DNA of 64,000 nt from Alphaproteobacteria bacterium (GTDB lineage: Bacteria > Pseudomonadota > Alphaproteobacteria > Rhizobiales > Aestuariivirgaceae), in NCBI GenBank assembly GCA_028868695.1, contig JAGWTZ010000007.1, positions 1 to 64,000 of the forward strand, written 5' to 3'. Shown here piece by piece: positions 1 to 64,000 of this stretch. The stretch's first letter is position 1. Each line of letters opens with the position of its first letter. Under the pieces are notes generated by a model that saw only the letters and a list, made by a program, of their open reading frames with translations, did no database searches and was not told the origin of the DNA. The position numbers were made by a program, and so were the translations under genes.

Positions 1-153
1 AAAGGGGCCGATGTGGCGGTATTCATCGCCGCCCGGCGGCTCCAGCTTGATCACCTCGGCGCCCAGGTCAGCCAGCAGCGCGGTGCAATAGGGGCCTGCG
101 AGAACGCGCGTGAGATCAAGAACGCGAAAGCCGGTGAGCGGTCCATCAGCCAT
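1..153 (-). CDS. CaiB/BaiF family (class III) CoA-transferase, N-terminal fragment
   Basis: Only the first 51 codons are in the window; the gene runs off the left edge. The translation opens [20 protein letters not shown] and continues to [20 protein letters not shown], which is the characteristic N-terminus of class III CoA-transferases (the AGPY and [10 protein letters not shown] stretches). It would move CoA between an acyl-CoA and a free carboxylic acid; the substrate cannot be told from this fragment. Its ATG overlaps the 3' end of hutG by 8 bases on the same strand, so it is probably the last visible gene of the hutI-hutH-hutG transcript. A role in histidine breakdown is not established. 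The fragment is too short for the ORF track. Confidence 0.85.
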
Positions 154-949
154 GGGCGGGCGCCTTCAGCTTGAGAGACGCGAGATCAGCGAGCAGGTGG
201 CGGAGAAGCGCGCGCAGGCTTGCACATCGCACTGCATCGAAAGCCCAAGGCGCAGCTTCGGCTGCGAGATAGGCGGATTGGGCAATCTCCATCTGGATGG
301 CGTGGACGCCATTCTGCGGCTGGCCATAATGCCGCGTGGTCCAGCCGCCGCGGAAACGGCCGTTGAGAACATGCGTGAAGGGCGAGGCCTTGGCCCGCGC
401 CATGGCGGCAGTTTCGATTTCTGGCGCGCAGGTCTTGCCGCCATCCGTGCCGATGTTGAGCGTGGGCAGCGTGCCTTCAAACAGGAAGGGAATGCGCGAG
501 CGGATGGAATGGCAATCATAGACGATCGCAAAACCATGCCGCGCCTTCACGCGGGCCACTTCCGCTGCGAGTGCGGCATGATAGGGCGCATGGTAGGCGG
601 CAAGGCGGCTGGCAATGTCTTGCGGTGTTGGCTCTTCGCCGGGGTTCCAGATAGGCTGGCCATCAAAATCGGTTTGCGGGCAAAGGCCAGTGGTGTTCTG
701 GCCGGGGTAAAGCGAGGCGCCGGCGGGGTCGCGGTTGGCGTCAATCACATAGCGGTGGAATGTGGCGCGCAGCGTGGTGGCGCCCGGCAGCAGGCCATCA
801 TAGAGCGCGTCAATGTGCCAATCGGTGTCGGCCAGCTTGCGGCCATTGGCGTTGAGGCGCGCGGCGATGTCTTGTGGCACATGGGTGCCGCCATGGGGCA
901 TGCCCAAAATCACCGGCCCATCGCCGCGGGTGACTTCAACAGCTTTCAT
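146..949 (-). CDS. hutG: N-formylglutamate deformylase HutG
   Basis: This 267-residue protein hydrolyses N-formylglutamate to glutamate and formate, the last step of the five-step histidine pathway that passes through HutF. It matches the HutG/FGase family: MPHGGTHVP near residues 17-25, DWHID near 43, [15 protein letters not shown] near 145-159 and HAIQMEIAQ near 215. These His/Asp/Glu-rich stretches are expected to hold the metal. The start codon overlaps the hutH stop as ATGA, which indicates translational coupling. The presence of hutF across the divergent promoter agrees with the formylglutamate branch rather than the HutG-type formimidoylglutamase of enteric bacteria. Confidence 0.93.
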
Positions 950-2484
950 GCGCCAAATTCCGGCAATGCAACCTGTGCCGCCGCGGCAATCGTGCCTTGC
1001 GCCACAAGCCTTGCGGCGGCTTCCAGTTCTGGCGCCACATAGCGGTCATCCACCAGGCGGGGCACATCGGCACGCAAGGCGGCGATGACACGCTGAAGGG
1101 CGGGGGACGTGGGCAGGGGGCTGCGGAACTCCACGCCCTGCGCCGCACAGAGAAGCTCAATGCCCAGGATGCGCTGCAGGTTTTCATTCATGCGGGCCAG
1201 GCGGCGGGCGCCATGGGCGGCCATTGAGACATGATCTTCCTGATTGGCGGAGGTGGGGGTGGAATCCGTCACGCAGGGCGTGGCCAGATGCTTGTTCTCG
1301 CTCATCAGCGCGGCACTGGTCACTTCGGCAATCATATAGCCGGAGTTGAGGCCGGGCTTGGGGGTGAGGAAGGCGGGCAGGTCGAAGGACAAGACCGGGT
1401 CCACCATCAAGGCAATGCGCCGCTGGGCAATGGCGCCGATTTCAGAAATGGCCAGTGCCGTCATGTCGGCGGCGAAGCCCACAGGCTCTGCATGGAAATT
1501 GCCGCCCGAGACAATTTCGCCAGTGGAGCTCAGCACCAGGGGGTTGTCGGTGGCGGCGTTGGCTTCGATTTCCAGCGTGCGGCCCGCCTGGCGCAGCACA
1601 TCCATGGCCGCGCCGGTCACTTGCGGCTGGCAGCGGATGCAATAGGGGTCTTGCACGCGGCTATCACCCTCGCGGTGGCTTTCGCGGATCACCGAGCCCT
1701 CCAGCAGGGCGCGCATGGTGGCGGCTGCCTCGATCTGCCCGGCGTGGCCGCGCAGCTCGTGAATCTCCGGGTGCAGGGGCGCGGTTGATCCCATGATGGC
1801 ATCGGTGGAGAGTGATGAAATCACCAAGGCGCTTTGTGCCGCTGTCCAGGCATCGAACAAACCCGCCAAGGCGAAGGCTGTGGAGAACTGCGTGCCATTG
1901 ATGAAGGCGAGGCCTTCCTTGGGGCCCAAGGGAATGGGAGCAAGGCCCACTGCGGCCAAGGCTTTGGCGCCCGGCAGGCGCTGGCCCTTCACCATGGCTT
2001 CGCCTTCGCCGATGATCACTGCCGTCATGTGGGCAAGTGGCGCAAGATCGCCACTCGCACCCACCGAGCCTTGGGCAGGAACAACTGGTGTCACATCGCG
2101 GGCCAGCATTTCCTCCAGCAGCTCGATCAACTGCCAGCGCACGCCGGATGCGCCGCGGCCGAGGCTGAGCAGCTTCAAGGCCATCATCAGCCGGGTGATT
2201 GCGGCGGGGATGGGTTCGCCCACCCCGGCGCAATGCGACAGGATGAGATTGCGCTGCAGGGTGGCGGTGTCTTCCGGCGCGATGCGGATGGAAGCGAGCT
2301 TGCCGAAGCCGGTGTTGACGCCATAGACGGGTACGGCCCCATTGGCGGCATCAGCGATCACCTTGGCCGAGGCTTCGATGCGCGGCTTGGCGCTGCGGTG
2401 CAGGCGCAAGGCGCTGCCTTCACGGTAGATCCGGCGCAAGTCGGCCAAAGTCACGCTGCCGGGGGCAAGGGTCAAAATGTTCAC
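946..2484 (-). CDS. hutH: Histidine ammonia-lyase HutH
   Basis: HutH removes ammonia from L-histidine to give urocanate. The self-forming MIO cofactor triad Ala-Ser-Gly is visible at residues 143-145 in [14 protein letters not shown], and the conserved YGVNTGFG lies at 54-61. The ORF track extends this frame upstream to 2640, but that part is antisense-like sequence over hutI. I choose a GTG start at 2484 (protein begins [10 protein letters not shown]) because it overlaps the hutI stop codon as GTGA and gives 512 residues, the usual HutH length. It is coupled to hutI upstream and hutG downstream. Nothing unusual is seen in the active-site segments. Confidence 0.95.
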
Positions 2485-3686
2485 GCAAAACTCCGGATCA
2501 GACGCTGATGCAAGGGGTTGAAGCCGATGCGATAAGAAAGCTCGGCAGGGTGGGAAACATTCCAGATGGCGAAATCGGCGGCCATGCCGGGAGCGAGTGA
2601 GCCGTGGGTGGCGAGGCCCAGGGCGCGCGCGGCATTGCAAGTGGCGCCGGCCAGCGCCTCTTCGGGCGTCAGTCGGAACAGGGTGCAGGCCATGTTCATG
2701 GCGAGCAGCAGAGAGTTCAACGGCGAAGAGCCGGGGTTCAAGTCAGTGGAAACCGCCATGGCCACGCCATGCTCGCGGAACAGGGCGATGGGCGGGGCCT
2801 GGGTTTCGCGCAAGGTGTAGTAAGCGCCGGGCAGGATCACCGCCACGGTGCCTGCCTTGGCCATGGCCGCAACACCTTCCTCATCAACATATTCGAGATG
2901 TTCGGCGGAAAGCGCGCCATAGCTGGCGGCAAGCTTGGCACCGTGGAGATTGGAAAGCTGCTCGGCATGCAGCTTCACCGGCAGGCCAAGCGCCTTGGCC
3001 ACATCGAACACGCGCGCGATTTGCGGGGGCGAGAAGGCAATGCCCTCGCAGAAGCCATCCACGGCGTCCACCAGGCCTTGGGCATGGGCAGCCTTGAGGG
3101 CGGGAATGCAGATGTCATCAACATAGGCATCAGCCCGGCCCTTGTATTCGGGCGGAATGGCATGGGCGCCGAGAAAGCTGGTGCGGATGATCACCGGGCG
3201 CAGCGTGGCGATGCGGCGCGCGGCGCGCAGCATGTTCAATTCGGTTTCAATATCGAGGCCATAGCCGGATTTGATCTCAATGGCCGCCACGCCCTCGGCA
3301 ACCAGCGCATCGACGCGGGGCAGGGCGCTGGCCACCAGGTCATCAAGGCTGGCGCTGCGCGTGGCCTTGACCGTGGAGACAATGCCGCCGCCCGCCCTTG
3401 CCACTTCCTCATAGCTTGCGCCCTTGAGGCGCAGCTCAAACTCACCGGCGCGGTTTCCGCCATGCACAAGGTGGGTGTGGCAATCGACCAGCGCAGGTGT
3501 GACCAGCCTTCCGCCCAGATCGCTTGGCGTGAAGGCGGCATAGGCCTTGGGCATTTCGGCGCGCGGCCCCGCCCAGGCAATGCGGCCATCCTCGCAGGCA
3601 ATCGCCGCATCTTCGATCAAGCCATAGCGGCCCGCCACCATGGTGGCGGCGGTGCCATTGATCAAAAGGATTTTGGGCTCATTCAT
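2481..3686 (-). CDS. hutI: Imidazolonepropionase HutI
   Basis: HutI hydrolyses 4-imidazolone-5-propionate to N-formimino-L-glutamate, the third step of histidine breakdown. The 401-residue protein is an amidohydrolase-fold enzyme: the metal pair HTH is at residues 70-72 ([13 protein letters not shown]), followed by the family motifs [17 protein letters not shown] and [10 protein letters not shown]. It is the first gene of the minus-strand operon hutI-hutH-hutG(-CoA transferase) and is divergent from hutF. The 78-base gap to hutF carries the 24-bp palindrome that is probably the HutC operator. The preceding enzyme, urocanase (HutU), is not encoded in this window. Confidence 0.95.
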
Positions 3687-3730
3687 CTCGGGGCCATGGG
3701 AAACGCTTTACAAGAGTGTAGGACTTTGCG

Positions 3731-3754
3731 AATATTATGTCTAGACATAATATT
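3731..3754. promoter_or_regulatory. Perfect 24-bp palindrome, probable HutC operator
   Basis: The 12-base arm AATATTATGTCT is followed directly by its exact reverse complement. The core GTCTAGAC fits the GT-N-TA-N-AC form that HutC-subfamily GntR regulators recognise. It sits between the divergent hutI and hutF starts, 44 bases above hutI and 10 bases above hutF, where one bound dimer could block both directions. hutC itself lies 2 kb away. Assignment to HutC is an inference from family knowledge and position. Confidence 0.8.
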
Positions 3755-3764
3755 TGGAGGGGTG

Positions 3765-5138
3765 ATGAGCAGCAACTGTTGGATATTTGCCACGCGCGCC
3801 CTTATGGGGCAGCGCTGGGTGCACAATGCGCGCCTACAAGTCAGTGCTGGTAAGATCACCACGCTTGAGGAAGGGGCTGCCGCGCAGGCTGGCGATTGCC
3901 GCGTGGACACGCTGCTTCCGGCGCTTTCCAACCTTCATTCCCACAGTTTCCAGCGCGCGATGGCTGGCATGACCGAGGCGCGCGTGGCCGGGCGCGAAAG
4001 CTTCTGGAGCTGGCGCACGCTGATGTACCGCTTTCTGGAGCGGCTGACGCCAGAGCATGTCGAAGCCTTTGCCGCGCAAGTGTTCATGGAGATGCAGGAG
4101 GCAGGCTATGCCGCGGTGGGCGAATTCCATTATGTGCACCACCAGCAGGGCGGCGCGCCCTATCAGGCGCTGAGCGAGCTCTCGCAGCGGATCTTCGCTG
4201 CCGCAGGGCAGACGGGCATGGGCCTCACGCACCTGCCGGTGCTTTACAGCTATGGCGGTGCCGGAAAGCAGGCGCTGGCGGGTGGGCAGCTGCGTTTCGG
4301 CAATGATGTGGCGCGCTTTGGCCGGTTGGTCGAAGAGTGCCGCGCCGCGGCGAAAGCCCTGCCTGCCGATTGCCTTGTTGGCATCGCTCCGCATTCACTG
4401 CGCGCAACGGCGCCGGGGGATTTGGCTGCGGCGCTGCCACTGGCGCAAGGCCAGCCGGTGCATATCCATGTGGCCGAGCAGCCCAAGGAAGTGGAAGACA
4501 TTCAGGCCTGGCTGGGCGCGCGGCCGGTGCAGTGGCTGCTGGACAATGCAGTCGTGGACAAGAGCTGGTGCGCCATCCATGCCACCCACATGACGGCGGG
4601 GGAAACGCGTGGCCTTGCGCAGTCAGGCGCGGTTGCCGGGCTGTGCCCGATCACCGAGGCCAATTTGGGGGATGGGCCATTCAACGGGCCGGGCTGGCTG
4701 GCGGCGGGCGGCGCATTTGGCATTGGCTCTGACTCCAATGTGCGGATTTCGCTGACCGAGGAATTGCGCACACTCGAATATTCGCAACGGTTGCGGGACC
4801 TGTCGCGCAATGTGCTGGTGCCTGAACAGGGTTCGGTGGGTGCCTATCTCTATACCCATGCGGCGCGCGGCGGGGCGCAGGCGCTGGGGCGGAATGCTGG
4901 TGAAATCGCGGTGGGCAAGCTGGCTGACCTGGTGGCCATCAATTCTGGCCATGACGCGCTATGCGGGCTTTCTGAGGCGCAATTGCTGGATGGCCTGTGC
5001 TTTGCCGCGCCCGACACGGTGATCACCGATCTCTGGTCGGCCGGGCGGCACCGCGTGCAGGGCGGCAGGCATGTGGCGCGTGAGGCCGTTTCAGCGCGTT
5101 ACCGCCGCGCCATTGCTGATTTGACGCAGGCGCTGTGA
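3765..5138 (+). CDS. hutF: Formimidoylglutamate deiminase HutF
   Basis: HutF converts N-formimino-L-glutamate to N-formyl-L-glutamate and ammonia, feeding HutG. The ORF track draws this frame from 2604, but everything before 3765 runs antisense through hutI. The ATG at 3765 follows GGAGG with four bases between and gives a 457-residue protein starting MSSNCWIFAT, the normal family length. Amidohydrolase metal ligands are seen in NLHSHSFQ (His58, His60), with IHVAEQPKEV and GIGSDSNVRISLTEELR further on. It is transcribed alone on the plus strand away from hutI and ends exactly where the convergent hutD begins (stop codons abut). Confidence 0.93.
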   Translation: MSSNCWIFATRALMGQRWVHNARLQVSAGKITTLEEGAAAQAGDCRVDTLLPALSNLHSHSFQRAMAGMTEARVAGRESFWSWRTLMYRFLERLTPEHVEAFAAQVFMEMQEAGYAAVGEFHYVHHQQGGAPYQALSELSQRIFAAAGQTGMGLTHLPVLYSYGGAGKQALAGGQLRFGNDVARFGRLVEECRAAAKALPADCLVGIAPHSLRATAPGDLAAALPLAQGQPVHIHVAEQPKEVEDIQAWLGARPVQWLLDNAVVDKSWCAIHATHMTAGETRGLAQSGAVAGLCPITEANLGDGPFNGPGWLAAGGAFGIGSDSNVRISLTEELRTLEYSQRLRDLSRNVLVPEQGSVGAYLYTHAARGGAQALGRNAGEIAVGKLADLVAINSGHDALCGLSEAQLLDGLCFAAPDTVITDLWSAGRHRVQGGRHVAREAVSARYRRAIADLTQAL

Positions 5139-5675
5139 TCAGATGCGGGCGAGGCGCACCAGAATGACAGGGCCATGGCTGTGGACGGCGCAACTGCTGA
5201 ACACCTGCACCAGCGAGCCAGCGGCAATGGGAATGGAGTTGGCGGTTCCCTCAGTGAGGAAATACAAGGCATGAGAGGCCTCACGCTCCGCCATCACTGC
5301 CAAGTCTTCGCCGGCTGCGGCCACGCGCAAGCTGGCGGCGATGCGCCTGCCGTCAAAGATCACATTGAAATCCCGCACTGGGCCGTTGAAGCGGCGGCTG
5401 ATGATGGGCGTGTCTCCCGAAAAGGCCACGGGCGCCAGGGGCAAGGCTTGCAGCGCCCCATCGGGTGCCTGAAGCTCAAGGCCCTCCCCATCAATCACCG
5501 TGAGGATGCGCGAAAGGCCGGGGAAAGCGGAGAAAGGCCCATCACTGCCGACTTCTGCCACCGAGAGGCGCCACAGCAGGCGGCCAGCCTCTTCCTCCTT
5601 GGCCACCTCATGGGTGATGCCGCCGCCGTTTTTCCACGGCATGGTGACGAAAGCGGATGGGGGAATGATTTTCAT
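5139..5675 (-). CDS. hutD: HutD family protein
   Basis: This 178-residue protein belongs to the HutD (bicupin-fold) family found in hut clusters. Recognisable stretches are MPWKNGGGITHEVA near the N-terminus, WRLSVAEVGSDGPFSAFPGLSR and LTVIDGEGLEL. HutD has been proposed to limit hut activity by binding a pathway metabolite, but its biochemical role is not settled. It lies tail-to-tail with hutF (adjacent stop codons) and head-to-head with hutC, whose start is 50 bases away, so it may share a regulatory region with hutC. Confidence 0.88.
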   Translation of the reverse strand: MKIIPPSAFVTMPWKNGGGITHEVAKEEEAGRLLWRLSVAEVGSDGPFSAFPGLSRILTVIDGEGLELQAPDGALQALPLAPVAFSGDTPIISRRFNGPVRDFNVIFDGRRIAASLRVAAAGEDLAVMAEREASHALYFLTEGTANSIPIAAGSLVQVFSSCAVHSHGPVILVRLARI

Positions 5676-5725
5676 GAAAGGGCCCTCAGTGCTTGCGGCA
5701 GTGCCATCACCTTAGGGGGTGCCGC

Positions 5726-6433
5726 TTGAAGGTCAAGACAAAGGCGGCGCCGGGCTATGCGGCGGTGAAGGAAGAAATCCTGCGGCGCATCCGCGCCAAG
5801 GCCTGGGCGCCGGGCGATCTGCTGCCGGGCGAGATCGAGCTGGCGGGCGAATTCGGCGTGGCGCGCGGCACGATGAACCGGGCGCTGCGGGAATTGACCG
5901 AGCAGGGCTATCTCGAGCGCAAGCGCAAGGGCGGCACGCGGGTGCGGCCATCGCCGTTGCGGGCGGCGCGCTTTGAGATTCCGCTGGTGCGGGCTGAGAT
6001 TGAGGCCACCGGGGCTGTCTATGGCTACGAGCTGCTCTCGCGCCGCATCGAGGCGGGCGGGGCCGCGTTGCGCGCCCTGCTGGGCCTTGACAACGATGAA
6101 CAGCTGCTGCGCCTCGCCTGCCTGCATCTGGCGGATGGCAAACCCTATCAGTTGGAGGAACGCTGGATCAGTATTTCGGCCTTGCCACAGGCGGGGCGGG
6201 CGGATTTTTCAGCCTCCGGCCCCAATGAATGGCTGGTTCAAACCGTGCCTTACTCCGACGTGGAAATCTGCTTCGAGGCCAATGGCGCCAGTGCGCTGGT
6301 GGCCCGGCATTTGGGAGTAGCGCCGGGCACACCCTTGTTCACCACCTTGCGCACCACCTGGCTCAAGGGCAAGGCGCTCACCCATGTGCGGCTTTCGCAT
6401 CATGTGCATTACCGGATGGTGGCGCGGTATTGA
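5726..6433 (+). CDS. hutC: GntR-family histidine utilisation repressor HutC
   Basis: HutC represses hut genes and is usually released by urocanate. The protein has an N-terminal winged helix (EILRRIRAKAWAPGDLLPGEIELAGEFGVARGTMNRALRELTEQGYLERKRKGGTRV) and a C-terminal UTRA ligand domain (IPLVRAEIEATGAVYGYELLSR onwards, with YQLEERWIS and LRTTWLKGKALTHVRLSHH). The track starts at a TTG at 5693; I prefer the TTG at 5726 because AGGGGG lies seven bases above it and the conserved domain begins ten residues later, giving 235 residues. The start is the weakest part of this call. It is divergent from hutD. Confidence 0.88.
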   Translation: MKVKTKAAPGYAAVKEEILRRIRAKAWAPGDLLPGEIELAGEFGVARGTMNRALRELTEQGYLERKRKGGTRVRPSPLRAARFEIPLVRAEIEATGAVYGYELLSRRIEAGGAALRALLGLDNDEQLLRLACLHLADGKPYQLEERWISISALPQAGRADFSASGPNEWLVQTVPYSDVEICFEANGASALVARHLGVAPGTPLFTTLRTTWLKGKALTHVRLSHHVHYRMVARY

Positions 6434-6569
6434 GGGCGCGGGCTGTCAACAGGGCCGGTCCACTGGATATGTTTGATCTGGCCCTTCACCGCTTTATCCG
6501 GCTAGTGTTCAAGGCACGGGGCCGCGCGCCGCATTCCGCAGCAGCGCGGCAACCACAAAGAGGGCCTTG

Positions 6570-9398
6570 ATGCCTGCCAAGCAACCGCAAGTGAACCTGT
6601 CGCCCAAGGGCTGGGACGAGATCAAGACCACAACCTGCTACATGTGCGCCTGCCGCTGCGGCATCCGGGTGCACCTGAAGGATGGCAAGGTTGTCTATAT
6701 CGACGGCAACCGCGACCACCCGGTGAACAAGGGCATCATCTGCGGCAAAGGCGCTTCCGGCATCAAGCAGCATTATTCCCCGGCAAGGCTATCGAAGCCG
6801 CTGCTCCGGGTGGGGGAACGCGGGGCGGGCGAGTTCAAGGAAATCGAATGGGATGAGGCGCTGGCGCTGGCCACCAACTGGCTAGGCAAGGTGCGCGCCG
6901 AAGACCCCAGGAAGCTCGCCTTCTTCACGGGCCGCGACCAGAGCCAGGGCCTCACCGGGTGGTGGGCCTCGCAATTCGGCACGATGAACTATGCAGCCCA
7001 TGGCGGCTTTTGTTCGGTGAACATGGCAGCGGCCGGGCTTTACACCTATGGCGGGGCGTTCTGGGAATTTGGCGAGCCGGATTGGAAGCACACCAAATAT
7101 TTCCTGCTTTTCGGCGTGGCGGAGGACCATGGCTCCAACCCGATCAAGGCGGGCCTTGGCAAGCTGAAGGCGCGCGGCGCCAAGTTTGTCTCGGTCAATC
7201 CGGTGAAGACGGGCTATTCGGCGATTGCCGATGAATGGATCGGCATCAAGCCGGGCACGGACGGGCTGTTAGTCGGCGCGCTGATCCATTGCCTGCTGGC
7301 GGCGCAGAAGATTGATGGCGAATCCCTCAGTCGCTATACCAACGCGCCCTGGCTGGTGATTGAAAACCCCGGCGGGGCGGATGATGGCCTGATCCTGCGC
7401 AATGCCGCGGGCACGCCGCTGGTGTGGGACGCCTCAGGGGGCGGCAGCGGTGGCACCAAGGTGGCAGGCACCTTCGGCACCAACCCATCGCTGCTCGGGC
7501 GCTTCAGCCTGCCGGACGGGCGCAAGGTGGTGACAAGCTTCACGCTGATTGCCGAGCGCTTCGCCACCGAGGCCTATTCACCCGAAGCGGTTGCGCCCCA
7601 GTGCGGCGTTCCCGCCGAGACCACGCGGCGTATCGCCGCCGAACTGGCGCATACCGCCTTCAACGACACGGTGGAGCTTGATATTCCGTGGACGGACTAT
7701 CTGGGCCGGCGGCATGAGAAGACCATCGGCCGGCCAGTGGCAATGCATGCCATGCGCGGCATCTCGGCCCATTCCAACGGCTTCCACACCTGCCGCACCA
7801 TTCACATCCTGCAAATCCTGCTGGGCACCATCGATTGCCCCGGTGGCTCGCGCTACAAGCCGCCCTTCCCGAAATCCATTCCACCCAATGTGAAGCCTGC
7901 GGGCAAGCCAGACCAAGTGAAGCCCAACACGCCCCTGCCGGGCCCGCCCCTGGGCTTTGTCACCAGCCCGGAGGACTTGCTGGTGGACGAACAGGGCACG
8001 CCGCAGCGCATCGACAAGGCCTATTCATGGGATGCGCCGCTGGCCGCGCATGGCCTGATGCACATGGTGATCAACAATGCCGCGAAGGGCGCCCCCTACG
8101 GCGTTGACGTGCTGTTCATGTACATGGCCAACATGAGCTGGAATTCGGCGATGAATGTGCCAGACACCTTGAAGGCGCTCACCGCCAAGCGCGCCGATGG
8201 CGAATATGTGATTCCGAAAATCATCTACTCGGACGCCTATCAGAGCGAGATGGTGCATTACGCCGATCTCATCCTGCCCGACACCACCTATCTTGAGCGC
8301 TGGGATTGCATCTCGATGCTGGACCGGCCGATCTCGGAAGCCGATGGCCCGGCCGATGCCATCCGCCATCCGGTGGTGGAGCCGGACCGTGACGTGCGCC
8401 CGTTCCAGACCGTGCTGCTTGATCTTGGCCACAGGCTTGGCCTGCCGGCGATGACGAAGCCGGATGGCTCAGCGCGTTACCCTGGCGGCTATCCCGACTA
8501 CATCGTAAACCACGAACGCGCGCCGGGCCTTGGGCCTTTGGCAGGATTCCGCGGCAAAGATGGCACGGCGGCGGGGCGCGGGCCTGTGAACCCCGACCAG
8601 CTCAAGGCCTATATCGAAAATGGCAGCCACTGGTTCCAGGAACTCAGTGACAACATGAAATACTACCGCCATGTGAACTGGGATTATCTCGACTGGGCCA
8701 CCTTCTTCGGCTTCCTGCCGCGGCCGGAGCCGATCATTCACCAGCTCTATTCGGAAACGCTGCAGAAGTTCCGCCTTGCGGCGCGGGGCCATGGCAAGGT
8801 GGTGCCGCCACAGCAGCACCGCAAGCGCATCGAGACCTATTTCGATCCCATCCCGTTCTGGTATGCGCCGTTCGAAGGCGAGATGGTGAGCGGCGATGAA
8901 TTCCCGCTGCATGCCATCACCCAGCGGCCCATGGCGATGTATCATTCCTGGGGATCGCAGAACGCCTGGCTGCGGCAGATCCTCGGCCGCAACTGGCTTT
9001 ACATGCACAAGGCCAAGGCGGCAAAACTCGGCATCGAGGATGGTGATTGGGTGGACGTGACTTCGCATCACGGCAAGATCAAGGTGCAAGTGAAGCTGGT
9101 GGACGGCCAGAACGAAGATACCGTTTGGACCTGGAATGCCATCGGCAAGCGGCGCGGAAGCTGGGGCCTGGCGCCGGATTCGCCGGAGGGTGAAAAGGGG
9201 TTTCTTTTGAATCACTTGATCAGCGATCTTCTACCGGAACATGAAGGCGGATACCGCTATTCCAATTCTGATCCTGTCACCGGGCAGGCAGCGTGGTTCG
9301 ACCTCAAGGTGCGGGTGGCAAAAGCGGCAGACCAGACGGCACAGAGCGCGCCGCAATTCCCGGCGCTGAAGCCGGTGCGCGGAAAGGCAAACGTATGA
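6570..9398 (+). CDS. soeA: Molybdopterin oxidoreductase catalytic subunit, probable sulfite dehydrogenase SoeA
   Basis: This 942-residue protein is a DMSO-reductase-superfamily bis-MGD enzyme. The N-terminal [4Fe-4S] motif is complete (Cys23, Cys26, Cys30, Cys58 in TCYMCACRCG...IICGKG), followed by molybdopterin oxidoreductase segments (NMSWNSAMNVPDTLKAL, PDTTYLERWDCISMLDRP) and a C-terminal dinucleotide-binding domain (WVDVTSHHGKIKVQV). There is no twin-arginine signal, so it should face the cytoplasm, as SoeA does and DmsA does not. The order A-B-C with a DmsC/NrfD-type anchor matches quinone-linked sulfite dehydrogenase SoeABC. Polysulfide, thiosulfate or another oxyanion chemistry cannot be excluded by reading alone. 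ATG at 6570 is chosen over the TTG three bases earlier. Confidence 0.75.
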   Translation: MPAKQPQVNLSPKGWDEIKTTTCYMCACRCGIRVHLKDGKVVYIDGNRDHPVNKGIICGKGASGIKQHYSPARLSKPLLRVGERGAGEFKEIEWDEALALATNWLGKVRAEDPRKLAFFTGRDQSQGLTGWWASQFGTMNYAAHGGFCSVNMAAAGLYTYGGAFWEFGEPDWKHTKYFLLFGVAEDHGSNPIKAGLGKLKARGAKFVSVNPVKTGYSAIADEWIGIKPGTDGLLVGALIHCLLAAQKIDGESLSRYTNAPWLVIENPGGADDGLILRNAAGTPLVWDASGGGSGGTKVAGTFGTNPSLLGRFSLPDGRKVVTSFTLIAERFATEAYSPEAVAPQCGVPAETTRRIAAELAHTAFNDTVELDIPWTDYLGRRHEKTIGRPVAMHAMRGISAHSNGFHTCRTIHILQILLGTIDCPGGSRYKPPFPKSIPPNVKPAGKPDQVKPNTPLPGPPLGFVTSPEDLLVDEQGTPQRIDKAYSWDAPLAAHGLMHMVINNAAKGAPYGVDVLFMYMANMSWNSAMNVPDTLKALTAKRADGEYVIPKIIYSDAYQSEMVHYADLILPDTTYLERWDCISMLDRPISEADGPADAIRHPVVEPDRDVRPFQTVLLDLGHRLGLPAMTKPDGSARYPGGYPDYIVNHERAPGLGPLAGFRGKDGTAAGRGPVNPDQLKAYIENGSHWFQELSDNMKYYRHVNWDYLDWATFFGFLPRPEPIIHQLYSETLQKFRLAARGHGKVVPPQQHRKRIETYFDPIPFWYAPFEGEMVSGDEFPLHAITQRPMAMYHSWGSQNAWLRQILGRNWLYMHKAKAAKLGIEDGDWVDVTSHHGKIKVQVKLVDGQNEDTVWTWNAIGKRRGSWGLAPDSPEGEKGFLLNHLISDLLPEHEGGYRYSNSDPVTGQAAWFDLKVRVAKAADQTAQSAPQFPALKPVRGKANV

Positions 9399-10195
9399 CC
9401 ACGCTTCCCGCCCCTTCAGCAAAGAAGCTGGGCCTTGTGATTGACCTCGACACCTGCGTGGGCTGCCAAGCCTGCGCCACATCCTGCAAGGAGTGGAACG
9501 CGCAGGGCGATGGCGGGCCGCTCACCGACACCGATGCGCAAGGCGCAGACATCAGCGGGCCGTGGTTCAACCGGATCCATGGCTATGAAGTGCGCGAAGA
9601 CGGCCGCGATGATTCCCGCATGGTGAATTTCCCGCGCTCTTGCCTGCATTGCGAGACGCCGGCCTGTGTGACCGTGTGCCCCACGGGTGCTTCCTACAAG
9701 CGCGCCGAAGATGGCATCGTTCTGGTGAACCCGGATACCTGCATCGGCTGCAAGCTGTGCTCATGGGCCTGCCCTTATGGCGCGCGCGAATATGACTACA
9801 CGCAAGGCGTGATGAAGAAGTGCACGCTGTGCGTGGACCGCATCTACAATGACAATCTGGTGGAGGAAGACCGCGTGCCCGCCTGCGTGCGCGCCTGCCC
9901 CACGGGGGCGCGGCATTTCGGCGACCTGGGCGATGAGAGATCAGCCGTTTCACAACTGGTGAAAGAGCGCGGCGGCTTCGATCTGCTGCCAGCGATGGGC
10001 TACAAGCCCACCAACAAATACCTGCCGCCGCGGGCGCGCCGGGAAACTTACGCCGCTGGCGTGGCGCCGCTGCCCAAGGGTGACGGCTCGGTTATGGAGA
10101 AGCTGTTTTCCTGGGCCGACAAGCTGCTCAGCGCCGCGCCCAAGGTTGAGGCCAGGGCCAACCCGCAAGACAATTCCGACAAGCTGGAGGGCTGA
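9395..10195 (+). CDS. soeB: 4Fe-4S ferredoxin-type subunit of the molybdoenzyme, probable SoeB
   Basis: This 266-residue electron-transfer subunit carries four cysteine clusters: CVGCQACATSC near residue 21, CLHCETPACVTVC, CIGCKLCSWACPYG, and CTLCVDRIYNDN with CVRACPTGAR. This is the usual four-cluster arrangement of DmsB-type subunits that pass electrons between the molybdopterin subunit and the membrane anchor. The true start is the ATG at 9395, which overlaps the soeA stop as ATGA; the longer track ORF from 9293 is an out-of-frame overlap with soeA. The last 50 residues are a low-conservation tail. Confidence 0.85.
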   Translation: MTTLPAPSAKKLGLVIDLDTCVGCQACATSCKEWNAQGDGGPLTDTDAQGADISGPWFNRIHGYEVREDGRDDSRMVNFPRSCLHCETPACVTVCPTGASYKRAEDGIVLVNPDTCIGCKLCSWACPYGAREYDYTQGVMKKCTLCVDRIYNDNLVEEDRVPACVRACPTGARHFGDLGDERSAVSQLVKERGGFDLLPAMGYKPTNKYLPPRARRETYAAGVAPLPKGDGSVMEKLFSWADKLLSAAPKVEARANPQDNSDKLEG

Positions 10196-11130
10196 TGAAC
10201 CCCGCCTATTCCGTCATTCTGTTCACCACGGCTTCCGGTGCGGGCTATGGCTTGCTGGCGCTCAGCGGGCTTGCCGCCGCCGGCCATGGGCCTGCCTCGA
10301 GCATCGGCTTTGCGTTGGCTTGCGTTGGGGTGGCGCTGGCGTTGATCACCACAGGGCTCTTGTCTTCCACCGCGCATCTGGGGCGGCCCGAGCGGTTCCT
10401 GCGGGCCTTTTCGCAATGGCGCTCCAGCTGGCTTTCGCGCGAGGGCGTGGTGGCGGTGGCCACCTATCCGGTGGCGCTGGCATTCCTGGCCGTGTGGTCT
10501 GGCCTCGTTGAGGCCCCGGCACTGATTGCACCGCTGGGGATTGCCACGGCGGCGCTCTGCGCCGTCACTGTGTACTGCACCTCAATGATCTACCGCCAGC
10601 TCACCACCATTCCGGCCTGGGCGAACCGCTTCACGGTTCCGGGCTATCTGCTGTTCGCGCTTGCCACCGGTGCGGGGCTTTTGAGCTTCATCAGCGTGGT
10701 CTTCGGGCGCTTTCAGGCGGGGGCGGGGAATTTCCAGGCCTTCCTCACGCTCATCCTGATCTTTGCGGTGATTGTGCTCAAATGGCTCTATTGGCGATGG
10801 CTGCGGCGGCGCAAGCCTGAGCACAGCATGGCTGCGGCCACCGGGCTTGGGCCAGGCGTGCGGCAATGGGAAGTGCCGCACACGGCGCGCAATTTCATCA
10901 TGAAGGAGATGGGCTACAGCGTGGCGCGCGCCCATGCGCGGCGGCTGCAGCAAATCGCCATGCTGCTGCTGGATGTTGCTTTCATCGCCACTTTCATCAG
11001 CCCGAAATTCCCGTGGGCCGTGGCGGTGTCAGCGCCAGCCCTGCTGCTTGCGGCGTGGACCGAGCGCTGGCTGTTCTTTGCACAAGCCGAGCATGTGGTG
11101 CAGCTGTTCTACGGGCAGGAAAAGGTTTGA
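10195..11130 (+). CDS. soeC: DmsC-type membrane anchor subunit, probable SoeC
   Basis: This 311-residue integral membrane protein has about eight hydrophobic segments and opens MNPAYSVILFTTASGAGYGLLAL, a typical DmsC/SoeC N-terminus. The motif SSTAHLGRPERFLRAFSQWRSSWLSREG is characteristic of this anchor family. It would hold SoeAB to the inner face of the cytoplasmic membrane and exchange electrons with quinone. The start overlaps the soeB stop by one base (TGATG), so the three genes form one translationally coupled operon. The next gene is convergent, so the operon ends here. Confidence 0.83.
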   Translation: MNPAYSVILFTTASGAGYGLLALSGLAAAGHGPASSIGFALACVGVALALITTGLLSSTAHLGRPERFLRAFSQWRSSWLSREGVVAVATYPVALAFLAVWSGLVEAPALIAPLGIATAALCAVTVYCTSMIYRQLTTIPAWANRFTVPGYLLFALATGAGLLSFISVVFGRFQAGAGNFQAFLTLILIFAVIVLKWLYWRWLRRRKPEHSMAAATGLGPGVRQWEVPHTARNFIMKEMGYSVARAHARRLQQIAMLLLDVAFIATFISPKFPWAVAVSAPALLLAAWTERWLFFAQAEHVVQLFYGQEKV

Positions 11131-11137
11131 GGCGCGA

Positions 11138-11833
11138 TTACTGCGCGTGAACCCAGGCCATGCGGGCCGCGAAATCCGGCGCATTGAACGCGAGTGAGCC
11201 CATCACAATGGTTTCCGCCCCGGCCTTGCGCAGATTGGGAACCGTGTGTTCGCGGATGCCGCCATCCGCCGCCAGCACGATGCGGTGCGGGTTTTTTGCC
11301 GCGGCAATCATCGCCTTTGCTTCGGTGAGGCGCGTGGTGGCGGCATCATCCAGGCCCTGGCCCTTGACGCCGATGCGCGTGCCCAGCAGGGTGAGCATGC
11401 TGATATCTCCCAGCCAGGCCTTTGCCGCGCTGACCGGCGTGTGAAGCTGCAGGACCACGCCGGATTTGAGCCCCAGGCTGGCGATGAGCTTCAGGGCTTC
11501 GGCGCAATTGGCATTTTCGGCATGAACGCTGATCAGGTCAGCCCCCGCTTCGGCGAATTGCTTCACCTGCTCTTCAAGGATTGCGTCCTTCACCATCAGG
11601 TGAACATGGAAGGGCTTGGCTGAAACCTTGCGGCAGCGAGCCACGAGATCAGGGAAGAACAGGAAGGCCGGGGAGAAATGGCCATCAGCCACATCGACGT
11701 GGAAGATGTCGGTCTGTGCTTCGACACGGCGCATGTCATCCTCAAGGCGGCCGAGATCGGCGGACCACAAGGACATTTCAGCCATCAGGCGGTTGGCGGG
11801 CAGGGTCTCAATCCAATTGGCGGCGGGCTTCAT
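11138..11833 (-). CDS. Ribulose-phosphate 3-epimerase-like protein
   Basis: This 231-residue TIM-barrel protein belongs to the RPE family of pentose or hexulose phosphate 3-epimerases. The metal-ligand motifs are kept: HVDVADGHFSPAF (His and Asp), FHVHLMV (His) and LAADGGIREHTV (Asp). The usual opening PSILSADF is replaced by MAEMSLWSADL, and the N-terminus is longer than in housekeeping RPE, so this is probably a specialised paralogue acting on another ketose phosphate. It is the last gene of a three-gene operon whose members overlap by one to four bases. The substrate is not known. Confidence 0.78.
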   Translation of the reverse strand: MKPAANWIETLPANRLMAEMSLWSADLGRLEDDMRRVEAQTDIFHVDVADGHFSPAFLFFPDLVARCRKVSAKPFHVHLMVKDAILEEQVKQFAEAGADLISVHAENANCAEALKLIASLGLKSGVVLQLHTPVSAAKAWLGDISMLTLLGTRIGVKGQGLDDAATTRLTEAKAMIAAAKNPHRIVLAADGGIREHTVPNLRKAGAETIVMGSLAFNAPDFAARMAWVHAQ

Positions 11834-12690
11834 GTGCGTGTCCTTGGTGTTTCAACGGGCAGGCCGGCGGCCTGCATTTGGGGTGTCAGGAATTGGGCAA
11901 CGGCTGGCGCCTCGGCAGCATCAAGCCCGTGGGTGATGACATGGCCCGCAAAGCCGGCGCGGCGCAGCGTTGTGAAATAGGCGGCGAAATCAATCACGCC
12001 GTGGCCTGCAGCGGCGAAGCTGCCATCGGCCTTCCTGTCCTTGGCGTGGGCCATGATGATGTCTCCGGCCAGCAGGCCTGCGGCCTCATCAATGATCGCC
12101 TGGCGCTGGCGGGCATCGGCCTGTTCGAAAAGGTTTGCGGCATCGAAGACGATCTTGATGCGCGGTGACTTGAATGTGTCCAGCAGCTTGCGCGCCTTGG
12201 CGGCGGAAGAGACGGCATTGCCCAGTTCCGGCTCCACCCCCAGCGTGACGTCATGGGCCTCAGCCAAAGGCAGGAGGAATTCAAATTCCCGCAGCATGTC
12301 AGCCCAAGTATCAGCGCTGGCATTTTCCGGGTGGTGGCGCCATTGGTCGGCCGCGTCGCGGCTGCCGGTGCAAAGGGTGATGAGGCTGGTGCCCATGCGG
12401 TGGGCTTGCGTGGCGATGGCAGTAAAAGCGCGGCGGCCCGCCTCACGTTGGCCCATGTCCGGCGTGAGCATGTTGTAGGTGGCGGAGATGGCGGAGACCG
12501 ATACGCCATGGCTTTGCGCGGCTTGCTGCACAGCATCGCCGGCTTCATCCGGAATGGCCTGCGGCAAGGCGCCGAGGCCGGAGCAGGCCCAGTTATACTG
12601 AACGGCGGAATAACCGGCCGACGCTGCTGCCTGCAACACATCGCCCGGTTGCAGCCCGGCAAAGGTCTTGGCGAAAATGCCGAGGCGCAT
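11830..12690 (-). CDS. Sugar phosphate isomerase/epimerase family (xylose-isomerase-like TIM barrel)
   Basis: This 286-residue protein belongs to the AP-endonuclease-2/xylose-isomerase-like TIM-barrel family. Landmarks are MRLGIFAKTF at the start, SLITLCTGSRD, a GVEPELGN segment that supplies the usual metal-ligand Glu, KIVFDAANLFE, and AHAKDRKADG near the C-terminus. Enzymes of this fold interconvert sugars, inososes or their phosphates. It overlaps the RPE-like gene by four bases (ATGA) and the upstream oxidoreductase by one base. The three together look like a small catabolic pathway for an unidentified sugar or polyol. Confidence 0.75.
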   Translation of the reverse strand: MRLGIFAKTFAGLQPGDVLQAAASAGYSAVQYNWACSGLGALPQAIPDEAGDAVQQAAQSHGVSVSAISATYNMLTPDMGQREAGRRAFTAIATQAHRMGTSLITLCTGSRDAADQWRHHPENASADTWADMLREFEFLLPLAEAHDVTLGVEPELGNAVSSAAKARKLLDTFKSPRIKIVFDAANLFEQADARQRQAIIDEAAGLLAGDIIMAHAKDRKADGSFAAAGHGVIDFAAYFTTLRRAGFAGHVITHGLDAAEAPAVAQFLTPQMQAAGLPVETPRTRT

Positions 12691-13769
12691 CAGACCGGGC
12701 CTGACACGCTGGCCAGCTTCACCGGCTTGCCGCTGGCCACTGATTGCGCCACGGCCACCATGGCGCGCACTGAGGCCAGGCCGTCTTCGACGGTGGCGCC
12801 CGCCATCGCCTTGCCATGCAAGGCGGCATCGGCCAGACCTTCAAGCTGGCGGCGGTAGAAATGCCCGTCCGCGCCCAGCACACGGGTGGTGGTGGCGTTG
12901 CTCTCGTGGAAGATTTCGACATCCGAGGATTTGTAGTACCAAGGATTGTAGATTTTGCCGGAGACGCTGCCGTTCTGACCATAGATCTGCACACCCTCGC
13001 TCCAATCACCGCGGATGGCGACGGTGAGATCCAAGTGCCCCATGGCGCCGCTGGCGAAGGCCAGGTCAATGAACCAGCAATAGGCGCCGAAGCGCTGGCG
13101 CAGCCGGGCCTCAACCTCGACAATCTCGCCGCCGAAATAGCGCGCCAGATCGACCAGGTGGCTGCCATGGGCGAGCATGAAATAACGCTCGAGATTGGCC
13201 TTGGGGTCAGTTCCCGGCTTCCTGGCATTGGCGCTTTTGACCATCAGCGGCTGGATGGCGTCGGTCATGGTGTAGCGGTGGGTTGAATCGCAATACCAGG
13301 CCTTGAGGGCCAGCATCTCGCCCATCTCGCCATCCACGAAATGCTTGGCGCTTTGCAGGCCGGGGTCAAAGCGCAGCATGTGGCCCACCTGCAAGAGCTT
13401 GCCGCTTTTCTTCACGGCGGCCTGCAGGTCTTCCACTTCTTCAACAGAAATGCCCAGCGGCTTTTCGCACAGCACATGCTTGCCCGCGGCCAGCGCCAAT
13501 TTGGAGGCTTCGACGTGGAAGCCATCCGCTGTGGCGATGATGACGGCATCCAGTGCCGGGTCTGCCAGCATCTGGGCATAGTCCTTGAAGGATTTTTGCG
13601 CGCCATGGGCGATCGCCATGCGCTCGCGTAGATCGTCGGCCACATCGCACACCGCATAAAGGGCGGCATTGCGCGCCTTGGCGGCGCTTTCAAAGTGGGC
13701 CGCCTGGGCGATGGGCCCGCAGCCCAGAATGCCGACATTCAGCAGGCGCGATTCTTTGACGATGGGCAA
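12690..13769 (-). CDS. Gfo/Idh/MocA family NAD(P)-dependent oxidoreductase
   Basis: This 359-residue dehydrogenase has an N-terminal Rossmann fold (VGILGCGPIAQAAH) and the family motif CEKPLGISVEEVEDL around residues 110-125, where the Lys of EKP is catalytic. The C-terminal GFO/IDH/MocA domain begins around LRFDPGLQSAKHF. The start is a TTG preceded by GGAGGA, read from the minus strand. It heads the operon with the TIM-barrel isomerase and the RPE-like epimerase; oxidation of a sugar or cyclitol followed by isomerisation is the simplest reading. The substrate is unknown. Confidence 0.82.
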   Translation of the reverse strand: MPIVKESRLLNVGILGCGPIAQAAHFESAAKARNAALYAVCDVADDLRERMAIAHGAQKSFKDYAQMLADPALDAVIIATADGFHVEASKLALAAGKHVLCEKPLGISVEEVEDLQAAVKKSGKLLQVGHMLRFDPGLQSAKHFVDGEMGEMLALKAWYCDSTHRYTMTDAIQPLMVKSANARKPGTDPKANLERYFMLAHGSHLVDLARYFGGEIVEVEARLRQRFGAYCWFIDLAFASGAMGHLDLTVAIRGDWSEGVQIYGQNGSVSGKIYNPWYYKSSDVEIFHESNATTTRVLGADGHFYRRQLEGLADAALHGKAMAGATVEDGLASVRAMVAVAQSVASGKPVKLASVSGPV

Positions 13770-13926
13770 GGGCTTCCTCCGGGGCGTGGTTAGCGCTTTC
13801 TACAATGAAACGCCGCCCGCGCAAGGACAACCGCTGGCATGCACAATTTTCAGGAACGTCCTACACGCATTCGTGGCTTGCGCGCGAGGGCCGCAGCCGC
13901 CAATATGCCGCAAACGGATTTTTGCC

Positions 13927-14661
13927 ATGGATTTGAATGTTTCCTGGGGCGCGGCGGCACTGGCCGGCGTGGTCTCTTTCCTCAGCCCCTGCGTCTTGCC
14001 GCTTGTGCCGCCCTATCTGGTGTTCATCAGCGGGGTTTCGCTGGATGACTTGAAGCGCGGCCAGGGCGGAACGGTGGACCGGCAGGTGCTGCTGGCGGCG
14101 CTGGCCTTCGTGCTGGGTTTCACCACGGTGTTTGTGGGCCTGGGCGCCACGGCCTCCTATATCGGTGAAGTGCTGCGTGACCAGCTGCCGCTGTTGGCCA
14201 AGATTGCCGGTGTGTTCATCATCATCATGGGGCTCAATTTCCTGGGGGTGTTCAGGCTGCCTTTCCTGCATCAGGAGAAGCGCTATCACCACGATGAAAG
14301 GCCGGTGGGGCTGATTGGCGCCTATGCCATTGGCCTGGCCTTTGCCTTTGGCTGGACACCCTGCATCGGCCCGGTTCTGGCGGCCATCCTGTCGCTGGCG
14401 GCCAGCACGGAAAGTGTCAGCAAGGGGGCGGCCCTGCTTGCCGTCTATTCACTGGGGCTTGGCATTCCGTTTCTTCTCGCGGCGGCCGGCATCAATGCCT
14501 TCCTGCAATTCTTTGCGCGCTTCAAATCGAATCTTGGCCATGTCGAGAAGGTGATGGGTGGCCTGCTGGTGCTTGCCGGCGTGATGTTCCTCACCGGCTG
14601 GATGCAGGTGATTTCCTATTGGCTGATCGAGAAGTTTCCGGCGCTGTCATCCATCGGTTGA
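13927..14661 (+). CDS. ccdA: Cytochrome c biogenesis protein CcdA
   Basis: CcdA carries reducing equivalents from cytoplasmic thioredoxin across the membrane to periplasmic thiol proteins used in cytochrome c maturation. The 244-residue protein has about six membrane segments and both signature motifs with the redox cysteines: LSPCVLPLVPPYL near residue 20 and GWTPCIGPVLAAIL near residue 140. The ATG at 13927 (MDLNVSWGAAALAGVV) puts the first helix at the N-terminus as expected; the track ORF from 13669 is too long. No clear Shine-Dalgarno is seen. No other cytochrome c biogenesis gene is adjacent. Confidence 0.9.
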   Translation: MDLNVSWGAAALAGVVSFLSPCVLPLVPPYLVFISGVSLDDLKRGQGGTVDRQVLLAALAFVLGFTTVFVGLGATASYIGEVLRDQLPLLAKIAGVFIIIMGLNFLGVFRLPFLHQEKRYHHDERPVGLIGAYAIGLAFAFGWTPCIGPVLAAILSLAASTESVSKGAALLAVYSLGLGIPFLLAAAGINAFLQFFARFKSNLGHVEKVMGGLLVLAGVMFLTGWMQVISYWLIEKFPALSSIG

Positions 14662-14713
14662 TAAGTTGGCGCGGCATCTGGCCACGGCTGCACGCTCAGG
14701 CTAATTCTGGGGC

Positions 14714-15406
14714 ATGGCGGGCGAGCTTTTCAGAAAACTCGAAGGCGTGCAGGCAATCGTGTTCGATGCCTATGGCACGCTGTTTGACGTGGCCACTCCG
14801 GTGTTCAAGCAGGAAGCCGCGCTGGGCGGCAAGGCTGCTGAAGTGGCAGCGCTTTGGCGGCAGAAGCAGTTGGAATACACTTGGGTGCGCAGCCTGATCG
14901 GCGTGCATGCCGATTTCTGGGCCGTGACGCGCGATGCCCTGAACTACACGCTTGAAAACTTCGCCATCACCGAACCGGGCCTTGCCGACGAGATGATGAC
15001 CGGCATGTTGAAGCTGGAGGCCTTTGCCGATGTGGCGGCAGCGCTGCCTACCTTGCGCGCCAAGGGCAAGCGGCTGGCCATTCTCTCCAATGGCAGCCCC
15101 TCGATGCTCGATTCCATGCTGCGCGCCGCTGGGCTGGAGAAACTGTTTGAGCAGGTGCTGTCGGTGGAAGAGGTGGGCATCTACAAGCCCAGCCGCCGGG
15201 TTTACCGGCTGGCAATGCAGAAGCTGCAGATCGCCGATGCCCCTTCCATCTGCTTTGTCTCGGCCAATGGCTGGGACGCGCATTCGGCGGCGCAGTTTGG
15301 CTTTCAGGCAGTGCGGATCAAGCGGGCGGCAGTGCCTGATGACAGGCTGCCGGGGAAGCTGGCGGGCGTAGTAGAAAATATCGGGCAGCTTTTAGAGGTC
15401 GTCTAG
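14714..15406 (+). CDS. HAD-superfamily hydrolase, haloacid dehalogenase type II
   Basis: This 230-residue HAD protein matches the (S)-2-haloacid dehalogenase type II subgroup. It shows the nucleophile motif VFDAYGTLFDV near residues 17-26, motif II LAILSNGSPSML, the motif III lysine in GIYKPSRRVY, and motif IV FVSANGWDAHSAAQFGF. The SANGWD stretch is typical for 2-haloacid dehalogenases. It would hydrolyse 2-haloalkanoic acids to 2-hydroxy acids, although many members of this subgroup have untested substrates. It lies in a run of plus-strand genes after ccdA without obvious functional linkage. Confidence 0.8.
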   Translation: MAGELFRKLEGVQAIVFDAYGTLFDVATPVFKQEAALGGKAAEVAALWRQKQLEYTWVRSLIGVHADFWAVTRDALNYTLENFAITEPGLADEMMTGMLKLEAFADVAAALPTLRAKGKRLAILSNGSPSMLDSMLRAAGLEKLFEQVLSVEEVGIYKPSRRVYRLAMQKLQIADAPSICFVSANGWDAHSAAQFGFQAVRIKRAAVPDDRLPGKLAGVVENIGQLLEVV

Positions 15407-15452
15407 CCGGCTGCAAGCGGGCAGTTGGCCACCACCGGCAAGGAACAGGTTC

Positions 15453-16205
15453 ATGAGCAGTCTTGCACAACGCCGCGCCAAATTCCGGGCCTTGCATCAA
15501 CAGGGTTGTTTCGTCTTGCCCAATCCGTGGGATGGCGGGTCTGCCCAACGCTGCGCCAAGGCTGGCTTTGAGGCGATTGCCTCCACCAGCGCCGGGGCGG
15601 CCTGGGCCATGGGCAAGGATGACGGCGAGATGAGCGTTGATGAGGTGTTGCACCATCTGCAATTCCTCTCGGGCCTCACGGATTTGCCGGTGAATGCGGA
15701 TTTTGAAGCTGGCTTTGCGGATACCGCAGATGGCGTGGCCAGGAATGTGACGCGTTGCATTGCCACGGGCGTTTCCGGGCTTTCCATTGAAGACAGGGAT
15801 GGTGGCAAGTTCTTTGCGCTCGACGAGGCTGTGGCCCGCGTGGCGGCGGCGCGGCGGGCGATTGATGCATCCGGCGAAAACGTCGTTCTCGTGGGGCGCT
15901 GCGAAGCTTATTTGATGGCTGAGATCGACATGGCTGAAATCATCCGGCGCTTGCAGGCTTATGCCGCCGCAGGGGCGGATTGTGTTTATGCGCCGGGCCT
16001 GAAAAGCTTGACACAGTTTGCAGAGATCGTCCGCGCGGTGAACAAGCCAGTCAATGCAAACCTGACGGGCACTGGCCTTTCGGTTGCGCAACTGGCTGGC
16101 GTTGGCGTGCGGCGGGTGAGTGTGGGCGCGGCCTTGGCAAGGGCGACCTATGGCGCCTTTGAAGGTTATCTTGGGCGGCTGCAGACGGCCGGCACGCTGC
16201 CCTGA
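15453..16205 (+). CDS. Isocitrate lyase/phosphoenolpyruvate mutase family protein
   Basis: This 250-residue protein is in the ICL/PEPM superfamily (PF13714). Visible segments are LPNPWDGGSAQRCAKAGFEAIASTSAG, LPVNADFEAGFAD with acidic metal ligands, GLSIEDRDGG, and LVGRCEAYL. The IEDRDGG form and short length place it among small members of uncertain activity (C-C bond lyases or oxaloacetate decarboxylase-like) rather than true isocitrate lyase or 2-methylisocitrate lyase. It stands alone on the plus strand and is convergent with nfeD, whose stop is four bases from its own. Confidence 0.78.
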   Translation: MSSLAQRRAKFRALHQQGCFVLPNPWDGGSAQRCAKAGFEAIASTSAGAAWAMGKDDGEMSVDEVLHHLQFLSGLTDLPVNADFEAGFADTADGVARNVTRCIATGVSGLSIEDRDGGKFFALDEAVARVAAARRAIDASGENVVLVGRCEAYLMAEIDMAEIIRRLQAYAAAGADCVYAPGLKSLTQFAEIVRAVNKPVNANLTGTGLSVAQLAGVGVRRVSVGAALARATYGAFEGYLGRLQTAGTLP

Positions 16206-16209
16206 GGCT

Positions 16210-16656
16210 CTAGACGGCTTTCACCCTCAGGCGCAGGCCGTCCACACCCGTCACTTTCACCTGCGTGCCCTTGGGTGAGTCTTCTCCCTCCACATCCCAG
16301 ATGCGGTCATCGACCTTGATCTTGCCGTGGCCGTTCTCAATGGCCCTTTCGAGATAGAAGCTCTTGCCGACCAGGGCAGCGTGTTGCTGGTTCAAATGCG
16401 GTGCGTCTGACTTGGCGGCCCAGGATTTGGTGACGATGCGCCAGGAGGCAGCCACCGAGAGAATGGCCAGGCCAGCGAAGATGATGACTTCGGTGGTCCA
16501 GTCAAAGTGGAACAGCATCTGGACAATGGCGGTGAGCGCCGCCGCCGCCGCCAGCCAGATCATGAAAAAGCCGGGCTGCAGCATTTCGGCCAGCAGCAGC
16601 AGGCCCGCCACGATCCACCAGAAATAGGGGCCGAGGGTTGGGAAAATCTGATCCAT
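16210..16656 (-). CDS. NfeD family membrane protein
   Basis: This 148-residue protein has two to three N-terminal membrane helices (WWIVAGLLLLAEMLQPGFFMIWLAAAAALTAI, then VIIFAGLAILSVAASW) and a C-terminal OB-fold domain (HAALVGKSFYLERAIENGHGKIKVDDRIWDV), the layout of short NfeD proteins. NfeD proteins partner stomatin/SPFH proteins in membrane microdomains. The SPFH gene ends only 14 bases upstream on the same strand, which is the conserved pairing. No ClpP-like protease domain is present, so this is the short type. Confidence 0.88.
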   Translation of the reverse strand: MDQIFPTLGPYFWWIVAGLLLLAEMLQPGFFMIWLAAAAALTAIVQMLFHFDWTTEVIIFAGLAILSVAASWRIVTKSWAAKSDAPHLNQQHAALVGKSFYLERAIENGHGKIKVDDRIWDVEGEDSPKGTQVKVTGVDGLRLRVKAV

Positions 16657-16670
16657 TTGCGTGTCTCCGG

Positions 16671-17642
16671 TCAGGTGCGGGGCACAGTGGGGGTGGGGCG
16701 CTTGGGCGGAGCTTCCGCAGCAGGCTTGCTGCCAAAGGCTTCCTTGGCGATTTCGGCAATGCCGCCAATGGACCCCAGAACCGAGGTGGCGTCCAGCGGC
16801 AGCATCAGGATCTTCTGGTTCGGGGATTGCGCCAGCGCCTCCAGCGCCTTGATGTAGTTGTTGGCGACGAAGTAGTTCACAGCCTGCACATTGCCGGCGG
16901 CGATGGCCTGGCTCACCATTGTGGTGGCCTTGGCTTCGGCCTCGGCGGCGCGCTCGCGCGCTTCAGCGGTGCGGAATGCGGCTTCGCGCTGGCCTTCGGC
17001 CTCAAGCACGATGGCGGCCTTCTCGCCTTCCGCCTTCAGGATGGCGGCCTGGCGCATGCCTTCGGCCTCAAGAATCGCGGCACGCTTGTCACGCTCGGCC
17101 TTCATCTGGCGGCCCATGCTTTCAATCAAGTCACGCGGCGGGCTGATGTCCTTGATCTCGATGCGGGTGGTCTTGACGCCCCAGCCGATGGTGGCCTGAT
17201 CCACCGTGCCCAACAGGCGCTGGTTGATCTCGTCACGCTGCGAGAGCAGGTGATCGAGCTCCATTGAGCCCATCACGGTTCTGATCTGCGTCATCACCAT
17301 GTTGAGCACGGCGTTCTCGAGGTTGTTCACTTCATAGGAGGCCTTGGCGGCATCCATCACCTGGAAGAAGGCGACACCATCGACCTTCACCATGGCGTTG
17401 TCGCGGGTGATCACCTCCTGCGACGGCACGGGCAGCACGCGCTCCATCATGTTCTGCTTGTAGCCGATGCGGTCAACAAACGGAGTGATGAGGGTGAGGC
17501 CGGGATAAAGCGTCTTGGTGTAGCGGCCGAAGCGCTCCACCGTGTAGTTATAGCCCTGTGGCACCATGCGGATGGCGCGCAGCAGGTAAAACACCACAAC
17601 AGCCAATACGATCAGAACGAATACGCCAGCGCCTTGCAACAT
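16671..17642 (-). CDS. SPFH/Band 7 (stomatin/QmcA-like) protein
   Basis: This 323-residue protein has one N-terminal membrane anchor ([18 protein letters not shown]) followed by a Band 7 domain: [42 protein letters not shown], and [24 protein letters not shown] long charged Ala/Glu-rich coiled coil follows ([30 protein letters not shown]...), as in stomatins and QmcA. It should form oligomeric rings on the membrane and work with the NfeD protein encoded just downstream, modulating membrane proteins or proteases. The precise client is unknown. Confidence 0.9.
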
Positions 17643-17751
17643 GGACAGCCTCCCTTGTCATGGCGGCGGGCGAAACAGGGCCGCCACAAACAAGATAGGA
17701 GGCCGCGCGTTGCGTTTCAATGACGCTGACCAGAAGTTGCGGCGTTAAGGT

Positions 17752-18774
17752 TTACAGCCAGCCGCCCAATTCATCCCGGGCAAGGCGCGCCAGCATGGCG
17801 ATGGAGCCCGGCGCGTCATTGAGGCAGGGCACCACGGCGAAGTTTTGGCCACCTTTTTCCATGAAGGTCTCCTTCAGGCCGATGGCCAGTTCCTCCAGCG
17901 TTTCCACGCAATCCGAAGCAAAGCCAGGGGAGATCATCAGCAGGTTCTTCACGCCCTGGGCGGGCAGGCCTTCCACCGTGTCCTGTGCGTAAGGTTGCAG
18001 CCATTCAGCCTTGCCGAAGCGGGATTGGAAGACGATCTGGGCGAAGTCCTTGTCCAGACCCAACTCCTCGCGCAGCAGCCTTGCGGTTTTCTGGCAGTGG
18101 CAATGATAGGGGTCGCCCTTGTCGAGATATTCACGCGGCAGGCCGTGGAAGGCGAGGAGGATGCGGTCCGGCTTCCAGGGCAAGGTGGCCATGTGGGCCT
18201 TCAGCGAGTCTGCAATGGCATGGACATAGGCGGCGTGGTCGAAATAGGGCGGCACGGTGCGGATGGCGGGCTGCCAGCGCATGGCCTGCAAGGCTTCATA
18301 GGCCTTGTCCAGGGCCGTGGCCGTGGTGGCGGCGGAATATTGCGGATAGAGCGGGAAGAGAACGATGCGGTCGCAACCCTGTTCCTTCAGCGCGGTGAGG
18401 CGCTCGGCGATCGAGGGCTTGCCGTAGCGCATTGCCCAATCCACCACGAGCGAGGAGCCGCCTGCCAGCGCGGCCTGCAGCTTTTCAGCCTGTGAACGGG
18501 TGAAGGTTTTCAGCGGCGATTCATTTTTCTCGCGGTTCCATATCTGCTCATAGGCGTGGCCGGAACGCTTGGGCCGCGTGTTCAAAATGATGCCATTGAG
18601 GATGAACCACCACAGGACGGGGTTCACCTCGATCACCCGCCGGTCGCTCAGGAATTCCTTGAGATAGCGGCGCATGGAGGCGAAGTCGGTGGCTTCCGGG
18701 GTGCCGAGGTTGATGATCAGCAAGCCAGTCTTGCGGGGGGCGATGGGCGGGTGGCCAGGGGGCAATTCTCTCAT
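17752..18774 (-). CDS. hemH: Ferrochelatase HemH
   Basis: HemH inserts ferrous iron into protoporphyrin IX to make protoheme. The 340-residue protein carries the family landmarks: TGLLIINLGTPEATD near residue 16, LFPLYPQYSAATTA, the catalytic-His segment LLAFHGLPREYLDKGDPYHCHCQKTA around residue 205, and FQSRFGKAEWLQPYAQDTVE. Length and order are normal for proteobacterial ferrochelatase. It is transcribed alone and is divergent from the histidine-kinase gene 52 bases away. No iron-responsive operator was recognised in that short gap. Confidence 0.95.
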   Translation of the reverse strand: MRELPPGHPPIAPRKTGLLIINLGTPEATDFASMRRYLKEFLSDRRVIEVNPVLWWFILNGIILNTRPKRSGHAYEQIWNREKNESPLKTFTRSQAEKLQAALAGGSSLVVDWAMRYGKPSIAERLTALKEQGCDRIVLFPLYPQYSAATTATALDKAYEALQAMRWQPAIRTVPPYFDHAAYVHAIADSLKAHMATLPWKPDRILLAFHGLPREYLDKGDPYHCHCQKTARLLREELGLDKDFAQIVFQSRFGKAEWLQPYAQDTVEGLPAQGVKNLLMISPGFASDCVETLEELAIGLKETFMEKGGQNFAVVPCLNDAPGSIAMLARLARDELGGWL

Positions 18775-18826
18775 GGCGGGCGTTTTGCGCGATTTGGGCG
18801 CGCAGGTCTAGACGCAATCGGGGCAA

Positions 18827-20677
18827 ATGGCGCAACTTGCGGGCCAGCGGGGCAATGATTCGAAAAAGCCCTGCATGGGGCATTTTGTGATGCGGGTGCG
18901 GCTGGGCTCTCTGAGCTTGAAGGAAGCTTATGCGCTGTTGTTCGCCAATCAGGACAATGGCCTCGTTTCCTATCAGTTCGAGGAAACCCGCACGGCCCTT
19001 CCGGTGCTGGCGGCTTTCCATGTCTTTGCCGGGGCCGCGGTGCTCAAGCTTTGCCATGGCGCGGTTCCGGCCATTCAGCTTTTTGCATGGGGGGCGGCTG
19101 GCCTTGCGCTACTGGCCCTCATCATGGCCGGGTTCCGCTTCCTTGGCCGGGAGCACACTGCCAAGGAGCCTGAGAGGCGGCGGCTGGCCATCATTGCGCC
19201 GCTGGTGGGCGTTGCGCTCGGCCTGTACTGGGGTTGGGCGGACCTTGGTTTTTCAGGTTATCTTGTTGGCAGGAATGCAGGTTACCTTGAAGCCCTGATG
19301 CTGAGTATGGCGCTGGTGGGCCTGCTTTGCCTGGTGCGCCTGCCCATCACCGCGCTGGTGTTTGCTGTCATCCATGTTGTGCTTGAGACGGCGAATGACT
19401 TCCTGCATCTTGAAAATGGCGCCTTGGCCGCGTTGTTGATCGGGTTTGCCACACTGTTCGGCTCAATCCTGGTGATCGCGCTGCTCAACATCAGCTTCCG
19501 CAATCGCTATCACGTTGAGCAGCGGCGCAAGCGTGATGGCGAAGTCATCAACCTGCTGCTCAATGACCTTGGCGCCGAAATCCGCGATTGGCTGTGGGAG
19601 ACCACGGCAGATGGCAAGCTGGCGTTTTTCTCGCCGAAGCTGGCCGAAGTCCTGGGCGTGCCTGCCGAAGAGTTGCCGGGCATGGCTTTCATTTCCGGTT
19701 TCTTCGGGCGGCATGCCCCCGCGCTGGCCAGCCGCCTGCAGGCCGGCGAAGCGCTGGAAGATGAAATTGTGGTCACAACCATCAATGGCGTGGAGAAGCA
19801 CTGGCTGGTGCTGGCCAAGCCGCTGCAGGATGAAAATGGCGTTTTCGCCGGGCACCGTGGTGTGGCGCGCGATGTGACCACGCAACGCATGCAGGACCGG
19901 CAGATCGCAAAATCCCGCGATGAGGCGCAGCGCGCCAATGAGGCGAAATCGCAGTTCCTGGCGGTGATCAGCCATGAGCTGCGCACGCCGATCAATGCCA
20001 TTGTGGGCTTCAGCGAAGTGCTGAGTGCGGGGCAGGGCGAGAACCTGCCGCTGGCGGCGCGGCGCGAATATCTCGGCACCATCTTGGAAAGCGCCAAGCA
20101 TCTGCAGGGCCTGATCAACGACATCCTCGAAGCCACGCGCATTGAGCGCGGCAACATCACGCTGGACGAGCAGCCGACGGATGCCGCCGAATTGGTGGAG
20201 ATCGCCGTCAAGATCGTGCGGGACCAGGCGACCAATGGCAAGATTTCCATTGTGGCGCGGGTGATCGACGATGTGGTGGTGACGTGCGACCTCACGCGAC
20301 TGAAGCAGGTGATCCTCAACGTGCTCACCAATGCCATCAAGTTCTCGCCCGAAGGTGGGGTGGTGCAGGTGGACATGAACCGCAGCCCGGCGGGAGACCT
20401 GCTGATCACCGTGCGCGATGCCGGCATTGGCATTTCAGCCGAGGACGCCGAGCGGGTGTTTGAGCCCTTCGTGCAGGCCGAAAATGGCTCCAACCGCCGG
20501 TTCGGCGGCATGGGGCTGGGCCTGGCCATCGCCCGGCGCATTGCAAGGCTGCATGGCGGGGAATTGACCCTGGCTGGCGCCATGGGCGTGGGCACCGAGG
20601 CAAAGCTGGTGTTGCCTTCGGTGCGGGTGCGCTGGCCCGCCGCGAAAAAGCCGAAGCAGGAAACGGTTGCCGCCTGA
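18827..20677 (+). CDS. PAS-domain sensor histidine kinase (orphan)
   Basis: This 616-residue kinase has about six N-terminal membrane helices (roughly residues 45-220), a PAS domain (WLWETTADGKLAFFSPKLAEVLGVPAEELPG), a HisKA domain with the phosphorylated His in FLAVISHELRTPINAIVGFSEVL, and a HATPase_c domain (N-box LNVLTNAIKFSPEGG, G1 DAGIGIS, G2 GGMGLGLAIARRIA). No response regulator is next to it, so its partner lies elsewhere. The membrane region is not a recognised sensor to me. ATG codons at 18827, 18875 and 18890 are all possible; none has a strong ribosome-binding site, and I report the first. Confidence 0.85.
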   Translation: MAQLAGQRGNDSKKPCMGHFVMRVRLGSLSLKEAYALLFANQDNGLVSYQFEETRTALPVLAAFHVFAGAAVLKLCHGAVPAIQLFAWGAAGLALLALIMAGFRFLGREHTAKEPERRRLAIIAPLVGVALGLYWGWADLGFSGYLVGRNAGYLEALMLSMALVGLLCLVRLPITALVFAVIHVVLETANDFLHLENGALAALLIGFATLFGSILVIALLNISFRNRYHVEQRRKRDGEVINLLLNDLGAEIRDWLWETTADGKLAFFSPKLAEVLGVPAEELPGMAFISGFFGRHAPALASRLQAGEALEDEIVVTTINGVEKHWLVLAKPLQDENGVFAGHRGVARDVTTQRMQDRQIAKSRDEAQRANEAKSQFLAVISHELRTPINAIVGFSEVLSAGQGENLPLAARREYLGTILESAKHLQGLINDILEATRIERGNITLDEQPTDAAELVEIAVKIVRDQATNGKISIVARVIDDVVVTCDLTRLKQVILNVLTNAIKFSPEGGVVQVDMNRSPAGDLLITVRDAGIGISAEDAERVFEPFVQAENGSNRRFGGMGLGLAIARRIARLHGGELTLAGAMGVGTEAKLVLPSVRVRWPAAKKPKQETVAA

Positions 20678-20734
20678 GGTGATTTGGGCGACAAAGGCGG
20701 GCGTTTTCCACAATTTGCCGGAGCCCAATGATCC

Positions 20735-21652
20735 ATGAGCAGCAGCCGGAAAGTTCCGCCCTTCCTGGGCACGCGTTTTGCCAAGACGGCTAGGGCTGCG
20801 CAGGCGGCGGTCTTTGCCGCGCGGTATGGCACGCCTTACCGCGGCATCGACAACAAGGTGCACGCCGCTGCGGGAGACGCCTTCCGGCGCGCGCTGGCCG
20901 CTGATGCCGAATGGCTCGAGCATTGGGATTTTGATTTTGGCGGGCCGCTTTTGCCGAAGCCGGATTTCAAGGCGGTGGACCTTGGCAACCTGGCCACCAG
21001 CCCGCGCGACGGCAAGGGCAACCGTCGCAAGATCGAGGCGATGACGCGTGCCATCCTGAAAGAAGGTGCCGTGCCCATCATGTTTGGTGGCGATGACTCG
21101 GTGCCCATTCCCTTCATCGAGGCTTTCTCTGGCGGGCCGCCGGTGATGATCCTGCAGATTGATGCCCATATCGACTGGCGCGACGAAAGATATGGCGAGC
21201 GCATGGGCTTTTCCTCCACCATGCGCCGCGCCTCGGAATGCGCGCATGTGTGGCGCATGGTTCAGGTGGGGGCGCGCGGCATGGGCAGCGCGCGCGAAGG
21301 CGAAATCCGCACCGCGCAGGATTGGGGCTCGCATCTTTTCACATCGCGTGACGTGTTGCGCCATGGCGTGGCGCCGGTGCTTGAGCATGTGGAAGAGGGC
21401 AGCGCCTGCGTCATCAACCTTGACCTTGATGTGCTGGACAGTTCGGTGATGCCGGCGGTGGCCTATCCCTCTCCCGGCGGCCTTGGCTTTCACCACGTGG
21501 TTGACCTGATTGCGGGCGTGGCGGCCAAGGCGAAGATTGCCGGCTTTGCCATGGTGGAGTTTGAACCGAGGCGTGATCCGGCTGGCACCGCCGCCTTCAC
21601 GGCAGCCCGCATTGCCGCGCATGTGCTGGGGCATCTCTGCCGGGCGCAATAA
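20735..21652 (+). CDS. Arginase/agmatinase (ureohydrolase) family protein with altered metal motif
   Basis: This 305-residue protein has the ureohydrolase fold. The binuclear-manganese motifs are only partly canonical: DAHIDWRD is the standard DAHxD, but the usual GGDH is GGDD (IMFGGDDSVPIPF), replacing the first metal-ligand His by Asp, and the usual SxDxDxxDP appears as NLDLDVLDSSVMPA. It may still bind metal with altered ligands, or act on a guanidino compound other than agmatine. The next gene, a PuuD-like amidotransferase, suggests polyamine or guanidino catabolism, but this is an inference. Confidence 0.75.
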   Translation: MSSSRKVPPFLGTRFAKTARAAQAAVFAARYGTPYRGIDNKVHAAAGDAFRRALAADAEWLEHWDFDFGGPLLPKPDFKAVDLGNLATSPRDGKGNRRKIEAMTRAILKEGAVPIMFGGDDSVPIPFIEAFSGGPPVMILQIDAHIDWRDERYGERMGFSSTMRRASECAHVWRMVQVGARGMGSAREGEIRTAQDWGSHLFTSRDVLRHGVAPVLEHVEEGSACVINLDLDVLDSSVMPAVAYPSPGGLGFHHVVDLIAGVAAKAKIAGFAMVEFEPRRDPAGTAAFTAARIAAHVLGHLCRAQ

Positions 21653-21779
21653 TGAATGGCCCTTGCGCGCCTGCCAGCCCCGCATTGCTGCGCTTCGGCT
21701 CCGGCATGGCAGGGACCTTGGCAAGCACAGCCGCGATTGGCATAGTGTTGCAAAATCACATTCGGCCCGTTTGGACATC

Positions 21780-22568
21780 ATGATTGCAAAGAGACTGCCC
21801 CTCGTTGGCCTGCCTGCCGACACTTACGAAAACAGCGGCTTCCTGTTTCATTCGCTTGGCGACAAATATGTCCGCGCGCTGACAGATGTCTCGAAGGTGC
21901 TGCCGATCATGCTGCCTTCGCTGGTGGGCGAGGGCGAGATCGAGGCGTTGCTCGATCATGTGGACGGTGTGCTGATGACGGGCGCTGTCTCCAACGTGCA
22001 TCCGCCGCATTATGGCGAGGAGCCAAGTGCGGCACATGAACCTTATGATCATGGCCGCGACGCCACGACGCTGAAGCTGATCCGGGCGGTGGTTGACCGT
22101 GGCGTGCCGCTGTTTTGCATCTGCCGCGGCTTCCAGGAGCTCAATGTGGTGATGGGCGGCACGCTGGAAACCGAGCTGCAGGATGTGCCGGGCCGGCTGG
22201 ATCACCGTGGCAAGACCTCAGACCCCGACATCCGCTATGCGCAGGTGCATGACATTGCCATCACCAAGGGCGGCATGCTGGAGCGCATCCTCGGCAAGGC
22301 CTCCACGCGGGTGAACAGCGTGCACCGGCAGGGCATCAAGACGCTCGGGCCGGGGCTTTCCGTCGAAGGTGTTGCACCGGATGGGGTGATTGAAGCCGTG
22401 TCCGTGAAGGGTGCCAAAAGCTTTGCATTCGGCACGCAGTGGCACCCGGAATTCAAGGCGGCCAACAACCCGGATTCGGTGAAGCTGTTCACGGCCTTTG
22501 GCGATGCGGTGCGGGCCCATGCCCGGGCGCGGGCCGAGGCCTATTATGGCGCGGTGCGCAGCGCCTGA
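21780..22568 (+). CDS. Gamma-glutamyl-gamma-aminobutyrate hydrolase family (PuuD-like) protein
   Basis: This 262-residue class I glutamine amidotransferase-like hydrolase (peptidase C26) shows the nucleophile-elbow Cys in LFCICRGFQELNVVMGG and the His/Glu pair in FGTQWHPEFKA. PuuD cleaves gamma-glutamyl-GABA in putrescine breakdown; the family also contains other gamma-glutamyl hydrolases. I choose ATG at 21780 (MIAKRLPLVGLPADTYENSG) because the homologous domain starts there; the track ORF from 21510 reads through the preceding gene in another frame. It follows the arginase-family gene on the same strand. Confidence 0.85.
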   Translation: MIAKRLPLVGLPADTYENSGFLFHSLGDKYVRALTDVSKVLPIMLPSLVGEGEIEALLDHVDGVLMTGAVSNVHPPHYGEEPSAAHEPYDHGRDATTLKLIRAVVDRGVPLFCICRGFQELNVVMGGTLETELQDVPGRLDHRGKTSDPDIRYAQVHDIAITKGGMLERILGKASTRVNSVHRQGIKTLGPGLSVEGVAPDGVIEAVSVKGAKSFAFGTQWHPEFKAANNPDSVKLFTAFGDAVRAHARARAEAYYGAVRSA

Positions 22569-22571
22569 GCG

Positions 22572-24152
22572 CTAGTGGCCGCCTCCGCCGCCGCCCGCGG
22601 CTTTGGGCTTTTGCAGCAGTGGTAGCATCAGCACGATCGCCAGGAACAGGATGGTCAGCAGGAAGAAGATGTCGGCAATGGCCAAGGTGAAAGCCTGCTT
22701 GCGCACCATCAGTGACAGTTGCTTCAGCGCCACCGTGTCGGCCTTTGAGCCGAGGCTTTGGAAGGCGTGGGTCATGTTGCTCAGCGTGTCCGTGGCCGTG
22801 CTTGAGGCCCAGCCGACGGATTCATGAAGGCGCTGCAAATGCAGGTCGAAGCGCTGGTTCATGGTGGTGTTGATGAGCGCCAGGCCAACCGCGCCGCCCA
22901 GGTTGCGGGTGAGGTTGAAGAGGCCCGCGCCGCCGCGCATCTGCACCGGCGTCAGCGTGCCAAGGGCAATGTTGGTCACCGTCACCATGCACAGCATGAG
23001 CGAGACGCCGCGCAGGATCTGCGGCACCAGCAATTCCCAGAAGGCCCAATCGGACGTGATGTAATGGGCCTGCCAGGTGCCGATGGCAAAGCCGACAAAG
23101 CCGCCGCCGATCATCACGCGCGGATCAACAATTGAAGACAGGCGGCCAGCCACTGGCGCTGTGAGGAACATGGCCACGCCGGTCACGAACATGGTCTCGC
23201 CGATCATCATGGCGGAGTAGTTCTGGATGCGCGCCAGATAGACCGGATAGAGATAGGTGAGGCCATAAAGGCCAATGCCCATGGTGAAGGAGAAGATGCT
23301 GCCCGCCGTGAAATTGCGGTTGCGGAAGGCGCCGAAATCTACCAGCGGATTGGGCTTGGTGAACATGCGCCAGTGGAACCACACGCAGCTGATGGCGCAG
23401 ACCACGATAAGGTTGCGGATCACATCGCTGTTCAGCCAGTCATCGGCGGCACCTTCCTCGAGGACATATTCCAGCGAACCGAGATAGACAGCCAGCAGGG
23501 CAAGGCCAGTCCAGTCAAAGGTCTTGATCAGGTTGTAGTTGGGCTTGTCGAAATCAATGGTGGCCCAGGTGCCGATGGTGACGAAGATGCCGGGCAGGAT
23601 GTTCACCAGGAACAGCCAGTGCCAGGAATAGAGCTCGGTCAGATAGCCGCCCACCGTGGGGCCGATGGTGGGGGCCAACGTGGCGATGAGGCCGATGATC
23701 GGCGAGATCACATTGCGCGTTCGCGGTGGGAAAATGGTGAAAGATGTTGCAAAGACAGTGGGGATCATCGCGCCGCCCAGGAAGCCCTGCAGGGCGCGCC
23801 AGATCATCATCTCGCCGATCGATGAGGAAAGCGCGCACATCAGGCTCATCAGCGTGAAGCTGGCAGCGGAAGCAACAAACAGCCAGCGCGTGGAGAAGAT
23901 GCGTGTCAGCGTGCCCGAAAGCGGGATCATCACCACCTCGGCCACCAGATAGCTGGTTTGCACCCAGGTGATTTCATCGGCGCTGGCGGAAATGCCGGCC
24001 TGGATTTCAGCCAGGGAGGACGAGACGATCTGAATGTCGAGGATCGCCATGAACATGCCAAACACCATGAAGAAGAAGGCCACGATGTGCCTCATGGGCA
24101 CATGCGGTTCTGCCTTGGCGACGGGTGCTGCGATGGTGGCGGTGGCGGACAT
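22572..24152 (-). CDS. emrB: DHA2-family MFS drug efflux transporter, EmrB-like
   Basis: This 526-residue protein has about 14 membrane segments and belongs to the DHA2 (EmrB/QacA) drug:proton antiporter family. Landmarks are FMAILDIQIVSSSLAEIQAGI in the first helix with its conserved acidic residue, WVQTSYLVAEVVMIPLSGTLTR, and the motif GFLGGAMIPTVF. It should form a tripartite pump with the adaptor encoded just upstream on the same strand (18-base gap) and an outer-membrane TolC elsewhere. The pair is controlled by the divergent TetR gene. The C-terminus is glycine-rich and ends GGGGGGH. Confidence 0.92.
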   Translation of the reverse strand: MSATATIAAPVAKAEPHVPMRHIVAFFFMVFGMFMAILDIQIVSSSLAEIQAGISASADEITWVQTSYLVAEVVMIPLSGTLTRIFSTRWLFVASAASFTLMSLMCALSSSIGEMMIWRALQGFLGGAMIPTVFATSFTIFPPRTRNVISPIIGLIATLAPTIGPTVGGYLTELYSWHWLFLVNILPGIFVTIGTWATIDFDKPNYNLIKTFDWTGLALLAVYLGSLEYVLEEGAADDWLNSDVIRNLIVVCAISCVWFHWRMFTKPNPLVDFGAFRNRNFTAGSIFSFTMGIGLYGLTYLYPVYLARIQNYSAMMIGETMFVTGVAMFLTAPVAGRLSSIVDPRVMIGGGFVGFAIGTWQAHYITSDWAFWELLVPQILRGVSLMLCMVTVTNIALGTLTPVQMRGGAGLFNLTRNLGGAVGLALINTTMNQRFDLHLQRLHESVGWASSTATDTLSNMTHAFQSLGSKADTVALKQLSLMVRKQAFTLAIADIFFLLTILFLAIVLMLPLLQKPKAAGGGGGGH

Positions 24153-24170
24153 GGGCTTGGCCTTTGGCGC

Positions 24171-25310
24171 TTACTGCTCGGCACCCTTGTCGCGGGTGTC
24201 GATGGAAACGGCCACCGACATGCCGGGCCGCAGCTTGGCCGAAATTTCCGGCGCAACCAGGATCTTCACCGGGAAGCGCTGAATGATCTTGGTGAAGTTG
24301 CCGGTGGCGTTGTCGGGCGGCAGCAGCGAGAATTCCGCGCCGGAAGCGGGCGAAAGGCTGGCCACCTTGCCTTCAAAGGTTTGGCCCTTGTAGCTGTCCA
24401 CGGTGATTTCAACCTTCTGTCCGGGGCGCAGGTCCGAGAGCTGGGTTTCCTTGAAATTTGCGGTGATGAAGCTTTGCGTCACAGGCACCAAAGCCATCAG
24501 GTTGGCGCCCGGCTGCACATATTCGCCCGGCGCCACGGCGCGGTTGGCCACCACGCCATCAAAGGGCGCCTTGATTTCGGCGAAGGTCAGATCATGCTCG
24601 GCCTTCTGGAGGGCGACATTGATCTCGTTCAGGGTGCTTTGCGCCTGCTTTTCATTGGCATCGAGAATGCCAAGCTGCGCCTTGGCGGCGGCAAGGTTGG
24701 AATCAGCCACCGTCACGCCGGCGGCGGCAGTGTCACGCGCGCGGTTGGCGTCGTCCAGCGCCTGCTGGCTGCCAGCATTGGTTTTCACCATCTGGCTGGC
24801 GCGCTGCTGGGTGAGGGCGGCGTTAAGCTCCACCGCCTTGGCGCTGGCCACCTGCGCATCAGCCGCGGCAATTTGCGCGGCCTGGGCGGTTTTCTGCTGT
24901 CCGATGGCGGCGATGGCCGCCGTTTGGGTTTCAATCTTGGCCTTGGCTGCGGCCACGGCGAGCTGATAGTCAGTGTCATCCAGCTTGAGGATGACATCAC
25001 CGGCCTTCACCTGCGTGTTGTTGAGCACGGGAGTTTGGGTGACCAGCCCGGCGATCTTGGTGCTGAGCACTGAAGTGTCGGCCTTCACATAGGCATCGTC
25101 GGTGGAAACCGTGAAGCGGCCAACCGTCCACCATTCATAGCCAAACTTGGCGGCCGTGCCCAAGGCCACAAGCAGGACCGCGCCGAGGATGATCCGGCGG
25201 CGGAGATTGGGCCTGGCCGCGCCGGCCGGTGCCGTTGATGCAGGGGGCACCAGTGCCGGCTTGGGGGCGGCTTGGTCATCAGGCTTGGACTTCAATGCGG
25301 GGCTGGACAT
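24171..25310 (-). CDS. emrA: HlyD-family membrane fusion protein, EmrA-like
   Basis: This 379-residue periplasmic adaptor has a Pro/Ala-rich cytoplasmic tail, one N-terminal membrane anchor (RIILGAVLLVALGTAAKFGYEWW), a barrel-sandwich domain split by a long Ala/Gln-rich alpha hairpin (about residues 120-220), and the EmrA-type segments FAEIKAPFDGVVANRAVAPGEYVQPG and PGQKVEITVDSYKGQTFEGKV. It links EmrB to an outer-membrane channel. It is the first gene of the emrAB operon and is divergent from tetR; two inverted-repeat operators lie upstream of its start. Confidence 0.93.
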   Translation of the reverse strand: MSSPALKSKPDDQAAPKPALVPPASTAPAGAARPNLRRRIILGAVLLVALGTAAKFGYEWWTVGRFTVSTDDAYVKADTSVLSTKIAGLVTQTPVLNNTQVKAGDVILKLDDTDYQLAVAAAKAKIETQTAAIAAIGQQKTAQAAQIAAADAQVASAKAVELNAALTQQRASQMVKTNAGSQQALDDANRARDTAAAGVTVADSNLAAAKAQLGILDANEKQAQSTLNEINVALQKAEHDLTFAEIKAPFDGVVANRAVAPGEYVQPGANLMALVPVTQSFITANFKETQLSDLRPGQKVEITVDSYKGQTFEGKVASLSPASGAEFSLLPPDNATGNFTKIIQRFPVKILVAPEISAKLRPGMSVAVSIDTRDKGAEQ

Positions 25311-25370
25311 GGCACGACAACTTTCAACGGAATGGGCTGGCGCCCGGTTTTTGGGCCGGATGCGGAATTT

Positions 25371-25388
25371 TTGAACCGAACGGTTCAG
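25371..25388. promoter_or_regulatory. TetR-family operator 1
   Basis: The inverted repeat TGAACCG-AA-CGGTTCA (25372-25387), with one more complementary base on each side (T/G wobble only on DNA), lies 62 bases upstream of emrA in the emrA/tetR gap. It resembles the operators of AcrR-type TetR regulators. A second copy of the same motif lies about 40 bases away. Confidence 0.8.
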
Positions 25389-25428
25389 TTCGACTTGTAT
25401 GTAGCAGCTTCTTTTGCTATACGCAAGA

Positions 25429-25446
25429 CTGAACCGTTCGGTTTAG
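25429..25446. promoter_or_regulatory. TetR-family operator 2
   Basis: CTGAACCG-TT-CGGTTTAG is an imperfect inverted repeat of the same motif as operator 1, 17 bases upstream of the tetR start. Its position over the likely tetR promoter (a weak TTGTAT ... GCTATA pair lies between the two operators) suggests autoregulation as well as control of emrAB. Confidence 0.8.
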
Positions 25447-25462
25447 TTCCCAAGAGGTCATT

Positions 25463-26089
25463 ATGGAACCAGCCACCGCGACAAATGACAATTTAGACTC
25501 CGCCAAGCGCCAGCAGATCCTGGAGGGGGCGCGGCGCTGCTTCATGGCGCAAGGCTTTGATGCCGCCAGCATGAATGACATCGTCAAGGCGGCAGGCGTG
25601 TCGAAGGGCACGCTCTATGCCTATTTCCCCTCCAAGGAAAAGCTGTTTGAGGCCATGGTGTTCGCCGACAAGCGGCGGCTGGCTGAACAGGTTGTGGCCA
25701 TCAGCGGGCAGGAGCGCCCGGTTGAAGAAGTGTTGCGCGAATTGGGCCTGCGCATGACGCAGCAGTTCCTGGCCGAGGACTCGCTGGCCTATTTGCGCAT
25801 GGTGCTGGCAGCGGCGGCCAAGTTCCCTGAAGTGGGCCGGGCCTTTTATGAAGCCGGGCCTGCCTTTATCAACGCCAAGATTGCCGCCTATCTCAAAACC
25901 AAGATCGAGGACGGCACATTGCGCCCGATGGATGCGGATTGCGCTGCCATGCAATTTGTTGAGCTGGTGCAATGCGGCCTGGTCAAGCCGCGCCTCTTTT
26001 CCAGCACCTCGCTGGTGAAGCAGCGCAGTGTGGAAGAGGTGGTGGAGGCCGGGTTGCAGCTGTTCCTCAAAGGTCTGCTGCCGCGCTGA
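25463..26089 (+). CDS. TetR/AcrR family transcriptional regulator
   Basis: This 208-residue regulator has a clear N-terminal TetR helix-turn-helix (RQQILEGARRCFMAQGFDAASMNDIVKAAGVSKGTLYAYFPSKEKLFEAMV, residues 14-65) and a C-terminal ligand domain of the AcrR type. It is divergent from emrAB, and two matching inverted repeats lie in the 152-base gap between them. The simplest model is a local repressor that is released by an efflux substrate. The inducer cannot be read from sequence. Confidence 0.92.
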   Translation: MEPATATNDNLDSAKRQQILEGARRCFMAQGFDAASMNDIVKAAGVSKGTLYAYFPSKEKLFEAMVFADKRRLAEQVVAISGQERPVEEVLRELGLRMTQQFLAEDSLAYLRMVLAAAAKFPEVGRAFYEAGPAFINAKIAAYLKTKIEDGTLRPMDADCAAMQFVELVQCGLVKPRLFSSTSLVKQRSVEEVVEAGLQLFLKGLLPR

Positions 26090-26146
26090 GCATTGCCGCA
26101 CAGGGCGGCAAGGTTCCATTAACCATAATCTTCTTATTCTGGTGGC

Positions 26147-27487
26147 ATGGGTCAGTTGCGTGTCCTTGCCAGGTTGTCTTTGCTCCTGCCGCTTGCGGCC
26201 GGGGCAGGGCTGGCGCATGCCCAGACCGTTCCCTGCAATTGCCAGACCGGTGCAACACCCAGCACCGGCGACAGCGGCGGCATCACCCTTGATGGCAGCA
26301 GCATTGGCGCAGATTCAACCAGTGTTGCCCCGCGCAAGCGCAAGGCGAAGGCCGACCCCTATGGCGCCTATGGCTATGACGACGGGGCCTTCCGCTTCCG
26401 GCCCATGCTGGAAATCGGTGTTGCCGCCAGCAGCAATGCCAACCTCTCGCCCACAGCGCCCAAGGCCGATGTGGGCCTGCGGCTCAAGCCCAGCTTTGCC
26501 TTTGAAAGCGATTGGCCGCGCCATGCGTGGAAAGGCTCTGCCTCGCTGGATCTGGTGAATTTCGCCAGCACCCCCAGCGCCAACAGCACGACGGGAACGG
26601 CGGAAACCTCATTCCGCCTTGATATCCGCCACACCACCCATGCCGATTTCAGCACCACGGCCTCGCTCACCCAGGCCAATGCCGGCAGCAGCGAAGTGCC
26701 GGGCACGGCCATTGGCCCGCGGCAGGATGTGAATTTCGCGCAGACGGCAAGCATCACCCATGATTTTGGCGGCTTTGAAGGCCGGTTCAAAACCGGCCTT
26801 GCCCGCGCCAGCTTTGGCGATGTGGCGCTTTCGGGCGGCGGCACAGAAATCAACGCCGACCGAAACTATTGGGAACCCTCGCTTTCGGCCCGCGCCACAC
26901 TGGGCCATGAGGGCTTGCCACTGCGGCCATTCGCAGAAGTGAGCTATGACCCGCGCTTCCACGACCAGACCGTGGACCGCAATGGCGAGCAGCGCAATTC
27001 GCAAGGCTTTGGCGCCGCGCTGGGACTGGATTTCGCCGATGGCCCGATCTGGAGCGGCGAGATCGCCGGCAACTTCATTGCCCGCAGCTTTGATGACCCC
27101 GCGCTGCAAACCGCCACAGCATTGGGCGTAAGCGGAACAGTGACCTGGAGCCCAACGCCCTTGTGGAGCATCGTGGCCAACAGCGGTGTGGCGCTCAATG
27201 AATCGGAAGTGGCTGGCGTTTCGGCCACGCAAAGCTGGAATGCCGGGCTCAATGCCACCTATGCCTGGCGCGACAATGTGAATTTCCGCGGCGGCGGCAC
27301 GCTGACGCTGGCCGACAATGGCAGCAGCATCGACACCACTGTGGTGGCCAGCCTTGGCGCTGATTGGCAGCTGAACCCCAACATGGCCTTGGCGGGCACC
27401 GTGCAGAACACCTGGTATGCGCCGGGCAGCGGTGTGGGGGCCTATTCCGAGCAGCGCGCCATCACCAGCATCGTGTTGCGGCCCTGA
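26147..27487 (+). CDS. Outer-membrane beta-barrel protein
   Basis: This 446-residue protein has an N-terminal signal peptide (LARLSLLLPLAAGAGLAHA, cut before QTVPC), a short linker with paired cysteines (PCNC), and then alternating amphipathic strands rich in Asn, Ser and aromatic residues, ending in an aromatic/hydrophobic strand (ITSIVLRP). It resembles the alphaproteobacterial beta-barrel family linked to exopolysaccharide export (BBP2-type). The following genes galU and galE make UDP-sugars, which is consistent but not proof. It ends at a strong bidirectional terminator shared with galU. Confidence 0.7.
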   Translation: MGQLRVLARLSLLLPLAAGAGLAHAQTVPCNCQTGATPSTGDSGGITLDGSSIGADSTSVAPRKRKAKADPYGAYGYDDGAFRFRPMLEIGVAASSNANLSPTAPKADVGLRLKPSFAFESDWPRHAWKGSASLDLVNFASTPSANSTTGTAETSFRLDIRHTTHADFSTTASLTQANAGSSEVPGTAIGPRQDVNFAQTASITHDFGGFEGRFKTGLARASFGDVALSGGGTEINADRNYWEPSLSARATLGHEGLPLRPFAEVSYDPRFHDQTVDRNGEQRNSQGFGAALGLDFADGPIWSGEIAGNFIARSFDDPALQTATALGVSGTVTWSPTPLWSIVANSGVALNESEVAGVSATQSWNAGLNATYAWRDNVNFRGGGTLTLADNGSSIDTTVVASLGADWQLNPNMALAGTVQNTWYAPGSGVGAYSEQRAITSIVLRP

Positions 27488-27502
27488 GCAGCGGGGGAAA
27501 TG

Positions 27503-27533
27503 AAAAAGCCCCGGTGTGATGCCGGGGCTTTTT
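27503..27533. terminator. Bidirectional intrinsic terminator
   Basis: A perfect 12-base stem AAAAAGCCCCGG with its complement encloses a 7-base loop. A-tract and T-tract on both sides make it work in both directions, between the convergent beta-barrel gene and galU. Confidence 0.93.
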
Positions 27534-27547
27534 GTGACGGGTTGCGC

Positions 27548-28552
27548 CTAGCTGGCCACCTTGGTGATGCCCTGGCCTTCGGGAATTTCATCTTCCGGCG
27601 CTTCGCTGCCGGCACGGATTTCCTTCAGCACCTTGGCGAGTTCGGCATTGCCGTGCCAGGAGAGGAAGCCGCCCTGCTTGGCAATGATGTCCTGCAAGGC
27701 TTCGCGGAAGGCGGGGCCCAGGTCCTCGCGCTCGAGGCCGTAAGCCACGTTCGCGGCAAGGAAGCCGACCTTGTCGCCGCAGTCATAGGTCGTGCCATTG
27801 AACTGCAAGCCGTGGAAAGCCTGGTATTTGGCCAAGGCGATCATCGCATCGGTGATCTGAATTTCACCGCCGGAGCCCGGCTGCACATTCTCAATCTCGG
27901 TGAAGATTTCCGGCTGCAGGATGTAGCGGCCGGAGATGATGAGGTTGGAGGGCGCATCCTCGCGCTTGGGCTTTTCGACCATGCCGGCGATGGAGAAGTG
28001 GTTGTCCTGCCAATCCGACGGGGCCACCACGCCATAGCGGTGCACATGCTCCCAGGGCGCTTCCTCGACAGCAATGACATTGCCGCCGCCGCGCTCATTG
28101 TAGACTTTCACCATCTGGGCCAGGCAGCCCGGCTCGCTCTTGATGATCATGTCCGGCAGCAGCACGGCGAAGGGTTCATGGCCCACGAGATGGCGGGCGC
28201 ACCACACGGCGTGGCCAAGGCCCAGTGGCTCCTGCTGGCGGGTGAAGCTGGTCTGGCCGGCGCCGGGCAGGTCCTGTTCCAGCACCGAAAGCTGAATGCT
28301 CTTGCCGCGCTTGCGCAGGGTAGATTCCAGCTCATACTGCTTGTCGAAATGGTCTTCGATCACGCCCTTGTTGCGGCCGGTGACGAACACGAAATGCTCA
28401 ACACCCGCCTCGCGCGCCTCTTCCACCACCATCTGGATCAAGGGCTTGTCCACCACCGTCAGCATTTCCTTGGGCATGGCCTTGGTGGCGGGCAGGAAGC
28501 GCGTGCCCAGCCCGGCGACAGGGAAAACCGCAGTCTTGATGGGACGAACCAT
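27548..28552 (-). CDS. galU: UTP-glucose-1-phosphate uridylyltransferase GalU
   Basis: GalU makes UDP-glucose from UTP and glucose 1-phosphate. The 334-residue protein opens with the nucleotide-binding signature FPVAGLGTRFLPATKAMPKEML (residues 10-31) and continues with VVDKPLIQMVVEEA, GLGHAVWCARHLVGHEPFAVLLPDM and KVGFLAANVAYGLE. It is divergent from galE, so UDP-glucose synthesis and its epimerisation to UDP-galactose are encoded from one 110-base promoter region. The C-terminal tail is longer than in enterobacterial GalU. Confidence 0.96.
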   Translation of the reverse strand: MVRPIKTAVFPVAGLGTRFLPATKAMPKEMLTVVDKPLIQMVVEEAREAGVEHFVFVTGRNKGVIEDHFDKQYELESTLRKRGKSIQLSVLEQDLPGAGQTSFTRQQEPLGLGHAVWCARHLVGHEPFAVLLPDMIIKSEPGCLAQMVKVYNERGGGNVIAVEEAPWEHVHRYGVVAPSDWQDNHFSIAGMVEKPKREDAPSNLIISGRYILQPEIFTEIENVQPGSGGEIQITDAMIALAKYQAFHGLQFNGTTYDCGDKVGFLAANVAYGLEREDLGPAFREALQDIIAKQGGFLSWHGNAELAKVLKEIRAGSEAPEDEIPEGQGITKVAS

Positions 28553-28662
28553 TTACAAACCTTTCACTAATCTCGTTGCTATGTCCAAGCGTAGGGCGAT
28601 TGTAACGCTATTTAAATGAGCAAATGGTGTATTCGCGCCGACATTTTGGATAGGAGGCCTAT

Positions 28663-29652
28663 ATGGCGGTATTGGTGACGGGCGGTGCGGGCTATATCGG
28701 CAGCCACATGGTTCTGGCCCTGACCGATGCGGGCGAAAGCGTGGTGGTTCTGGACAACCTCACCACCGGCTTTGCCTGGGCCGTGGCCCCGCAGGCCAAG
28801 CTCGTCAAGGGCGACATCGGCGATGAGGCGCTGGTGGAAAAGCTGGTCAAGGAGCATGGCATTGACGCGATCGTGCATTTCGCCGGCTCCATCGTGGTGC
28901 CGGATTCGGTTTCCGACCCGCTGGGCTATTATCTCAACAACACCGTGAAATCGCGCGCCCTGATGGCGGCGGCGGTGAAATCAGGCGTGAAGAACTTCAT
29001 CTTCTCATCCACGGCGGCCGTCTACGGCAACCCGGAATCCATGCCGGTGTTCGAGACGGCGCGGCCGGCGCCCATCTCGCCCTATGGCACATCCAAGCTG
29101 ATGACCGAGCTGATGCTGCGTGATTCCCATGTGGCCTACGGCCTCAACTACATCGCGCTGCGCTATTTCAATGTGGCGGGCGCCGACCCCAAGGGCCGCA
29201 CCGGCCAATCAACACCGCGCGCCACGCATCTGATCAAGGTGGCCTGCCAGACGGCGCTGGGCCAGCGCAAAAGCATGGATGTGTTCGGCACGGATTATCC
29301 CACGCCGGATGGCACCTGCCTGCGGGACTACATCCACGTCAGCGATCTCATCGCCGCGCACATGGATGCGCTGCGCCACCTGCGCAAGGGCGGGGAAAGC
29401 GGCATCTTCAACTGCGGCTATGGCAAGGGCTATTCGGTGCTTGAGGTGATCAAGGCCGTTGAGAAGGCCCATGGCGGGCCGGTGAACCATGTGCTTGGCC
29501 CGCGCCGGGCGGGCGATCCGGCGGGCATCGTGGCGGGGGCAGAGCGGGTGCGCGAGGTTCTAGGCTGGCAACCCAAATACAATGACCTTGACCTGATCGT
29601 GAACTCCGCACTGGCCTGGGAAAAGCACTTGATGAAGCGCAACGCGGCTTGA
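28663..29652 (+). CDS. galE: UDP-glucose 4-epimerase GalE
   Basis: GalE interconverts UDP-glucose and UDP-galactose. The 329-residue SDR protein has the NAD-binding motif VTGGAGYIGSHM at the N-terminus, the catalytic STAAVYG and SPYGTSK (Tyr-x-x-x-Lys), and the GalE-type segments GTDYPTPDGTCLRDYIHVSDL and RRAGDPAGIVA. A strong AGGAGG lies just upstream of the ATG. With divergent galU it supplies activated hexoses for surface polysaccharides. Confidence 0.95.
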   Translation: MAVLVTGGAGYIGSHMVLALTDAGESVVVLDNLTTGFAWAVAPQAKLVKGDIGDEALVEKLVKEHGIDAIVHFAGSIVVPDSVSDPLGYYLNNTVKSRALMAAAVKSGVKNFIFSSTAAVYGNPESMPVFETARPAPISPYGTSKLMTELMLRDSHVAYGLNYIALRYFNVAGADPKGRTGQSTPRATHLIKVACQTALGQRKSMDVFGTDYPTPDGTCLRDYIHVSDLIAAHMDALRHLRKGGESGIFNCGYGKGYSVLEVIKAVEKAHGGPVNHVLGPRRAGDPAGIVAGAERVREVLGWQPKYNDLDLIVNSALAWEKHLMKRNAA

Positions 29653-29684
29653 AGCGGAGGCTTCACCCGCGCTAAAGCGCTGGC

Positions 29685-30302
29685 ATGTCCCTTTCCGGCC
29701 TTGCCTTCTTTGCCCTTGTCTATTTCATCTTCGTGATCACGCCCGGCCCCGGTGTGGCCGCCATGGTGGCGCGTGGACTGGGCACCGGCCTGCGCGGCTG
29801 GTTCCCCTATGCCATGGGCTTCATGCTGGGCGACATGACGTGGTTCACCATCGCCGCCACCGGGCTTTCGGCGCTGGCGCATGAATTCGCGCTGGCCTTC
29901 ACCGTGGTGAAATATGCGGGCTGCGCCTATCTCATCTATCTCGCCTGGAAAATCTGGCAATCGCCGCCGCATGTGGAAAACATCGAACAGGCGCATGTGG
30001 CCACCGCCGCCTGGCCCAGCTTCATCGGCGCGCTCACCCTGTGCCTGGGCAACCCCAAGGTGATCGTGTTCTTCATCTCGATCATGCCGCTGGTGGTGGA
30101 CGTGGCGCATGTGACCCTGTGGTCCTATCTCGCCATGCTTTCGGTGATGGCGCCCTTCGCGCCGTTCCTCACCTTCAGCGTGCTTTATCTCGCCAAGCGG
30201 GCGCGGATGATTTTCCAATCAGCCCGTGCGCTGCGCCGCATCAACCGCGGCTCGGCCGGGCTGATGGCAGGTGCTGCCACGCTGATTGCGCTCAAAGGCT
30301 GA
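29685..30302 (+). CDS. LysE/RhtB family amino-acid exporter
   Basis: This 205-residue protein has about six membrane helices and the LysE/RhtB signature FVITPGPGVAAMVARGLGTGLRGWFPYAMGFMLGD near the N-terminus, with CAYLIYLAWKIWQ and GNPKVIVFFISIMPL later. Members export amino acids or related metabolites. It follows galE by 32 bases on the same strand. No substrate can be assigned. Confidence 0.9.
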   Translation: MSLSGLAFFALVYFIFVITPGPGVAAMVARGLGTGLRGWFPYAMGFMLGDMTWFTIAATGLSALAHEFALAFTVVKYAGCAYLIYLAWKIWQSPPHVENIEQAHVATAAWPSFIGALTLCLGNPKVIVFFISIMPLVVDVAHVTLWSYLAMLSVMAPFAPFLTFSVLYLAKRARMIFQSARALRRINRGSAGLMAGAATLIALKG

Positions 30303-30366
30303 AGCCTTCATTTCTTCAAATTGATCTGGCCTGCTAGATTGGCGCGAATCTGAATTGGAGAGACGG

Positions 30367-31557
30367 ATGCGGAAATTGCTGTTGGCCCTGATGCTGGGGG
30401 TTGCCCTTGCCAGCCCCGCCCATGCGGATGCCAAGTTTGAAGCCTTCGTGCAATCGCTTTGGCCGCAGGTGAAGGCGGCCGGCTTCTCGCGCGAGCTGTT
30501 TGACGCCGCCTTCAAGGGCATCACAGACCCGGACCCCGTTGTGATCAAGCTGGCCGACAACCAGCCGGAATTCAAATCCACCACGTCGGAATATCTCGAC
30601 AAGACGGTGACGCCGGCGCGCATCCAGCAGGGCAAGGATGGGCTTGCCGCCAATGACGCCTTGCTCAGCGCCATTCAGGCCAAATATGGCGTGGAGAAAT
30701 ATGTGCTGCTCGGCATCTGGGGCATTGAGAGCAATTATGGCCGGGAGATGGGCAACATGCCGGTCATGCGCTCGCTGGCCACGCTGATGTATTATGGCAA
30801 CAAGAAGCAATATGCCAAGGAACAGCTGATTGCCGCCTTCACCATCCTGAAGCGGGGCATCAAGTCTCCTGACAATTTCACCGGCTCCTGGGCAGGCGCG
30901 CTGGGCCATACGCAGTTCATCCCCACCACCTATCTCGCCTCGGCCGTTGATTGGAACGGCGATGGCAAGAAGGACATCTGGGGATCAAAGGAAGATGCGC
31001 TGGCCTCGACCGCGCATTACCTTTCGCAATCAGGCTGGAAGAGCGACCGCCCCTGGGGCTGGGAAGCCAAGCTGCCCGATGGCTTCGACCGGGCGCTGAT
31101 CGGGCGGGCACATTGGAAAACCGTGGCGGAATGGGAAAAGCTGGGCATCAAGCCGGCCATCGGCGATCATTTCTCATCGCCCGCCGCAAAGGCCTTTGTG
31201 ATGATCCCGCAAGGCATTGATGGCCCGGTGTTCCTGGTGACGCAGAATTTCTTGGCGCTGCTGGCCTATAACTACAGCCATGGCTATGCGCTGGCGGTGG
31301 CCATGCTGGGAGACCGCATCGCCGGGCGCGCCAAGGTGCAGGCTGCCTGGCCCGCGCAGACAACTGACCTCACATTCAAAGAGCGCGTGGAAATGCAGAC
31401 CCGCCTGACCGACATGGGCTTTGACACCAGCGGCGCTGACGGGCGCTTTGGCGCAAAGACCTATGAGGCGGTGCTGGCTTTCCAGAAAAAGGTGGGCTTG
31501 CCACTGGATGGCTTCCCCTCACGCAAGGTGCTTGAGCGGCTGCGGGCGGGCGGCTAA
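30367..31557 (+). CDS. Lytic murein transglycosylase (MltB-like) with C-terminal peptidoglycan-binding domain
   Basis: This 396-residue periplasmic enzyme has a signal peptide (KLLLALMLGVALASPAHA), an SLT_2 (MltB-like) domain with catalytic Glu in LLGIWGIESNYGREMGN near residue 118, GSWAGALGHTQFIPTTYLASAVDWNGDGKKDIW, and a C-terminal PG_binding_1 domain (LTDMGFDTSGADGRFGAKTYEAVLAFQKKVGL). It cleaves glycan strands and forms 1,6-anhydromuramic ends. The track ORF begins at a TTG that is part of the GGAGAGACGG ribosome site; the ATG at 30367 is the better start. The next gene, DUF459, follows nine bases later. Confidence 0.92.
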   Translation: MRKLLLALMLGVALASPAHADAKFEAFVQSLWPQVKAAGFSRELFDAAFKGITDPDPVVIKLADNQPEFKSTTSEYLDKTVTPARIQQGKDGLAANDALLSAIQAKYGVEKYVLLGIWGIESNYGREMGNMPVMRSLATLMYYGNKKQYAKEQLIAAFTILKRGIKSPDNFTGSWAGALGHTQFIPTTYLASAVDWNGDGKKDIWGSKEDALASTAHYLSQSGWKSDRPWGWEAKLPDGFDRALIGRAHWKTVAEWEKLGIKPAIGDHFSSPAAKAFVMIPQGIDGPVFLVTQNFLALLAYNYSHGYALAVAMLGDRIAGRAKVQAAWPAQTTDLTFKERVEMQTRLTDMGFDTSGADGRFGAKTYEAVLAFQKKVGLPLDGFPSRKVLERLRAGG

Positions 31558-31566
31558 CTTCAGGCC

Positions 31567-32652
31567 ATGATGAATTTCCGTCCGGCGTTGTGTGTGGCTT
31601 TGGGTTTGGCGCTGGCCATGCCCGCAAGCTTGCGCGCGCAAGACCAGGGGCCGGCCATCGGCTCGGAAGCCACAGCGGCGCAAGGCGATGGCACGGCACC
31701 GGACCAGCAGGCCGCCGACGCTGTGCGCCGTGTGCTCATCGTGGGAGACCAGCTGGCGGGCGGCATGGGGGCTGGCCTTACCCGCATGTCGGACGGTGAC
31801 GACACGATTGAAGTGGTCAACCGTTTCAATGAGTCCTCGGGCCTCACCCGGCCGGAGATTTATGATTGGGCGGCCGCCATTCCCAAGATGGCGGAGAACA
31901 AGAATTTCGCCGCCGCCTTTGTGCTGGTTGGGCTGAATGACCGGCGCGACATGCGCAGCGGCGACAAGGTTTTGGCCTTCAATTCCCCGGAATGGCAGGC
32001 GCTCTACAAGCAGCGCGTGGACGGCGTGCTCGATGCGCTGGCGCAGCAGAAGATCAAGGTGTTCTGGTTGGGCGAGCCGCCGATGGGCGATGCGGCGCTG
32101 GATGCCGACATGCAGGCGCTGACCGCGCTGGAGAAAGAGCGCGTGACAGCCAAGGGCGGCACGTTCATCGAGTTGCGTACGCCCTTCCTTGGCCCGGATG
32201 GCAAATATGCCGATCGCGGGCCTGATGACACGGGAACCGACAGGCGCTTGCGTGAAAGCGATGGCGTCACCTTTTTCAAGCAGGGCAACAACCGGCTGGG
32301 GCAGATTGCGCTTTCCGCCCTCAAGGGCGTGAGTGCGCCTGCGGCAACGCCGGACGCCACACCGGCCGATGCGCAGGCCAGCGCCGCGCCGCTTCCCGCG
32401 CCAGCGCCGGTTGATCAATCGCCGCTGTTTGCGCAGGAAGGCGTCGATGGCGGTGCCGTGGCCCAAGGCAGCGGCGAATTGGTGGCGGCCGTGGCGGCTG
32501 ATGCCGAAAAGGTCGAGGCCACCAAGGCCAGCAGCATTGGCATTGCCGCGGCCAAGGGCAGCAATGCCGAAAGCCTGCTCACAACGGGCCTTTCTGCAGC
32601 GGCGCCAGCGGGGCGCTTTGATGATTTCAGCGCGGCAGCGCCGGCCCAGTGA
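31567..32652 (+). CDS. DUF459 (SGNH-like) periplasmic protein lacking catalytic Ser and His
   Basis: This 361-residue exported protein has a signal peptide ending SLRAQ and a DUF459 SGNH-type domain at about residues 55-255. The block I motif that should read GDSLA is GDQLA (LIVGDQLAGGM), so the nucleophile is Gln. The terminal block that normally reads DGIHF is DGVTF, so the catalytic His is Thr. Block III GLND is intact. It is therefore probably a non-catalytic binding protein. The C-terminal 100 residues are Ala/Pro-rich and low complexity. It is coupled to the transglycosylase upstream, which suggests a role in peptidoglycan handling. Confidence 0.8.
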   Translation: MMNFRPALCVALGLALAMPASLRAQDQGPAIGSEATAAQGDGTAPDQQAADAVRRVLIVGDQLAGGMGAGLTRMSDGDDTIEVVNRFNESSGLTRPEIYDWAAAIPKMAENKNFAAAFVLVGLNDRRDMRSGDKVLAFNSPEWQALYKQRVDGVLDALAQQKIKVFWLGEPPMGDAALDADMQALTALEKERVTAKGGTFIELRTPFLGPDGKYADRGPDDTGTDRRLRESDGVTFFKQGNNRLGQIALSALKGVSAPAATPDATPADAQASAAPLPAPAPVDQSPLFAQEGVDGGAVAQGSGELVAAVAADAEKVEATKASSIGIAAAKGSNAESLLTTGLSAAAPAGRFDDFSAAAPAQ

Positions 32653-33627
32653 TCAGGCCGTGGCTGGCCGGGTGCGGGCACCAAGCAGGGTGAGCCCGGC
32701 AATCGCCAGCACGAGAACGATGAAGGCAGCCACCTGATAGGGCAGAATGGCTTCATGCAGGAACAGGCTGGCGAACACCATGGTCAAGGCCGGTGAGGTG
32801 GCGCCGATGGTGGCCGCCAGCGAAACGGGAATATGGCGGATGGCGCTGAACCAGATCAGCAGCTCAAGATAATAGACCAGCCCCATCAGCGCCGCGGCCA
32901 TTTGCCATTGCGGTGTTGTGAAAGCCGCGAACAGGCCGCGCGCATCAGTGGCCAGCAGCACAAGGCCGAGGAACAAAGCCGAAAGGCCGACGCGGAAGAA
33001 TGTCACCTGCGCGGGGGTAATGGGGGATTTGCCCAGCTCCTGGCGTACGATCACATGGGCAATGGCCCACAGCAGCGGCACCGCCAGCACGGCAAGGAAC
33101 CAGATATTGAGGCCCGCAATGGTCCATGCGCCATTGGTGCCAAGGCCATAGAGCGTCACCAGCAAAAGCGCCGTCAGGCCCAGCTCGGCGGCGGATTTGC
33201 GGCGGCCCAGAAACACCGCCTCAATGATGATGGCGAAAACTGGCGAGGCCTGCAGCGCGATGGCGCCGGACACGGTGCCCGCCGCTTCCACCCCAAACAC
33301 GAACAGGAAAATCGCCACCGCAAAGAGCAGGCCGGTGAGAAGCGTGAGCATGAAGGCGCGGCGCGGGCTGTGGCTGCCGCTGGCAGGCGAGAACATGCCG
33401 CGCTGACCGCTGAACATCTCCTTCAGCATCAGCGGCACCGAGAACAGGAACTGGTAGAATGAAAGGAAGAAGGCAAAGCTGAGCGCGCCAAAGCCCGCTG
33501 GCCGGCCATTGGAAATGACCGGCAGCAAGGCAATCAGGCTGACGCAGACAAGTGTTTGGCCCACGCCTTTCAATGTGTTGGAGCTTTGCACGCCTTCCCC
33601 ATTCCAGAAAGCGCTGCGATCACCCAT
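32653..33627 (-). CDS. EamA/DMT family transporter
   Basis: This 324-residue protein has about ten membrane helices in two EamA repeats (first around GVGQTLVCVSLIALLPVISNG, second around LNIWFLAVLAVPLLWAIAHVIVRQELGK to FLHEAILPYQVAAFIVLVLAIAGLTLLGA). Drug/metabolite transporters of this group move small organic solutes. Its stop abuts the stop of the convergent DUF459 gene. The substrate is unknown. Confidence 0.85.
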   Translation of the reverse strand: MGDRSAFWNGEGVQSSNTLKGVGQTLVCVSLIALLPVISNGRPAGFGALSFAFFLSFYQFLFSVPLMLKEMFSGQRGMFSPASGSHSPRRAFMLTLLTGLLFAVAIFLFVFGVEAAGTVSGAIALQASPVFAIIIEAVFLGRRKSAAELGLTALLLVTLYGLGTNGAWTIAGLNIWFLAVLAVPLLWAIAHVIVRQELGKSPITPAQVTFFRVGLSALFLGLVLLATDARGLFAAFTTPQWQMAAALMGLVYYLELLIWFSAIRHIPVSLAATIGATSPALTMVFASLFLHEAILPYQVAAFIVLVLAIAGLTLLGARTRPATA

Positions 33628-33690
33628 TTCAGCGTTGCAGGCAAGGGCCAGAAGGCCGCGCTTGTTGCGGCGCTGGCCCCATCACCCGCG

Positions 33691-34473
33691 CTACTCCATG
33701 AACCAGCCGTGGCTCACCACCAGCGACTGGCCTGTCAAGGCATTGGTGTTGAAGGCGGCGAACATGTAGGCCACCTCCGCCACATCCTCGAGCGTGGTGA
33801 ACTGGCCATCCACCGTGTCGCCCAGCATGATCTTCTTGACCACGTCTTCCTCGGAGATGCCCAGTGTCTTGGCCTGTTCCGGAATCTGCTTTTCCACCAG
33901 AGGCGTTTTGACAAAGCCGGGGCAGATCACATTGGTGCGCACGCCGCGCGCCGCGCCCTCTTTCGCAATCACCCGCGAAAGTCCAAGAAGCCCGTGCTTG
34001 GCCGTGACGTAGGCCGACTTGAGCGGCGAGGCGAGCTTGGAATGCACCGAGCCCATGAAAATGATGGCACCAGAGCCCTTGGCATACATGTGCGGCAGCA
34101 CCGCCTTGGAGGTGAGGAAGGCGCCGTCGAGGTGAATGGCCAGGATCTTCTTCCAGTCAGCAAAGGGGAATTCCTCCATCTTGTGCACGATCTGGATGCC
34201 GGCATTGGAAACCAGAACGTCCACCCCGCCCCAGGCCTTGACCACGGCATCAACGCCGGCATTCACCTGGTCTTCATTGGTCACATCCATGGCGACGCTC
34301 ATGGCCGAGCCGGCGCGCCTGGCGTTCAGGTCATCAGCGGCGGCCTTGGCGGCATCGGCGTTGAGATCGGCAATCACTACTTTTGCGCCGCCCGCGGCAT
34401 AACGGTCGGCGATTGCCTTGCCGAGGCCCGAGGCTGCGCCGGTGACGATGCACACTTTGCCGGTGAGATTCAT
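33691..34473 (-). CDS. bdhA: 3-hydroxybutyrate dehydrogenase BdhA
   Basis: This 260-residue SDR enzyme oxidises (R)-3-hydroxybutyrate to acetoacetate with NAD, part of PHB turnover. It shows [13 protein letters not shown] (NAD site), [14 protein letters not shown], the catalytic Ser in [22 protein letters not shown] with Tyr-x-x-x-Lys, and the BdhA-type C-terminus SHGWFME. The VHS and QIVHK stretches are specific for BdhA among SDRs. The patatin gene lies 51 bases upstream on the same strand, a pairing common in this order, and a near-palindromic site covers the patatin start. Confidence 0.92.
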
Positions 34474-34524
34474 GGGGTCAGTCCTTCAGATTGTTGGAGT
34501 TGGTTGTGGCTGGCGTGGCGTGTG

Positions 34525-35643
34525 TCATGACCGCACGACCTTGCCGTTGTCAAATGTCACCATGCCCTGGGCCGGAATGGCGCGGGCCTTCCAGGCCTTG
34601 TCGGAAAGGCCGCGCTGGGCGTCATCAAAGCCATTTTGCCAATGTTCCTCGACGCTGAGGCGGGAGAATTCATAGTCCTTGGATTGGGTGTCGAAATCAT
34701 TGCCGCGGTTGATGAGATGCATCACCGTGATGCCGGCGGCGCGGGAGGTTTCGGTGAGGGCCTTCACGTCCGGGTCACCGGCCATGTCCTGCGGCAGCTT
34801 TTTGAGCAGGTTGGCCGCCGCCTGGCGCAGGCGCTGTTCGGTCATGGCGGCGGTGGTCATCATGCGGGTGCGGCTGGAATAGCGGATTTCCTTTTCACGC
34901 TCGGCCGTTTCCATGATGGTTTCCGGCAGCTTGCCGCGGGCTGAGAAGAGATCCACCTGGAAAATGCACAGGCTGTCGCTCGGCCCCGCCATGTCGATCA
35001 CCTGGCTCAGCGGCGTGTTGGAAACGAGGCCGCCGTCCCAATAGAAGGCACCATCAATTTCCACCGCCGGAAAGCCCGGCGGCAGCGCGCCTGATGCCAT
35101 GATGTGCTCGGCGCGCAGCTTTTCCTGCGTGCTGTCAAAATAGCGGAAGTTGCCGCTGACGACATTGACCGCACCCACGCTCAGCCGCGGGCCGCCCTTG
35201 TTGATGAGGTCGAAATCCACCAGTTCGTGCAGCGTGTCTTTGAGGGCGCTGGTGTCGTAAAAGCTGGTCGCCTCGCGCGTTCCGGGCCAGGAGAGCAGGG
35301 GCGAGACCAGGCGCGGGCTGAAAAAGCCGGGAATGCCGAACATGGTGGCCAGCCAGCTGCTCAGCTCATTGAAGGTGCTGCGGCCTTGCGCGCCGGGAAT
35401 GAGAGAAGCCCCCTGCAGGCCAGAGGACACCTTGTTCCAGAACTCCCGCAGCCGGGCCACGCGCCTTTCCGGCGGGTTGCCGGCGATGAGTGCTGCGTTG
35501 ATGGCGCCAATGGAGATGCCAGCCAGCCAATCCGGCTGTTCACCGGCCTGGGCCAGCGCTTCAAAGGCCCCGGCTTGATAGGCGCCCAGCGCCCCGCCGC
35601 CCTGAAGCACCAAAACCTTCTTTTCAAGCGGTTTCTGTTGCAT
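34525..35643 (-). CDS. Patatin-like phospholipase family protein
   Basis: This protein (372 residues from the ATG at 35643) has a patatin domain: oxyanion loop LQGGGALGAYQAG, nucleophile elbow GISIGAIN, and the catalytic Asp in YWDGGLVSNTPL. A C-terminal DUF3734-like region follows. It may hydrolyse phospholipids or, given the bdhA neighbour and the known links of some patatins with PHB granules, act in lipid or PHB metabolism; that part is inference. The track begins at an upstream TTG inside the inverted repeat; the ATG (MQQKPLEKKVLVLQGGG) is closer to the domain. Confidence 0.88.
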   Translation of the reverse strand: MQQKPLEKKVLVLQGGGALGAYQAGAFEALAQAGEQPDWLAGISIGAINAALIAGNPPERRVARLREFWNKVSSGLQGASLIPGAQGRSTFNELSSWLATMFGIPGFFSPRLVSPLLSWPGTREATSFYDTSALKDTLHELVDFDLINKGGPRLSVGAVNVVSGNFRYFDSTQEKLRAEHIMASGALPPGFPAVEIDGAFYWDGGLVSNTPLSQVIDMAGPSDSLCIFQVDLFSARGKLPETIMETAEREKEIRYSSRTRMMTTAAMTEQRLRQAAANLLKKLPQDMAGDPDVKALTETSRAAGITVMHLINRGNDFDTQSKDYEFSRLSVEEHWQNGFDDAQRGLSDKAWKARAIPAQGMVTFDNGKVVRS

Positions 35644-35666
35644 TGCAGCATGATAGTGCAATGCAA
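35638..35666. promoter_or_regulatory. Inverted repeat over the patatin start codon, possible PhaR-type operator
   Basis: TTGCATTGCA and its exact complement TGCAATGCAA are separated by nine bases. Each arm is itself a TGCA-N-TGCA near-palindrome. The repeat covers the ATG of the patatin-bdhA transcript. TGCA-rich sites are recognised by PhaR-type PHB regulators in alphaproteobacteria; this match is by family knowledge only. Confidence 0.6.
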
Positions 35667-35796
35667 CGCAAGATGGAAAGTTAAATTTGGCTCAGCAAGG
35701 GCCTCCTTTGGCCCCGCGACAAAACGGGGTGATTGCAGGTCATGCCCCTGTCGTTTAGACAGGGCAAAACCCTGAAGACCAGAAAAGGAATCGGAC

Positions 35797-36099
35797 ATGG
35801 CAGACCACGGTCACTCATCGCAACCCGCCCTCACCGGCATGGCGGCCCACCAGGCCACCTATGACGGCTTCCTGAAGGGCTCCATCGCGCTTGGCCTCGT
35901 TTGCCTTTACGTTCTGGTGGCGCTGGTCACCTTCCGCTTCATGGACAACCCGATGAACCTGCTCGTCGGCTTCGGCGGCATCATCATCGGCACGATTGCC
36001 ACGCTGATCGGCGTTCGCGCCGGTGGCAAGTGGCTGCTGCCCGTGGTGGTTCTGGTGCTGTATGGCCTGCTGGTGGCCAACAACATCCACATGTCGTAA
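35797..36099 (+). CDS. aa3-type cytochrome c oxidase subunit IV
   Basis: This 100-residue protein matches the bacterial aa3 oxidase subunit IV family (COX4_pro_2): a short polar N-terminus with HQATYDGFLKGS followed by two to three hydrophobic segments (IALGLVCLYVLVALVTF, LLVGFGGIIIGTIATLIGV, WLLPVVVLVLYGLLVA). Usual members are about 45-70 residues with one helix, so this one is extended by extra helices. AAAGGA precedes the ATG. It lies 15 bases before pntAA, an arrangement often seen in this order. Its 5' region holds two small hairpins (arms CCCCG/CGGGG and CCCTGTC/GACAGGG). Confidence 0.75.
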   Translation: MADHGHSSQPALTGMAAHQATYDGFLKGSIALGLVCLYVLVALVTFRFMDNPMNLLVGFGGIIIGTIATLIGVRAGGKWLLPVVVLVLYGLLVANNIHMS

Positions 36100-36114
36100 G
36101 ACGGAATTCGCATA

Positions 36115-37233
36115 ATGAAGATTGCGGTTCCTGCTGAAAGTGTTTCGGGTGAGAGCCGCGCGGCGGTTTCGGCTGAAGCCGTCAAAGCCTATGTGAAAAA
36201 GGGCCTTGCCGTTGCTGTCCAATCGGGCGCGGGGCAAGGCTCAAACATTTCCGATGATGACTACAAGGCTGCGGGCGCTGCAATCGCCAAGGGTGTTGAT
36301 GTGGTGAAGGATGCTGACGTCATCCTTTCGGTGCGGCGGCCTTCGGATGCGGTTTTGAAGGCGGCTAAAAAGGGCGCGGTGCTGCTGGCGGGGCTCGAGC
36401 CTTATGGCGAGCGCAAGGGCCTTGAGGCCATCGCCAAGAGCGGGGTCACGGCCTTTGCCATGGAACTGATGCCGCGCATCACCCGCGCGCAGAGCATGGA
36501 TATTCTTTCCTCGCAGGCCAATCTTGCTGGCTACAAGGCGGTGATTGACGCCTCGGCCCATTTCGGCCGCGCCATGCCGATGATGATGACGGCGGCTGGC
36601 ACAGTTGCCGCCGCCAAGGTGTTCATCATGGGCGTGGGTGTTGCTGGCCTTCAGGCCATCGCCACAGCGCGGCGCCTCGGCGCCATTGTTTCTGCCACGG
36701 ACGTGCGCAAGGCCACCGAAGAGCAGGTGAAGTCGCTGGGCGCCAAGTTCGTGTTTGCCGATGTGGCCGATGCCGCCACTTCGGGCGGCTATGCCAAGGA
36801 GCTTTCTGCCGAAGACAAGGCCAAGCAGGCCAAGCTGGTGGCCGACCATGTGAAGACGCAGGACATCGTCATCACCACGGCGCTCATTCCCGGCCGCCCG
36901 GCCCCTGTGCTCATCACCAAGGAAATGGTGGAGAGCATGAAGCCCGGCTCGGTGATTGTTGACCTGGCGGTGGAACGCGGCGGCAACTGCCCGCTGTCAA
37001 AGCCCGACGAGATCGTGGTGCACAAGGGTGTCTCGATCATCGGCACGCTGAACCTTGCGGGCAAGCTTGCCGGCAACGCCACGCCGCTCTTTGCCAAGAA
37101 CCTGTCCAACTTCCTTGACACGATGGTTGGCAAGGACGGAAATCTCGCCATCAACTTTGATGATGAACTCATCAAGGGCACGCTGATCGCCAAGGACGGC
37201 GCGCTGGTGCACCCGATGTTTGCTGCGAAATGA
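36115..37233 (+). CDS. pntAA: NAD(P) transhydrogenase subunit alpha part 1 PntAA
   Basis: This 372-residue soluble domain I binds NAD(H) and hands hydride to domain III of PntB in the proton-pumping transhydrogenase. Landmarks are MKIAVPAESVSGESRAAVSAEAVK, the Rossmann segment VFIMGVGVAGLQAIATARRLGAIVSATDVR, ITTALIPGRPAPVLITKEMVESMKPGSVIVDLAVERGGN and the C-terminal ILINFDDE-like LAINFDDELIKG. The alpha subunit is split into PntAA and PntAB as in Rhodospirillum and other alphaproteobacteria. A hairpin-repeat pair sits between it and pntAB. Confidence 0.95.
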   Translation: MKIAVPAESVSGESRAAVSAEAVKAYVKKGLAVAVQSGAGQGSNISDDDYKAAGAAIAKGVDVVKDADVILSVRRPSDAVLKAAKKGAVLLAGLEPYGERKGLEAIAKSGVTAFAMELMPRITRAQSMDILSSQANLAGYKAVIDASAHFGRAMPMMMTAAGTVAAAKVFIMGVGVAGLQAIATARRLGAIVSATDVRKATEEQVKSLGAKFVFADVADAATSGGYAKELSAEDKAKQAKLVADHVKTQDIVITTALIPGRPAPVLITKEMVESMKPGSVIVDLAVERGGNCPLSKPDEIVVHKGVSIIGTLNLAGKLAGNATPLFAKNLSNFLDTMVGKDGNLAINFDDELIKGTLIAKDGALVHPMFAAK

Positions 37234-37258
37234 ACCTTTCAAACGCCAACCCATCCTG

Positions 37259-37350
37259 CCGTCATCCCCGCGAAAGCGGGGACCCAGCTTCATTCACAAC
37301 CTCTGAAACAGCCCAAGTCAGCTGGGCCCCCGCCTTCGCGGGGGTGACGG
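37259..37350. repeat. REP-like inverted pair (family B) without nuclease gene
   Basis: Two copies of the same short palindromic repeat face each other: CCGTCATCCCCGCGAAAGCG... (37259-37290) and its near-complement ending GTGACGG (37320-37350), with three differences over 31 bases. Each copy folds into its own hairpin (CCCCGC-GAAA-GCGGGG and CCCCCGC-GAAG-GCGGGGG), and the differences keep base pairing. This is the same repeat family that brackets the GIY-YIG gene at 62.5 kb. It starts 26 bases after the pntAA stop, inside the pnt operon. Confidence 0.9.
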
Positions 37351-37391
37351 AGGGTGTGAACAACCAATTTGAATTGAGTGTGGACTGAATC

Positions 37392-37700
37392 ATGGAACAA
37401 CTGGTTGATCCCTTCATCTATCTCTTCTCGATCTTCGTGCTGGCGGTGTTTGTCGGCTACTATGTGGTGTGGAACGTCACACCCGCGCTGCACACGCCGC
37501 TGATGTCGGTCACCAACGCCATCTCCTCGGTGATCGTGGTAGGCGCGCTCCTGGCGGTTGGCGCGGGCGCCATTGCCTCAGGCTCCACGCTGGCGATGAT
37601 CTTCGGCTTCCTGGCGCTGGTGCTGGCCTCGGTCAACATCTTCGGCGGCTTCCTCGTGACCAACCGGATGCTGGCAATGTACAAGAAGAAAGAAAAGTGA
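37392..37700 (+). CDS. pntAB: NAD(P) transhydrogenase subunit alpha part 2 PntAB
   Basis: This 102-residue protein is the membrane portion of the split alpha subunit. It has three helices ([70 protein letters not shown]); the stretch SVTNAISSV and the final [14 protein letters not shown] are diagnostic. Together with PntB it forms the proton channel. Its stop overlaps by one base with the start of a small membrane-protein gene that lies between it and pntB. Confidence 0.93.
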
Positions 37701-37978
37701 TGCCGCCAGCAAGCCCATTCTATCTTGAAATGATCATTTCGGTGGCGATCATCGTTTTATCGCTCGCCACGATTTTCAAGAAAGCCAATTCAATGGCTGC
37801 GCGCCGCCTGATGGCTGCGGCTCAAGCTCTGATTTTGGTGATGTTGGTCATCATGCGCCCCCCGGCAGACCAACTCGGATGGCTGCAAATCCTGGCAACC
37901 TTGATGATCGGACTCGGCTTCGGCCTTTTCATCGCCAACGAACGCAACATGGCCAGCAAGCCATCGCATAGGACCTGA
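37700..37978 (+). CDS. Small membrane protein of unknown function inside the pnt operon
   Basis: I do not recognise this 92-residue protein. It starts at an ATG that overlaps the pntAB stop (TGATG) and ends four bases before the pntB start, so it should be translated in line with the transhydrogenase subunits. It has three hydrophobic segments (YLEMIISVAIIVLSLATIF, LMAAAQALILVMLVIM, ILATLMIGLGFGLFIAN) with basic residues between the first two. The track shows this frame as part of a longer ORF from 37469. A role as accessory subunit or assembly factor is possible but unsupported. Confidence 0.65.
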   Translation: MPPASPFYLEMIISVAIIVLSLATIFKKANSMAARRLMAAAQALILVMLVIMRPPADQLGWLQILATLMIGLGFGLFIANERNMASKPSHRT

Positions 37979-37981
37979 GAT

Positions 37982-39379
37982 ATGACCGCATCCTTCGCTG
38001 CCCTGCTTTATCTCATCTCCGGCGCGCTGTTCATCATGGCGCTGCGCGGGCTTTCATCGCCGGCCACTTCGCGCCAGGGCAACAGCTATGGCATGATCGG
38101 CATGACGCTGGCCGTGCTCACCACGCTGGCCATTTCCGCGCCCACCAACCCGGTGGTTTGGCTGCTGATCATCGCCGGCATCGGCATTGGCGGTGGCATT
38201 GGCCATTATATGGCGAACAACATCGCCATGACGGCCATGCCGCAGCTGGTGGCGGCGTTTCACTCGCTGGTGGGCCTGGCGGCGGTGTTCGTGGCGGCGG
38301 CGGCCTTCTATGCGCCAGACGCCTTTGGCATTGCCACGGATGGCGTGATCCACCCGCAAAGCCGCATTGAAATGGCCCTTGGTGCCGCCATTGGCGCGCT
38401 CACCTTCACGGGCTCGGTCATCGCCTTCCTGAAACTGGATGGCCGCATGTCAGGCGCGCCCATCATGCTGCCCGGCCGCCATCTCATCAACATCGCGCTG
38501 GGTGTCGCACTGGTGGCGGCCATCGTGCTGTTCTTCGGTGCGCCGTCCTCCGTGCTGTTCTGGGGAATCGTGGCTGTCTCGCTGGTGCTGGGCTTCCTGC
38601 TCATCATCCCGATCGGCGGGGCGGACATGCCCGTCGTGGTCTCGATGCTGAATTCCTATTCCGGCTGGGCGGCAGCAGGCATCGGCTTCACGCTGCACAA
38701 CACGGCCCTGATCATCACCGGCGCGCTTGTGGGCTCATCCGGCGCAATCCTGTCCTACATCATGTGCAAGGCGATGAACCGCTCCTTCATCTCCGTCATC
38801 CTCGGCGGCTTTGGCGGAGCCACGGCTGGCCCGGCGGGCGGCGGTGAGGCCAAGCCTGTGAAGCAAGGCTCCGCTGATGATGCGGCCTTCATGATGAAGA
38901 ATGCCGGCAGCGTGATCATCGTTCCGGGATACGGCATGGCCGTGGCCCAGGCCCAGCACGCGGTGCGTGAAATGGCCGATCACCTCAAGGCCGCTGGCGT
39001 TTCGGTGAAATATGCCATCCACCCCGTGGCGGGCCGCATGCCCGGCCACATGAACGTGCTGCTGGCCGAGGCCAATGTGCCCTATGATGAGGTTTTTGAG
39101 CTGGAAGACATCAATGGCGAATTCGCGCAGGCCGACATTGCCTATGTGATCGGCGCCAATGACGTGACCAACCCTTCGGCGAAGGACGACCCCACATCAC
39201 CCATCTTCGGCATGCCGGTCCTCGAAGTGTGGAAGGCCAAGACAGTGATGTTCGTCAAGCGCGGCATGTCTTCGGGCTATGCCGGCGTTGAAAACCCGCT
39301 GTTCCACCGCGACAACACGCTGATGCTGTTCGGCGACGCCAAGAAGATGACGGAAGAGATCAACAAGGCGATGGGATAG
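37982..39379 (+). CDS. pntB: NAD(P) transhydrogenase subunit beta PntB
   Basis: This 465-residue protein has an N-terminal membrane domain of about eight to nine helices with the conserved IGIGGGIGHYMANNIAMTAMPQLVAAFHSLVGLAAVFVA and SYSGWAAAGIGFTLHN, and a C-terminal NADP(H)-binding domain III (VIIVPGYGMAVAQAQHAVREMADHL, HPVAGRMPGHMNVLLAEANVPYD, YVIGANDVTNP). It completes the proton-translocating transhydrogenase that makes NADPH at the expense of proton-motive force. All expected motifs are present. Confidence 0.95.
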   Translation: MTASFAALLYLISGALFIMALRGLSSPATSRQGNSYGMIGMTLAVLTTLAISAPTNPVVWLLIIAGIGIGGGIGHYMANNIAMTAMPQLVAAFHSLVGLAAVFVAAAAFYAPDAFGIATDGVIHPQSRIEMALGAAIGALTFTGSVIAFLKLDGRMSGAPIMLPGRHLINIALGVALVAAIVLFFGAPSSVLFWGIVAVSLVLGFLLIIPIGGADMPVVVSMLNSYSGWAAAGIGFTLHNTALIITGALVGSSGAILSYIMCKAMNRSFISVILGGFGGATAGPAGGGEAKPVKQGSADDAAFMMKNAGSVIIVPGYGMAVAQAQHAVREMADHLKAAGVSVKYAIHPVAGRMPGHMNVLLAEANVPYDEVFELEDINGEFAQADIAYVIGANDVTNPSAKDDPTSPIFGMPVLEVWKAKTVMFVKRGMSSGYAGVENPLFHRDNTLMLFGDAKKMTEEINKAMG

Positions 39380-39459
39380 GCGCTCACAAGCCTCTCCCCC
39401 TCCGCCACTGAATCGTCTAAGTTCATCCGCAAAACACAATGAACAAGCGGGGATGAGGC

Positions 39460-40455
39460 ATGGCGCAGGAAGCAATCATCGTGGAGCAGCCGCGGGTGCA
39501 TTTGCTGCACATGCTGGTTTTCAGCCTCGTGGTGGCGGTGATTGCCGCAGTTCTCTTCCCCAACATCAAGAACGCCTTCATGGCCAACCCGGGCCTCAAT
39601 GGGCTGATCGTGGGCGCGCTGCTGCTCGGCACGCTCTATGCCTACCGCATGGTGTGGCGGCTGTTTCCCGAGGTGAACTGGCTGAATGGCTTCAGGCTGG
39701 GGCAGGGCTCCACCGAGCCTGCGCCGCTGCTGCTGGCGCCGATGGCCACGATTCTGGGCGATGCTTCGGGCCGCACCGTGCTGTCGCCGCAAACCATGCG
39801 CTCGCTTTTGGATTCGCTGGCCTCGCGGCTGGATGAGAGCCGCGATCTGCTGCGCTATCTGGTTGGCCTTTTGATCTTTCTGGGCCTGCTCGGCACCTTC
39901 TGGGGCTTGCTGGCCACTGTCACCTCGGTGGGTGATGCCATCAAGGGGCTGGATGTTTCATCGGCGCAATCGGCCAATGTGTTTGAGGAGTTGAAGTCCG
40001 GCCTGCAAAAGCCGCTGCAGGGCATGGGCCTTTCGTTTTCGTCATCGCTGTTCGGCCTCGCCGGCTCGCTCATCCTTGGCTTTCTTGATCTCAAGGCGGC
40101 CCAGGCGCAGAACCGCTTTTATCACAATCTCGAAGACTGGCTCTCGACCATCACTGATGTGCAGGTGGGCGACGGCGGCGGCACGATGATGCCCGCCTTC
40201 CTGCGCATTGACCTGCAGAACCTGCAAAAATCCATTGAGAGGCTTGGCGGCCATCTCGACCAGCGCGCAGCGGCGCCGGCAACGCCTGCGCCTGCGGCTG
40301 GCGATGAATCGGCCACCGAGGAACTGGCCGACGCCGTGGCCAATCTTGTGCAGCAAATGCGCGAGGAGCAGAAGATGGTGCGCCAGTGGATCCAGTCGCA
40401 GCAGGTGCAGCAGAGCGAAATCCAGCGCCTGCTGATCCGCGGGGAGCGCAAGTAA
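39460..40455 (+). CDS. MotA/TolQ/ExbB-like proton channel family protein
   Basis: This 331-residue protein has two N-terminal helices (LLHMLVFSLVVAVIAAVLF, GLIVGALLLGTLYAYRMVW), a third long helix (LVGLLIFLGLLGTFWGLLATV) and a fourth (GLSFSSSLFGLAGSLILGFLDL), the membrane plan of MotA/TolQ/ExbB channels; GLLGTFWGLLATV is the typical core. A C-terminal coiled region follows. It is not a flagellar MotA by context, because no other flagellar gene is present. The OmpA-like partner starts directly after its stop codon. Confidence 0.8.
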   Translation: MAQEAIIVEQPRVHLLHMLVFSLVVAVIAAVLFPNIKNAFMANPGLNGLIVGALLLGTLYAYRMVWRLFPEVNWLNGFRLGQGSTEPAPLLLAPMATILGDASGRTVLSPQTMRSLLDSLASRLDESRDLLRYLVGLLIFLGLLGTFWGLLATVTSVGDAIKGLDVSSAQSANVFEELKSGLQKPLQGMGLSFSSSLFGLAGSLILGFLDLKAAQAQNRFYHNLEDWLSTITDVQVGDGGGTMMPAFLRIDLQNLQKSIERLGGHLDQRAAAPATPAPAAGDESATEELADAVANLVQQMREEQKMVRQWIQSQQVQQSEIQRLLIRGERK

Positions 40456-41490
40456 ATGGCCAACCGCCTTTCCCGGCGCGGGCGCGGCGAGGAAGCGCCT
40501 TATTGGCCCGGCTTTGTCGATGCCATGGCGCAGCTTTTGCTGGTCATCACCTTCCTGCTCTCGGTGTTCATGATTGCGCAGTTCCTGTTGGCGCGGCAGA
40601 TTTCGGGGCAGGATTCGGCGCTGGGGCAATTGCGCTCGCAAATTGCTGAGCTGACGCAACTGTTGGCCTTGGAAAAATCCGCCAAGGCCGATGCCGATGC
40701 GCAATTGCTGGCGCTCACTGATGATCTCAACGCCCAGAAATCAAAGAACGCCGATCTCCTGAACAATCTCTCGGCGCAGAATGCGGCGGGGTTGGGCGCG
40801 GGCAACACCATCTCCGGCCTGCAGACGGCGCTGGATGGCGAAAAGAAAATCTCGTCCGAAGCCTTGGCCAAGGTGGAACTGCTCAACCAGCAAATCGCCG
40901 CCATGCGCCGGCAACTGGCCACGCTCTCAGCGCTGCTTGATGACTCGGAAGCGCGCAACAAATCTTCCGAAACACAGATCGCCGATCTGGGCCGCAGGCT
41001 CAACACGGCGCTGGCCCAGAAGGTGGAAGAGCTTTCCAAATACCGTTCGGAATTCTTCGGGCGGCTGCGGCAGATCCTCTCGCAGCGGCCGGATATCCTG
41101 GTGGTGGGCGACCGTTTCGTCTTCCAATCGGAAGTGCTGTTCCCCAAGGGCAGCGCTGACCTGAATGAGGCCGGGCAGGCGGAGATGGCCAAGCTGGCGG
41201 ATGCGCTCAAACAGCTGGAAAAGGAAATCCCTTCCGATCTCGGCTGGATCCTGCGCGTCGATGGCCACACCGACAAGGACCCGATCATCCTCGCCACCAA
41301 GTTCGCGTCGAACTGGGAGCTTTCCTCGGCGCGCGCCACGGCGGTGGTGAAATATCTGGTGGCGCAGGGTGTCTCGCCCGAACACCTGGCCGCCGCAGGC
41401 TTCGGCGAATATCAGCCCCTGGTGCCCGGAGACACCGAAGACGCCAAAAGCCAAAACCGCCGCATTGAGCTCAAGCTGACGGAGAAGTGA
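40456..41490 (+). CDS. OmpA/MotB-like peptidoglycan-binding protein
   Basis: This 344-residue protein has an N-terminal membrane helix (FVDAMAQLLLVITFLLSVFMIAQFLL, the position of the MotB/TolR helix), a long coiled coil (about residues 55-190) and a C-terminal OmpA domain (LGWILRVDGHTDKDPI ... LSSARATAVVKYLVAQGVSPEHLAAAGFGEYQPL ... NRRIELKL). Its ATG directly follows the TAA of the MotA-like gene. The pair probably forms a proton-driven complex that reaches the peptidoglycan, analogous to stator or Tol units. The process it powers is unknown. Confidence 0.82.
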   Translation: MANRLSRRGRGEEAPYWPGFVDAMAQLLLVITFLLSVFMIAQFLLARQISGQDSALGQLRSQIAELTQLLALEKSAKADADAQLLALTDDLNAQKSKNADLLNNLSAQNAAGLGAGNTISGLQTALDGEKKISSEALAKVELLNQQIAAMRRQLATLSALLDDSEARNKSSETQIADLGRRLNTALAQKVEELSKYRSEFFGRLRQILSQRPDILVVGDRFVFQSEVLFPKGSADLNEAGQAEMAKLADALKQLEKEIPSDLGWILRVDGHTDKDPIILATKFASNWELSSARATAVVKYLVAQGVSPEHLAAAGFGEYQPLVPGDTEDAKSQNRRIELKLTEK

Positions 41491-41687
41491 GAAGGATTTC
41501 ACTCTGGTTGTTGCGAAGTGGCTGGCAAGTTGGAATTTGGTCATCGCAGCGCTGCCATTTCATTGGCTTGCAGTGGCAGCCGGGTTTGCATTAAATCCTG
41601 ATTAGTTGGAGGTGTTGGCGTGGCGGCTAGATGTCTCCGTCCGCTGCAACACCAAGGACCGAATTGTAACGGCAAGATTGAACAGAG

Positions 41688-42659
41688 ATGAAATCAAACT
41701 TCACGCCACAGAAGGCGCCTTCTCCCGAAATTGCTGTCTTGATTCCCTGCTACAATGAAGGGTCCTCAGTGGCGCAAGTGGTGGCAGATTTCAAAACGCA
41801 TCTGCCGCGTGCCCATATCTATGTCTACGACAACAACTCACGCGATGATACCGCCATGAAAGCGCGCGGGGCCGGGGCGATCCTGCGGAGCGAGACGCGG
41901 CAGGGCAAGGGCCATGTGGTGCGGCGGATGTTTGCAGACGTGGAGGCGGATATCTACATTTTGGTTGATGGCGACGGCACTTATGATGCCAGCGTGGCTC
42001 CGGAATTGGTGAACGTGTTGCTGTCGGGCCCGTATGACGTGGTCAATGTCGCGCGGGTTCCATCAGGGGCCGGGGCGTACCGGTTCGGACACAGCTTTGG
42101 CAACAAGCTGCTGACAGGGCTTGTCCGGCTTGTCTTCGGTGCAGGAACTGACGACATGCTGTCTGGTTACAAGGGATTTTCTAGGCGGTTCGTCAAATCT
42201 TTTCCTTCCTACTCCGCAGGCTTTGAGATCGAAACCGAACTTGTCGTCCACGCATTGGACCTGCAACTGCCGATGAACGAAATAGCCAGCACCTATGGCG
42301 AGCGCGGCTCGGGGTCCGAGAGCAAGCTCAGCACATACAGGGATGGCTTGCGAATTCTCAGGCTCATTGGTTTCCTGATCAAAGAAGAAAGGCCGATGGC
42401 TTTTTTTACCGTTGTTGCTGCGTTGCTGGCGGGCAGCTCGATTTTCCTGAGCATTCCCATTTTCGACGAATATTTGCGCACCGGCCTGGTCCCGCGCCTG
42501 CCAACTGCGGTTCTTTCAACCGGCTTGATGCTGTCGGCCATGCTGGCACTTTTGGGCGGTTTTGTGCTTGATGGCATTTCGCGAAACAGGCGTGATGCAA
42601 AAAGGTTGCGTTACCTCAGCATGCCGGCGCCTGATCACGCCAGCGCTGGCAGGGATTGA
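41688..42659 (+). CDS. Family 2 glycosyltransferase (dolichyl-phosphate-mannose-synthase-like)
   Basis: This 323-residue protein has a GT2 domain (EIAVLIPCYNEGSSVAQVVADFK, YDNNSRDDT, the metal-binding VDGDGTYDAS, and GAGTDDMLSGYKGFSRRFVKSFP) and two C-terminal helices (MAFFTVVAALLAGSSIFLSI, LSTGLMLSAMLALLGGFVLDGI). Such enzymes load a sugar on a polyprenyl phosphate at the inner face of the membrane. The next genes are a GtrA-type flippase and a large membrane protein, so the three probably form a glycan-modification cassette. The region is less GC-biased than its surroundings, with more A/T third positions. Confidence 0.88.
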   Translation: MKSNFTPQKAPSPEIAVLIPCYNEGSSVAQVVADFKTHLPRAHIYVYDNNSRDDTAMKARGAGAILRSETRQGKGHVVRRMFADVEADIYILVDGDGTYDASVAPELVNVLLSGPYDVVNVARVPSGAGAYRFGHSFGNKLLTGLVRLVFGAGTDDMLSGYKGFSRRFVKSFPSYSAGFEIETELVVHALDLQLPMNEIASTYGERGSGSESKLSTYRDGLRILRLIGFLIKEERPMAFFTVVAALLAGSSIFLSIPIFDEYLRTGLVPRLPTAVLSTGLMLSAMLALLGGFVLDGISRNRRDAKRLRYLSMPAPDHASAGRD

Positions 42660-42662
42660 GCG

Positions 42663-43082
42663 ATGGCCTATCAGTTTGGCCGCTTCCTGATCGTCGGTGC
42701 TGCAGGATTTGCAGTTGATTTCCTGGTCTATCTTGCAATGGTTGCCATCTTGGGCGCTAACGGTGCCTTGGCGCGCTGTGCAGCCTCAGCAGCGGCGATC
42801 AGCTTCACCTGGATGCTGAACCGGCATTTCACCTTCCAATTGCAGCATGTCAGGCCATCGCTTGGTGAATTCTTGCGCTATTTGATTGCCAGCCTCAGCG
42901 GGGCCTTGGCCAACTTTCTGGTTTTCATCCTGGTGGAGCGCTTTGAAACGCGTGATTTTCATCCCCTGGCTTATGTTCTGGGAACAGCAGCAGGCCTGCC
43001 AGTGAACTTCCTCCTCTACAGGACAGTGGTGTTTGATGCCCTCTCCCGCCGCGCCAAAGGCAGGCCCAATCATGAGATTTGA
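42663..43082 (+). CDS. GtrA family membrane protein
   Basis: This 139-residue protein has four membrane helices in the GtrA pattern (FGRFLIVGAAGFAVDFLVYLAMV, ARCAASAAAISFTWMLNRHFTF, FLRYLIASLSGALANFLVFILV, PLAYVLGTAAGLPVNFLLYRTVVF). GtrA proteins are thought to flip polyprenyl-linked sugars across the membrane. It starts four bases after the GT2 gene, consistent with joint function. Confidence 0.88.
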   Translation: MAYQFGRFLIVGAAGFAVDFLVYLAMVAILGANGALARCAASAAAISFTWMLNRHFTFQLQHVRPSLGEFLRYLIASLSGALANFLVFILVERFETRDFHPLAYVLGTAAGLPVNFLLYRTVVFDALSRRAKGRPNHEI

Positions 43083-43142
43083 GACTGGGAGACGGCCGCT
43101 ATTTTTGAGGTTGAAAATGCTTGGCGCGGCAAAGGGGGCCAA

Positions 43143-45326
43143 ATGAAGCGCGGCCTGATTTCGGGAATCCCTTTTTTTGACAGGGTAATGCTCTTCATCC
43201 TTTGCGCCTGCGGCCTGTTCTATGTTGGCATGGCATGGACGCCATCACATTTCGCCCAAACGCTTGCTCTGCTTGGCTATGAACCCAAGGACTGGGGATT
43301 GGTATTTGGTCAGGCGCGGCCCATCCGCAGTGATGACTATCTCGTTGCGACGGCGCTTATCCGCAATGTGGTGGCGAACCATTTCGACACGATTGATCAT
43401 GTCTCGCCCTATCATGAATCCTTCCGGTCGTTCGTTGCGTCGCCGCTGCTGGATTGGTCTTTGTTGTTCAGGCCGCAGTTTTGGGGCTTTTATGTGCTGC
43501 CCCCGGCCTATGCGCTTTCACTTTCCTTTTTTGTCTCGAGCGCCTCGCTGCTCACTGGTGTGACGGTGGCGCTCCGGCGGTTTGGAGCGAGCAGCGTTGT
43601 CTCGGTGCTGGTGGCCTTGATGTTGCTCTATTCGCAATTGTTGCAAGTCTGGTGGACGCAGCGGGCAACAGACGTGGCGTTTTCACCCTGGCCCTTCCTG
43701 ATCCTGCTTTCGAATTGGAGGTGGTTTATCCGCATTCCGGCAATCGCCTATGCCACTGCGGTTTGGCTGTTGGGCGAATTCTATCCGCCGTCACTGATCG
43801 CCATTGGCTTCGCATGGGTCGTGCTTCTGATCAGTTTTGCCAGGGTTGAGTTCGTCCGGCCGCAGGCGGCCGCAAAGCTTGGCGGCGGATTGCTCGGCAT
43901 CGCTTTGGGCGCGGCAATTGTCGGATTCTATTTCCGCGACATCATTCCCGTGATGGCGGCAACGGTCTACCCCGGCCAACGGCTTTCATCCGGTGGTGGG
44001 GTGCCATGGCAAATGCTCCTGTCCCACCTGCTGCCGCATTTTGCGACAGTGTATTATGAACCCACCTTGCCCGGATTGAATGAGTGTGAAGTGGGCGTTG
44101 TTGGAACCTATTTGCCGCTTGCCATTCTTTGCTTCACAGACCACCGCAGCCTTGTGCAATGGATTTCACGAAACAAGGCGGCAATGTCCATATGGCTGGC
44201 GGGCTTGGCTTTGATGCTGGCCTGGATGTGCCTGCCCATCCCTGCCATGGCGGGAAAGCTGTTCCTGTGGGACAGGGTGCCACCATTGCGCATGCTCTGG
44301 GGCTTCGGCCTGGCTTTGACACTGGGTTCAGGCGTTGTAGCGTCGCAAGTTGAATGGCGCTACAGCCCCATGCGTGCGCTCATCGCAGCGAATGCCGTCG
44401 TGGCGAGCTGGCTGGTTTCGAAACTCCTGTTTGTTGATGCTGCGGCCGCCAACGGTGCAACCCCGGCCGTGGTTGTCTTGCGTTATTCTGCGTGGGAACT
44501 CATTGCCGTGGCGCTATTGGCCGCGGTAGCCGTCTTGGCGGCGGCCAAGCCGCGCTGGCTTTCCAGCCACGTCCGGGAAATTGTTCTGGGCGCCGTGGCG
44601 GCTGAGGTTTTCCTGATTTTTGGGATGTTCAACCCCATTGAATCCGCCCATGCCATCTTCACAGAAAAGAAGTCGCCATTTCTTGATGCAATGGATACGC
44701 TGGCCCGCGCCAATCCTAGAGGCTGGACCGCAACTCCTGGAGTTTTTGGAGAATCGCTAAATGCATTCGGCGTGCCGGCAATCAACAACGTTCAATTCTT
44801 GCCGGACGAGGCCTTCTTTGCCGATGTCTTTAAGGGAGCTGCCCAAAACGAACTCAACTTAACATTCAACCGCTATGCTCACATTGTTCCCTCATTTGAA
44901 GCAGCGATCAGATCGCCTCAAGCTGATGTGGCCCTAATTCCAATTTTCGATGTTGCCACACCGCTTGCTGTTTCACCTGCCGATGTGGTAGCAGCGCGCT
45001 CGGTGGCGGGGCGGGTTGATGCCTTTCAGGTGGATGCTGCGGTTAATGGAAAATACCGGGTTGTGATGATCGGCTGGGCGCCTTTCCACGGCATCACTGC
45101 GGATCAATCCATCAGCGTCGGATATGCGGCGGGCAAGCTGGAAGGCGTGCGTGCCATCAGGCTGCCGCGCATTGATGTTGGCGCCGCCTTAAAGGATGCA
45201 AGCCTCAATGTGTCTGGCTTCGCAATCGAAGCCTATGCCACCCCTCTGTCCGGCAAGCCCGGAAAGACCGATTTTCAGGTCGTTGCGCGGGATGCAGGCG
45301 GCTCAATGGTCATAGACAACCATTAG
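43143..45326 (+). CDS. Large multi-pass membrane protein, possible GT-C type glycosyltransferase
   Basis: This 727-residue protein has about 12-13 membrane helices over its first 530 residues and a C-terminal soluble domain of about 190 residues. The N-terminal loop contains ARPIRSDDYLVAT with an acidic pair, the place where GT-C enzymes carry catalytic acids in the first periplasmic loop. It resembles the poorly characterised DUF7657-type membrane proteins. With the upstream GT2 and GtrA genes it could transfer lipid-linked sugars to a surface glycan. That function is inferred from context; the acceptor is unknown. Confidence 0.65.
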   Translation: MKRGLISGIPFFDRVMLFILCACGLFYVGMAWTPSHFAQTLALLGYEPKDWGLVFGQARPIRSDDYLVATALIRNVVANHFDTIDHVSPYHESFRSFVASPLLDWSLLFRPQFWGFYVLPPAYALSLSFFVSSASLLTGVTVALRRFGASSVVSVLVALMLLYSQLLQVWWTQRATDVAFSPWPFLILLSNWRWFIRIPAIAYATAVWLLGEFYPPSLIAIGFAWVVLLISFARVEFVRPQAAAKLGGGLLGIALGAAIVGFYFRDIIPVMAATVYPGQRLSSGGGVPWQMLLSHLLPHFATVYYEPTLPGLNECEVGVVGTYLPLAILCFTDHRSLVQWISRNKAAMSIWLAGLALMLAWMCLPIPAMAGKLFLWDRVPPLRMLWGFGLALTLGSGVVASQVEWRYSPMRALIAANAVVASWLVSKLLFVDAAAANGATPAVVVLRYSAWELIAVALLAAVAVLAAAKPRWLSSHVREIVLGAVAAEVFLIFGMFNPIESAHAIFTEKKSPFLDAMDTLARANPRGWTATPGVFGESLNAFGVPAINNVQFLPDEAFFADVFKGAAQNELNLTFNRYAHIVPSFEAAIRSPQADVALIPIFDVATPLAVSPADVVAARSVAGRVDAFQVDAAVNGKYRVVMIGWAPFHGITADQSISVGYAAGKLEGVRAIRLPRIDVGAALKDASLNVSGFAIEAYATPLSGKPGKTDFQVVARDAGGSMVIDNH

Positions 45327-45336
45327 GCTTGCGCAC

Positions 45337-47112
45337 TCACACGCTGAATTGCAGCTTCGCCAGCCTTGCGTAGAGCGGGCTTTTTTTCAGAAGTTGCGCG
45401 TGCGTGCCTTGGGCGGCGATGCGGCCCTGGTCGAGAACCAGGATGCGGTTGGCGCCGCGCACCGTGGCGAGGCGGTGTGCGATCACCAGCGTGGTGCGGC
45501 CCTTGGAGATGTTTTCCAGCGCCTCCTGGATCAGCGCTTCGCTTTCGGCGTCCAAGGCCGATGTGGCTTCATCGAGCAGCAGCACAGGGCTGCCGCGCAG
45601 GATGGCGCGGGCAATGGCCAGGCGCTGGCGCTGGCCGCCTGAGAGTGTCACCCCGCGCTCGCCCAGCAGGGCTTCATATTTCTGCGGCAGTTTCTCCACA
45701 AATTCGGCCACGCGGGCGGCCTTGGCTGCGGCGGCCACTTCGGCATCCGTGGCGCCGGGGCGGCCAAGGCGGATGTTTTCGGCAATGGTGCCAGAGAAGA
45801 TCACCGGGTCTTGCGGCACGCTGGCCATGGCGCCGCGCAGGTCTTCGAGCTTGAAGCCGGCAATGTCGATGCCATCCAGCGTCACCCTGCCGGCGCTCGG
45901 TGTCTGGAACCTTTGCAACAGGGCATAGAGCGTGGTCTTGCCGGCACCCGATGGGCCGACGATGGCGATCACCTCGCCCGGCTTGGCGGCAAAGCTGATG
46001 TCTTTCAACACTTGCGTGCCCGGCGCAGCGGGATAGGCAAAGCTCACGTCATCAAAGGCGATCTCGCCGCGCAAGGGTTGCGGCAATGCCATGGGCATTG
46101 CGGGCGAGGTGATGGCCGGCTGTTCATCCAGCAGTTCGGAGATGCGTTCGGCGGCACCCGCGGCCTGTTGCAGCTCACCCCACACCTCAGAAAGCTGGCC
46201 CAGCGAGCTTGCGGCCAGGATGGCATAGATCAGGAACTGCACCAGCGTGCCCCCCGTCATGGTCTTGGCGATCACCTGATGGGCGCCGAACCACAGAAGC
46301 CCGACGATGGAGCCGAAGGCGATGGCGAAGATCGCAAAGGTGAGGACGGCGCGGGAAAAAGTGCGCGATTGCGCGGCCGTGAAGGCCTCGATGGTGGAGC
46401 GGGCGAAGGCCGCCATGGTCTGCGGCTCTTGCGTGTTGGCCTGCACGGCGGTGATGCCGGCCAGCCTTTCCTGCGCGAAGGCGGCGGAGGCAGCCAGCGT
46501 ATCCTGCGCGGCGCGCGAAAGGACGCGCACCCTGCGGCCATAAAGCACCAGCGGCAGCACCACGGCGGGAATGGCCAGTGCCGCAAGGCCCGACATGCCG
46601 GGCGAGGTGTAGATCATGAGGGCCAGCGCGCCCAGCAGCATCACGGCGTTGCGCAAGGCAATCGAGGCGGTGGAAGAAAAGGCGGATTTGATCAGCGTGG
46701 TATCTGCCGTCAGCCGTGAGACAACATCGCCAGTCTTCTGTGATTCATAGAAAGAAGGCGTGAGGGTGAGGAGGTGGCGGAACAGCGCGTCGCGCACATC
46801 GGCCACCACGCGCTCGCCCAGCCACATGACATAGTAGAAGCGCACTGAAGAGCCCAGCGCCAGCAGCGCCACCACAAGGAACATGCCGCCGAAGTAATAA
46901 TTCACCACGGTGGCGTCCTGGTCATTGAAGCCATGGTCCACCACGCGGCGCGCGGCGATGGGGATCACCAGTGTTGCCAGCGAGGCCACCAGCAGGGCCA
47001 CCAGCGCCATCACCACGCGCCCGCGATAGGCGGAAAGATAGGGCAGGAGGCGCAAAAGAGGGCGCAAATTGGTGCGGCGGGCAGGGGTTCCGGAGGCTTT
47101 TTCGACAGACAT
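45337..47112 (-). CDS. ABC-type exporter, fused permease and ATPase (MsbA-like)
   Basis: This 591-residue half-transporter has six N-terminal helices (exporter type I fold, residues about 30-320) and a C-terminal ATPase with Walker A GPSGAGKTT, Q-loop VPQDPVIF, signature LSGGQRQRLAIARAI and Walker B VLLLDEATSALD. It works as a homodimer, most likely exporting a lipid or hydrophobic compound. It ends ten bases from the convergent membrane protein and is divergent from rpmE. Similar exporters beside rpmE are frequent in this order. Confidence 0.9.
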   Translation of the reverse strand: MSVEKASGTPARRTNLRPLLRLLPYLSAYRGRVVMALVALLVASLATLVIPIAARRVVDHGFNDQDATVVNYYFGGMFLVVALLALGSSVRFYYVMWLGERVVADVRDALFRHLLTLTPSFYESQKTGDVVSRLTADTTLIKSAFSSTASIALRNAVMLLGALALMIYTSPGMSGLAALAIPAVVLPLVLYGRRVRVLSRAAQDTLAASAAFAQERLAGITAVQANTQEPQTMAAFARSTIEAFTAAQSRTFSRAVLTFAIFAIAFGSIVGLLWFGAHQVIAKTMTGGTLVQFLIYAILAASSLGQLSEVWGELQQAAGAAERISELLDEQPAITSPAMPMALPQPLRGEIAFDDVSFAYPAAPGTQVLKDISFAAKPGEVIAIVGPSGAGKTTLYALLQRFQTPSAGRVTLDGIDIAGFKLEDLRGAMASVPQDPVIFSGTIAENIRLGRPGATDAEVAAAAKAARVAEFVEKLPQKYEALLGERGVTLSGGQRQRLAIARAILRGSPVLLLDEATSALDAESEALIQEALENISKGRTTLVIAHRLATVRGANRILVLDQGRIAAQGTHAQLLKKSPLYARLAKLQFSV

Positions 47113-47229
47113 TCAACACTTTCGGCCGGGCCTTGTGCCCGCAATGGTTTTCCCCTATAGACCGCCTCCGAAATGGCCGGAAGTGCAGCTTTCGGCCTTG
47201 CCCGTTTTTATTATCAAAGAGTTTGTCCC

Positions 47230-47457
47230 ATGAAGGCCGATACGCATCCCGACTATCATCCGATCACCGTTGTCATGACCGACGGCACCAAGTTCATCAC
47301 CCGCTCGACCTATGGCAAGGCCGGTGACCAGCTGGCGCTGGACATCGACCCGAAGTCCCATCCGGCCTGGACCGGCGGCCAGCAGCAGATCATGGACCGC
47401 GGTGGCCGCGTGTCGCGCTTCAACGACAAGTTCGCCTTCCTCAACAAGAAGAAGTAA
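47230..47457 (+). CDS. rpmE: 50S ribosomal protein L31
   Basis: This 75-residue protein opens [20 protein letters not shown] and contains [25 protein letters not shown], the usual alphaproteobacterial L31. No CxxC zinc-binding cysteines are present, so it is the zinc-independent (C-minus) form. The track ORF begins 19 codons too early; ATG at 47230 is the standard start. A strong terminator follows 24 bases after the stop. Confidence 0.95.
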
Positions 47458-47480
47458 GGCGCCTCGCGTTTTGAAATTGA

Positions 47481-47509
47481 AAAACCCGGCCCAAGCGGCC
47501 GGGTTTTTT
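47481..47509 (+). terminator. Intrinsic terminator after rpmE
   Basis: An 11-base perfect stem AAAACCCGGCC with its complement encloses a 5-base loop and is followed by a run of T. It also has an A-run on the other side and may serve the convergent gene too. Confidence 0.93.
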
Positions 47510-47527
47510 ATGTCTCTAGGCCGGTGC

Positions 47528-48325
47528 CTATTTGAGTGCGGCATTCAGGCAGGCCTTGCCCTTGCTTGCCACGGTGGCGGCCAGTGTTCCTGGCTTCAGG
47601 TCCTTGCGCTTGTCGGCAGAGTTGGCGCAGGCCACGAAAACAACGCCACTTGATTGGGTGTGCGGCTTGCCGTCGTTGGAAAGGGCGGCCAGAAGCGCAG
47701 CCGAGCCTTCGCCGATCTTGTAGGCCGGGCCTTCGTCGGCAAAGATCACCGGAACGGTTTTGCCATTGAAGATGACAGCCCCATAGTCGCCCACCTTGAT
47801 GCCTGTGATCTTGCTGAAAGCGCCACTTTCCATGCCGGGCGGTGCCGCCATGGGGATGACGGCGTAGGGAATCAAGCCTGCATCAACGGGCACACATTTG
47901 CTCTTTCCAACTTTGGGGACGGCACATGGATGGCTTGCGTCCGGGTCGAGCATCAGTGATGTCGTGCACTGGTCGGTTGGTCCCTTGGCGCCGCCGCAGG
48001 CCTTTTGCGAGCCGTCATCGTCGCGTGCCAATTTCGATTGCCAGAGAATGGCTGTGTGCTTGCCGTCCTTGGAGCGGATCTGTTCAAGCCGAGTCAGGCG
48101 GCTTGGGTCTGACTTGCAGCCATACCAAATAGTCTTTCCGGCCGCGTTCTTGATGGGCAACTGCACCCCATCAAAAGCGTCGGTGGCATCACAATTGGCA
48201 AACTGCTGTTTGTAGTCTCCGGCAATGGCTTTGCCTTGTGGCGCTTGCACGGACTGGCCCAGCGCGTGCGGCGCGCAGGCCAACATCCATGCGAAGGCTG
48301 GCATGATCACCCATCTATGGTGCAT
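47528..48325 (-). CDS. Secreted protein, possible glycoside hydrolase family 75 (chitosanase-like)
   Basis: This 265-residue protein has a signal peptide (VIMPAFAWMLACAPHALGQ) and eight or more cysteines, suggesting periplasmic disulfides. The segment IPYAVIPMAAPPGMESGAFSKITGIKVGDYGAVIFNGKTVPVIFADEGPAYKIGEGS resembles the core of GH75 chitosanases, where Asp and Glu in the (A/G)DxGP..KIGE stretch are catalytic; here FADEGPAYKIGEGS is kept. I am moderately sure of the family and unsure of the activity. It is convergent with rpmE and shares its terminator region. Confidence 0.5.
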   Translation of the reverse strand: MHHRWVIMPAFAWMLACAPHALGQSVQAPQGKAIAGDYKQQFANCDATDAFDGVQLPIKNAAGKTIWYGCKSDPSRLTRLEQIRSKDGKHTAILWQSKLARDDDGSQKACGGAKGPTDQCTTSLMLDPDASHPCAVPKVGKSKCVPVDAGLIPYAVIPMAAPPGMESGAFSKITGIKVGDYGAVIFNGKTVPVIFADEGPAYKIGEGSAALLAALSNDGKPHTQSSGVVFVACANSADKRKDLKPGTLAATVASKGKACLNAALK

Positions 48326-48411
48326 GTGTTTCTCCCCTGTCGCTGCCCCGGCGGATGTGAGGCTAGCGCCTATTGGGCCAGCGAGAAACAGCAGAGATTG
48401 GCGCCCTGGCC

Positions 48412-48933
48412 TCAGCCCACCTTGAAGGCGCGTTCCAGCATGGAGAGCTGGGCTGTCACCGGGCTGGCGGCGGCTTCGGCATTGTCGGCCTTGTTGGCGG
48501 CGCTGATCATGGAATCCAGCGTCTTGATGCGCTCCAAGAGGCGCAGTGAACGCTCGACCAGGGCGAGCAGGCCGTCCGGCAGCGTTTCGCCGCCCTTCAG
48601 GCTGTGGCCACGGCCGATTTCGGCGAGGTTAATGCGGTGCTTTTCGCGCTGCACGTCCTGGCTGGAAAGCTCGCCCGCCGCCATGGCGCGCTGCAACAAG
48701 AGCCAGGAGGCCATCTGCATCAGGCGGGTGGTCAGGCGCATGCTCTCGGTGGCATAGGCAATGGCGCCGGTGCGGTCGAGGGCGCGGGCATCGATGCGGC
48801 CTTCGCCGTCGAGGTAATTGGCGGTTTCCTCCACAAGGCCCATGCCTTCCTTGAAGGTTTTCTCGAAATTCTCCGATCCCGTGAACTTCACGAGAAAATC
48901 AATCGCACCGGAATTTGTCACAGCACTGCGCAT
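48412..48933 (-). CDS. rcdA: RcdA (DUF1465), regulator of CtrA degradation
   Basis: RcdA is the ClpXP adaptor-hierarchy protein that helps deliver CtrA for proteolysis in alphaproteobacteria. Conserved segments are FEKTFKEGMGLVEETANYLDGEGR and AIAYATESMRLTTRLMQMASWLLLQRAMAAGELS, both diagnostic of DUF1465. I report the ATG at 48933 (MRSAVTNSGAIDF, AAGGGG upstream), giving 173 residues; the ATG at 48981 (MINKNKN...) with AAGAGAG upstream is also possible, and the track start at 49014 is least likely. A CtrA box occurs elsewhere in this window, before the Tad-type gene. Confidence 0.88.
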   Translation of the reverse strand: MRSAVTNSGAIDFLVKFTGSENFEKTFKEGMGLVEETANYLDGEGRIDARALDRTGAIAYATESMRLTTRLMQMASWLLLQRAMAAGELSSQDVQREKHRINLAEIGRGHSLKGGETLPDGLLALVERSLRLLERIKTLDSMISAANKADNAEAAASPVTAQLSMLERAFKVG

Positions 48934-49043
48934 GCCCAAAGACCCCTTACCCCACACACCGTTTTTATTTTTGTTAATCATGTCTCTCTTGCCTCGCAGC
49001 GTCAATAGCTTCAACCGAAAAGAGGGGGAGCAAGATCGGGGCC

Positions 49044-49071
49044 AAAAAAAAGCCGCGGGATGCGCGGCTTT
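49044..49071 (-). terminator. Intrinsic terminator for minus-strand DUF1192 transcript
   Basis: Read on the minus strand, AAAGCCGCG pairs with CGCGGCTTT around a 5-base loop and is followed by eight T. It lies 130 bases downstream of the DUF1192 gene and 111 bases before the preferred rcdA start, so it separates the two minus-strand genes. Confidence 0.85.
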
Positions 49072-49200
49072 GAGTTTCTAACAGGGAGGCGTCAAACAGA
49101 GTGGAATCAACCACTCGGAGAAACCCAGAAGCTCTGGGCTGATGGTGAATCTAAACGTTAATTATTACCCAATGCTTAATGGCGGCCCGCGAAATCGCCT

Positions 49201-49386
49201 CTAATTGCGGAAAAAACTCGCGGCGGCGGCCTTGGAAGCCTGCTTTTTTGCGATCTCGGCGCGCAGGCGGGCGATCTCGGACTCCAAAGCCCCAACGCGC
49301 TGTTCCAATTCGGCCACGGAGATTGCCTCGAGGTTTTCGCCAATAACCATTACGGGTTTTTTAGACGGCAGGTCATCAATATCCAT
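49201..49386 (-). CDS. DUF1192 family small protein
   Basis: This 61-residue acidic/coiled-coil protein is missed by the track as a separate entry; it is the tail of a 551-residue read-through ORF. MDIDDLPSKKPVMVIGENLEAISVAELEQRVGALESEIARLRAEIAKKQASKAAAASFF is typical of DUF1192 (an IxxLExEIxRLxxxIxxKxxSxxAAxxFF pattern). The function is unknown. It is divergent from the quinone oxidoreductase gene and lies before rcdA, an arrangement often conserved in alphaproteobacteria. The 186 bases between it and rcdA hold a terminator and an A/T-rich stretch with no further gene. Confidence 0.85.
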   Translation of the reverse strand: MDIDDLPSKKPVMVIGENLEAISVAELEQRVGALESEIARLRAEIAKKQASKAAAASFFRN

Positions 49387-49452
49387 GTCAGCCTCACAAG
49401 TTGTGTTAAGATGATGCACCGGGGGGTGGTTGCCAGACAAGGGAATCCGGAA

Positions 49453-50436
49453 ATGACGCAAATGCACGCCATCGAGATTGCGGGCTTTGGCGGCCCCGAT
49501 GTGCTGCGGATGACAGAGATTGCCAGGCCCATTCCCATGCCAGGGCAAATCCTCGTTGAGGTGGCGGCGGCCGGGGTGAACCGGCCTGATTGCCTGCAGC
49601 GCAGGGGCGGCTATCCGCCGCCTGCCGGCGCGCCCGCCACGCCGGGGCTGGAAATTGCCGGAACCGTGGTGGGGCGGGGCGATGGCAGCTCGCGCTTCAA
49701 GCTGGGGGACGAGGTTTGCGCGCTGGTGCCGGGCGGGGGCTATGCCGAGTTTGCGGCGGTGGCTGAAAGCAATGCCCTGCCCGTGCCGGCCGGGCTTTCC
49801 CTCACCGAGGCGGCCGCACTGCCCGAAACCTATTTTACTGTGTGGACCAATGTGTTTGAGCGCGGCGGGCTGAAATGGGGCGAGACGTTTCTGGTGCATG
49901 GCGGCTCTTCCGGCATCGGCTCCACCGCCATCCAGCTGGCGCGGGCCTTTGGCGCGGGCCGGGTGATCACCACGGTGGGCAGCGCCGAGAAGGCGCAGTT
50001 CGCGGTGGAGCTGGGCGCTGACCTTGCCATCAATTACCGTGAGCAGGATTTTGCCGAAGTGATGAAGGCGCATGACCTTCAGGCCGATGTGACGCTTGAC
50101 ATGGTGGGCGGCTCTTATGTGGCGCGCAACATGGCGGTGGCGGCGCTGGGCGGGCGCATTGTGCAGATTGCCTTCCAGGAAGGCTCGAAGATCAGCGCCG
50201 ATTTCACGGCATTGATGGTGAAGCGGCTGACTTACACTGGCTCCACCCTGCGGCCGCGCAGCGTGGCGGAAAAGGCCCATATCGCCCACGCGCTCAAGGA
50301 AAAGGTTTGGCCGCTGCTGGCGCAGGGGCGCTGCAAGCCGCATGTCTTCACCACCTTTCCCCTGGCCGAGGCCGCGGCGGCGCATCACATGATGGAAAGC
50401 GGCGCCCACATGGGCAAGATTGTTCTCGTGCCGTAA
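49453..50436 (+). CDS. NAD(P)H quinone oxidoreductase (PIG3/zeta-crystallin-like MDR)
   Basis: This 327-residue zinc-free medium-chain dehydrogenase/reductase has GGPDVLRMTEIARPIPMPGQILVEVAAAGVNRPDCLQRRGGYPPPAGA, typical for PIG3-type quinone oxidoreductases, and the nucleotide-binding VHGGSSGIGSTAIQLARAFG. It should reduce quinones with NADPH. I choose ATG at 49453 (MTQMHAIEIAGFGGP); the ORF-track start at 49411 lies inside the divergent gene region. It is 67 bases from the divergent DUF1192 gene. Confidence 0.9.
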   Translation: MTQMHAIEIAGFGGPDVLRMTEIARPIPMPGQILVEVAAAGVNRPDCLQRRGGYPPPAGAPATPGLEIAGTVVGRGDGSSRFKLGDEVCALVPGGGYAEFAAVAESNALPVPAGLSLTEAAALPETYFTVWTNVFERGGLKWGETFLVHGGSSGIGSTAIQLARAFGAGRVITTVGSAEKAQFAVELGADLAINYREQDFAEVMKAHDLQADVTLDMVGGSYVARNMAVAALGGRIVQIAFQEGSKISADFTALMVKRLTYTGSTLRPRSVAEKAHIAHALKEKVWPLLAQGRCKPHVFTTFPLAEAAAAHHMMESGAHMGKIVLVP

Positions 50437-50475
50437 CGGGGCAATCCGATTCGGCCGCGAAATGAGCGCCAAGCC

Positions 50476-50814
50476 ATGATGATGACCAAGCCTGAGATGA
50501 TGTTCCGCGTTGCCGAACTGGAGATCGATCCGCAGCACCTGGCGGCCTACCGCGCGCTGCTGGCCGAGGAGATCGAGGCCTCGCTGCGGCTGGAGCCTGG
50601 CGTGCTGTTCCTGCAGGCGCTGGCGGAGCAGGAGAACCCGGCCCGCATCCGGGTGATTGAATGCTATGCCAGCAAGGCCGCCTATGAGCAGCACATCACC
50701 ACGCCGCATTTTCTCAAATACAAGCAGGGCACGCTGGCCATGGTGAAGGCGCTGCGGCTGGTGGAGATGGACCCCATCGCGCTGGCCGCCAAGGATGGGG
50801 CCTTTTCGCGGTGA
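50476..50814 (+). CDS. Antibiotic biosynthesis monooxygenase (ABM/YgiN-like) domain protein
   Basis: This 112-residue single-domain protein has the ferredoxin-like ABM pattern: FRVAELEIDPQHLAAYRALLAEEIEASLRLEPGVLFLQAL, then RIRVIECYASKAAYEQHITTPHFLKYKQGT. YgiN-type members act as quinol monooxygenases or as small dimeric accessory proteins. It follows the quinone oxidoreductase gene by 40 bases, so a joint quinone-related role is plausible. Three in-frame ATGs (MMMTK) leave the exact start open by two codons. Confidence 0.8.
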   Translation: MMMTKPEMMFRVAELEIDPQHLAAYRALLAEEIEASLRLEPGVLFLQALAEQENPARIRVIECYASKAAYEQHITTPHFLKYKQGTLAMVKALRLVEMDPIALAAKDGAFSR

Positions 50815-50937
50815 GACTGGCTGGCCTTCGCCGCCATTGCCTTTTTCCGGCGCCACGACTATATAGCGCCCATCCCAGACACTGTTATGTCAATCGCGCC
50901 TCGGGGCCCGCAACCGGCTCCGAAAAGGAGAGAAGTC

Positions 50938-51675
50938 ATGTCCGCACCCCTGATGCCCAAGGCCACCGCCGTTTGGCTGGTTGAGAACACCTCGCTGTCG
51001 TTCAAGCAGATCGCCGATTTGTGCGTGCTGCATGAACTTGAAGTGAAGGGCATTGCCGATGGCGACGTGGCCGCCGGCATCAAGGGCATGGACCCGGTGA
51101 CCGCCGGCCAGCTGACGCGCGAGGAAATCCTGAAGGGTGAGGGCGACCCGGACTACCGCCTGCAGATGGTGGTTTCCAAGGTGAACATTCCGGTGAAGCG
51201 CTCCACCGCCGGCCCGCGCTATACGCCCGTGTCGCGCCGCGGCGACCGGCCGGACGCCATCATGTGGCTGCTGCGCAACCACGCGGAGCTGCCGGATTCG
51301 GCGATCATGAAGCTGGTTGGCACCACCAAGCACACCATTGCCTCGGTGCGTGACCGTGACCATTGGAACGCCCAGAACATCAAGCCAGTGGATCCGGTGA
51401 CGCTGGGCCTGTGCTCGCAGCTGGAGCTTGATCTTGCCGTGCAGAAGGCGGCCTCCAAGGGCAAGAAGGTGGCGGGCGACACTGCCGCGCCGCGCACGCT
51501 GATCCCGGCCCATGAAGTGGCGGGCACTGCCGCCCATGCCGCCGCCGAAGCTGAAAAGCAAAAGGCGGCCCAGGCCGAAGCCGCCGCGCAGCCACCCTCA
51601 CGCGATGATGACAAGACCTATGACGCCGATTCCGTTTTCGCCAAGCTCAAGGGCGTTGCGCCGAAGGAAGATTGA
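50938..51675 (+). CDS. trcR: Cell-cycle transcriptional regulator TrcR (DUF1013)
   Basis: This 245-residue protein matches DUF1013/TrcR, an alphaproteobacterial cell-cycle regulator. The N-terminal segment MPKATAVWLVENTSLSFKQIADLCVLHELEVKGIADGD is a helix-turn-helix, and a second similar segment RPDAIMWLLRNHAELPDSAIMKLVGTTKHTIASVRDRDHWN follows. The C-terminal 60 residues are Ala/Lys/Glu-rich. AAGGAGAG precedes the ATG at 50938; the track start at 50887 is less likely. A palindromic repeat pair begins 21 bases after its stop. Confidence 0.9.
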   Translation: MSAPLMPKATAVWLVENTSLSFKQIADLCVLHELEVKGIADGDVAAGIKGMDPVTAGQLTREEILKGEGDPDYRLQMVVSKVNIPVKRSTAGPRYTPVSRRGDRPDAIMWLLRNHAELPDSAIMKLVGTTKHTIASVRDRDHWNAQNIKPVDPVTLGLCSQLELDLAVQKAASKGKKVAGDTAAPRTLIPAHEVAGTAAHAAAEAEKQKAAQAEAAAQPPSRDDDKTYDADSVFAKLKGVAPKED

Positions 51676-51696
51676 GATGCTGCGCCAGCGGCCCGG

Positions 51697-51819
51697 CCCC
51701 TCATCCGGCGCGCCGCTGCGCTTGCGCCACCTTCTCCCCTAAAGGGGAGAAGGGTGAAGTGGCTGATCTGCCCCTCTCCCCTTCAGGGGAGAGGGAGCGC
51801 CGCAGGCGCGGGTGAGGGG
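51697..51819. repeat. Inverted pair of hairpin repeats (family C) joined to the DUF559 gene
   Basis: Two hairpins lie in series: CCTTCTCCCCT-AA-AGGGGAGAAGG (51730-51753) and CCCTCTCCCCT-TC-AGGGGAGAGGG (51772-51795), each with perfect 11-base arms. Their outer flanks are also related in inverted orientation (CCCCTCATCCGGCGC at the left end, complement of CCCCTCACCCGCGCC at the right end), so this is an inverted pair of one longer repeat. The DUF559 frame ends inside it, and its C-terminal tail is repeat-encoded. Confidence 0.88.
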
Positions 51820-52153
51820 ACGTGTTGAGCTTCAACAAGACCGTGTCCAGAACCCCGGCGAGATTTTCGTAGACATCCTGGTTCCAGACGCGGTGGATTT
51901 CATAGCCCCGGGACCTGAGCCACTGGCTGCGCTGCCAGTCATGCTTCAGTTCGTGGGCCTCAGAATGCGTGGCCCCATCCACCTCAATCACCAGCCGCTC
52001 ACTGCGGCAGACAAAATCGGCAATGAATTTACCGATGGGCACCTGTCTTGAAAACTTGAAACCACCCAGCGCCTTGTTGCGCAGGCAGTTCCACAAGATT
52101 TGTTCCGCGGGCGTCATGTCCTGGCGCATGGCGCGCGCCCGGCCAAGTGTCAC
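51701..52153 (-). CDS. DUF559 (VSR-like PD-(D/E)XK fold) endonuclease-domain protein
   Basis: This 150-residue protein shows the DUF559 pattern: RARAMRQDMTPAEQILWNCLRNKALGGFKFSRQVPIGKFIADFVCRSERLVIEVDGATHSE and HDWQRSQWLRSRGYEIHRVWNQDVYENLAGVL, with D/E residues of the nuclease core in FIADFV and VIEVDG. I choose the GTG at 52153 (AAAGGA upstream, protein begins VTLGRARAM) because it falls 15 bases after the stop of the upstream gene and fits the family start; the track ATG at 52207 would overlap that gene. The last 35-40 residues (SPHPRLRRSLSPEGERG...) are encoded by the hairpin repeats and are not part of the domain. Confidence 0.82.
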   Translation of the reverse strand: MTLGRARAMRQDMTPAEQILWNCLRNKALGGFKFSRQVPIGKFIADFVCRSERLVIEVDGATHSEAHELKHDWQRSQWLRSRGYEIHRVWNQDVYENLAGVLDTVLLKLNTSPHPRLRRSLSPEGERGRSATSPFSPLGEKVAQAQRRAG

Positions 52154-52167
52154 GGGGTCCTTTGCAC

Positions 52168-53304
52168 TCAAAACAGCGCCATCTGTTCGCCCTTTTGCGG
52201 GGGGCATTTGAACAGGTCGGTGCGCAGCTTCACGCGGCTGGCGTTGAGGCCGAGGCGCTGGCAGGCCAGCTGGAATCGGCGGCCGATGGTCCAGGCATAG
52301 GGGCCGGTGCCGGCCATGCGGGTGCCGAAGTTCGGGTCATTCTCGCGGCCGCCGCGCACTGATTTCACCAGCGCCATCACCTTGGCGGCGCGGTCGGGGT
52401 ATTCCTTCTCCAGCCAATCCTTGAACACGTCCTTCACCTCCAGCGGCAGGCGCAGCATGGTGTAGCCCGCCTCCTTCACGCCGGCATTGCGCGCCGCCTT
52501 CAGGATGTTGTCGATCTCGCTGTCATTGAGGCCGGGAATGATCGGGCCCATCATCACCACGGTGGGAATTCCGGCCTTGGAGAGGATCTCCAGCGCCGAA
52601 AGCCGCTTCATCGGCGTTGAGGCGCGCGGCTCCATGCGCCGGGCAAGATCGGCATCCAGCGTGGTGAGCGAGATCGCCACCTTCACAAGGCCCTTGGCGG
52701 CCATGTCCTGCAGGATGTCGAGATCGCGCAGCACGGTGGCGGATTTGGTGACGATGCCGAAGGGGTGGCTGAATTCCTGCAGCACTTCCAGCACCGAACG
52801 GGTGATGCGGTAGTCCCGCTCGATCGGCTGGTAGGGATCGGTGTTGGCGCCCAGCGCCAGCGTGGCAGGCTGGTAGGTGGTCGCGGTTAATTCCTCCCGG
52901 AGGAGAGCCGCCGCGTTCGGCTTGATGAAAAGCTTGCTCTCGAAATCGAGGCCGGGGGAAAGGCCCATATAGGCATGGGTCGGCCTGGCATAGCAGTAGA
53001 TGCAGCCATGCTCGCAGCCGCGGTAGGGGTTGATGGAACGGTCAAAGGAAATGTCGGGCGAGTCATTGCGGGTGATGATCACCTTGGGGGTTTCGGTGAA
53101 CACCTCGGTCTTGCGGCGCGGCAGTTCGGCCAGGCTTTCCCAGCCGTCATCGCTGAAGGCGCTGGCGTGCTTGTCAAAGCGCGGCGGCGGGTTGGCCTTG
53201 GCGCCGCGCCCGCGCTCCAGCTGCGGGAGCGAGGTGAGCTTGCCGGCGCCCAGGGCCGCAAGGTCAAGGGCGGAAGAACGGGTGTGATCAAGAAGCGTTG
53301 CCAT
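52168..53304 (-). CDS. PA0069 family radical SAM protein
   Basis: This 378-residue protein carries the radical SAM cluster CEHGCIYCYARP (CxxxCxxC) after INPYRG, which is diagnostic of the PA0069/SplB-like family, followed by LALGANTDPYQPIERDYRITRSVLEVL and VVMMGPIIPGLNDSEIDNIL. The substrate of PA0069-type proteins is unknown. ATG at 53304 (MATLLDHTRSSALDL) is preferred to the track start at 53346. The DUF559 gene starts 15 bases after its stop on the same strand. Confidence 0.9.
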   Translation of the reverse strand: MATLLDHTRSSALDLAALGAGKLTSLPQLERGRGAKANPPPRFDKHASAFSDDGWESLAELPRRKTEVFTETPKVIITRNDSPDISFDRSINPYRGCEHGCIYCYARPTHAYMGLSPGLDFESKLFIKPNAAALLREELTATTYQPATLALGANTDPYQPIERDYRITRSVLEVLQEFSHPFGIVTKSATVLRDLDILQDMAAKGLVKVAISLTTLDADLARRMEPRASTPMKRLSALEILSKAGIPTVVMMGPIIPGLNDSEIDNILKAARNAGVKEAGYTMLRLPLEVKDVFKDWLEKEYPDRAAKVMALVKSVRGGRENDPNFGTRMAGTGPYAWTIGRRFQLACQRLGLNASRVKLRTDLFKCPPQKGEQMALF

Positions 53305-53417
53305 GAATGAGACTATAATCCGGAACATGGAACAAAGCAAGAACAATTTGATCTGGCCACAAAGGGTGAAAAATCAGGCTCTTGCGGCGCGGCGGCGGCT
53401 TCGCCATGGGTGGGGGC

Positions 53418-54287
53418 ATGAGCCCGCGCAACCTTGGTTTGGCGATTCTGGCCCCGCTGTGCTGGGGCCTCACTTTCACTTTGGCCAAGCCGGTGGTGAC
53501 GCATTTCCCGCCGCTGTTCATGATGCTGATGGTCTATGCCGGCATCGGTCTGGTGATGGCGGCCACGCACCGCACCCCTTTCAAGACCGGCTGGCCCAAG
53601 CTGCTGCTGATCTCGGCCTTATCAGTTACCATCCAGGGCGGATTGCTGTTCTATGCAGTGAAGGAGGTTGACGCCACCACCTCAAACCTCGTGCTGCAGG
53701 CGCAGGTGCCGGCAGGTGTAGTCCTCGGCTGGCTGATCGCCGGGGAGCCGCTCAACCCGTCGCGCATCGTGGGCATGCTGGTGGCGGTGCTGGGCGTGGT
53801 CATCGTCATCGGCCTGCCGGAGAAGAAGCCGCCGCTCATCCCGGTGCTCACCATCGTGCTCAGCGGCTTTGTCTGGGCGGCGGGCCAGGTTCTCGCGCGG
53901 GTGCTGTCGCAGGATTCGGGGCTCATGGTGCTCAAGGCCAATGCCTGGTTTGCAACGCCGCAGCTGGTGGTGGCCACGCTGCTTTTGGAGCAGGGGCAAT
54001 GGCAGGCGGTGATGACGGCCACGCCATTCCAATGGCTGCTGTTCGGCTTTGTCGGCGTCTTCGGCTTCTATGTGGCCTACATGACGTGGTTCACCCTGCT
54101 GAAGCGGGTGAGTGTGGACCAGGCCGTGCCCTTCATCCTGCTGATGACGCCGATTGGATTGGTGGGTGCCGTGGTGTTTCTGGGCGAGACCATTACGCCC
54201 GTTCAGCTCATCGGCGGCGCGGTGCTGATGCTGGGCCTCGCCATCGTCAATGGCGTGGGCGTGCCGAGGCGCTTCAAAACAGCCTAA
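53418..54287 (+). CDS. EamA/DMT family transporter
   Basis: This 289-residue protein has ten predicted helices in two EamA repeats (GLAILAPLCWGLTFTLAKPVV at the start; PVLTIVLSGFVWAAGQVLARVLS beginning the second; GETITPVQLIGGAVLMLGLAIV at the end). Start at ATG 53418 (MSPRNLGLAIL). It is divergent from the radical SAM gene and its stop overlaps that of the convergent DUF2267 gene. Substrate unknown. It is only distantly similar by eye to the EamA protein at 32.7-33.6 kb. Confidence 0.88.
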   Translation: MSPRNLGLAILAPLCWGLTFTLAKPVVTHFPPLFMMLMVYAGIGLVMAATHRTPFKTGWPKLLLISALSVTIQGGLLFYAVKEVDATTSNLVLQAQVPAGVVLGWLIAGEPLNPSRIVGMLVAVLGVVIVIGLPEKKPPLIPVLTIVLSGFVWAAGQVLARVLSQDSGLMVLKANAWFATPQLVVATLLLEQGQWQAVMTATPFQWLLFGFVGVFGFYVAYMTWFTLLKRVSVDQAVPFILLMTPIGLVGAVVFLGETITPVQLIGGAVLMLGLAIVNGVGVPRRFKTA

Positions 54288-54706
54288 TCCGCCTTCCAGA
54301 ATTCCACAGCGCCTTGCGGCAAGGTGGCCAGCACCGCATCAAGCTTCATCTCGTCAACATGCTTGCGCAAGCTGCGCGCGACATCGGCAATGGCGGTGTC
54401 GGGCGAGAAGTTGTGATCGCGGCGCAAGGCCTTCACCTCGGCGGTGAGTTCCTCGCGCGAGGCAAAGGGCAGGGGCTTTTCATCAATGGCCCACTCCTTG
54501 ACGAACAAGGCGCGCAGCACAGGCGGCAGCACATCGGCAAAGCGCAAGCCGTCACGCACAGAAAGACGGCGGCGGAAGGTGCGCAGCACCGCCTCGGTGG
54601 TGGTATAGGCCGGGTTGCGCGTGGCGAAATTGCAAGCCTCCATCACCTCGCGCAGAAAGGCATCAAACTCCTCGCCGGGGTGGCGGTATTCATAAGGGAG
54701 GGGCAT
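54284..54706 (-). CDS. DUF2267 domain protein
   Basis: This 140-residue protein matches DUF2267: EFDAFLREVMEACNFATRNPAYTTTEAVLRTFRRRLSVRDGLRFADVLPPVLRALFVKEW. The function is unknown. The track ORF begins upstream at 54781, but those extra residues (LRCFAQQSLEG) come from the palindromic repeat next to it. ATG at 54706 (MPLPYEYRHPGEEFDAF) matches the domain start. The GIY-YIG module now lies directly upstream, between this gene and moaB on the same strand, and could have changed its transcription. Confidence 0.8.
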   Translation of the reverse strand: MPLPYEYRHPGEEFDAFLREVMEACNFATRNPAYTTTEAVLRTFRRRLSVRDGLRFADVLPPVLRALFVKEWAIDEKPLPFASREELTAEVKALRRDHNFSPDTAIADVARSLRKHVDEMKLDAVLATLPQGAVEFWKAD

Positions 54707-54731
54707 GTGGGAAGGATAGCACAAGGCGACG

Positions 54732-54773
54732 CATCCTTCGAGGCTTTGCTGCGCAAAGCACCTCAGGATGAGG
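54732..54773 (+). repeat. Left 42-bp inverted repeat of GIY-YIG module 1 (family A)
   Basis: CATCCTTCGAGGCTTTGCTG... to ...CTCAGGATGAGG. It pairs with 55155-55196 on the other side of the nuclease gene with one mismatch over 42 bases. The repeat is itself a hairpin (CATCCT/AGGATG, GAGG/CCTC, CTTTGC/GCAAAG). Similar sequences are a common interspersed repeat of Rhizobiales genomes from general knowledge. Confidence 0.93.
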
Positions 54774-54842
54774 TGGAGCACAAAACCTCATCACGACAGG
54801 CGCACCATGTACTGCAGGCCCGGAACATGCGAGGCTCTGAAC

Positions 54843-55142
54843 ATGACGGGGGCATGGATTTACATTCTGGAATGCAGTGATGGCAGTTTCTACACCGGCC
54901 TCACGAAGCAGGAGCCAGAAGGGCGGTTGTGGGAGCACAACAACCGCATTTACAAAGATGCCTATACCTCAACACGGCTGCCTGTCAGGCTTGCTTATGC
55001 GGAGTTCCATGATTCCATCGTCAATGCCATAGAAGCCGAGCGCCGCATCAAGGGATGGAGCCGCGCCAAGAAGATCGCAATGATGAATGGAGACTGGAAG
55101 AGACTGGTTGAGCTTGCGAAGCGCAGGGGAGGAAAGACTTGA
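54843..55142 (+). CDS. GIY-YIG nuclease family protein in repeat-bounded module 1
   Basis: This 99-residue single-domain protein has the GIY-YIG layout: WIYILECSDGSFYTGLT (the IYI...YTG pair), Arg28 in EGRLWEHN, and Glu66 in AIEAERRIKGWSRAKKIAMMNGDWKRL with the following NGDW. These correspond to the catalytic Tyr, Arg, Glu and Asn of the fold, so it should be active. ATG at 54843 (MTGAWIYIL) is preferred; the track start lies in the left repeat. It is enclosed by nearly perfect 42-bp inverted repeats and sits against the stop codon of moaB, on the strand opposite to moaB and the DUF2267 gene. Confidence 0.88.
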   Translation: MTGAWIYILECSDGSFYTGLTKQEPEGRLWEHNNRIYKDAYTSTRLPVRLAYAEFHDSIVNAIEAERRIKGWSRAKKIAMMNGDWKRLVELAKRRGGKT

Positions 55143-55154
55143 GTTCAAACCCCG

Positions 55155-55196
55155 CCTCATCCTGAGGCGCTTTGCGCAGCAAAGCCTCGAAGGATG
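55155..55196 (-). repeat. Right 42-bp inverted repeat of GIY-YIG module 1 (family A)
   Basis: Reverse complement of 54732-54773 with one difference (the loop-side A/G). It begins 13 bases after the nuclease stop and ends six bases before the moaB stop codon. Confidence 0.93.
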
Positions 55197-55201
55197 AGCC
55201 G

Positions 55202-55732
55202 CTATTTCCTCCGCAAATGCTCATCCAGCCGCGGCATGATTTCCACGAAGTTGCAGGGCTTATGGCGGTAGTCGAGCTGCTTGGCCAGGATCTCGTCCCA
55301 GCCGTCGCGGCAGGCGCCGGGGGAACCGGGCAGGCAGAAGACATATTTGCTGTTGATCAGGCCGGCGGTGGCGCGGCTTTGCATGGTTGATGTGCCGATC
55401 TTCTGGAAGGAGATCATGTGGAACACCGTGCCGAAGCCCTCAATCTCCTTCTCGAACAGGGGCTGCAGGGCCTCGATCGTCACGTCGCGGCCGGTGAGGC
55501 CGGTGCCGCCGGTGGTGATCAGCGCATCCACGGCCTTGTCGGCCAGAAAGCCATGCGCCGCGGCGCGGATGGCCTCCACCTCATCCTTTACGATGCCACG
55601 GCCGGCAAGGCGGTGCCCTGATGCGGTGATGCGGTCGGCCAGCGTCTGGCCGGATTTGTCGTCGGCCAAGGTGCGCGTGTCCGACACGGTGATCACGGCA
55701 AGGCCCATGGGGATGAAGGCGCGCTCAGTCAT
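55202..55732 (-). CDS. moaB: Molybdenum cofactor biosynthesis protein B MoaB
   Basis: This 176-residue MoaB/Mog-fold protein works in molybdopterin adenylylation or a related step of Moco synthesis. Landmarks are AVITVSDTRTLADDKSGQTLADRI, the MPT-binding ALITTGGTGLTGRDVTIEAL and VFCLPGSPGACRDGWDEIL. It may serve the SoeA-type molybdoenzyme at 6.6 kb. Its ATG overlaps the UDG-like gene stop (ATGA), so the two are coupled. GIY-YIG module 1 lies directly after its stop codon. Confidence 0.93.
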   Translation of the reverse strand: MTERAFIPMGLAVITVSDTRTLADDKSGQTLADRITASGHRLAGRGIVKDEVEAIRAAAHGFLADKAVDALITTGGTGLTGRDVTIEALQPLFEKEIEGFGTVFHMISFQKIGTSTMQSRATAGLINSKYVFCLPGSPGACRDGWDEILAKQLDYRHKPCNFVEIMPRLDEHLRRK

Positions 55733-56511
55733 GGCAGTTTCTCTTTGAAGGCCAGCAGGTCGCGCCAGGCGAGGCGCTTGTGCTGCGGGAATTTCAGCAG
55801 CTCTTCGGGGTGCAGCGTGGCCAGCATGGGAATGCCCGCCACCTGCATCCAGCGGCCGCGCTGGCGCAGGATCGAGGCATCGCCATTCGCCAAATGCTGG
55901 CCGGGCAAGGCGGAGAAGGCGAGGATCACGCTGGGCCGCACCAGCTCAATGGCCCGCTTGGCAAAGGGCAGAACCGGGTTCAGCTCGGCGGGCTTCGGGG
56001 CCGCCCCGCCCAAGGGCCGCCAGGGGATCAGGTTCATCAGCGCCACGTCCTCCAGCCGCAAGCCTATGGCGGCCAGCATGTTGGTGAGCAGCAGGCGGCT
56101 TTTCTCGGCGAAGACAAGCCCGTGCCGGTCTTCCTCCTTGCGGGGGTGATCGGAGATGACCAGTACGCGCGCCTGCTCCGGCCCCTCGAAGAAGGAAAGC
56201 TTCATGGCGTTCTTGCGCAAGGGGTGGGCCTCGAAGAAATTCAGGGCCTGGGCAATTTCAGCAATCGAGTTGAGGCCTGCGGCCTCACCCATGGGAATGG
56301 CGGGTGCGGCGGGGGCGGGCGGCGGCGGCGCGGGCTGGAAGGCCGGGGCGGGCCTTGGCGCAGGGGCTGCTGCCTTGGCGCTTTCGGCGAAACGGTCCAC
56401 CGGCTGATCCAGGGTGATCTCGTCGGCACCCAGGGCCACAAGCCAAGCCAGCGCATCGGCGGCGCTGGCAAATCCGCTGCCCTCAAGGGTGTCGGCTGGC
56501 TTCGATTCCAT
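55729..56511 (-). CDS. Uracil-DNA glycosylase superfamily protein (family 4-like) without Fe-S cysteines
   Basis: This 260-residue protein has a Pro/Ala-rich linker (residues about 45-75) and a UDG-superfamily domain. Similarities are LNFFEAHPLRKNAMKLSFFEGPEQARVLVISD, LLLTNMLAAIGLRLEDVALMNLIPWRPLGG and MLATLHPEELLKFPQHKRLAWRDLLAFKE (the HPxxLL...K...W.DL motif). The water-activating motif, usually GExPG, reads SDHPRKEED, and the protein has no cysteine at all, so the [4Fe-4S] cluster of family 4 cannot form. DNA-repair activity is doubtful. It is translationally coupled to moaB. Confidence 0.75.
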   Translation of the reverse strand: MESKPADTLEGSGFASAADALAWLVALGADEITLDQPVDRFAESAKAAAPAPRPAPAFQPAPPPPAPAAPAIPMGEAAGLNSIAEIAQALNFFEAHPLRKNAMKLSFFEGPEQARVLVISDHPRKEEDRHGLVFAEKSRLLLTNMLAAIGLRLEDVALMNLIPWRPLGGAAPKPAELNPVLPFAKRAIELVRPSVILAFSALPGQHLANGDASILRQRGRWMQVAGIPMLATLHPEELLKFPQHKRLAWRDLLAFKEKLP

Positions 56512-56580
56512 GTCTGAATTGGCTTCTATTCGGGATTTGCCCTAGCCTATAACATTGACGGAAACAAAGGAACCAGAACT

Positions 56581-58230
56581 GTGTCTGATCAACAACGCGA
56601 AGCGATGGAATATGATGTGGTGATCGTGGGCGCGGGCCCGGCGGGCCTGGCGGCTGCCATCCGCGTCAAGCAGCTTTCCCCCGAGACTTCGGTTTGCGTT
56701 CTGGAAAAGGGTTCCGAGGTTGGCGCCCACATTCTGTCGGGCGCGGTGGTTGACCCCATCGCCCTCAATGAGCTGATCCCCGACTGGAAGGAAAAGGGCG
56801 CGCCGCTCAACACCCCGGTGAAGGAAGACCGTTTCTATGTGCTGGGCAAGGCGGGGGCGCTGCGCATTCCCAACTTCCTCATGCCGCCGCTGATGGACAA
56901 CCACGGCAACTATGCCGTTTCGCTCGGCAATGTCTGCCGCTGGCTGGCCACACAGGCAGAGGCCTTGGGCGTTGAGATCTATCCGGGCTTTGCGGCCTCG
57001 GAAGTTCTTTTCCGCGAGGATGGATCGGTGGCGGGCGTGGTGGCGGGTGTGATGGGCATCGCCAAGGACGGCACGCACAAGGCCGATTATCAGCCGGGCA
57101 TGGAACTGCGCGGCAAATATGTGTTCATCGCCGAGGGCGTGCGCGGTTCGCTGGCCAAGGAGATCATCGCCAAGTTCAATCTTTCCGAAGGCCGCGAGCC
57201 GCAGAAGTTCGGCATCGGCATGAAAGAGCTTTGGGAGGTGAAGCCTGAAAATCACCACCAGGGGCAGGTGACCCACACCATGGGCTGGCCGCTGGGCATG
57301 AAGACGGGCGGCGGCTCGTTCATGTATCACCTGGAAGACAACCTCGTCTCCATCGGCTTTGTGGTTCACCTCAACTACCAGAACCCGCATCTCTATCCTT
57401 ACATGGAGTTCCAGCGCTTCAAGCATCACCCGCTCATCGCGCAAGTGCTGGAAGGCGGGCGGCGCGTGGCTTATGGCGCGCGGGCCATCACCGAGGGCGG
57501 CTTCCAATCCGTGCCCAAGCTGGCGTTCCCCGGCGGCGCGCTGATCGGCTGCTCGGCAGGCTTTGTGAACGTGCCGCGCATCAAGGGCAGCCACAACGCA
57601 ATGAAGACAGGCATGCTCGCCGCCGAGGCCGCCGTGGCGGCGCTGCAGGCCGGCCGCGAGGCTGACACGCTCAGCGAATACCAGAGCGCCTATGAAGGCT
57701 CCTGGGTTTATGAGGATCTCAAGAAGGTCAAGAACGTCAAGCCGATGTGGTCGAAGCTTGGCCTCCTGGGTGGTGCCGCGCTGGGCGCTGTGGACATGTG
57801 GCTCAACACCCTGTTCGGCTTTGGCCTGGGCACATGGAAGCATGGCAAGGCCGATTACGCCACGCTGAAGCCGGCCTCGGCCTGCAAGCCGATTGACTAT
57901 CCCAAGCCGGATGGCGTTCTTTCCTTTGACCGCCTCACCAATGTGGCTTTCTCCAACACGGCGCATGAGGAAGATGAACCGGCGCATCTCAAGCTCAAGG
58001 ACAAGTCCATCCCTATTGCCGTGAACCTGCCGCAATGGGATGAGCCGGCCCAGCGCTATTGCCCGGCCGGTGTTTATGAAGTGGTGCGCGCCGAGGGACA
58101 GGAGCCGCGGTTCCAGATCAACCATCAGAACTGCGTGCACTGCAAAACCTGCGACATCAAGGACCCGTCGCAGAACATCAACTGGACCGTTCCGCAGGGC
58201 GGCGAAGGGCCAAACTATCCCAACATGTAA
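56581..58230 (+). CDS. Electron transfer flavoprotein-ubiquinone oxidoreductase
   Basis: ETF-QO moves electrons from ETF (fatty acid and amino acid oxidation) to ubiquinone at the inner membrane. The 549-residue protein has the FAD motif VVIVGAGPAGLAAAIRVKQL near the N-terminus, LEKGSEVGAHILSGAVVDP, GCSAGFVNVPRIKGSHNAMKTGMLAAE, and a C-terminal [4Fe-4S] site (CPAGVYE ... CVHCKTCDIKDPSQNINW). The start is GTG with AAAGGAACC upstream. It is divergent from the UDG-like gene. Confidence 0.96.
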   Translation: MSDQQREAMEYDVVIVGAGPAGLAAAIRVKQLSPETSVCVLEKGSEVGAHILSGAVVDPIALNELIPDWKEKGAPLNTPVKEDRFYVLGKAGALRIPNFLMPPLMDNHGNYAVSLGNVCRWLATQAEALGVEIYPGFAASEVLFREDGSVAGVVAGVMGIAKDGTHKADYQPGMELRGKYVFIAEGVRGSLAKEIIAKFNLSEGREPQKFGIGMKELWEVKPENHHQGQVTHTMGWPLGMKTGGGSFMYHLEDNLVSIGFVVHLNYQNPHLYPYMEFQRFKHHPLIAQVLEGGRRVAYGARAITEGGFQSVPKLAFPGGALIGCSAGFVNVPRIKGSHNAMKTGMLAAEAAVAALQAGREADTLSEYQSAYEGSWVYEDLKKVKNVKPMWSKLGLLGGAALGAVDMWLNTLFGFGLGTWKHGKADYATLKPASACKPIDYPKPDGVLSFDRLTNVAFSNTAHEEDEPAHLKLKDKSIPIAVNLPQWDEPAQRYCPAGVYEVVRAEGQEPRFQINHQNCVHCKTCDIKDPSQNINWTVPQGGEGPNYPNM

Positions 58231-58231
58231 C

Positions 58232-58246
58232 TTAAACGATTGTTAA
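58232..58246 (+). promoter_or_regulatory. CtrA-binding box TTAA-N7-TTAA
   Basis: TTAAACGATTGTTAA exactly fits the full CtrA consensus TTAA-N7-TTAA and is followed by C as in the Caulobacter consensus. It begins one base after the ETF-QO stop and 126 bases before the start of the Tad-type vWA gene, the first gene of the next transcript. CtrA directly controls pilus genes in Caulobacter; direct control here is an inference. Confidence 0.75.
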
Positions 58247-58371
58247 CCTTGGGGCCAACTTATTGGCCTGGAAGGGCGTTCGTTAAAAAGCAACCTGATT
58301 TCGCAACATGTTGTTGAGACCTCCAAACCTATATCTGGGGTTGAACCAAGACTGGGGAAGAGGTCTGAGCC

Positions 58372-59808
58372 ATGACGAAGGTATCAAAGCCGAAGAAAGT
58401 GCTTGGCGCGCTGAAGAGCCTGTGGGCTGACAAGCGCGGCAGCATTTCCATGATGGCCGGCCTTGCGGCCGTGCCGATGGTGATCGCCGGGGGTGCGGCA
58501 ATTGACTATGACCGCGCCATCAATGCCAAGACCGAGCTGATGGCTTCGCTTGATTCCGCGGTGCTCTATGCTTCCACGCAGAATACAGATGACTTGACGG
58601 TGTTGACCACCGTGTCCAAGCCGTTTGTGGATGTAAACTACAACAACAGCGGCGATGCCACGCTGCAGTCCTATGCCGTCACCGCAGGCTCGGGCACCAA
58701 CACGTTGAAGGCCACGGGCGTGGTCAAGATGAACACCTGGTTCATGGCCGCTGTCGGCATCACCACCCTGTCTGTCACCGCCTCTTCGGAAGCGTTGCAT
58801 GTGGGCACCGGCCGCAACATCAACCTGGAAGTGTCCATGGTGCTGGACAACACCGGCTCGATGAACACCAGCGACGGTTCCACGCCGAATGCGCCGATCA
58901 CCGATCTCAAGACGGCGGCGGCCAGCTTTGTCTCCACCGTGATGGGCTCCAACCAGACGCCCTATTACACCAAGATCGCCGTCATTCCCTACAACAACAG
59001 CGTGAACCTGGGCAGCGCTTCGCTGGCTGCCGCCGCGCGCGGGGCGATCCTGACCAACCCTTCGACCAGCACGACGCCGGGCTACAGCAATTTCAAGTTC
59101 ACCAGCGCATCGAACCAGACAATGACCTATCCGTCGAGCAATTGCGTGACGGAGCGGCAGGGCGCGCAGGCCTATACTGATGCCGCCATGTCCACCGCCC
59201 CGGTTGGCCTGATGTATGGCCCGCCCGGCTACAATGATTGCAGCGTTGTGCCGATGGTGCCGCTGTCCACTGACAAGACCGCGCTCGTCAACACCATCAA
59301 CTCGATGGCCGCCGGCCAATCCACTGCTGGCCAGGTGGGCATTGCCTGGGGCTGGTATGCGCTGTCGCCCAATGTGGGCATCTGGTCCGGCACCAGCGTG
59401 CCTTCGGGCTATGACAAGCTGACCACCACCGACGCCGCCTCCAAGGTCAAGAAGATCATGGTGCTGATGACTGACGGCGAATATAACAGCGCCTATTGCA
59501 ACGGCGTGATCTCCTATCCGTCGAGCCTGTCGGGTTCGGGTTCCTACAGCTACCAGATCCCCTGCTCGTCTTCGCTGGGCAACTCCTACACCCAGGCCAC
59601 CTCGATGTGCGGTGCCATCAAGCAGTCTGGCGTTGAGGTGTATGTGATCACCTTCCAGCTCAACACGTCCTACACGCAGCGCGTGAGCCTGGTGAATTCC
59701 TGCGCCACGGATGCCTCGCACATCCTCAACGCGTCGAACCAGTCGCAGCTCAACAATGTGTTCCAGTCGCTGGCACAGAACCTGGTGTCGCTGCGCCTGA
59801 CCAACTGA
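58372..59808 (+). CDS. Tad-type pilus assembly protein with von Willebrand factor A domain (TadG-like)
   Basis: This 478-residue protein has the TadE/TadG opening ADKRGSISMMAGLAAVPMVIAGGAAIDYDRAINAKTELMASLDSAVLYA (residues 19-66) with one membrane helix, and a VWA domain with the metal site in SMVLDNTGSMNTSDGS (DxTxS-type MIDAS) near residue 165 and VLMTDGEYNS later. It is Ser/Thr/Asn-rich, suiting an extracellular or periplasmic location. No other tad/flp gene is near. A full CtrA box lies in its promoter region and a strong terminator follows it, so it is a single-gene transcript. Confidence 0.88.
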   Translation: MTKVSKPKKVLGALKSLWADKRGSISMMAGLAAVPMVIAGGAAIDYDRAINAKTELMASLDSAVLYASTQNTDDLTVLTTVSKPFVDVNYNNSGDATLQSYAVTAGSGTNTLKATGVVKMNTWFMAAVGITTLSVTASSEALHVGTGRNINLEVSMVLDNTGSMNTSDGSTPNAPITDLKTAAASFVSTVMGSNQTPYYTKIAVIPYNNSVNLGSASLAAAARGAILTNPSTSTTPGYSNFKFTSASNQTMTYPSSNCVTERQGAQAYTDAAMSTAPVGLMYGPPGYNDCSVVPMVPLSTDKTALVNTINSMAAGQSTAGQVGIAWGWYALSPNVGIWSGTSVPSGYDKLTTTDAASKVKKIMVLMTDGEYNSAYCNGVISYPSSLSGSGSYSYQIPCSSSLGNSYTQATSMCGAIKQSGVEVYVITFQLNTSYTQRVSLVNSCATDASHILNASNQSQLNNVFQSLAQNLVSLRLTN

Positions 59809-59830
59809 TCCGAAGGCGGACCTGAACAAA

Positions 59831-59861
59831 AGGGGCGGCTGGGAAACCAGCCGCCCTTTTT
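59831..59861 (+). terminator. Intrinsic terminator after the TadG-like gene
   Basis: Perfect 10-base stem GGGCGGCTGG with its complement, a GAAA tetraloop-type loop, and a run of five T. Confidence 0.95.
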
Positions 59862-59934
59862 GCTTGCGGGGGCGCATAAAAACCGTAATCCTGCGCTGAA
59901 TCGGGGCCGTTTCCGGCCAGTTCAAGGATGTTTC

Positions 59935-61671
59935 ATGTTGCTTCGCGGTCTTTCGCTCATTTCCCTCAGCCTGGCGTTGAGCCTGCCGGCGCTCGCCGAG
60001 GCGCAGCCTGTCACGCTGTCGGGCGCCTATCTGGCCTCGCGCACCGCCAGCCACCTGATGGACCTTGGGGCGACGATTGATTTCACCAGCGCCGCCCTGA
60101 AGCAGGACCCCAACAACGGCGCGCTGATCGAGCGGCTGTTCGAGGCTGAAGTGATGCAGGGCGATCTGGCCAAGGCTGAGCCGCTGGCCGCCCAGGTGGT
60201 GAAGTTCAACAGCCAGCAGCGCACGGCGCGGCTGGTTCTGGGCCTGAAGGAATTCGCGGCGCGGCGCTATCCCGAGGCGCGCAACCATTTCGACGAGGCG
60301 GCCTACACCTCGGTTGGAACCCTCACCTCGGCGCTGCTCAATGCCTGGAGCTATGCGGGCGAAGGCTCGCTCAATGCCGCGCTGCATGAGCTGGACAAGC
60401 TGGACGGCCAGGACGCCTTTGCCAATTACAAGGCGTTTCACGCGGCGCTGATTGCCGACTATCTCGGCTCTTCGGTGCGCGCCGAAGCCGCCTACAAGAA
60501 GGCTTACGGGCTGGCGCCCACGTCGCTGCGCATCGTGCAGGCCTATGGCAATTTTCTTGAGCGCAACGGCCACAAGGACCAGGCCGAAAAGATCTACCGC
60601 AACTATCTCGCTGACGGCCAGCGCGACACGCTGATCCAGCATGCGCTGGACCAGCTTTCTTCCGGCGCCAAGCCTGAGGCTTTCGTCAAAACCCCTGCGG
60701 CAGGCGCTGGCGAGGTGTTGTTTTCCATCGCCTCGGCACTGAACGTGGACCAGAGCGCCACTGCGGCGCTGACCTATGCGCGCCTTGCGCTGGCCTTCAC
60801 CGCCGACAAGCCGGTGGTGCTGACTACGCTGGGCAGCGTGCTTTCCGGCTTCAAGCTTTACGAAGACGCCAACGCCGCCTTTGACCAGGTGCCACAGCAA
60901 TCGGTTCTGCGCACCTATGCCGACACGGAAATCGGCGTGAACCTTGAGCGCATGGACAAGAACAAGGACGCCATGGCCAAGCTCGAAGCCGTGGTGGCCA
61001 AGGCGCCGAAGGACACTGACGCGCTGATTTCGCTGGCAGGCGTTTACCGCGCCAATGATGAATTCGTGAAAGCGGCGGACACCTATAGCAAGGCGCTGGC
61101 CCTGCTGCCCGACAGCGACAACGCCACCTGGCACGTGCTCTATGACCGCGGCATCGTCTATGACCACCTGAAGCAATTCGACAAATCCGAGCCGGATTTC
61201 CGCAAGGCCTTGGCGCTGTCGAAGGATGACGCCTCGGTTCTCAACTATCTCGGCTATTCGATGATTGACCGTGGCGTCAATCTCGATGAGGCGCTGGGCA
61301 TGGTGAAGAAGGCGGTGAGCCTCAAGCCCAATGACGGCTATATCACCGACAGCTTGGGCTGGGCCTATTACACGCTGCGCGACTATGACCAGGCGGTGAC
61401 CTATTGCGAGCGGGCGGTGGACCTTGTGCCATCTGACCCGATCATCGCCGAACATCTCGGCGATGTGTACTGGAAAGTGGGCCGCAAGCTGGAGGCACAG
61501 TTCCAATGGCAGCACGCCAAGGACAATCACCCCGAAAGTGAAGACTTGGTGCGCATTGAGAAAAAGCTGAAGGATGGCCTGCCGGACGCGCAGGACGCCA
61601 AGCCTGCGGACAATTCCGCACCCGCCGCCCCGGCCGATGGCGCGGCCGCAGACCAGCCCAAGAAAGGCTGA
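59935..61671 (+). CDS. Exported tetratricopeptide-repeat protein
   Basis: This 578-residue protein has a signal peptide (GLSLISLSLALSLPALAEA) and consists mainly of TPR-like helical pairs from about residue 40 to 545, clearest in the second half (DTDALISLAGVYRANDEFVKAADTYSKALALLP; ASVLNYLGYSMIDRGVNLDEALGMVKKAVSLKPNDGYITDSLGWAYYTLRDYDQAVTYCERAVDLVPSDP). The C-terminus is an Ala/Pro/Asp-rich tail. It is a likely periplasmic or outer-membrane scaffold. ATG at 59935 has AAGGA upstream and gives a proper signal peptide. It is coupled to ispE by TGATG. Confidence 0.85.
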   Translation: MLLRGLSLISLSLALSLPALAEAQPVTLSGAYLASRTASHLMDLGATIDFTSAALKQDPNNGALIERLFEAEVMQGDLAKAEPLAAQVVKFNSQQRTARLVLGLKEFAARRYPEARNHFDEAAYTSVGTLTSALLNAWSYAGEGSLNAALHELDKLDGQDAFANYKAFHAALIADYLGSSVRAEAAYKKAYGLAPTSLRIVQAYGNFLERNGHKDQAEKIYRNYLADGQRDTLIQHALDQLSSGAKPEAFVKTPAAGAGEVLFSIASALNVDQSATAALTYARLALAFTADKPVVLTTLGSVLSGFKLYEDANAAFDQVPQQSVLRTYADTEIGVNLERMDKNKDAMAKLEAVVAKAPKDTDALISLAGVYRANDEFVKAADTYSKALALLPDSDNATWHVLYDRGIVYDHLKQFDKSEPDFRKALALSKDDASVLNYLGYSMIDRGVNLDEALGMVKKAVSLKPNDGYITDSLGWAYYTLRDYDQAVTYCERAVDLVPSDPIIAEHLGDVYWKVGRKLEAQFQWQHAKDNHPESEDLVRIEKKLKDGLPDAQDAKPADNSAPAAPADGAAADQPKKG

Positions 61672-62480
61672 TGCAGCCGGTTGTTGAAGCCGCGCGGGCC
61701 AAGATCAACCTGGCCCTGCATGTGCTGGGCCGCCGCGCCGATGGCTATCACGAGCTCGATTCCATCGTGGCCTTCGCTGATCTCGGCGACAGGCTGACGG
61801 TGGCGCCTGCTTCCGCCAACGCGCTTTTGGTGGAAGGGCCTTTCGCCGCGGATGTTCCGGCAGACGAAGGCAATATCATCTGGAAGGCTTGGGCGCATGT
61901 GCGCGGGTTGCTGGACGTGCCTTTCGTCTCGGTTATCCTCGAGAAGAACCTGCCGGTGGCCTCGGGCATTGGCGGCGGCTCGGCCGATGCGGCAGCACTG
62001 GTCCGGGCCTTGTTGCGGCTGGCAGGCGCACGCTTGAGTGAGGCGCAGGTGGCGGGGCTCGCTGCCATCGGGGCTGATGTGCCGGTGTGTTTCGTCGGCA
62101 AGCCCTGCCGCATGGAAGGCATTGGCGAAAAGATCAGTGTCCTGAGCGAACAGCTGCCGCCGGCGCTGGTGCTGGTGAACCCGCTGGCGCCTTGCGGCAC
62201 GGCGGAGGTGTTCAAGGCCATGGGGCTGAAGCCGGGCGAGGTGCTTGCCACGCGGGCCGATTTGCGCAATGACATGACGGCCGCCGCCGTGCAGGTGCAG
62301 CCGCGCATTGCCGATGTTCTCTCGGCGCTAGAGAAAACCGCGCTGTGGCCGGTGCGCATGTCCGGCTCCGGCGCCAGCTGCTTTGGCATCGCCAACAGCC
62401 TGGAAGAGGCCGAAGCCGTGGCTGCCAAGCTTTCGGCGGCCCATCCCGCCTGGTGGGTAAAGGCCGCGCGGCTGGGTTAG
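61671..62480 (+). CDS. ispE: 4-diphosphocytidyl-2-C-methyl-D-erythritol kinase IspE
   Basis: IspE phosphorylates CDP-ME in the non-mevalonate isoprenoid pathway. The 269-residue GHMP kinase has AARAKINLALHVLGRRADGYHELDSIV at the N-terminus, the ATP-binding PVASGIGGGSADAAALVRALL near residue 95, and MSGSGASCFGIA near residue 225. Its last 48 bases plus the preceding base (62432-62480) occur again, exactly, at 62937-62985 behind the GIY-YIG module. Before that insertion its stop codon overlapped the aroC stop on the other strand. Confidence 0.95.
   Translation: MQPVVEAARAKINLALHVLGRRADGYHELDSIVAFADLGDRLTVAPASANALLVEGPFAADVPADEGNIIWKAWAHVRGLLDVPFVSVILEKNLPVASGIGGGSADAAALVRALLRLAGARLSEAQVAGLAAIGADVPVCFVGKPCRMEGIGEKISVLSEQLPPALVLVNPLAPCGTAEVFKAMGLKPGEVLATRADLRNDMTAAAVQVQPRIADVLSALEKTALWPVRMSGSGASCFGIANSLEEAEAVAAKLSAAHPAWWVKAARLG
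62432..62480 (+). repeat. 49-bp direct repeat, copy 1 (ispE 3' end)
   Basis: Identical over 49 bases to 62937-62985. It contains the last 15 ispE codons and the TAG stop. The two copies bracket a 456-bp insert that carries the GIY-YIG gene, as expected for a target-site duplication. Confidence 0.97.
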
Positions 62481-62503
62481 GCGGCAGTCTGACCACCCAC
62501 AAA

Positions 62504-62537
62504 CTCCGTCACCCCTGCGAAGGCAGGGGCCCAGCTT
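62504..62537 (+). repeat. Left 34-bp inverted repeat of module 2 (family B)
   Basis: CTCCGTCACCCCTGCGAAGG... is the exact reverse complement of 62893-62926. Internally it is a hairpin, CCCCTGC-GAAG-GCAGGGG. It contains the stop codon and last nine codons of the GIY-YIG gene. The same family, with compensating stem changes, is found at 37259-37350. Confidence 0.97.
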
Positions 62538-62856
62538 GCGGTGGAACAAGCGTTGCCATAGCATCAATGTTGCCGTGCAAGTCGCGCCAATCAGGGTTCA
62601 TTTGTTCAATGATCCGGATTTTCCATTCCCGCTTCCATTTCTTCAGCTGTTTCTCGCGGCGGATTGCCGTTTCCATGGTGTGGTGATGTTCGTACCAGAC
62701 GAGCAGGTGCACATTGTGTTCAGCCGTGAAGCCTTCAAAGGTCTTGTTCTTGTGATCGCAAATCCGGTTCCACAGGGCACTTGTGACGCCAACGTAGATC
62801 GTGCCGCGATAACGGTTGGCGGTGATGTAGACAGCAGGCCACTTCTCATCATGCAT
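62509..62856 (-). CDS. GIY-YIG nuclease family protein in repeat-bounded module 2
   Basis: This 115-residue protein has VYITANRYRGTIYVGVT (VYI at 9-11, YVG at 21-23), Arg31 in LWNRICDHK, Glu68 in AIRREKQLKKWKREWKIRIIEQMNPDWRDL and Asn87 in the same stretch, i.e. all expected GIY-YIG catalytic positions. GGAGG lies 12 bases before the ATG. The final residues QAGPLPSQG are encoded by the left inverted repeat. It is only distantly similar to the GIY-YIG protein at 54.8 kb, so the two modules are separate lineages. Confidence 0.9.
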   Translation of the reverse strand: MHDEKWPAVYITANRYRGTIYVGVTSALWNRICDHKNKTFEGFTAEHNVHLLVWYEHHHTMETAIRREKQLKKWKREWKIRIIEQMNPDWRDLHGNIDAMATLVPPQAGPLPSQG

Positions 62857-62892
62857 GGAGGGACGCTATCCTCCAAATGGCCGGTGTCAAGA

Positions 62893-62926
62893 AAGCTGGG
62901 CCCCTGCCTTCGCAGGGGTGACGGAG
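62893..62926 (-). repeat. Right 34-bp inverted repeat of module 2 (family B)
   Basis: Exact reverse complement of 62504-62537, lying upstream of the GIY-YIG start and 10 bases before the second direct-repeat copy. Confidence 0.97.
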
Positions 62927-62936
62927 AATGTGTTGC

Positions 62937-62985
62937 TTCGGCGGCCCATCCCGCCTGGTGGGTAAAGGCCGCGCGGCTGGGTTAG
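62937..62985 (+). repeat. 49-bp direct repeat, copy 2 (at the aroC 3' end)
   Basis: Identical to 62432-62480. The aroC stop codon (TAA, read on the minus strand) lies at 62982-62984 inside this copy. Confidence 0.97.
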
Positions 62986-64000
62986 CCCACTTGGCCCCTG
63001 TGGCGCAGGAAGGCGTCAGCCAGCACGATGGCCATCATGGCTTCGCCCACCGGCACGGCGCGGATGCCCACGCAAGGGTCATGCCGGCCCTTGGTGATGA
63101 TGTCGGCGTTCTCGCCATCCTTGGTCACGGTCTTGCGGGTGTTGAGGATGGAGGAGGTGGGCTTCACGGCAAAGCGCGCCACCAGATCCTGCCCAGATGA
63201 AATGCCGCCCAGAATGCCGCCCGCATGGTTGGACTGGAATTCCGGCTTGCCATGATGCATGCGGATTTCATCGGCGTTTTCCTCGCCGCTCAAGGCTGCG
63301 GACGCAAAGCCATCGCCGATCTCCACGCCCTTGACGGCATTGATGCTCATCAGCGCGCTGGCAAGTTCGGCGTCCAGCTTGCCGTAAAGCGGCGCACCCC
63401 AGCCGGCGGGCACGCCCGAGGCCGTCACCTCGATGACCGCGCCGCAGGACGAGCCCGCCTTGCGCACGCCATCGAGATAGGCTTCCCATTTCCTGGCGGC
63501 TTCGGCATCGGGGCAGAAGAAGGGGTTGCGCTCCACCTCGCTCCAATCCCAGTTCTTGCGGTCGATTTTGTGCGGGCCCATCTGCACCAGGGCGCCGCGC
63601 ACTTTCACTTGCGAGATGACGAGGCGCGCCACCGCACCCGCCGCCACGCGGCAGGCGGTTTCACGCGCCGAGGAGCGGCCGCCGCCGCGATAGTCGCGGA
63701 TGCCATATTTGGATTGATAGGTGAAATCGGCATGGCCGGGGCGGAACTTGTCGCGGATTTCGGCATAGTCCTTCGAGCGCTGGTCGGTGTTCTCGATCAG
63801 CAAGGCAATGGGCGTGCCAGTGGTGCGCAAGCCGCCGGTGCGCTCATCTTCAAACACGCCGGAGAGGATTTTCACGGCGTCGGCTTCCTGGCGCTGCGTG
63901 GTGAAACGGTTCTGGCCCGGCTTGCGCTTGTCGAGGAAGGACTGGATTTCCTCAGCCGAGATTTTCAAATTGGGCGGGCAGCCATCCACCACGGCGCCGA
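62982..64000 (-). CDS. aroC: Chorismate synthase AroC, 5' end beyond the window
   Basis: AroC converts 5-enolpyruvylshikimate 3-phosphate to chorismate with reduced FMN. The visible part starts within [18 protein letters not shown], which in complete proteins follows the RVTTWGESHG region, so about 20-25 N-terminal codons are missing. Present are [19 protein letters not shown], the [21 protein letters not shown] signature, and the C-terminal [40 protein letters not shown]. The track ORF starts at an internal codon. Its stop lies in the second copy of the 49-bp repeat. Confidence 0.95.

Follow-up and report, generated by a model that had tools for sequence, protein, structure and literature searches.

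Small nuclease genes of two folds lie between facing palindromic repeats and are candidates for spreading them

Introduction

The closest described systems are the REPtrons, in which RAYT (TnpA-REP) genes are flanked by GTAG REPs, and the REPINs, which are their non-autonomous copies (PMC2817692, PMC3116915, PMC3733652). For the CGTC-tagged REPs, a published superfamily that includes dRS3 of Neisseria and RPE of Rickettsia, it was stated in 2013 that they 'apparently lack a dedicated transposase'; CGTC-flanked transposases were not reported there, nor is a GIY-YIG gene mentioned (PMC3733652). Few bacterial repeats are as widespread as the CGTC REPs. A link of GIY-YIG or DUF559 genes to REPs was not found in the literature (open-licence papers).

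The window (i.e. the whole 64-kb stretch of DNA that was analysed, from a genome referred to as G000) contains three modules that combine a nuclease gene with palindromes: a DUF559 module at 51.7-52.2 kb (M1) and two GIY-YIG modules at 54.7-55.2 kb (M2) and 62.5-62.9 kb (M3). This nuclease-plus-hairpin observation, first made in an initial annotation of the window, is confirmed here as real and general.

Modules in the window

Sequence analysis located the three modules at the positions given in the initial annotation (Table 1), adjoining, as it had said, the stop codons of trcR, moaB and ispE. It had also described them as having three folds and three repeat families, of which the three repeat families were found, while the folds are only two (GIY-YIG twice, PD-(D/E)XK-type DUF559 once). 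The modules come without a transposase; their genes belong to PF01541 or PF04480, and no Y1/RAYT transposase is present in G000.

Table 1. Positions of module genes, repeats and related features in the window
Feature	Position	Strand	Basis
M1 repeat unit A (CCCCTCATCC..GCGCC..CCTTCTCCCC-TAAA-GGGGAGAAGG)	51697..51754	+	sequence
M1 repeat unit B, in opposite orientation to A (CCCCTCTCCCC-TTCA-GGGGAGAGGG..GCGCCGCAGGCGC..GGGTGAGGGG)	51771..51819	-	sequence; arms 88% complementary
M1 nuclease gene, DUF559 (PD-(D/E)XK/Vsr-like)	51701..52207	-	PF04480 E 9.8e-35; PDB relative 3hrl
M2 left palindromic arm (CATCCTTCGAGGC..GCACCTCAGGATGAG)	54726..54776	+	sequence
M2 GIY-YIG nuclease gene, 99 aa	54843..55142	+	PF01541 E 1.7e-13
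M2 right palindromic arm, inverted copy of left arm	55152..55202	-	sequence
M3 left CGTC-tagged REP (CCGTCACCCCTGCGAAGGCAGGGGCCCAGCTT)	62506..62537	+	sequence
M3 GIY-YIG nuclease gene, 115 aa	62509..62856	-	PF01541 E 2.3e-12; AF2 model pLDDT 87
M3 right CGTC-tagged REP, inverted copy of left REP	62893..62924	-	sequence
49-bp ispE 3' end, left of the two direct-repeat copies around M3	62432..62480	+	sequence
49-bp direct repeat, right copy, overlapping the aroC stop	62937..62985	+	sequence
Two M3-family CGTC REPs, head to head and without a gene (REPIN-like), downstream of a gene resembling ATP synthase	37260..37349	.	sequence

The M1 protein belongs to the DUF559 family, its domain (51827-52141) scoring 119 bits against a Pfam gathering score of 20.6. 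Its two hairpin units face each other at the 3' end of the gene, whose reading frame passes through both; in M3, the C-terminus of the nuclease is encoded by REP sequence. The M3-type protein is a member of the GIY-YIG superfamily by fold and by the catalytic Y/R/E/N, with 1zg2 (UPF0213) as best PDB match. The arms of M2 are 51 nt each and 92% complementary, those of M3 40 nt each and 95% complementary.

The M3-family arms are CGTC-tagged REPs, having the CGTC/TGTC tag, the 8-9-bp stem, the 4-5-nt loop and the CCA-like tail that define the superfamily, and they share its predominance of head-to-head dimers and its high copy number. There are 34 copies in G000 (where repeat counts rest on pattern searches) and 190 in G017, many of them as +/- pairs approximately 60 bp apart, versus 0 for a reversed-pattern control.

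Association of nuclease genes with repeats

Inverted palindromic arms are present in ~ 73% (104/142) of the GIY-YIG genes that resemble the M3 gene, the remaining ~ 27% being without detectable paired arms. Within the family, 49/70 matches are armed compared to 3/2756 random positions of the same loci (~ 0.1%), and across phyla 50/80 loci compared to 19/2354; the arrangement of arms and nuclease is conserved in many phyla. For DUF559, where the arms are of the type CTCCC..GGGAG, 24/34 and 19/29 genes (together 43/63) are armed versus 8/1056 in the control. The enrichment next to palindromes that the initial annotation had proposed to look for therefore exists for both nuclease types. Among control genes, arms were found at 0/20 uvrC genes and 2/168 small ORFs; the random-position, small-ORF and uvrC controls together reject chance or general REP density as the cause of the arms. 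For GIY-YIG, the association holds for the M3-like group and does not extend to small GIY-YIG genes in general: outside this group only 2/32 have arms, and in a phylum sample chosen by Pfam score 7/30, which rejects the idea that every small GIY-YIG gene is REP-flanked.

The number of repeat copies rises with the cognate nuclease, as the initial annotation had suggested checking, with rho values of 0.61 and 0.64 over 60 genomes (no phylogenetic correction). Partial rank correlations, likewise without phylogenetic correction, give a double dissociation (GIY-CGTC 0.50, DUF-CTCCCC 0.54, cross terms 0.13-0.14); within the genus, the DUF559 correlation taken by itself does not reach significance (rho 0.25, p 0.21). 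Cognacy of repeat and nuclease shows in a Mantel test (rho 0.31, versus a permutation maximum of 0.16), and it is the nuclease subtype, not the genome, with which the repeat subtype goes in 33/35 within-genome comparisons, or 21/23 when pairs with homologous flanks are removed. Subtype-wise, too, repeat copy number goes with module subtype. There are counterexamples, namely G004, with 50 CTCCCC hairpins and zero DUF559 genes, and G044 and G051, with 9-11 CGTC REPs and zero small GIY-YIG genes, which would be explained if these repeats are relics. The claim of one nuclease per repeat family is upheld for the pairs M3-type GIY-YIG/CGTC and DUF559/CTCCC, and is thin for M2, whose palindrome, with only 3 exact copies in G000, is not supported as an abundant repeat family.

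The nucleases themselves are under strong purifying selection, as indicated by a dN/dS of 0.06-0.08 between most unit copies, and the catalytic Y, R, E and N of the GIY-YIG proteins are invariant.

Probable mobility of the unit

Arms and gene recur together as a unit of ~ 350-420 bp at unrelated sites, sometimes twice per genome. The M3 unit was found again at other sites, with homology stopping at the REP tag; a Moraniibacteriota MAG carries two unit copies that are 96% alike with different flanks, one Melioribacteraceae contig holds two, and the flanks of the nearest module pairs are mostly non-homologous. For DUF559, gene and arms moving as a unit were not seen (no module-limited homology at >=80% identity).

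M3 interrupts ispE-aroC, and on either side of it stands the same 49-bp sequence, as a perfect direct repeat (62432-62480 = 62937-62985). In the relative G012 the ispE-aroC junction is uninterrupted, with a single copy of the 49-bp sequence, no insert and no REP. Such a bracketing duplication was sought in 88 armed modules and is clear in 1/88 (M3) only; other high duplication scores (L023, L193) lie inside or beside the repeats themselves. As a question for M3 only, separate from the explanation of the whole system, the direct repeat could have arisen by later slippage or recombination and been kept since the overlapping ispE and aroC both need an intact 3' end. The filler of 26 and 13 nt that separates it from the REP tags and the lack of such a duplication at other modules would fit this, whereas its perfection, its position around the module and the single copy in a relative without insert speak against it, and we consider it rather unlikely.

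Discussion

In these compact movable units each nuclease type keeps its own hairpin type, so that the nuclease is the foremost candidate for the agent that spreads the hairpins. That the repeats are cleaved, and how insertion proceeds, is inferred. The modules are probably minimal mobile units, in which a small nuclease gene lies between two facing tagged palindromes and the nuclease acts on its own REP. Such a unit would read [C/T]GTC-stem-loop-stem-CCAGCTT, followed by the gene and an inverted copy. Recognition of the palindrome by its own nuclease would probably take place on a hairpin or on single strand exposed in replication, and a nick would follow in the CGTC tag or close to it, after which host repair or recombination could copy the REP-bounded segment elsewhere, in most cases to a position behind a gene. 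Gene-less units would persist as paired REPs (REPINs), moved in trans, and DUF559 with its CTCCC..GGGAG repeats would be a parallel system on an unrelated nuclease fold. Since no covalent intermediate forms when GIY-YIG and PD-(D/E)XK enzymes hydrolyse DNA, joining must depend on host repair, from which the rarity of clean target-site duplications would follow.

Part of the same evidence could also be read as homing-like behaviour, in which the nuclease cuts palindrome-like genomic sites (solo REPs or REPINs) and REP-gene-REP is copied via homologous repair, the REPs being pre-existing and spread otherwise. GIY-YIG is a homing-endonuclease fold, most sites are without target duplication, the module amounts to a REPIN enclosing a gene, and both arms of one module are nearly identical. 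However, REP number tracks the nuclease, which is unexpected for mere targets, the empty site in G012 has no REP and the module flanks are unrelated, so that this reading seems improbable. Equally, the nuclease genes might only be hitchhiking in, or domesticated at, REP-rich insertion-tolerant spots behind genes, with REPs spread by an unrelated host process and the nuclease otherwise employed (in defence, DNA repair or transformation). REPs are indeed generally found behind genes (PMC3733652), and DUF559 domains have distant matches in anti-phage proteins; yet other genes of the same loci lack such arms, arm subtype goes with nuclease subtype at non-homologous sites, and the whole unit appears to move, which makes this quite improbable.

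Spreading of CGTC REPs in trans by RAYT/TnpA-REP or another IS transposase is very improbable. RAYT is the proposed spreader of GTAG REPs (PMC2817692, PMC3733652), but no transposase flanked by CGTC repeats is known from that work (PMC3733652), a Y1_Tnp gene is lacking in G000 and in 49/60 family genomes (including G004 and G017, the REP-richest), and REP number does not differ significantly with or without Y1_Tnp (p 0.20). In G000 itself, having no Y1_Tnp gene, RAYT is rejected as mobiliser.

A cognate nuclease between the same repeats is a concrete, testable answer to the missing-transposase question for CGTC REPs, and suggests a role for many genes labelled just 'GIY-YIG nuclease family protein' or 'DUF559'. 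More broadly, we tentatively propose that two of the commonest bacterial REP families may be mobilised independently by small hydrolytic nucleases with unrelated folds, at least GIY-YIG and PD-(D/E)XK DUF559. The copying would be transposase-free and host-repair-dependent, a mode not described before. If true, REP-like elements arose with three unrelated enzymes, i.e. RAYT, GIY-YIG and DUF559.

Comparison with known systems

The module GIY-YIG proteins share fold and catalytic residues with UPF0213/YhbQ-type and free-standing GIY-YIG proteins, the UvrC N-domain and Slx1, but the uvrC and other small GIY-YIG genes tested here are, unlike the M3-like genes, not REP-flanked (0/20 and 2/32). The Ssn-type ssDNA endonucleases of Neisseria, also GIY-YIG proteins, cleave repeated sequences in single-stranded form at specific sites, and in N. 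gonorrhoeae an M3-like gene sits inside a 16-copy dRS3 cluster. This prior art could lower the novelty of the link between nuclease and REP; to our knowledge, the Ssn family has been described as nucleases, not as a mobile or cognate partner of CGTC REPs in general. The M1 protein clearly belongs to the DUF559/Vsr-like PD-(D/E)XK proteins (PDB 3hrl), whose association with repeats is undescribed in open-licence papers.

Compared to insertion sequences, the modules have inverted repeats and no transposase, and a short target-site duplication is absent in most of them, with one 49-bp case. With regard to homing, there is one empty site (G012), without REP, and the flanks of most nearest pairs are non-homologous. 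The M3-family repeats fit the definition of the CGTC REP superfamily, the partner gene being reported here and not in PMC3733652.

With REPtrons the modules have in common a nuclease gene between tagged inverted palindromes, dispersed gene-less pairs, subtype-specific pairing and a site behind genes. REPtrons have a Y1 HUH tyrosine transposase and the GTAG tag, whereas the modules have GIY-YIG or DUF559 (PF01541/PF04480, with PF01797 absent from G000) and the CGTC/TGTC tag or CTCCC hairpins; the inverted REPs both flank the gene and are dispersed, as in REPtrons, and differ in their tag. We read the modules as a REPtron-like system with non-transposase nucleases.

Nuclease-repeat modules in the window

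Inspection of the sequence and a domain search of the window established that the three nuclease-plus-hairpin modules described in the initial annotation are all real, and that they indeed represent three repeat families, but the claim that each nuclease has a different fold does not hold, since there are only two folds.

Positions of the modules and associated features in the window
Feature	Position (strand)	Description
Gene-less repeat pair	37.26-37.35 kb	M3 repeat family
sRNA BjrC1505	49043-49186 (-)	Alphaproteobacterial sRNA; Rfam match, 64 bits
M1	51.7-52.2 kb	DUF559 gene whose 3' end carries a facing pair of CTCCCC..GGGGAG hairpin units
Stretch over the M1 hairpin pair	51701-51830	Read through by the DUF559 frame
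M2	54.7-55.2 kb	GIY-YIG gene between inverted arms of 51 nt
Direct repeat, first copy	62432-62480	49 bp, perfect; ispE 3' end
C/T-rich stretch	62494-62506	Example of sequence outside a CGTC tag
M3	62.5-62.9 kb	Second, divergent GIY-YIG gene between inverted arms of 40 nt
Direct repeat, second copy	62937-62985	49 bp, perfect; ispE 3' end

Because the DUF559 frame crosses the hairpin pair of M1, the C-terminus of the protein is translated repeat (SPHPRLRRSLSPEGERG), and 23 of the 49 DUF559 genes examined have such an M1-like frame through the hairpins. The repeat family of M2 is thin: the source genome has 3 exact copies of it, and no more than two M2-like relatives carry arms. The arms of M3-type modules consist of [C/T]GTC, a stem of 8-9 bp, a short loop, the complementary stem and CCA/CCCAGCTT, and the GTC tag lies on the outside at either end of most modules; the stems differ widely from module to module, yet both arms of one module match. 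Such arms are CGTC REPs, a superfamily that Di Nocera et al. 2013 (PMC3733652) described as apparently having no transposase of its own. G is scarce and C/T frequent in the 12 nt beyond the CGTC tag (C accounting for 53-60% at -8 to -5), and the two module ends also agree slightly in the nucleotides past the tag, in a weakly palindromic fashion, which might reflect an insertion-target preference.

Association of nucleases with their repeats

As the initial annotation anticipated, both nuclease types lie near palindromes far more often than random positions do. The score used was that of the strongest inverted match when one flank of a nuclease domain is compared with the other. In the window's family, arms with a score of at least 18 occur at 49 of 70 small GIY-YIG hits, versus 3 of the 2756 random positions taken from those loci, all three being DUF559-type repeats. 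Among 80 named genomes from many phyla (including Alpha-, Beta- and Gammaproteobacteria, Sulfurovum, Bacteroidota, Nitrospirota and Patescibacteria), a score of at least 15 was reached at 50/80 GIY-YIG loci versus 19/2354 controls, some of the latter being REPs themselves. The negative controls gave arms at 0/20 uvrC genes (a GIY-YIG domain in a host gene) and 2/168 small ORFs. For GIY-YIG, the effect is confined to M3-like genes, with arms at 104 of 142 loci (three loci come from duplicate genome records); other small GIY-YIG genes do not show it (2/32), and a phylum-wide sample picked by Pfam score gave 7/30, versus 0/299 controls. DUF559 genes have arms in 24/34 cases in the family and 19/29 across the phylum, versus 8/1056 controls.

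Repeat number likewise tracks the cognate nuclease, as had been proposed, with kinship ignored in all of these correlations. The CGTC pattern has 34 matches in the source genome and, read backwards as a control, none in any of 60 genomes; its count rises with that of small GIY-YIG genes, at rho 0.61 across the family and 0.55 across the genus. For CTCCCC hairpins (80 in the source genome) and DUF559 genes, rho is 0.64 across the family, and the genus value of 0.25 is not significant. Partial rank correlations (0.50 for GIY-CGTC, 0.54 for DUF559-CTCCCC, 0.13-0.14 for the cross terms) dissociate the two nuclease-repeat pairs. Loop subtype GGGCTTGACCC reaches at least four copies in only four genus genomes (G031, G048, G049 and G041), three of which contain a module with the identical arm sequence. 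A counterexample is genome G004, with 50 CTCCCC hairpins but no DUF559.

Arms and nuclease are also cognate at the level of sequence. Between different genomes, nuclease similarity predicts arm similarity (87 modules; rho 0.31, versus at most 0.16 in 500 permutations), as it does for DUF559 (rho 0.22, exceeding all 500 permutations). In 33/35 comparisons, which are not fully independent of one another, the arms match those of the module with the nearest nuclease in another genome rather than those of same-genome modules; after removal of pairs with homologous flanks this was 21/23 (counted by hand, three by a small margin).

Recurrence as a unit and possible mechanism

In a blastn search of 37 genus genomes with the M3 region, arms and gene turned up together as a unit at other sites, and there the homology stops at the tags. 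In one Moraniibacteriota MAG, the unit is present twice, in unrelated flanks; the copies share 96% identity across 357 bp, which begins and ends no more than about 8 nt from the tags, and no duplication is present. Two M3-like modules (87-89% identical) on Melioribacteraceae contig BQMY01000086.1, L151 and L170, are possibly a recent local duplication. The nuclease is under selection (dN/dS 0.06-0.08 between most unit copies), none of its catalytic residues (Y, R, E and N) varies, and the AlphaFold model of the M3-type protein has a GIY-YIG fold (pLDDT 87), closest to UPF0213, UvrC-N and Slx1.

What the data establish is the structure of the unit, its recurrence, its cognacy and the selection acting on its nuclease. 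On the inferred mechanism, the nuclease would nick its own palindrome, after which host repair would copy the REP-bounded segment. RAYT transposases, proposed to spread GTAG REPs, are ruled out as mobiliser in the source genome because a gene search found none there. The main rival is a homing-like variant, in which REPs are pre-existing targets of the nuclease. The copy-number results make this variant less likely, as does the ispE-aroC junction of a relative (G012), which aligns without gaps to the joined flanks of M3, with no insert, and is REP-free. This junction has a single copy of the 49-bp direct repeat that brackets M3, a repeat absent from the initial description. Filler of 26 and 13 nt separates it from the element tags, and both ispE and aroC are left intact; 49 bp is unusually long for a target duplication. 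A widely staggered break may have left this duplication, which would have persisted because each of the overlapping genes ispE and aroC needs an intact end; alternatively, the duplication may be a secondary event.

An M3-like GIY-YIG gene (54% identical) is found in Neisseria gonorrhoeae (NZ_CP119140, 1880781-1884083, a chromosome-sized record labelled plasmid), inside a cluster of 16 dRS3-type CGTC repeats. A Neisseria GIY-YIG family reportedly cuts single-stranded repeats site-specifically; if true, this lead would back the cleavage step, and would lessen the novelty of the nuclease-REP link.
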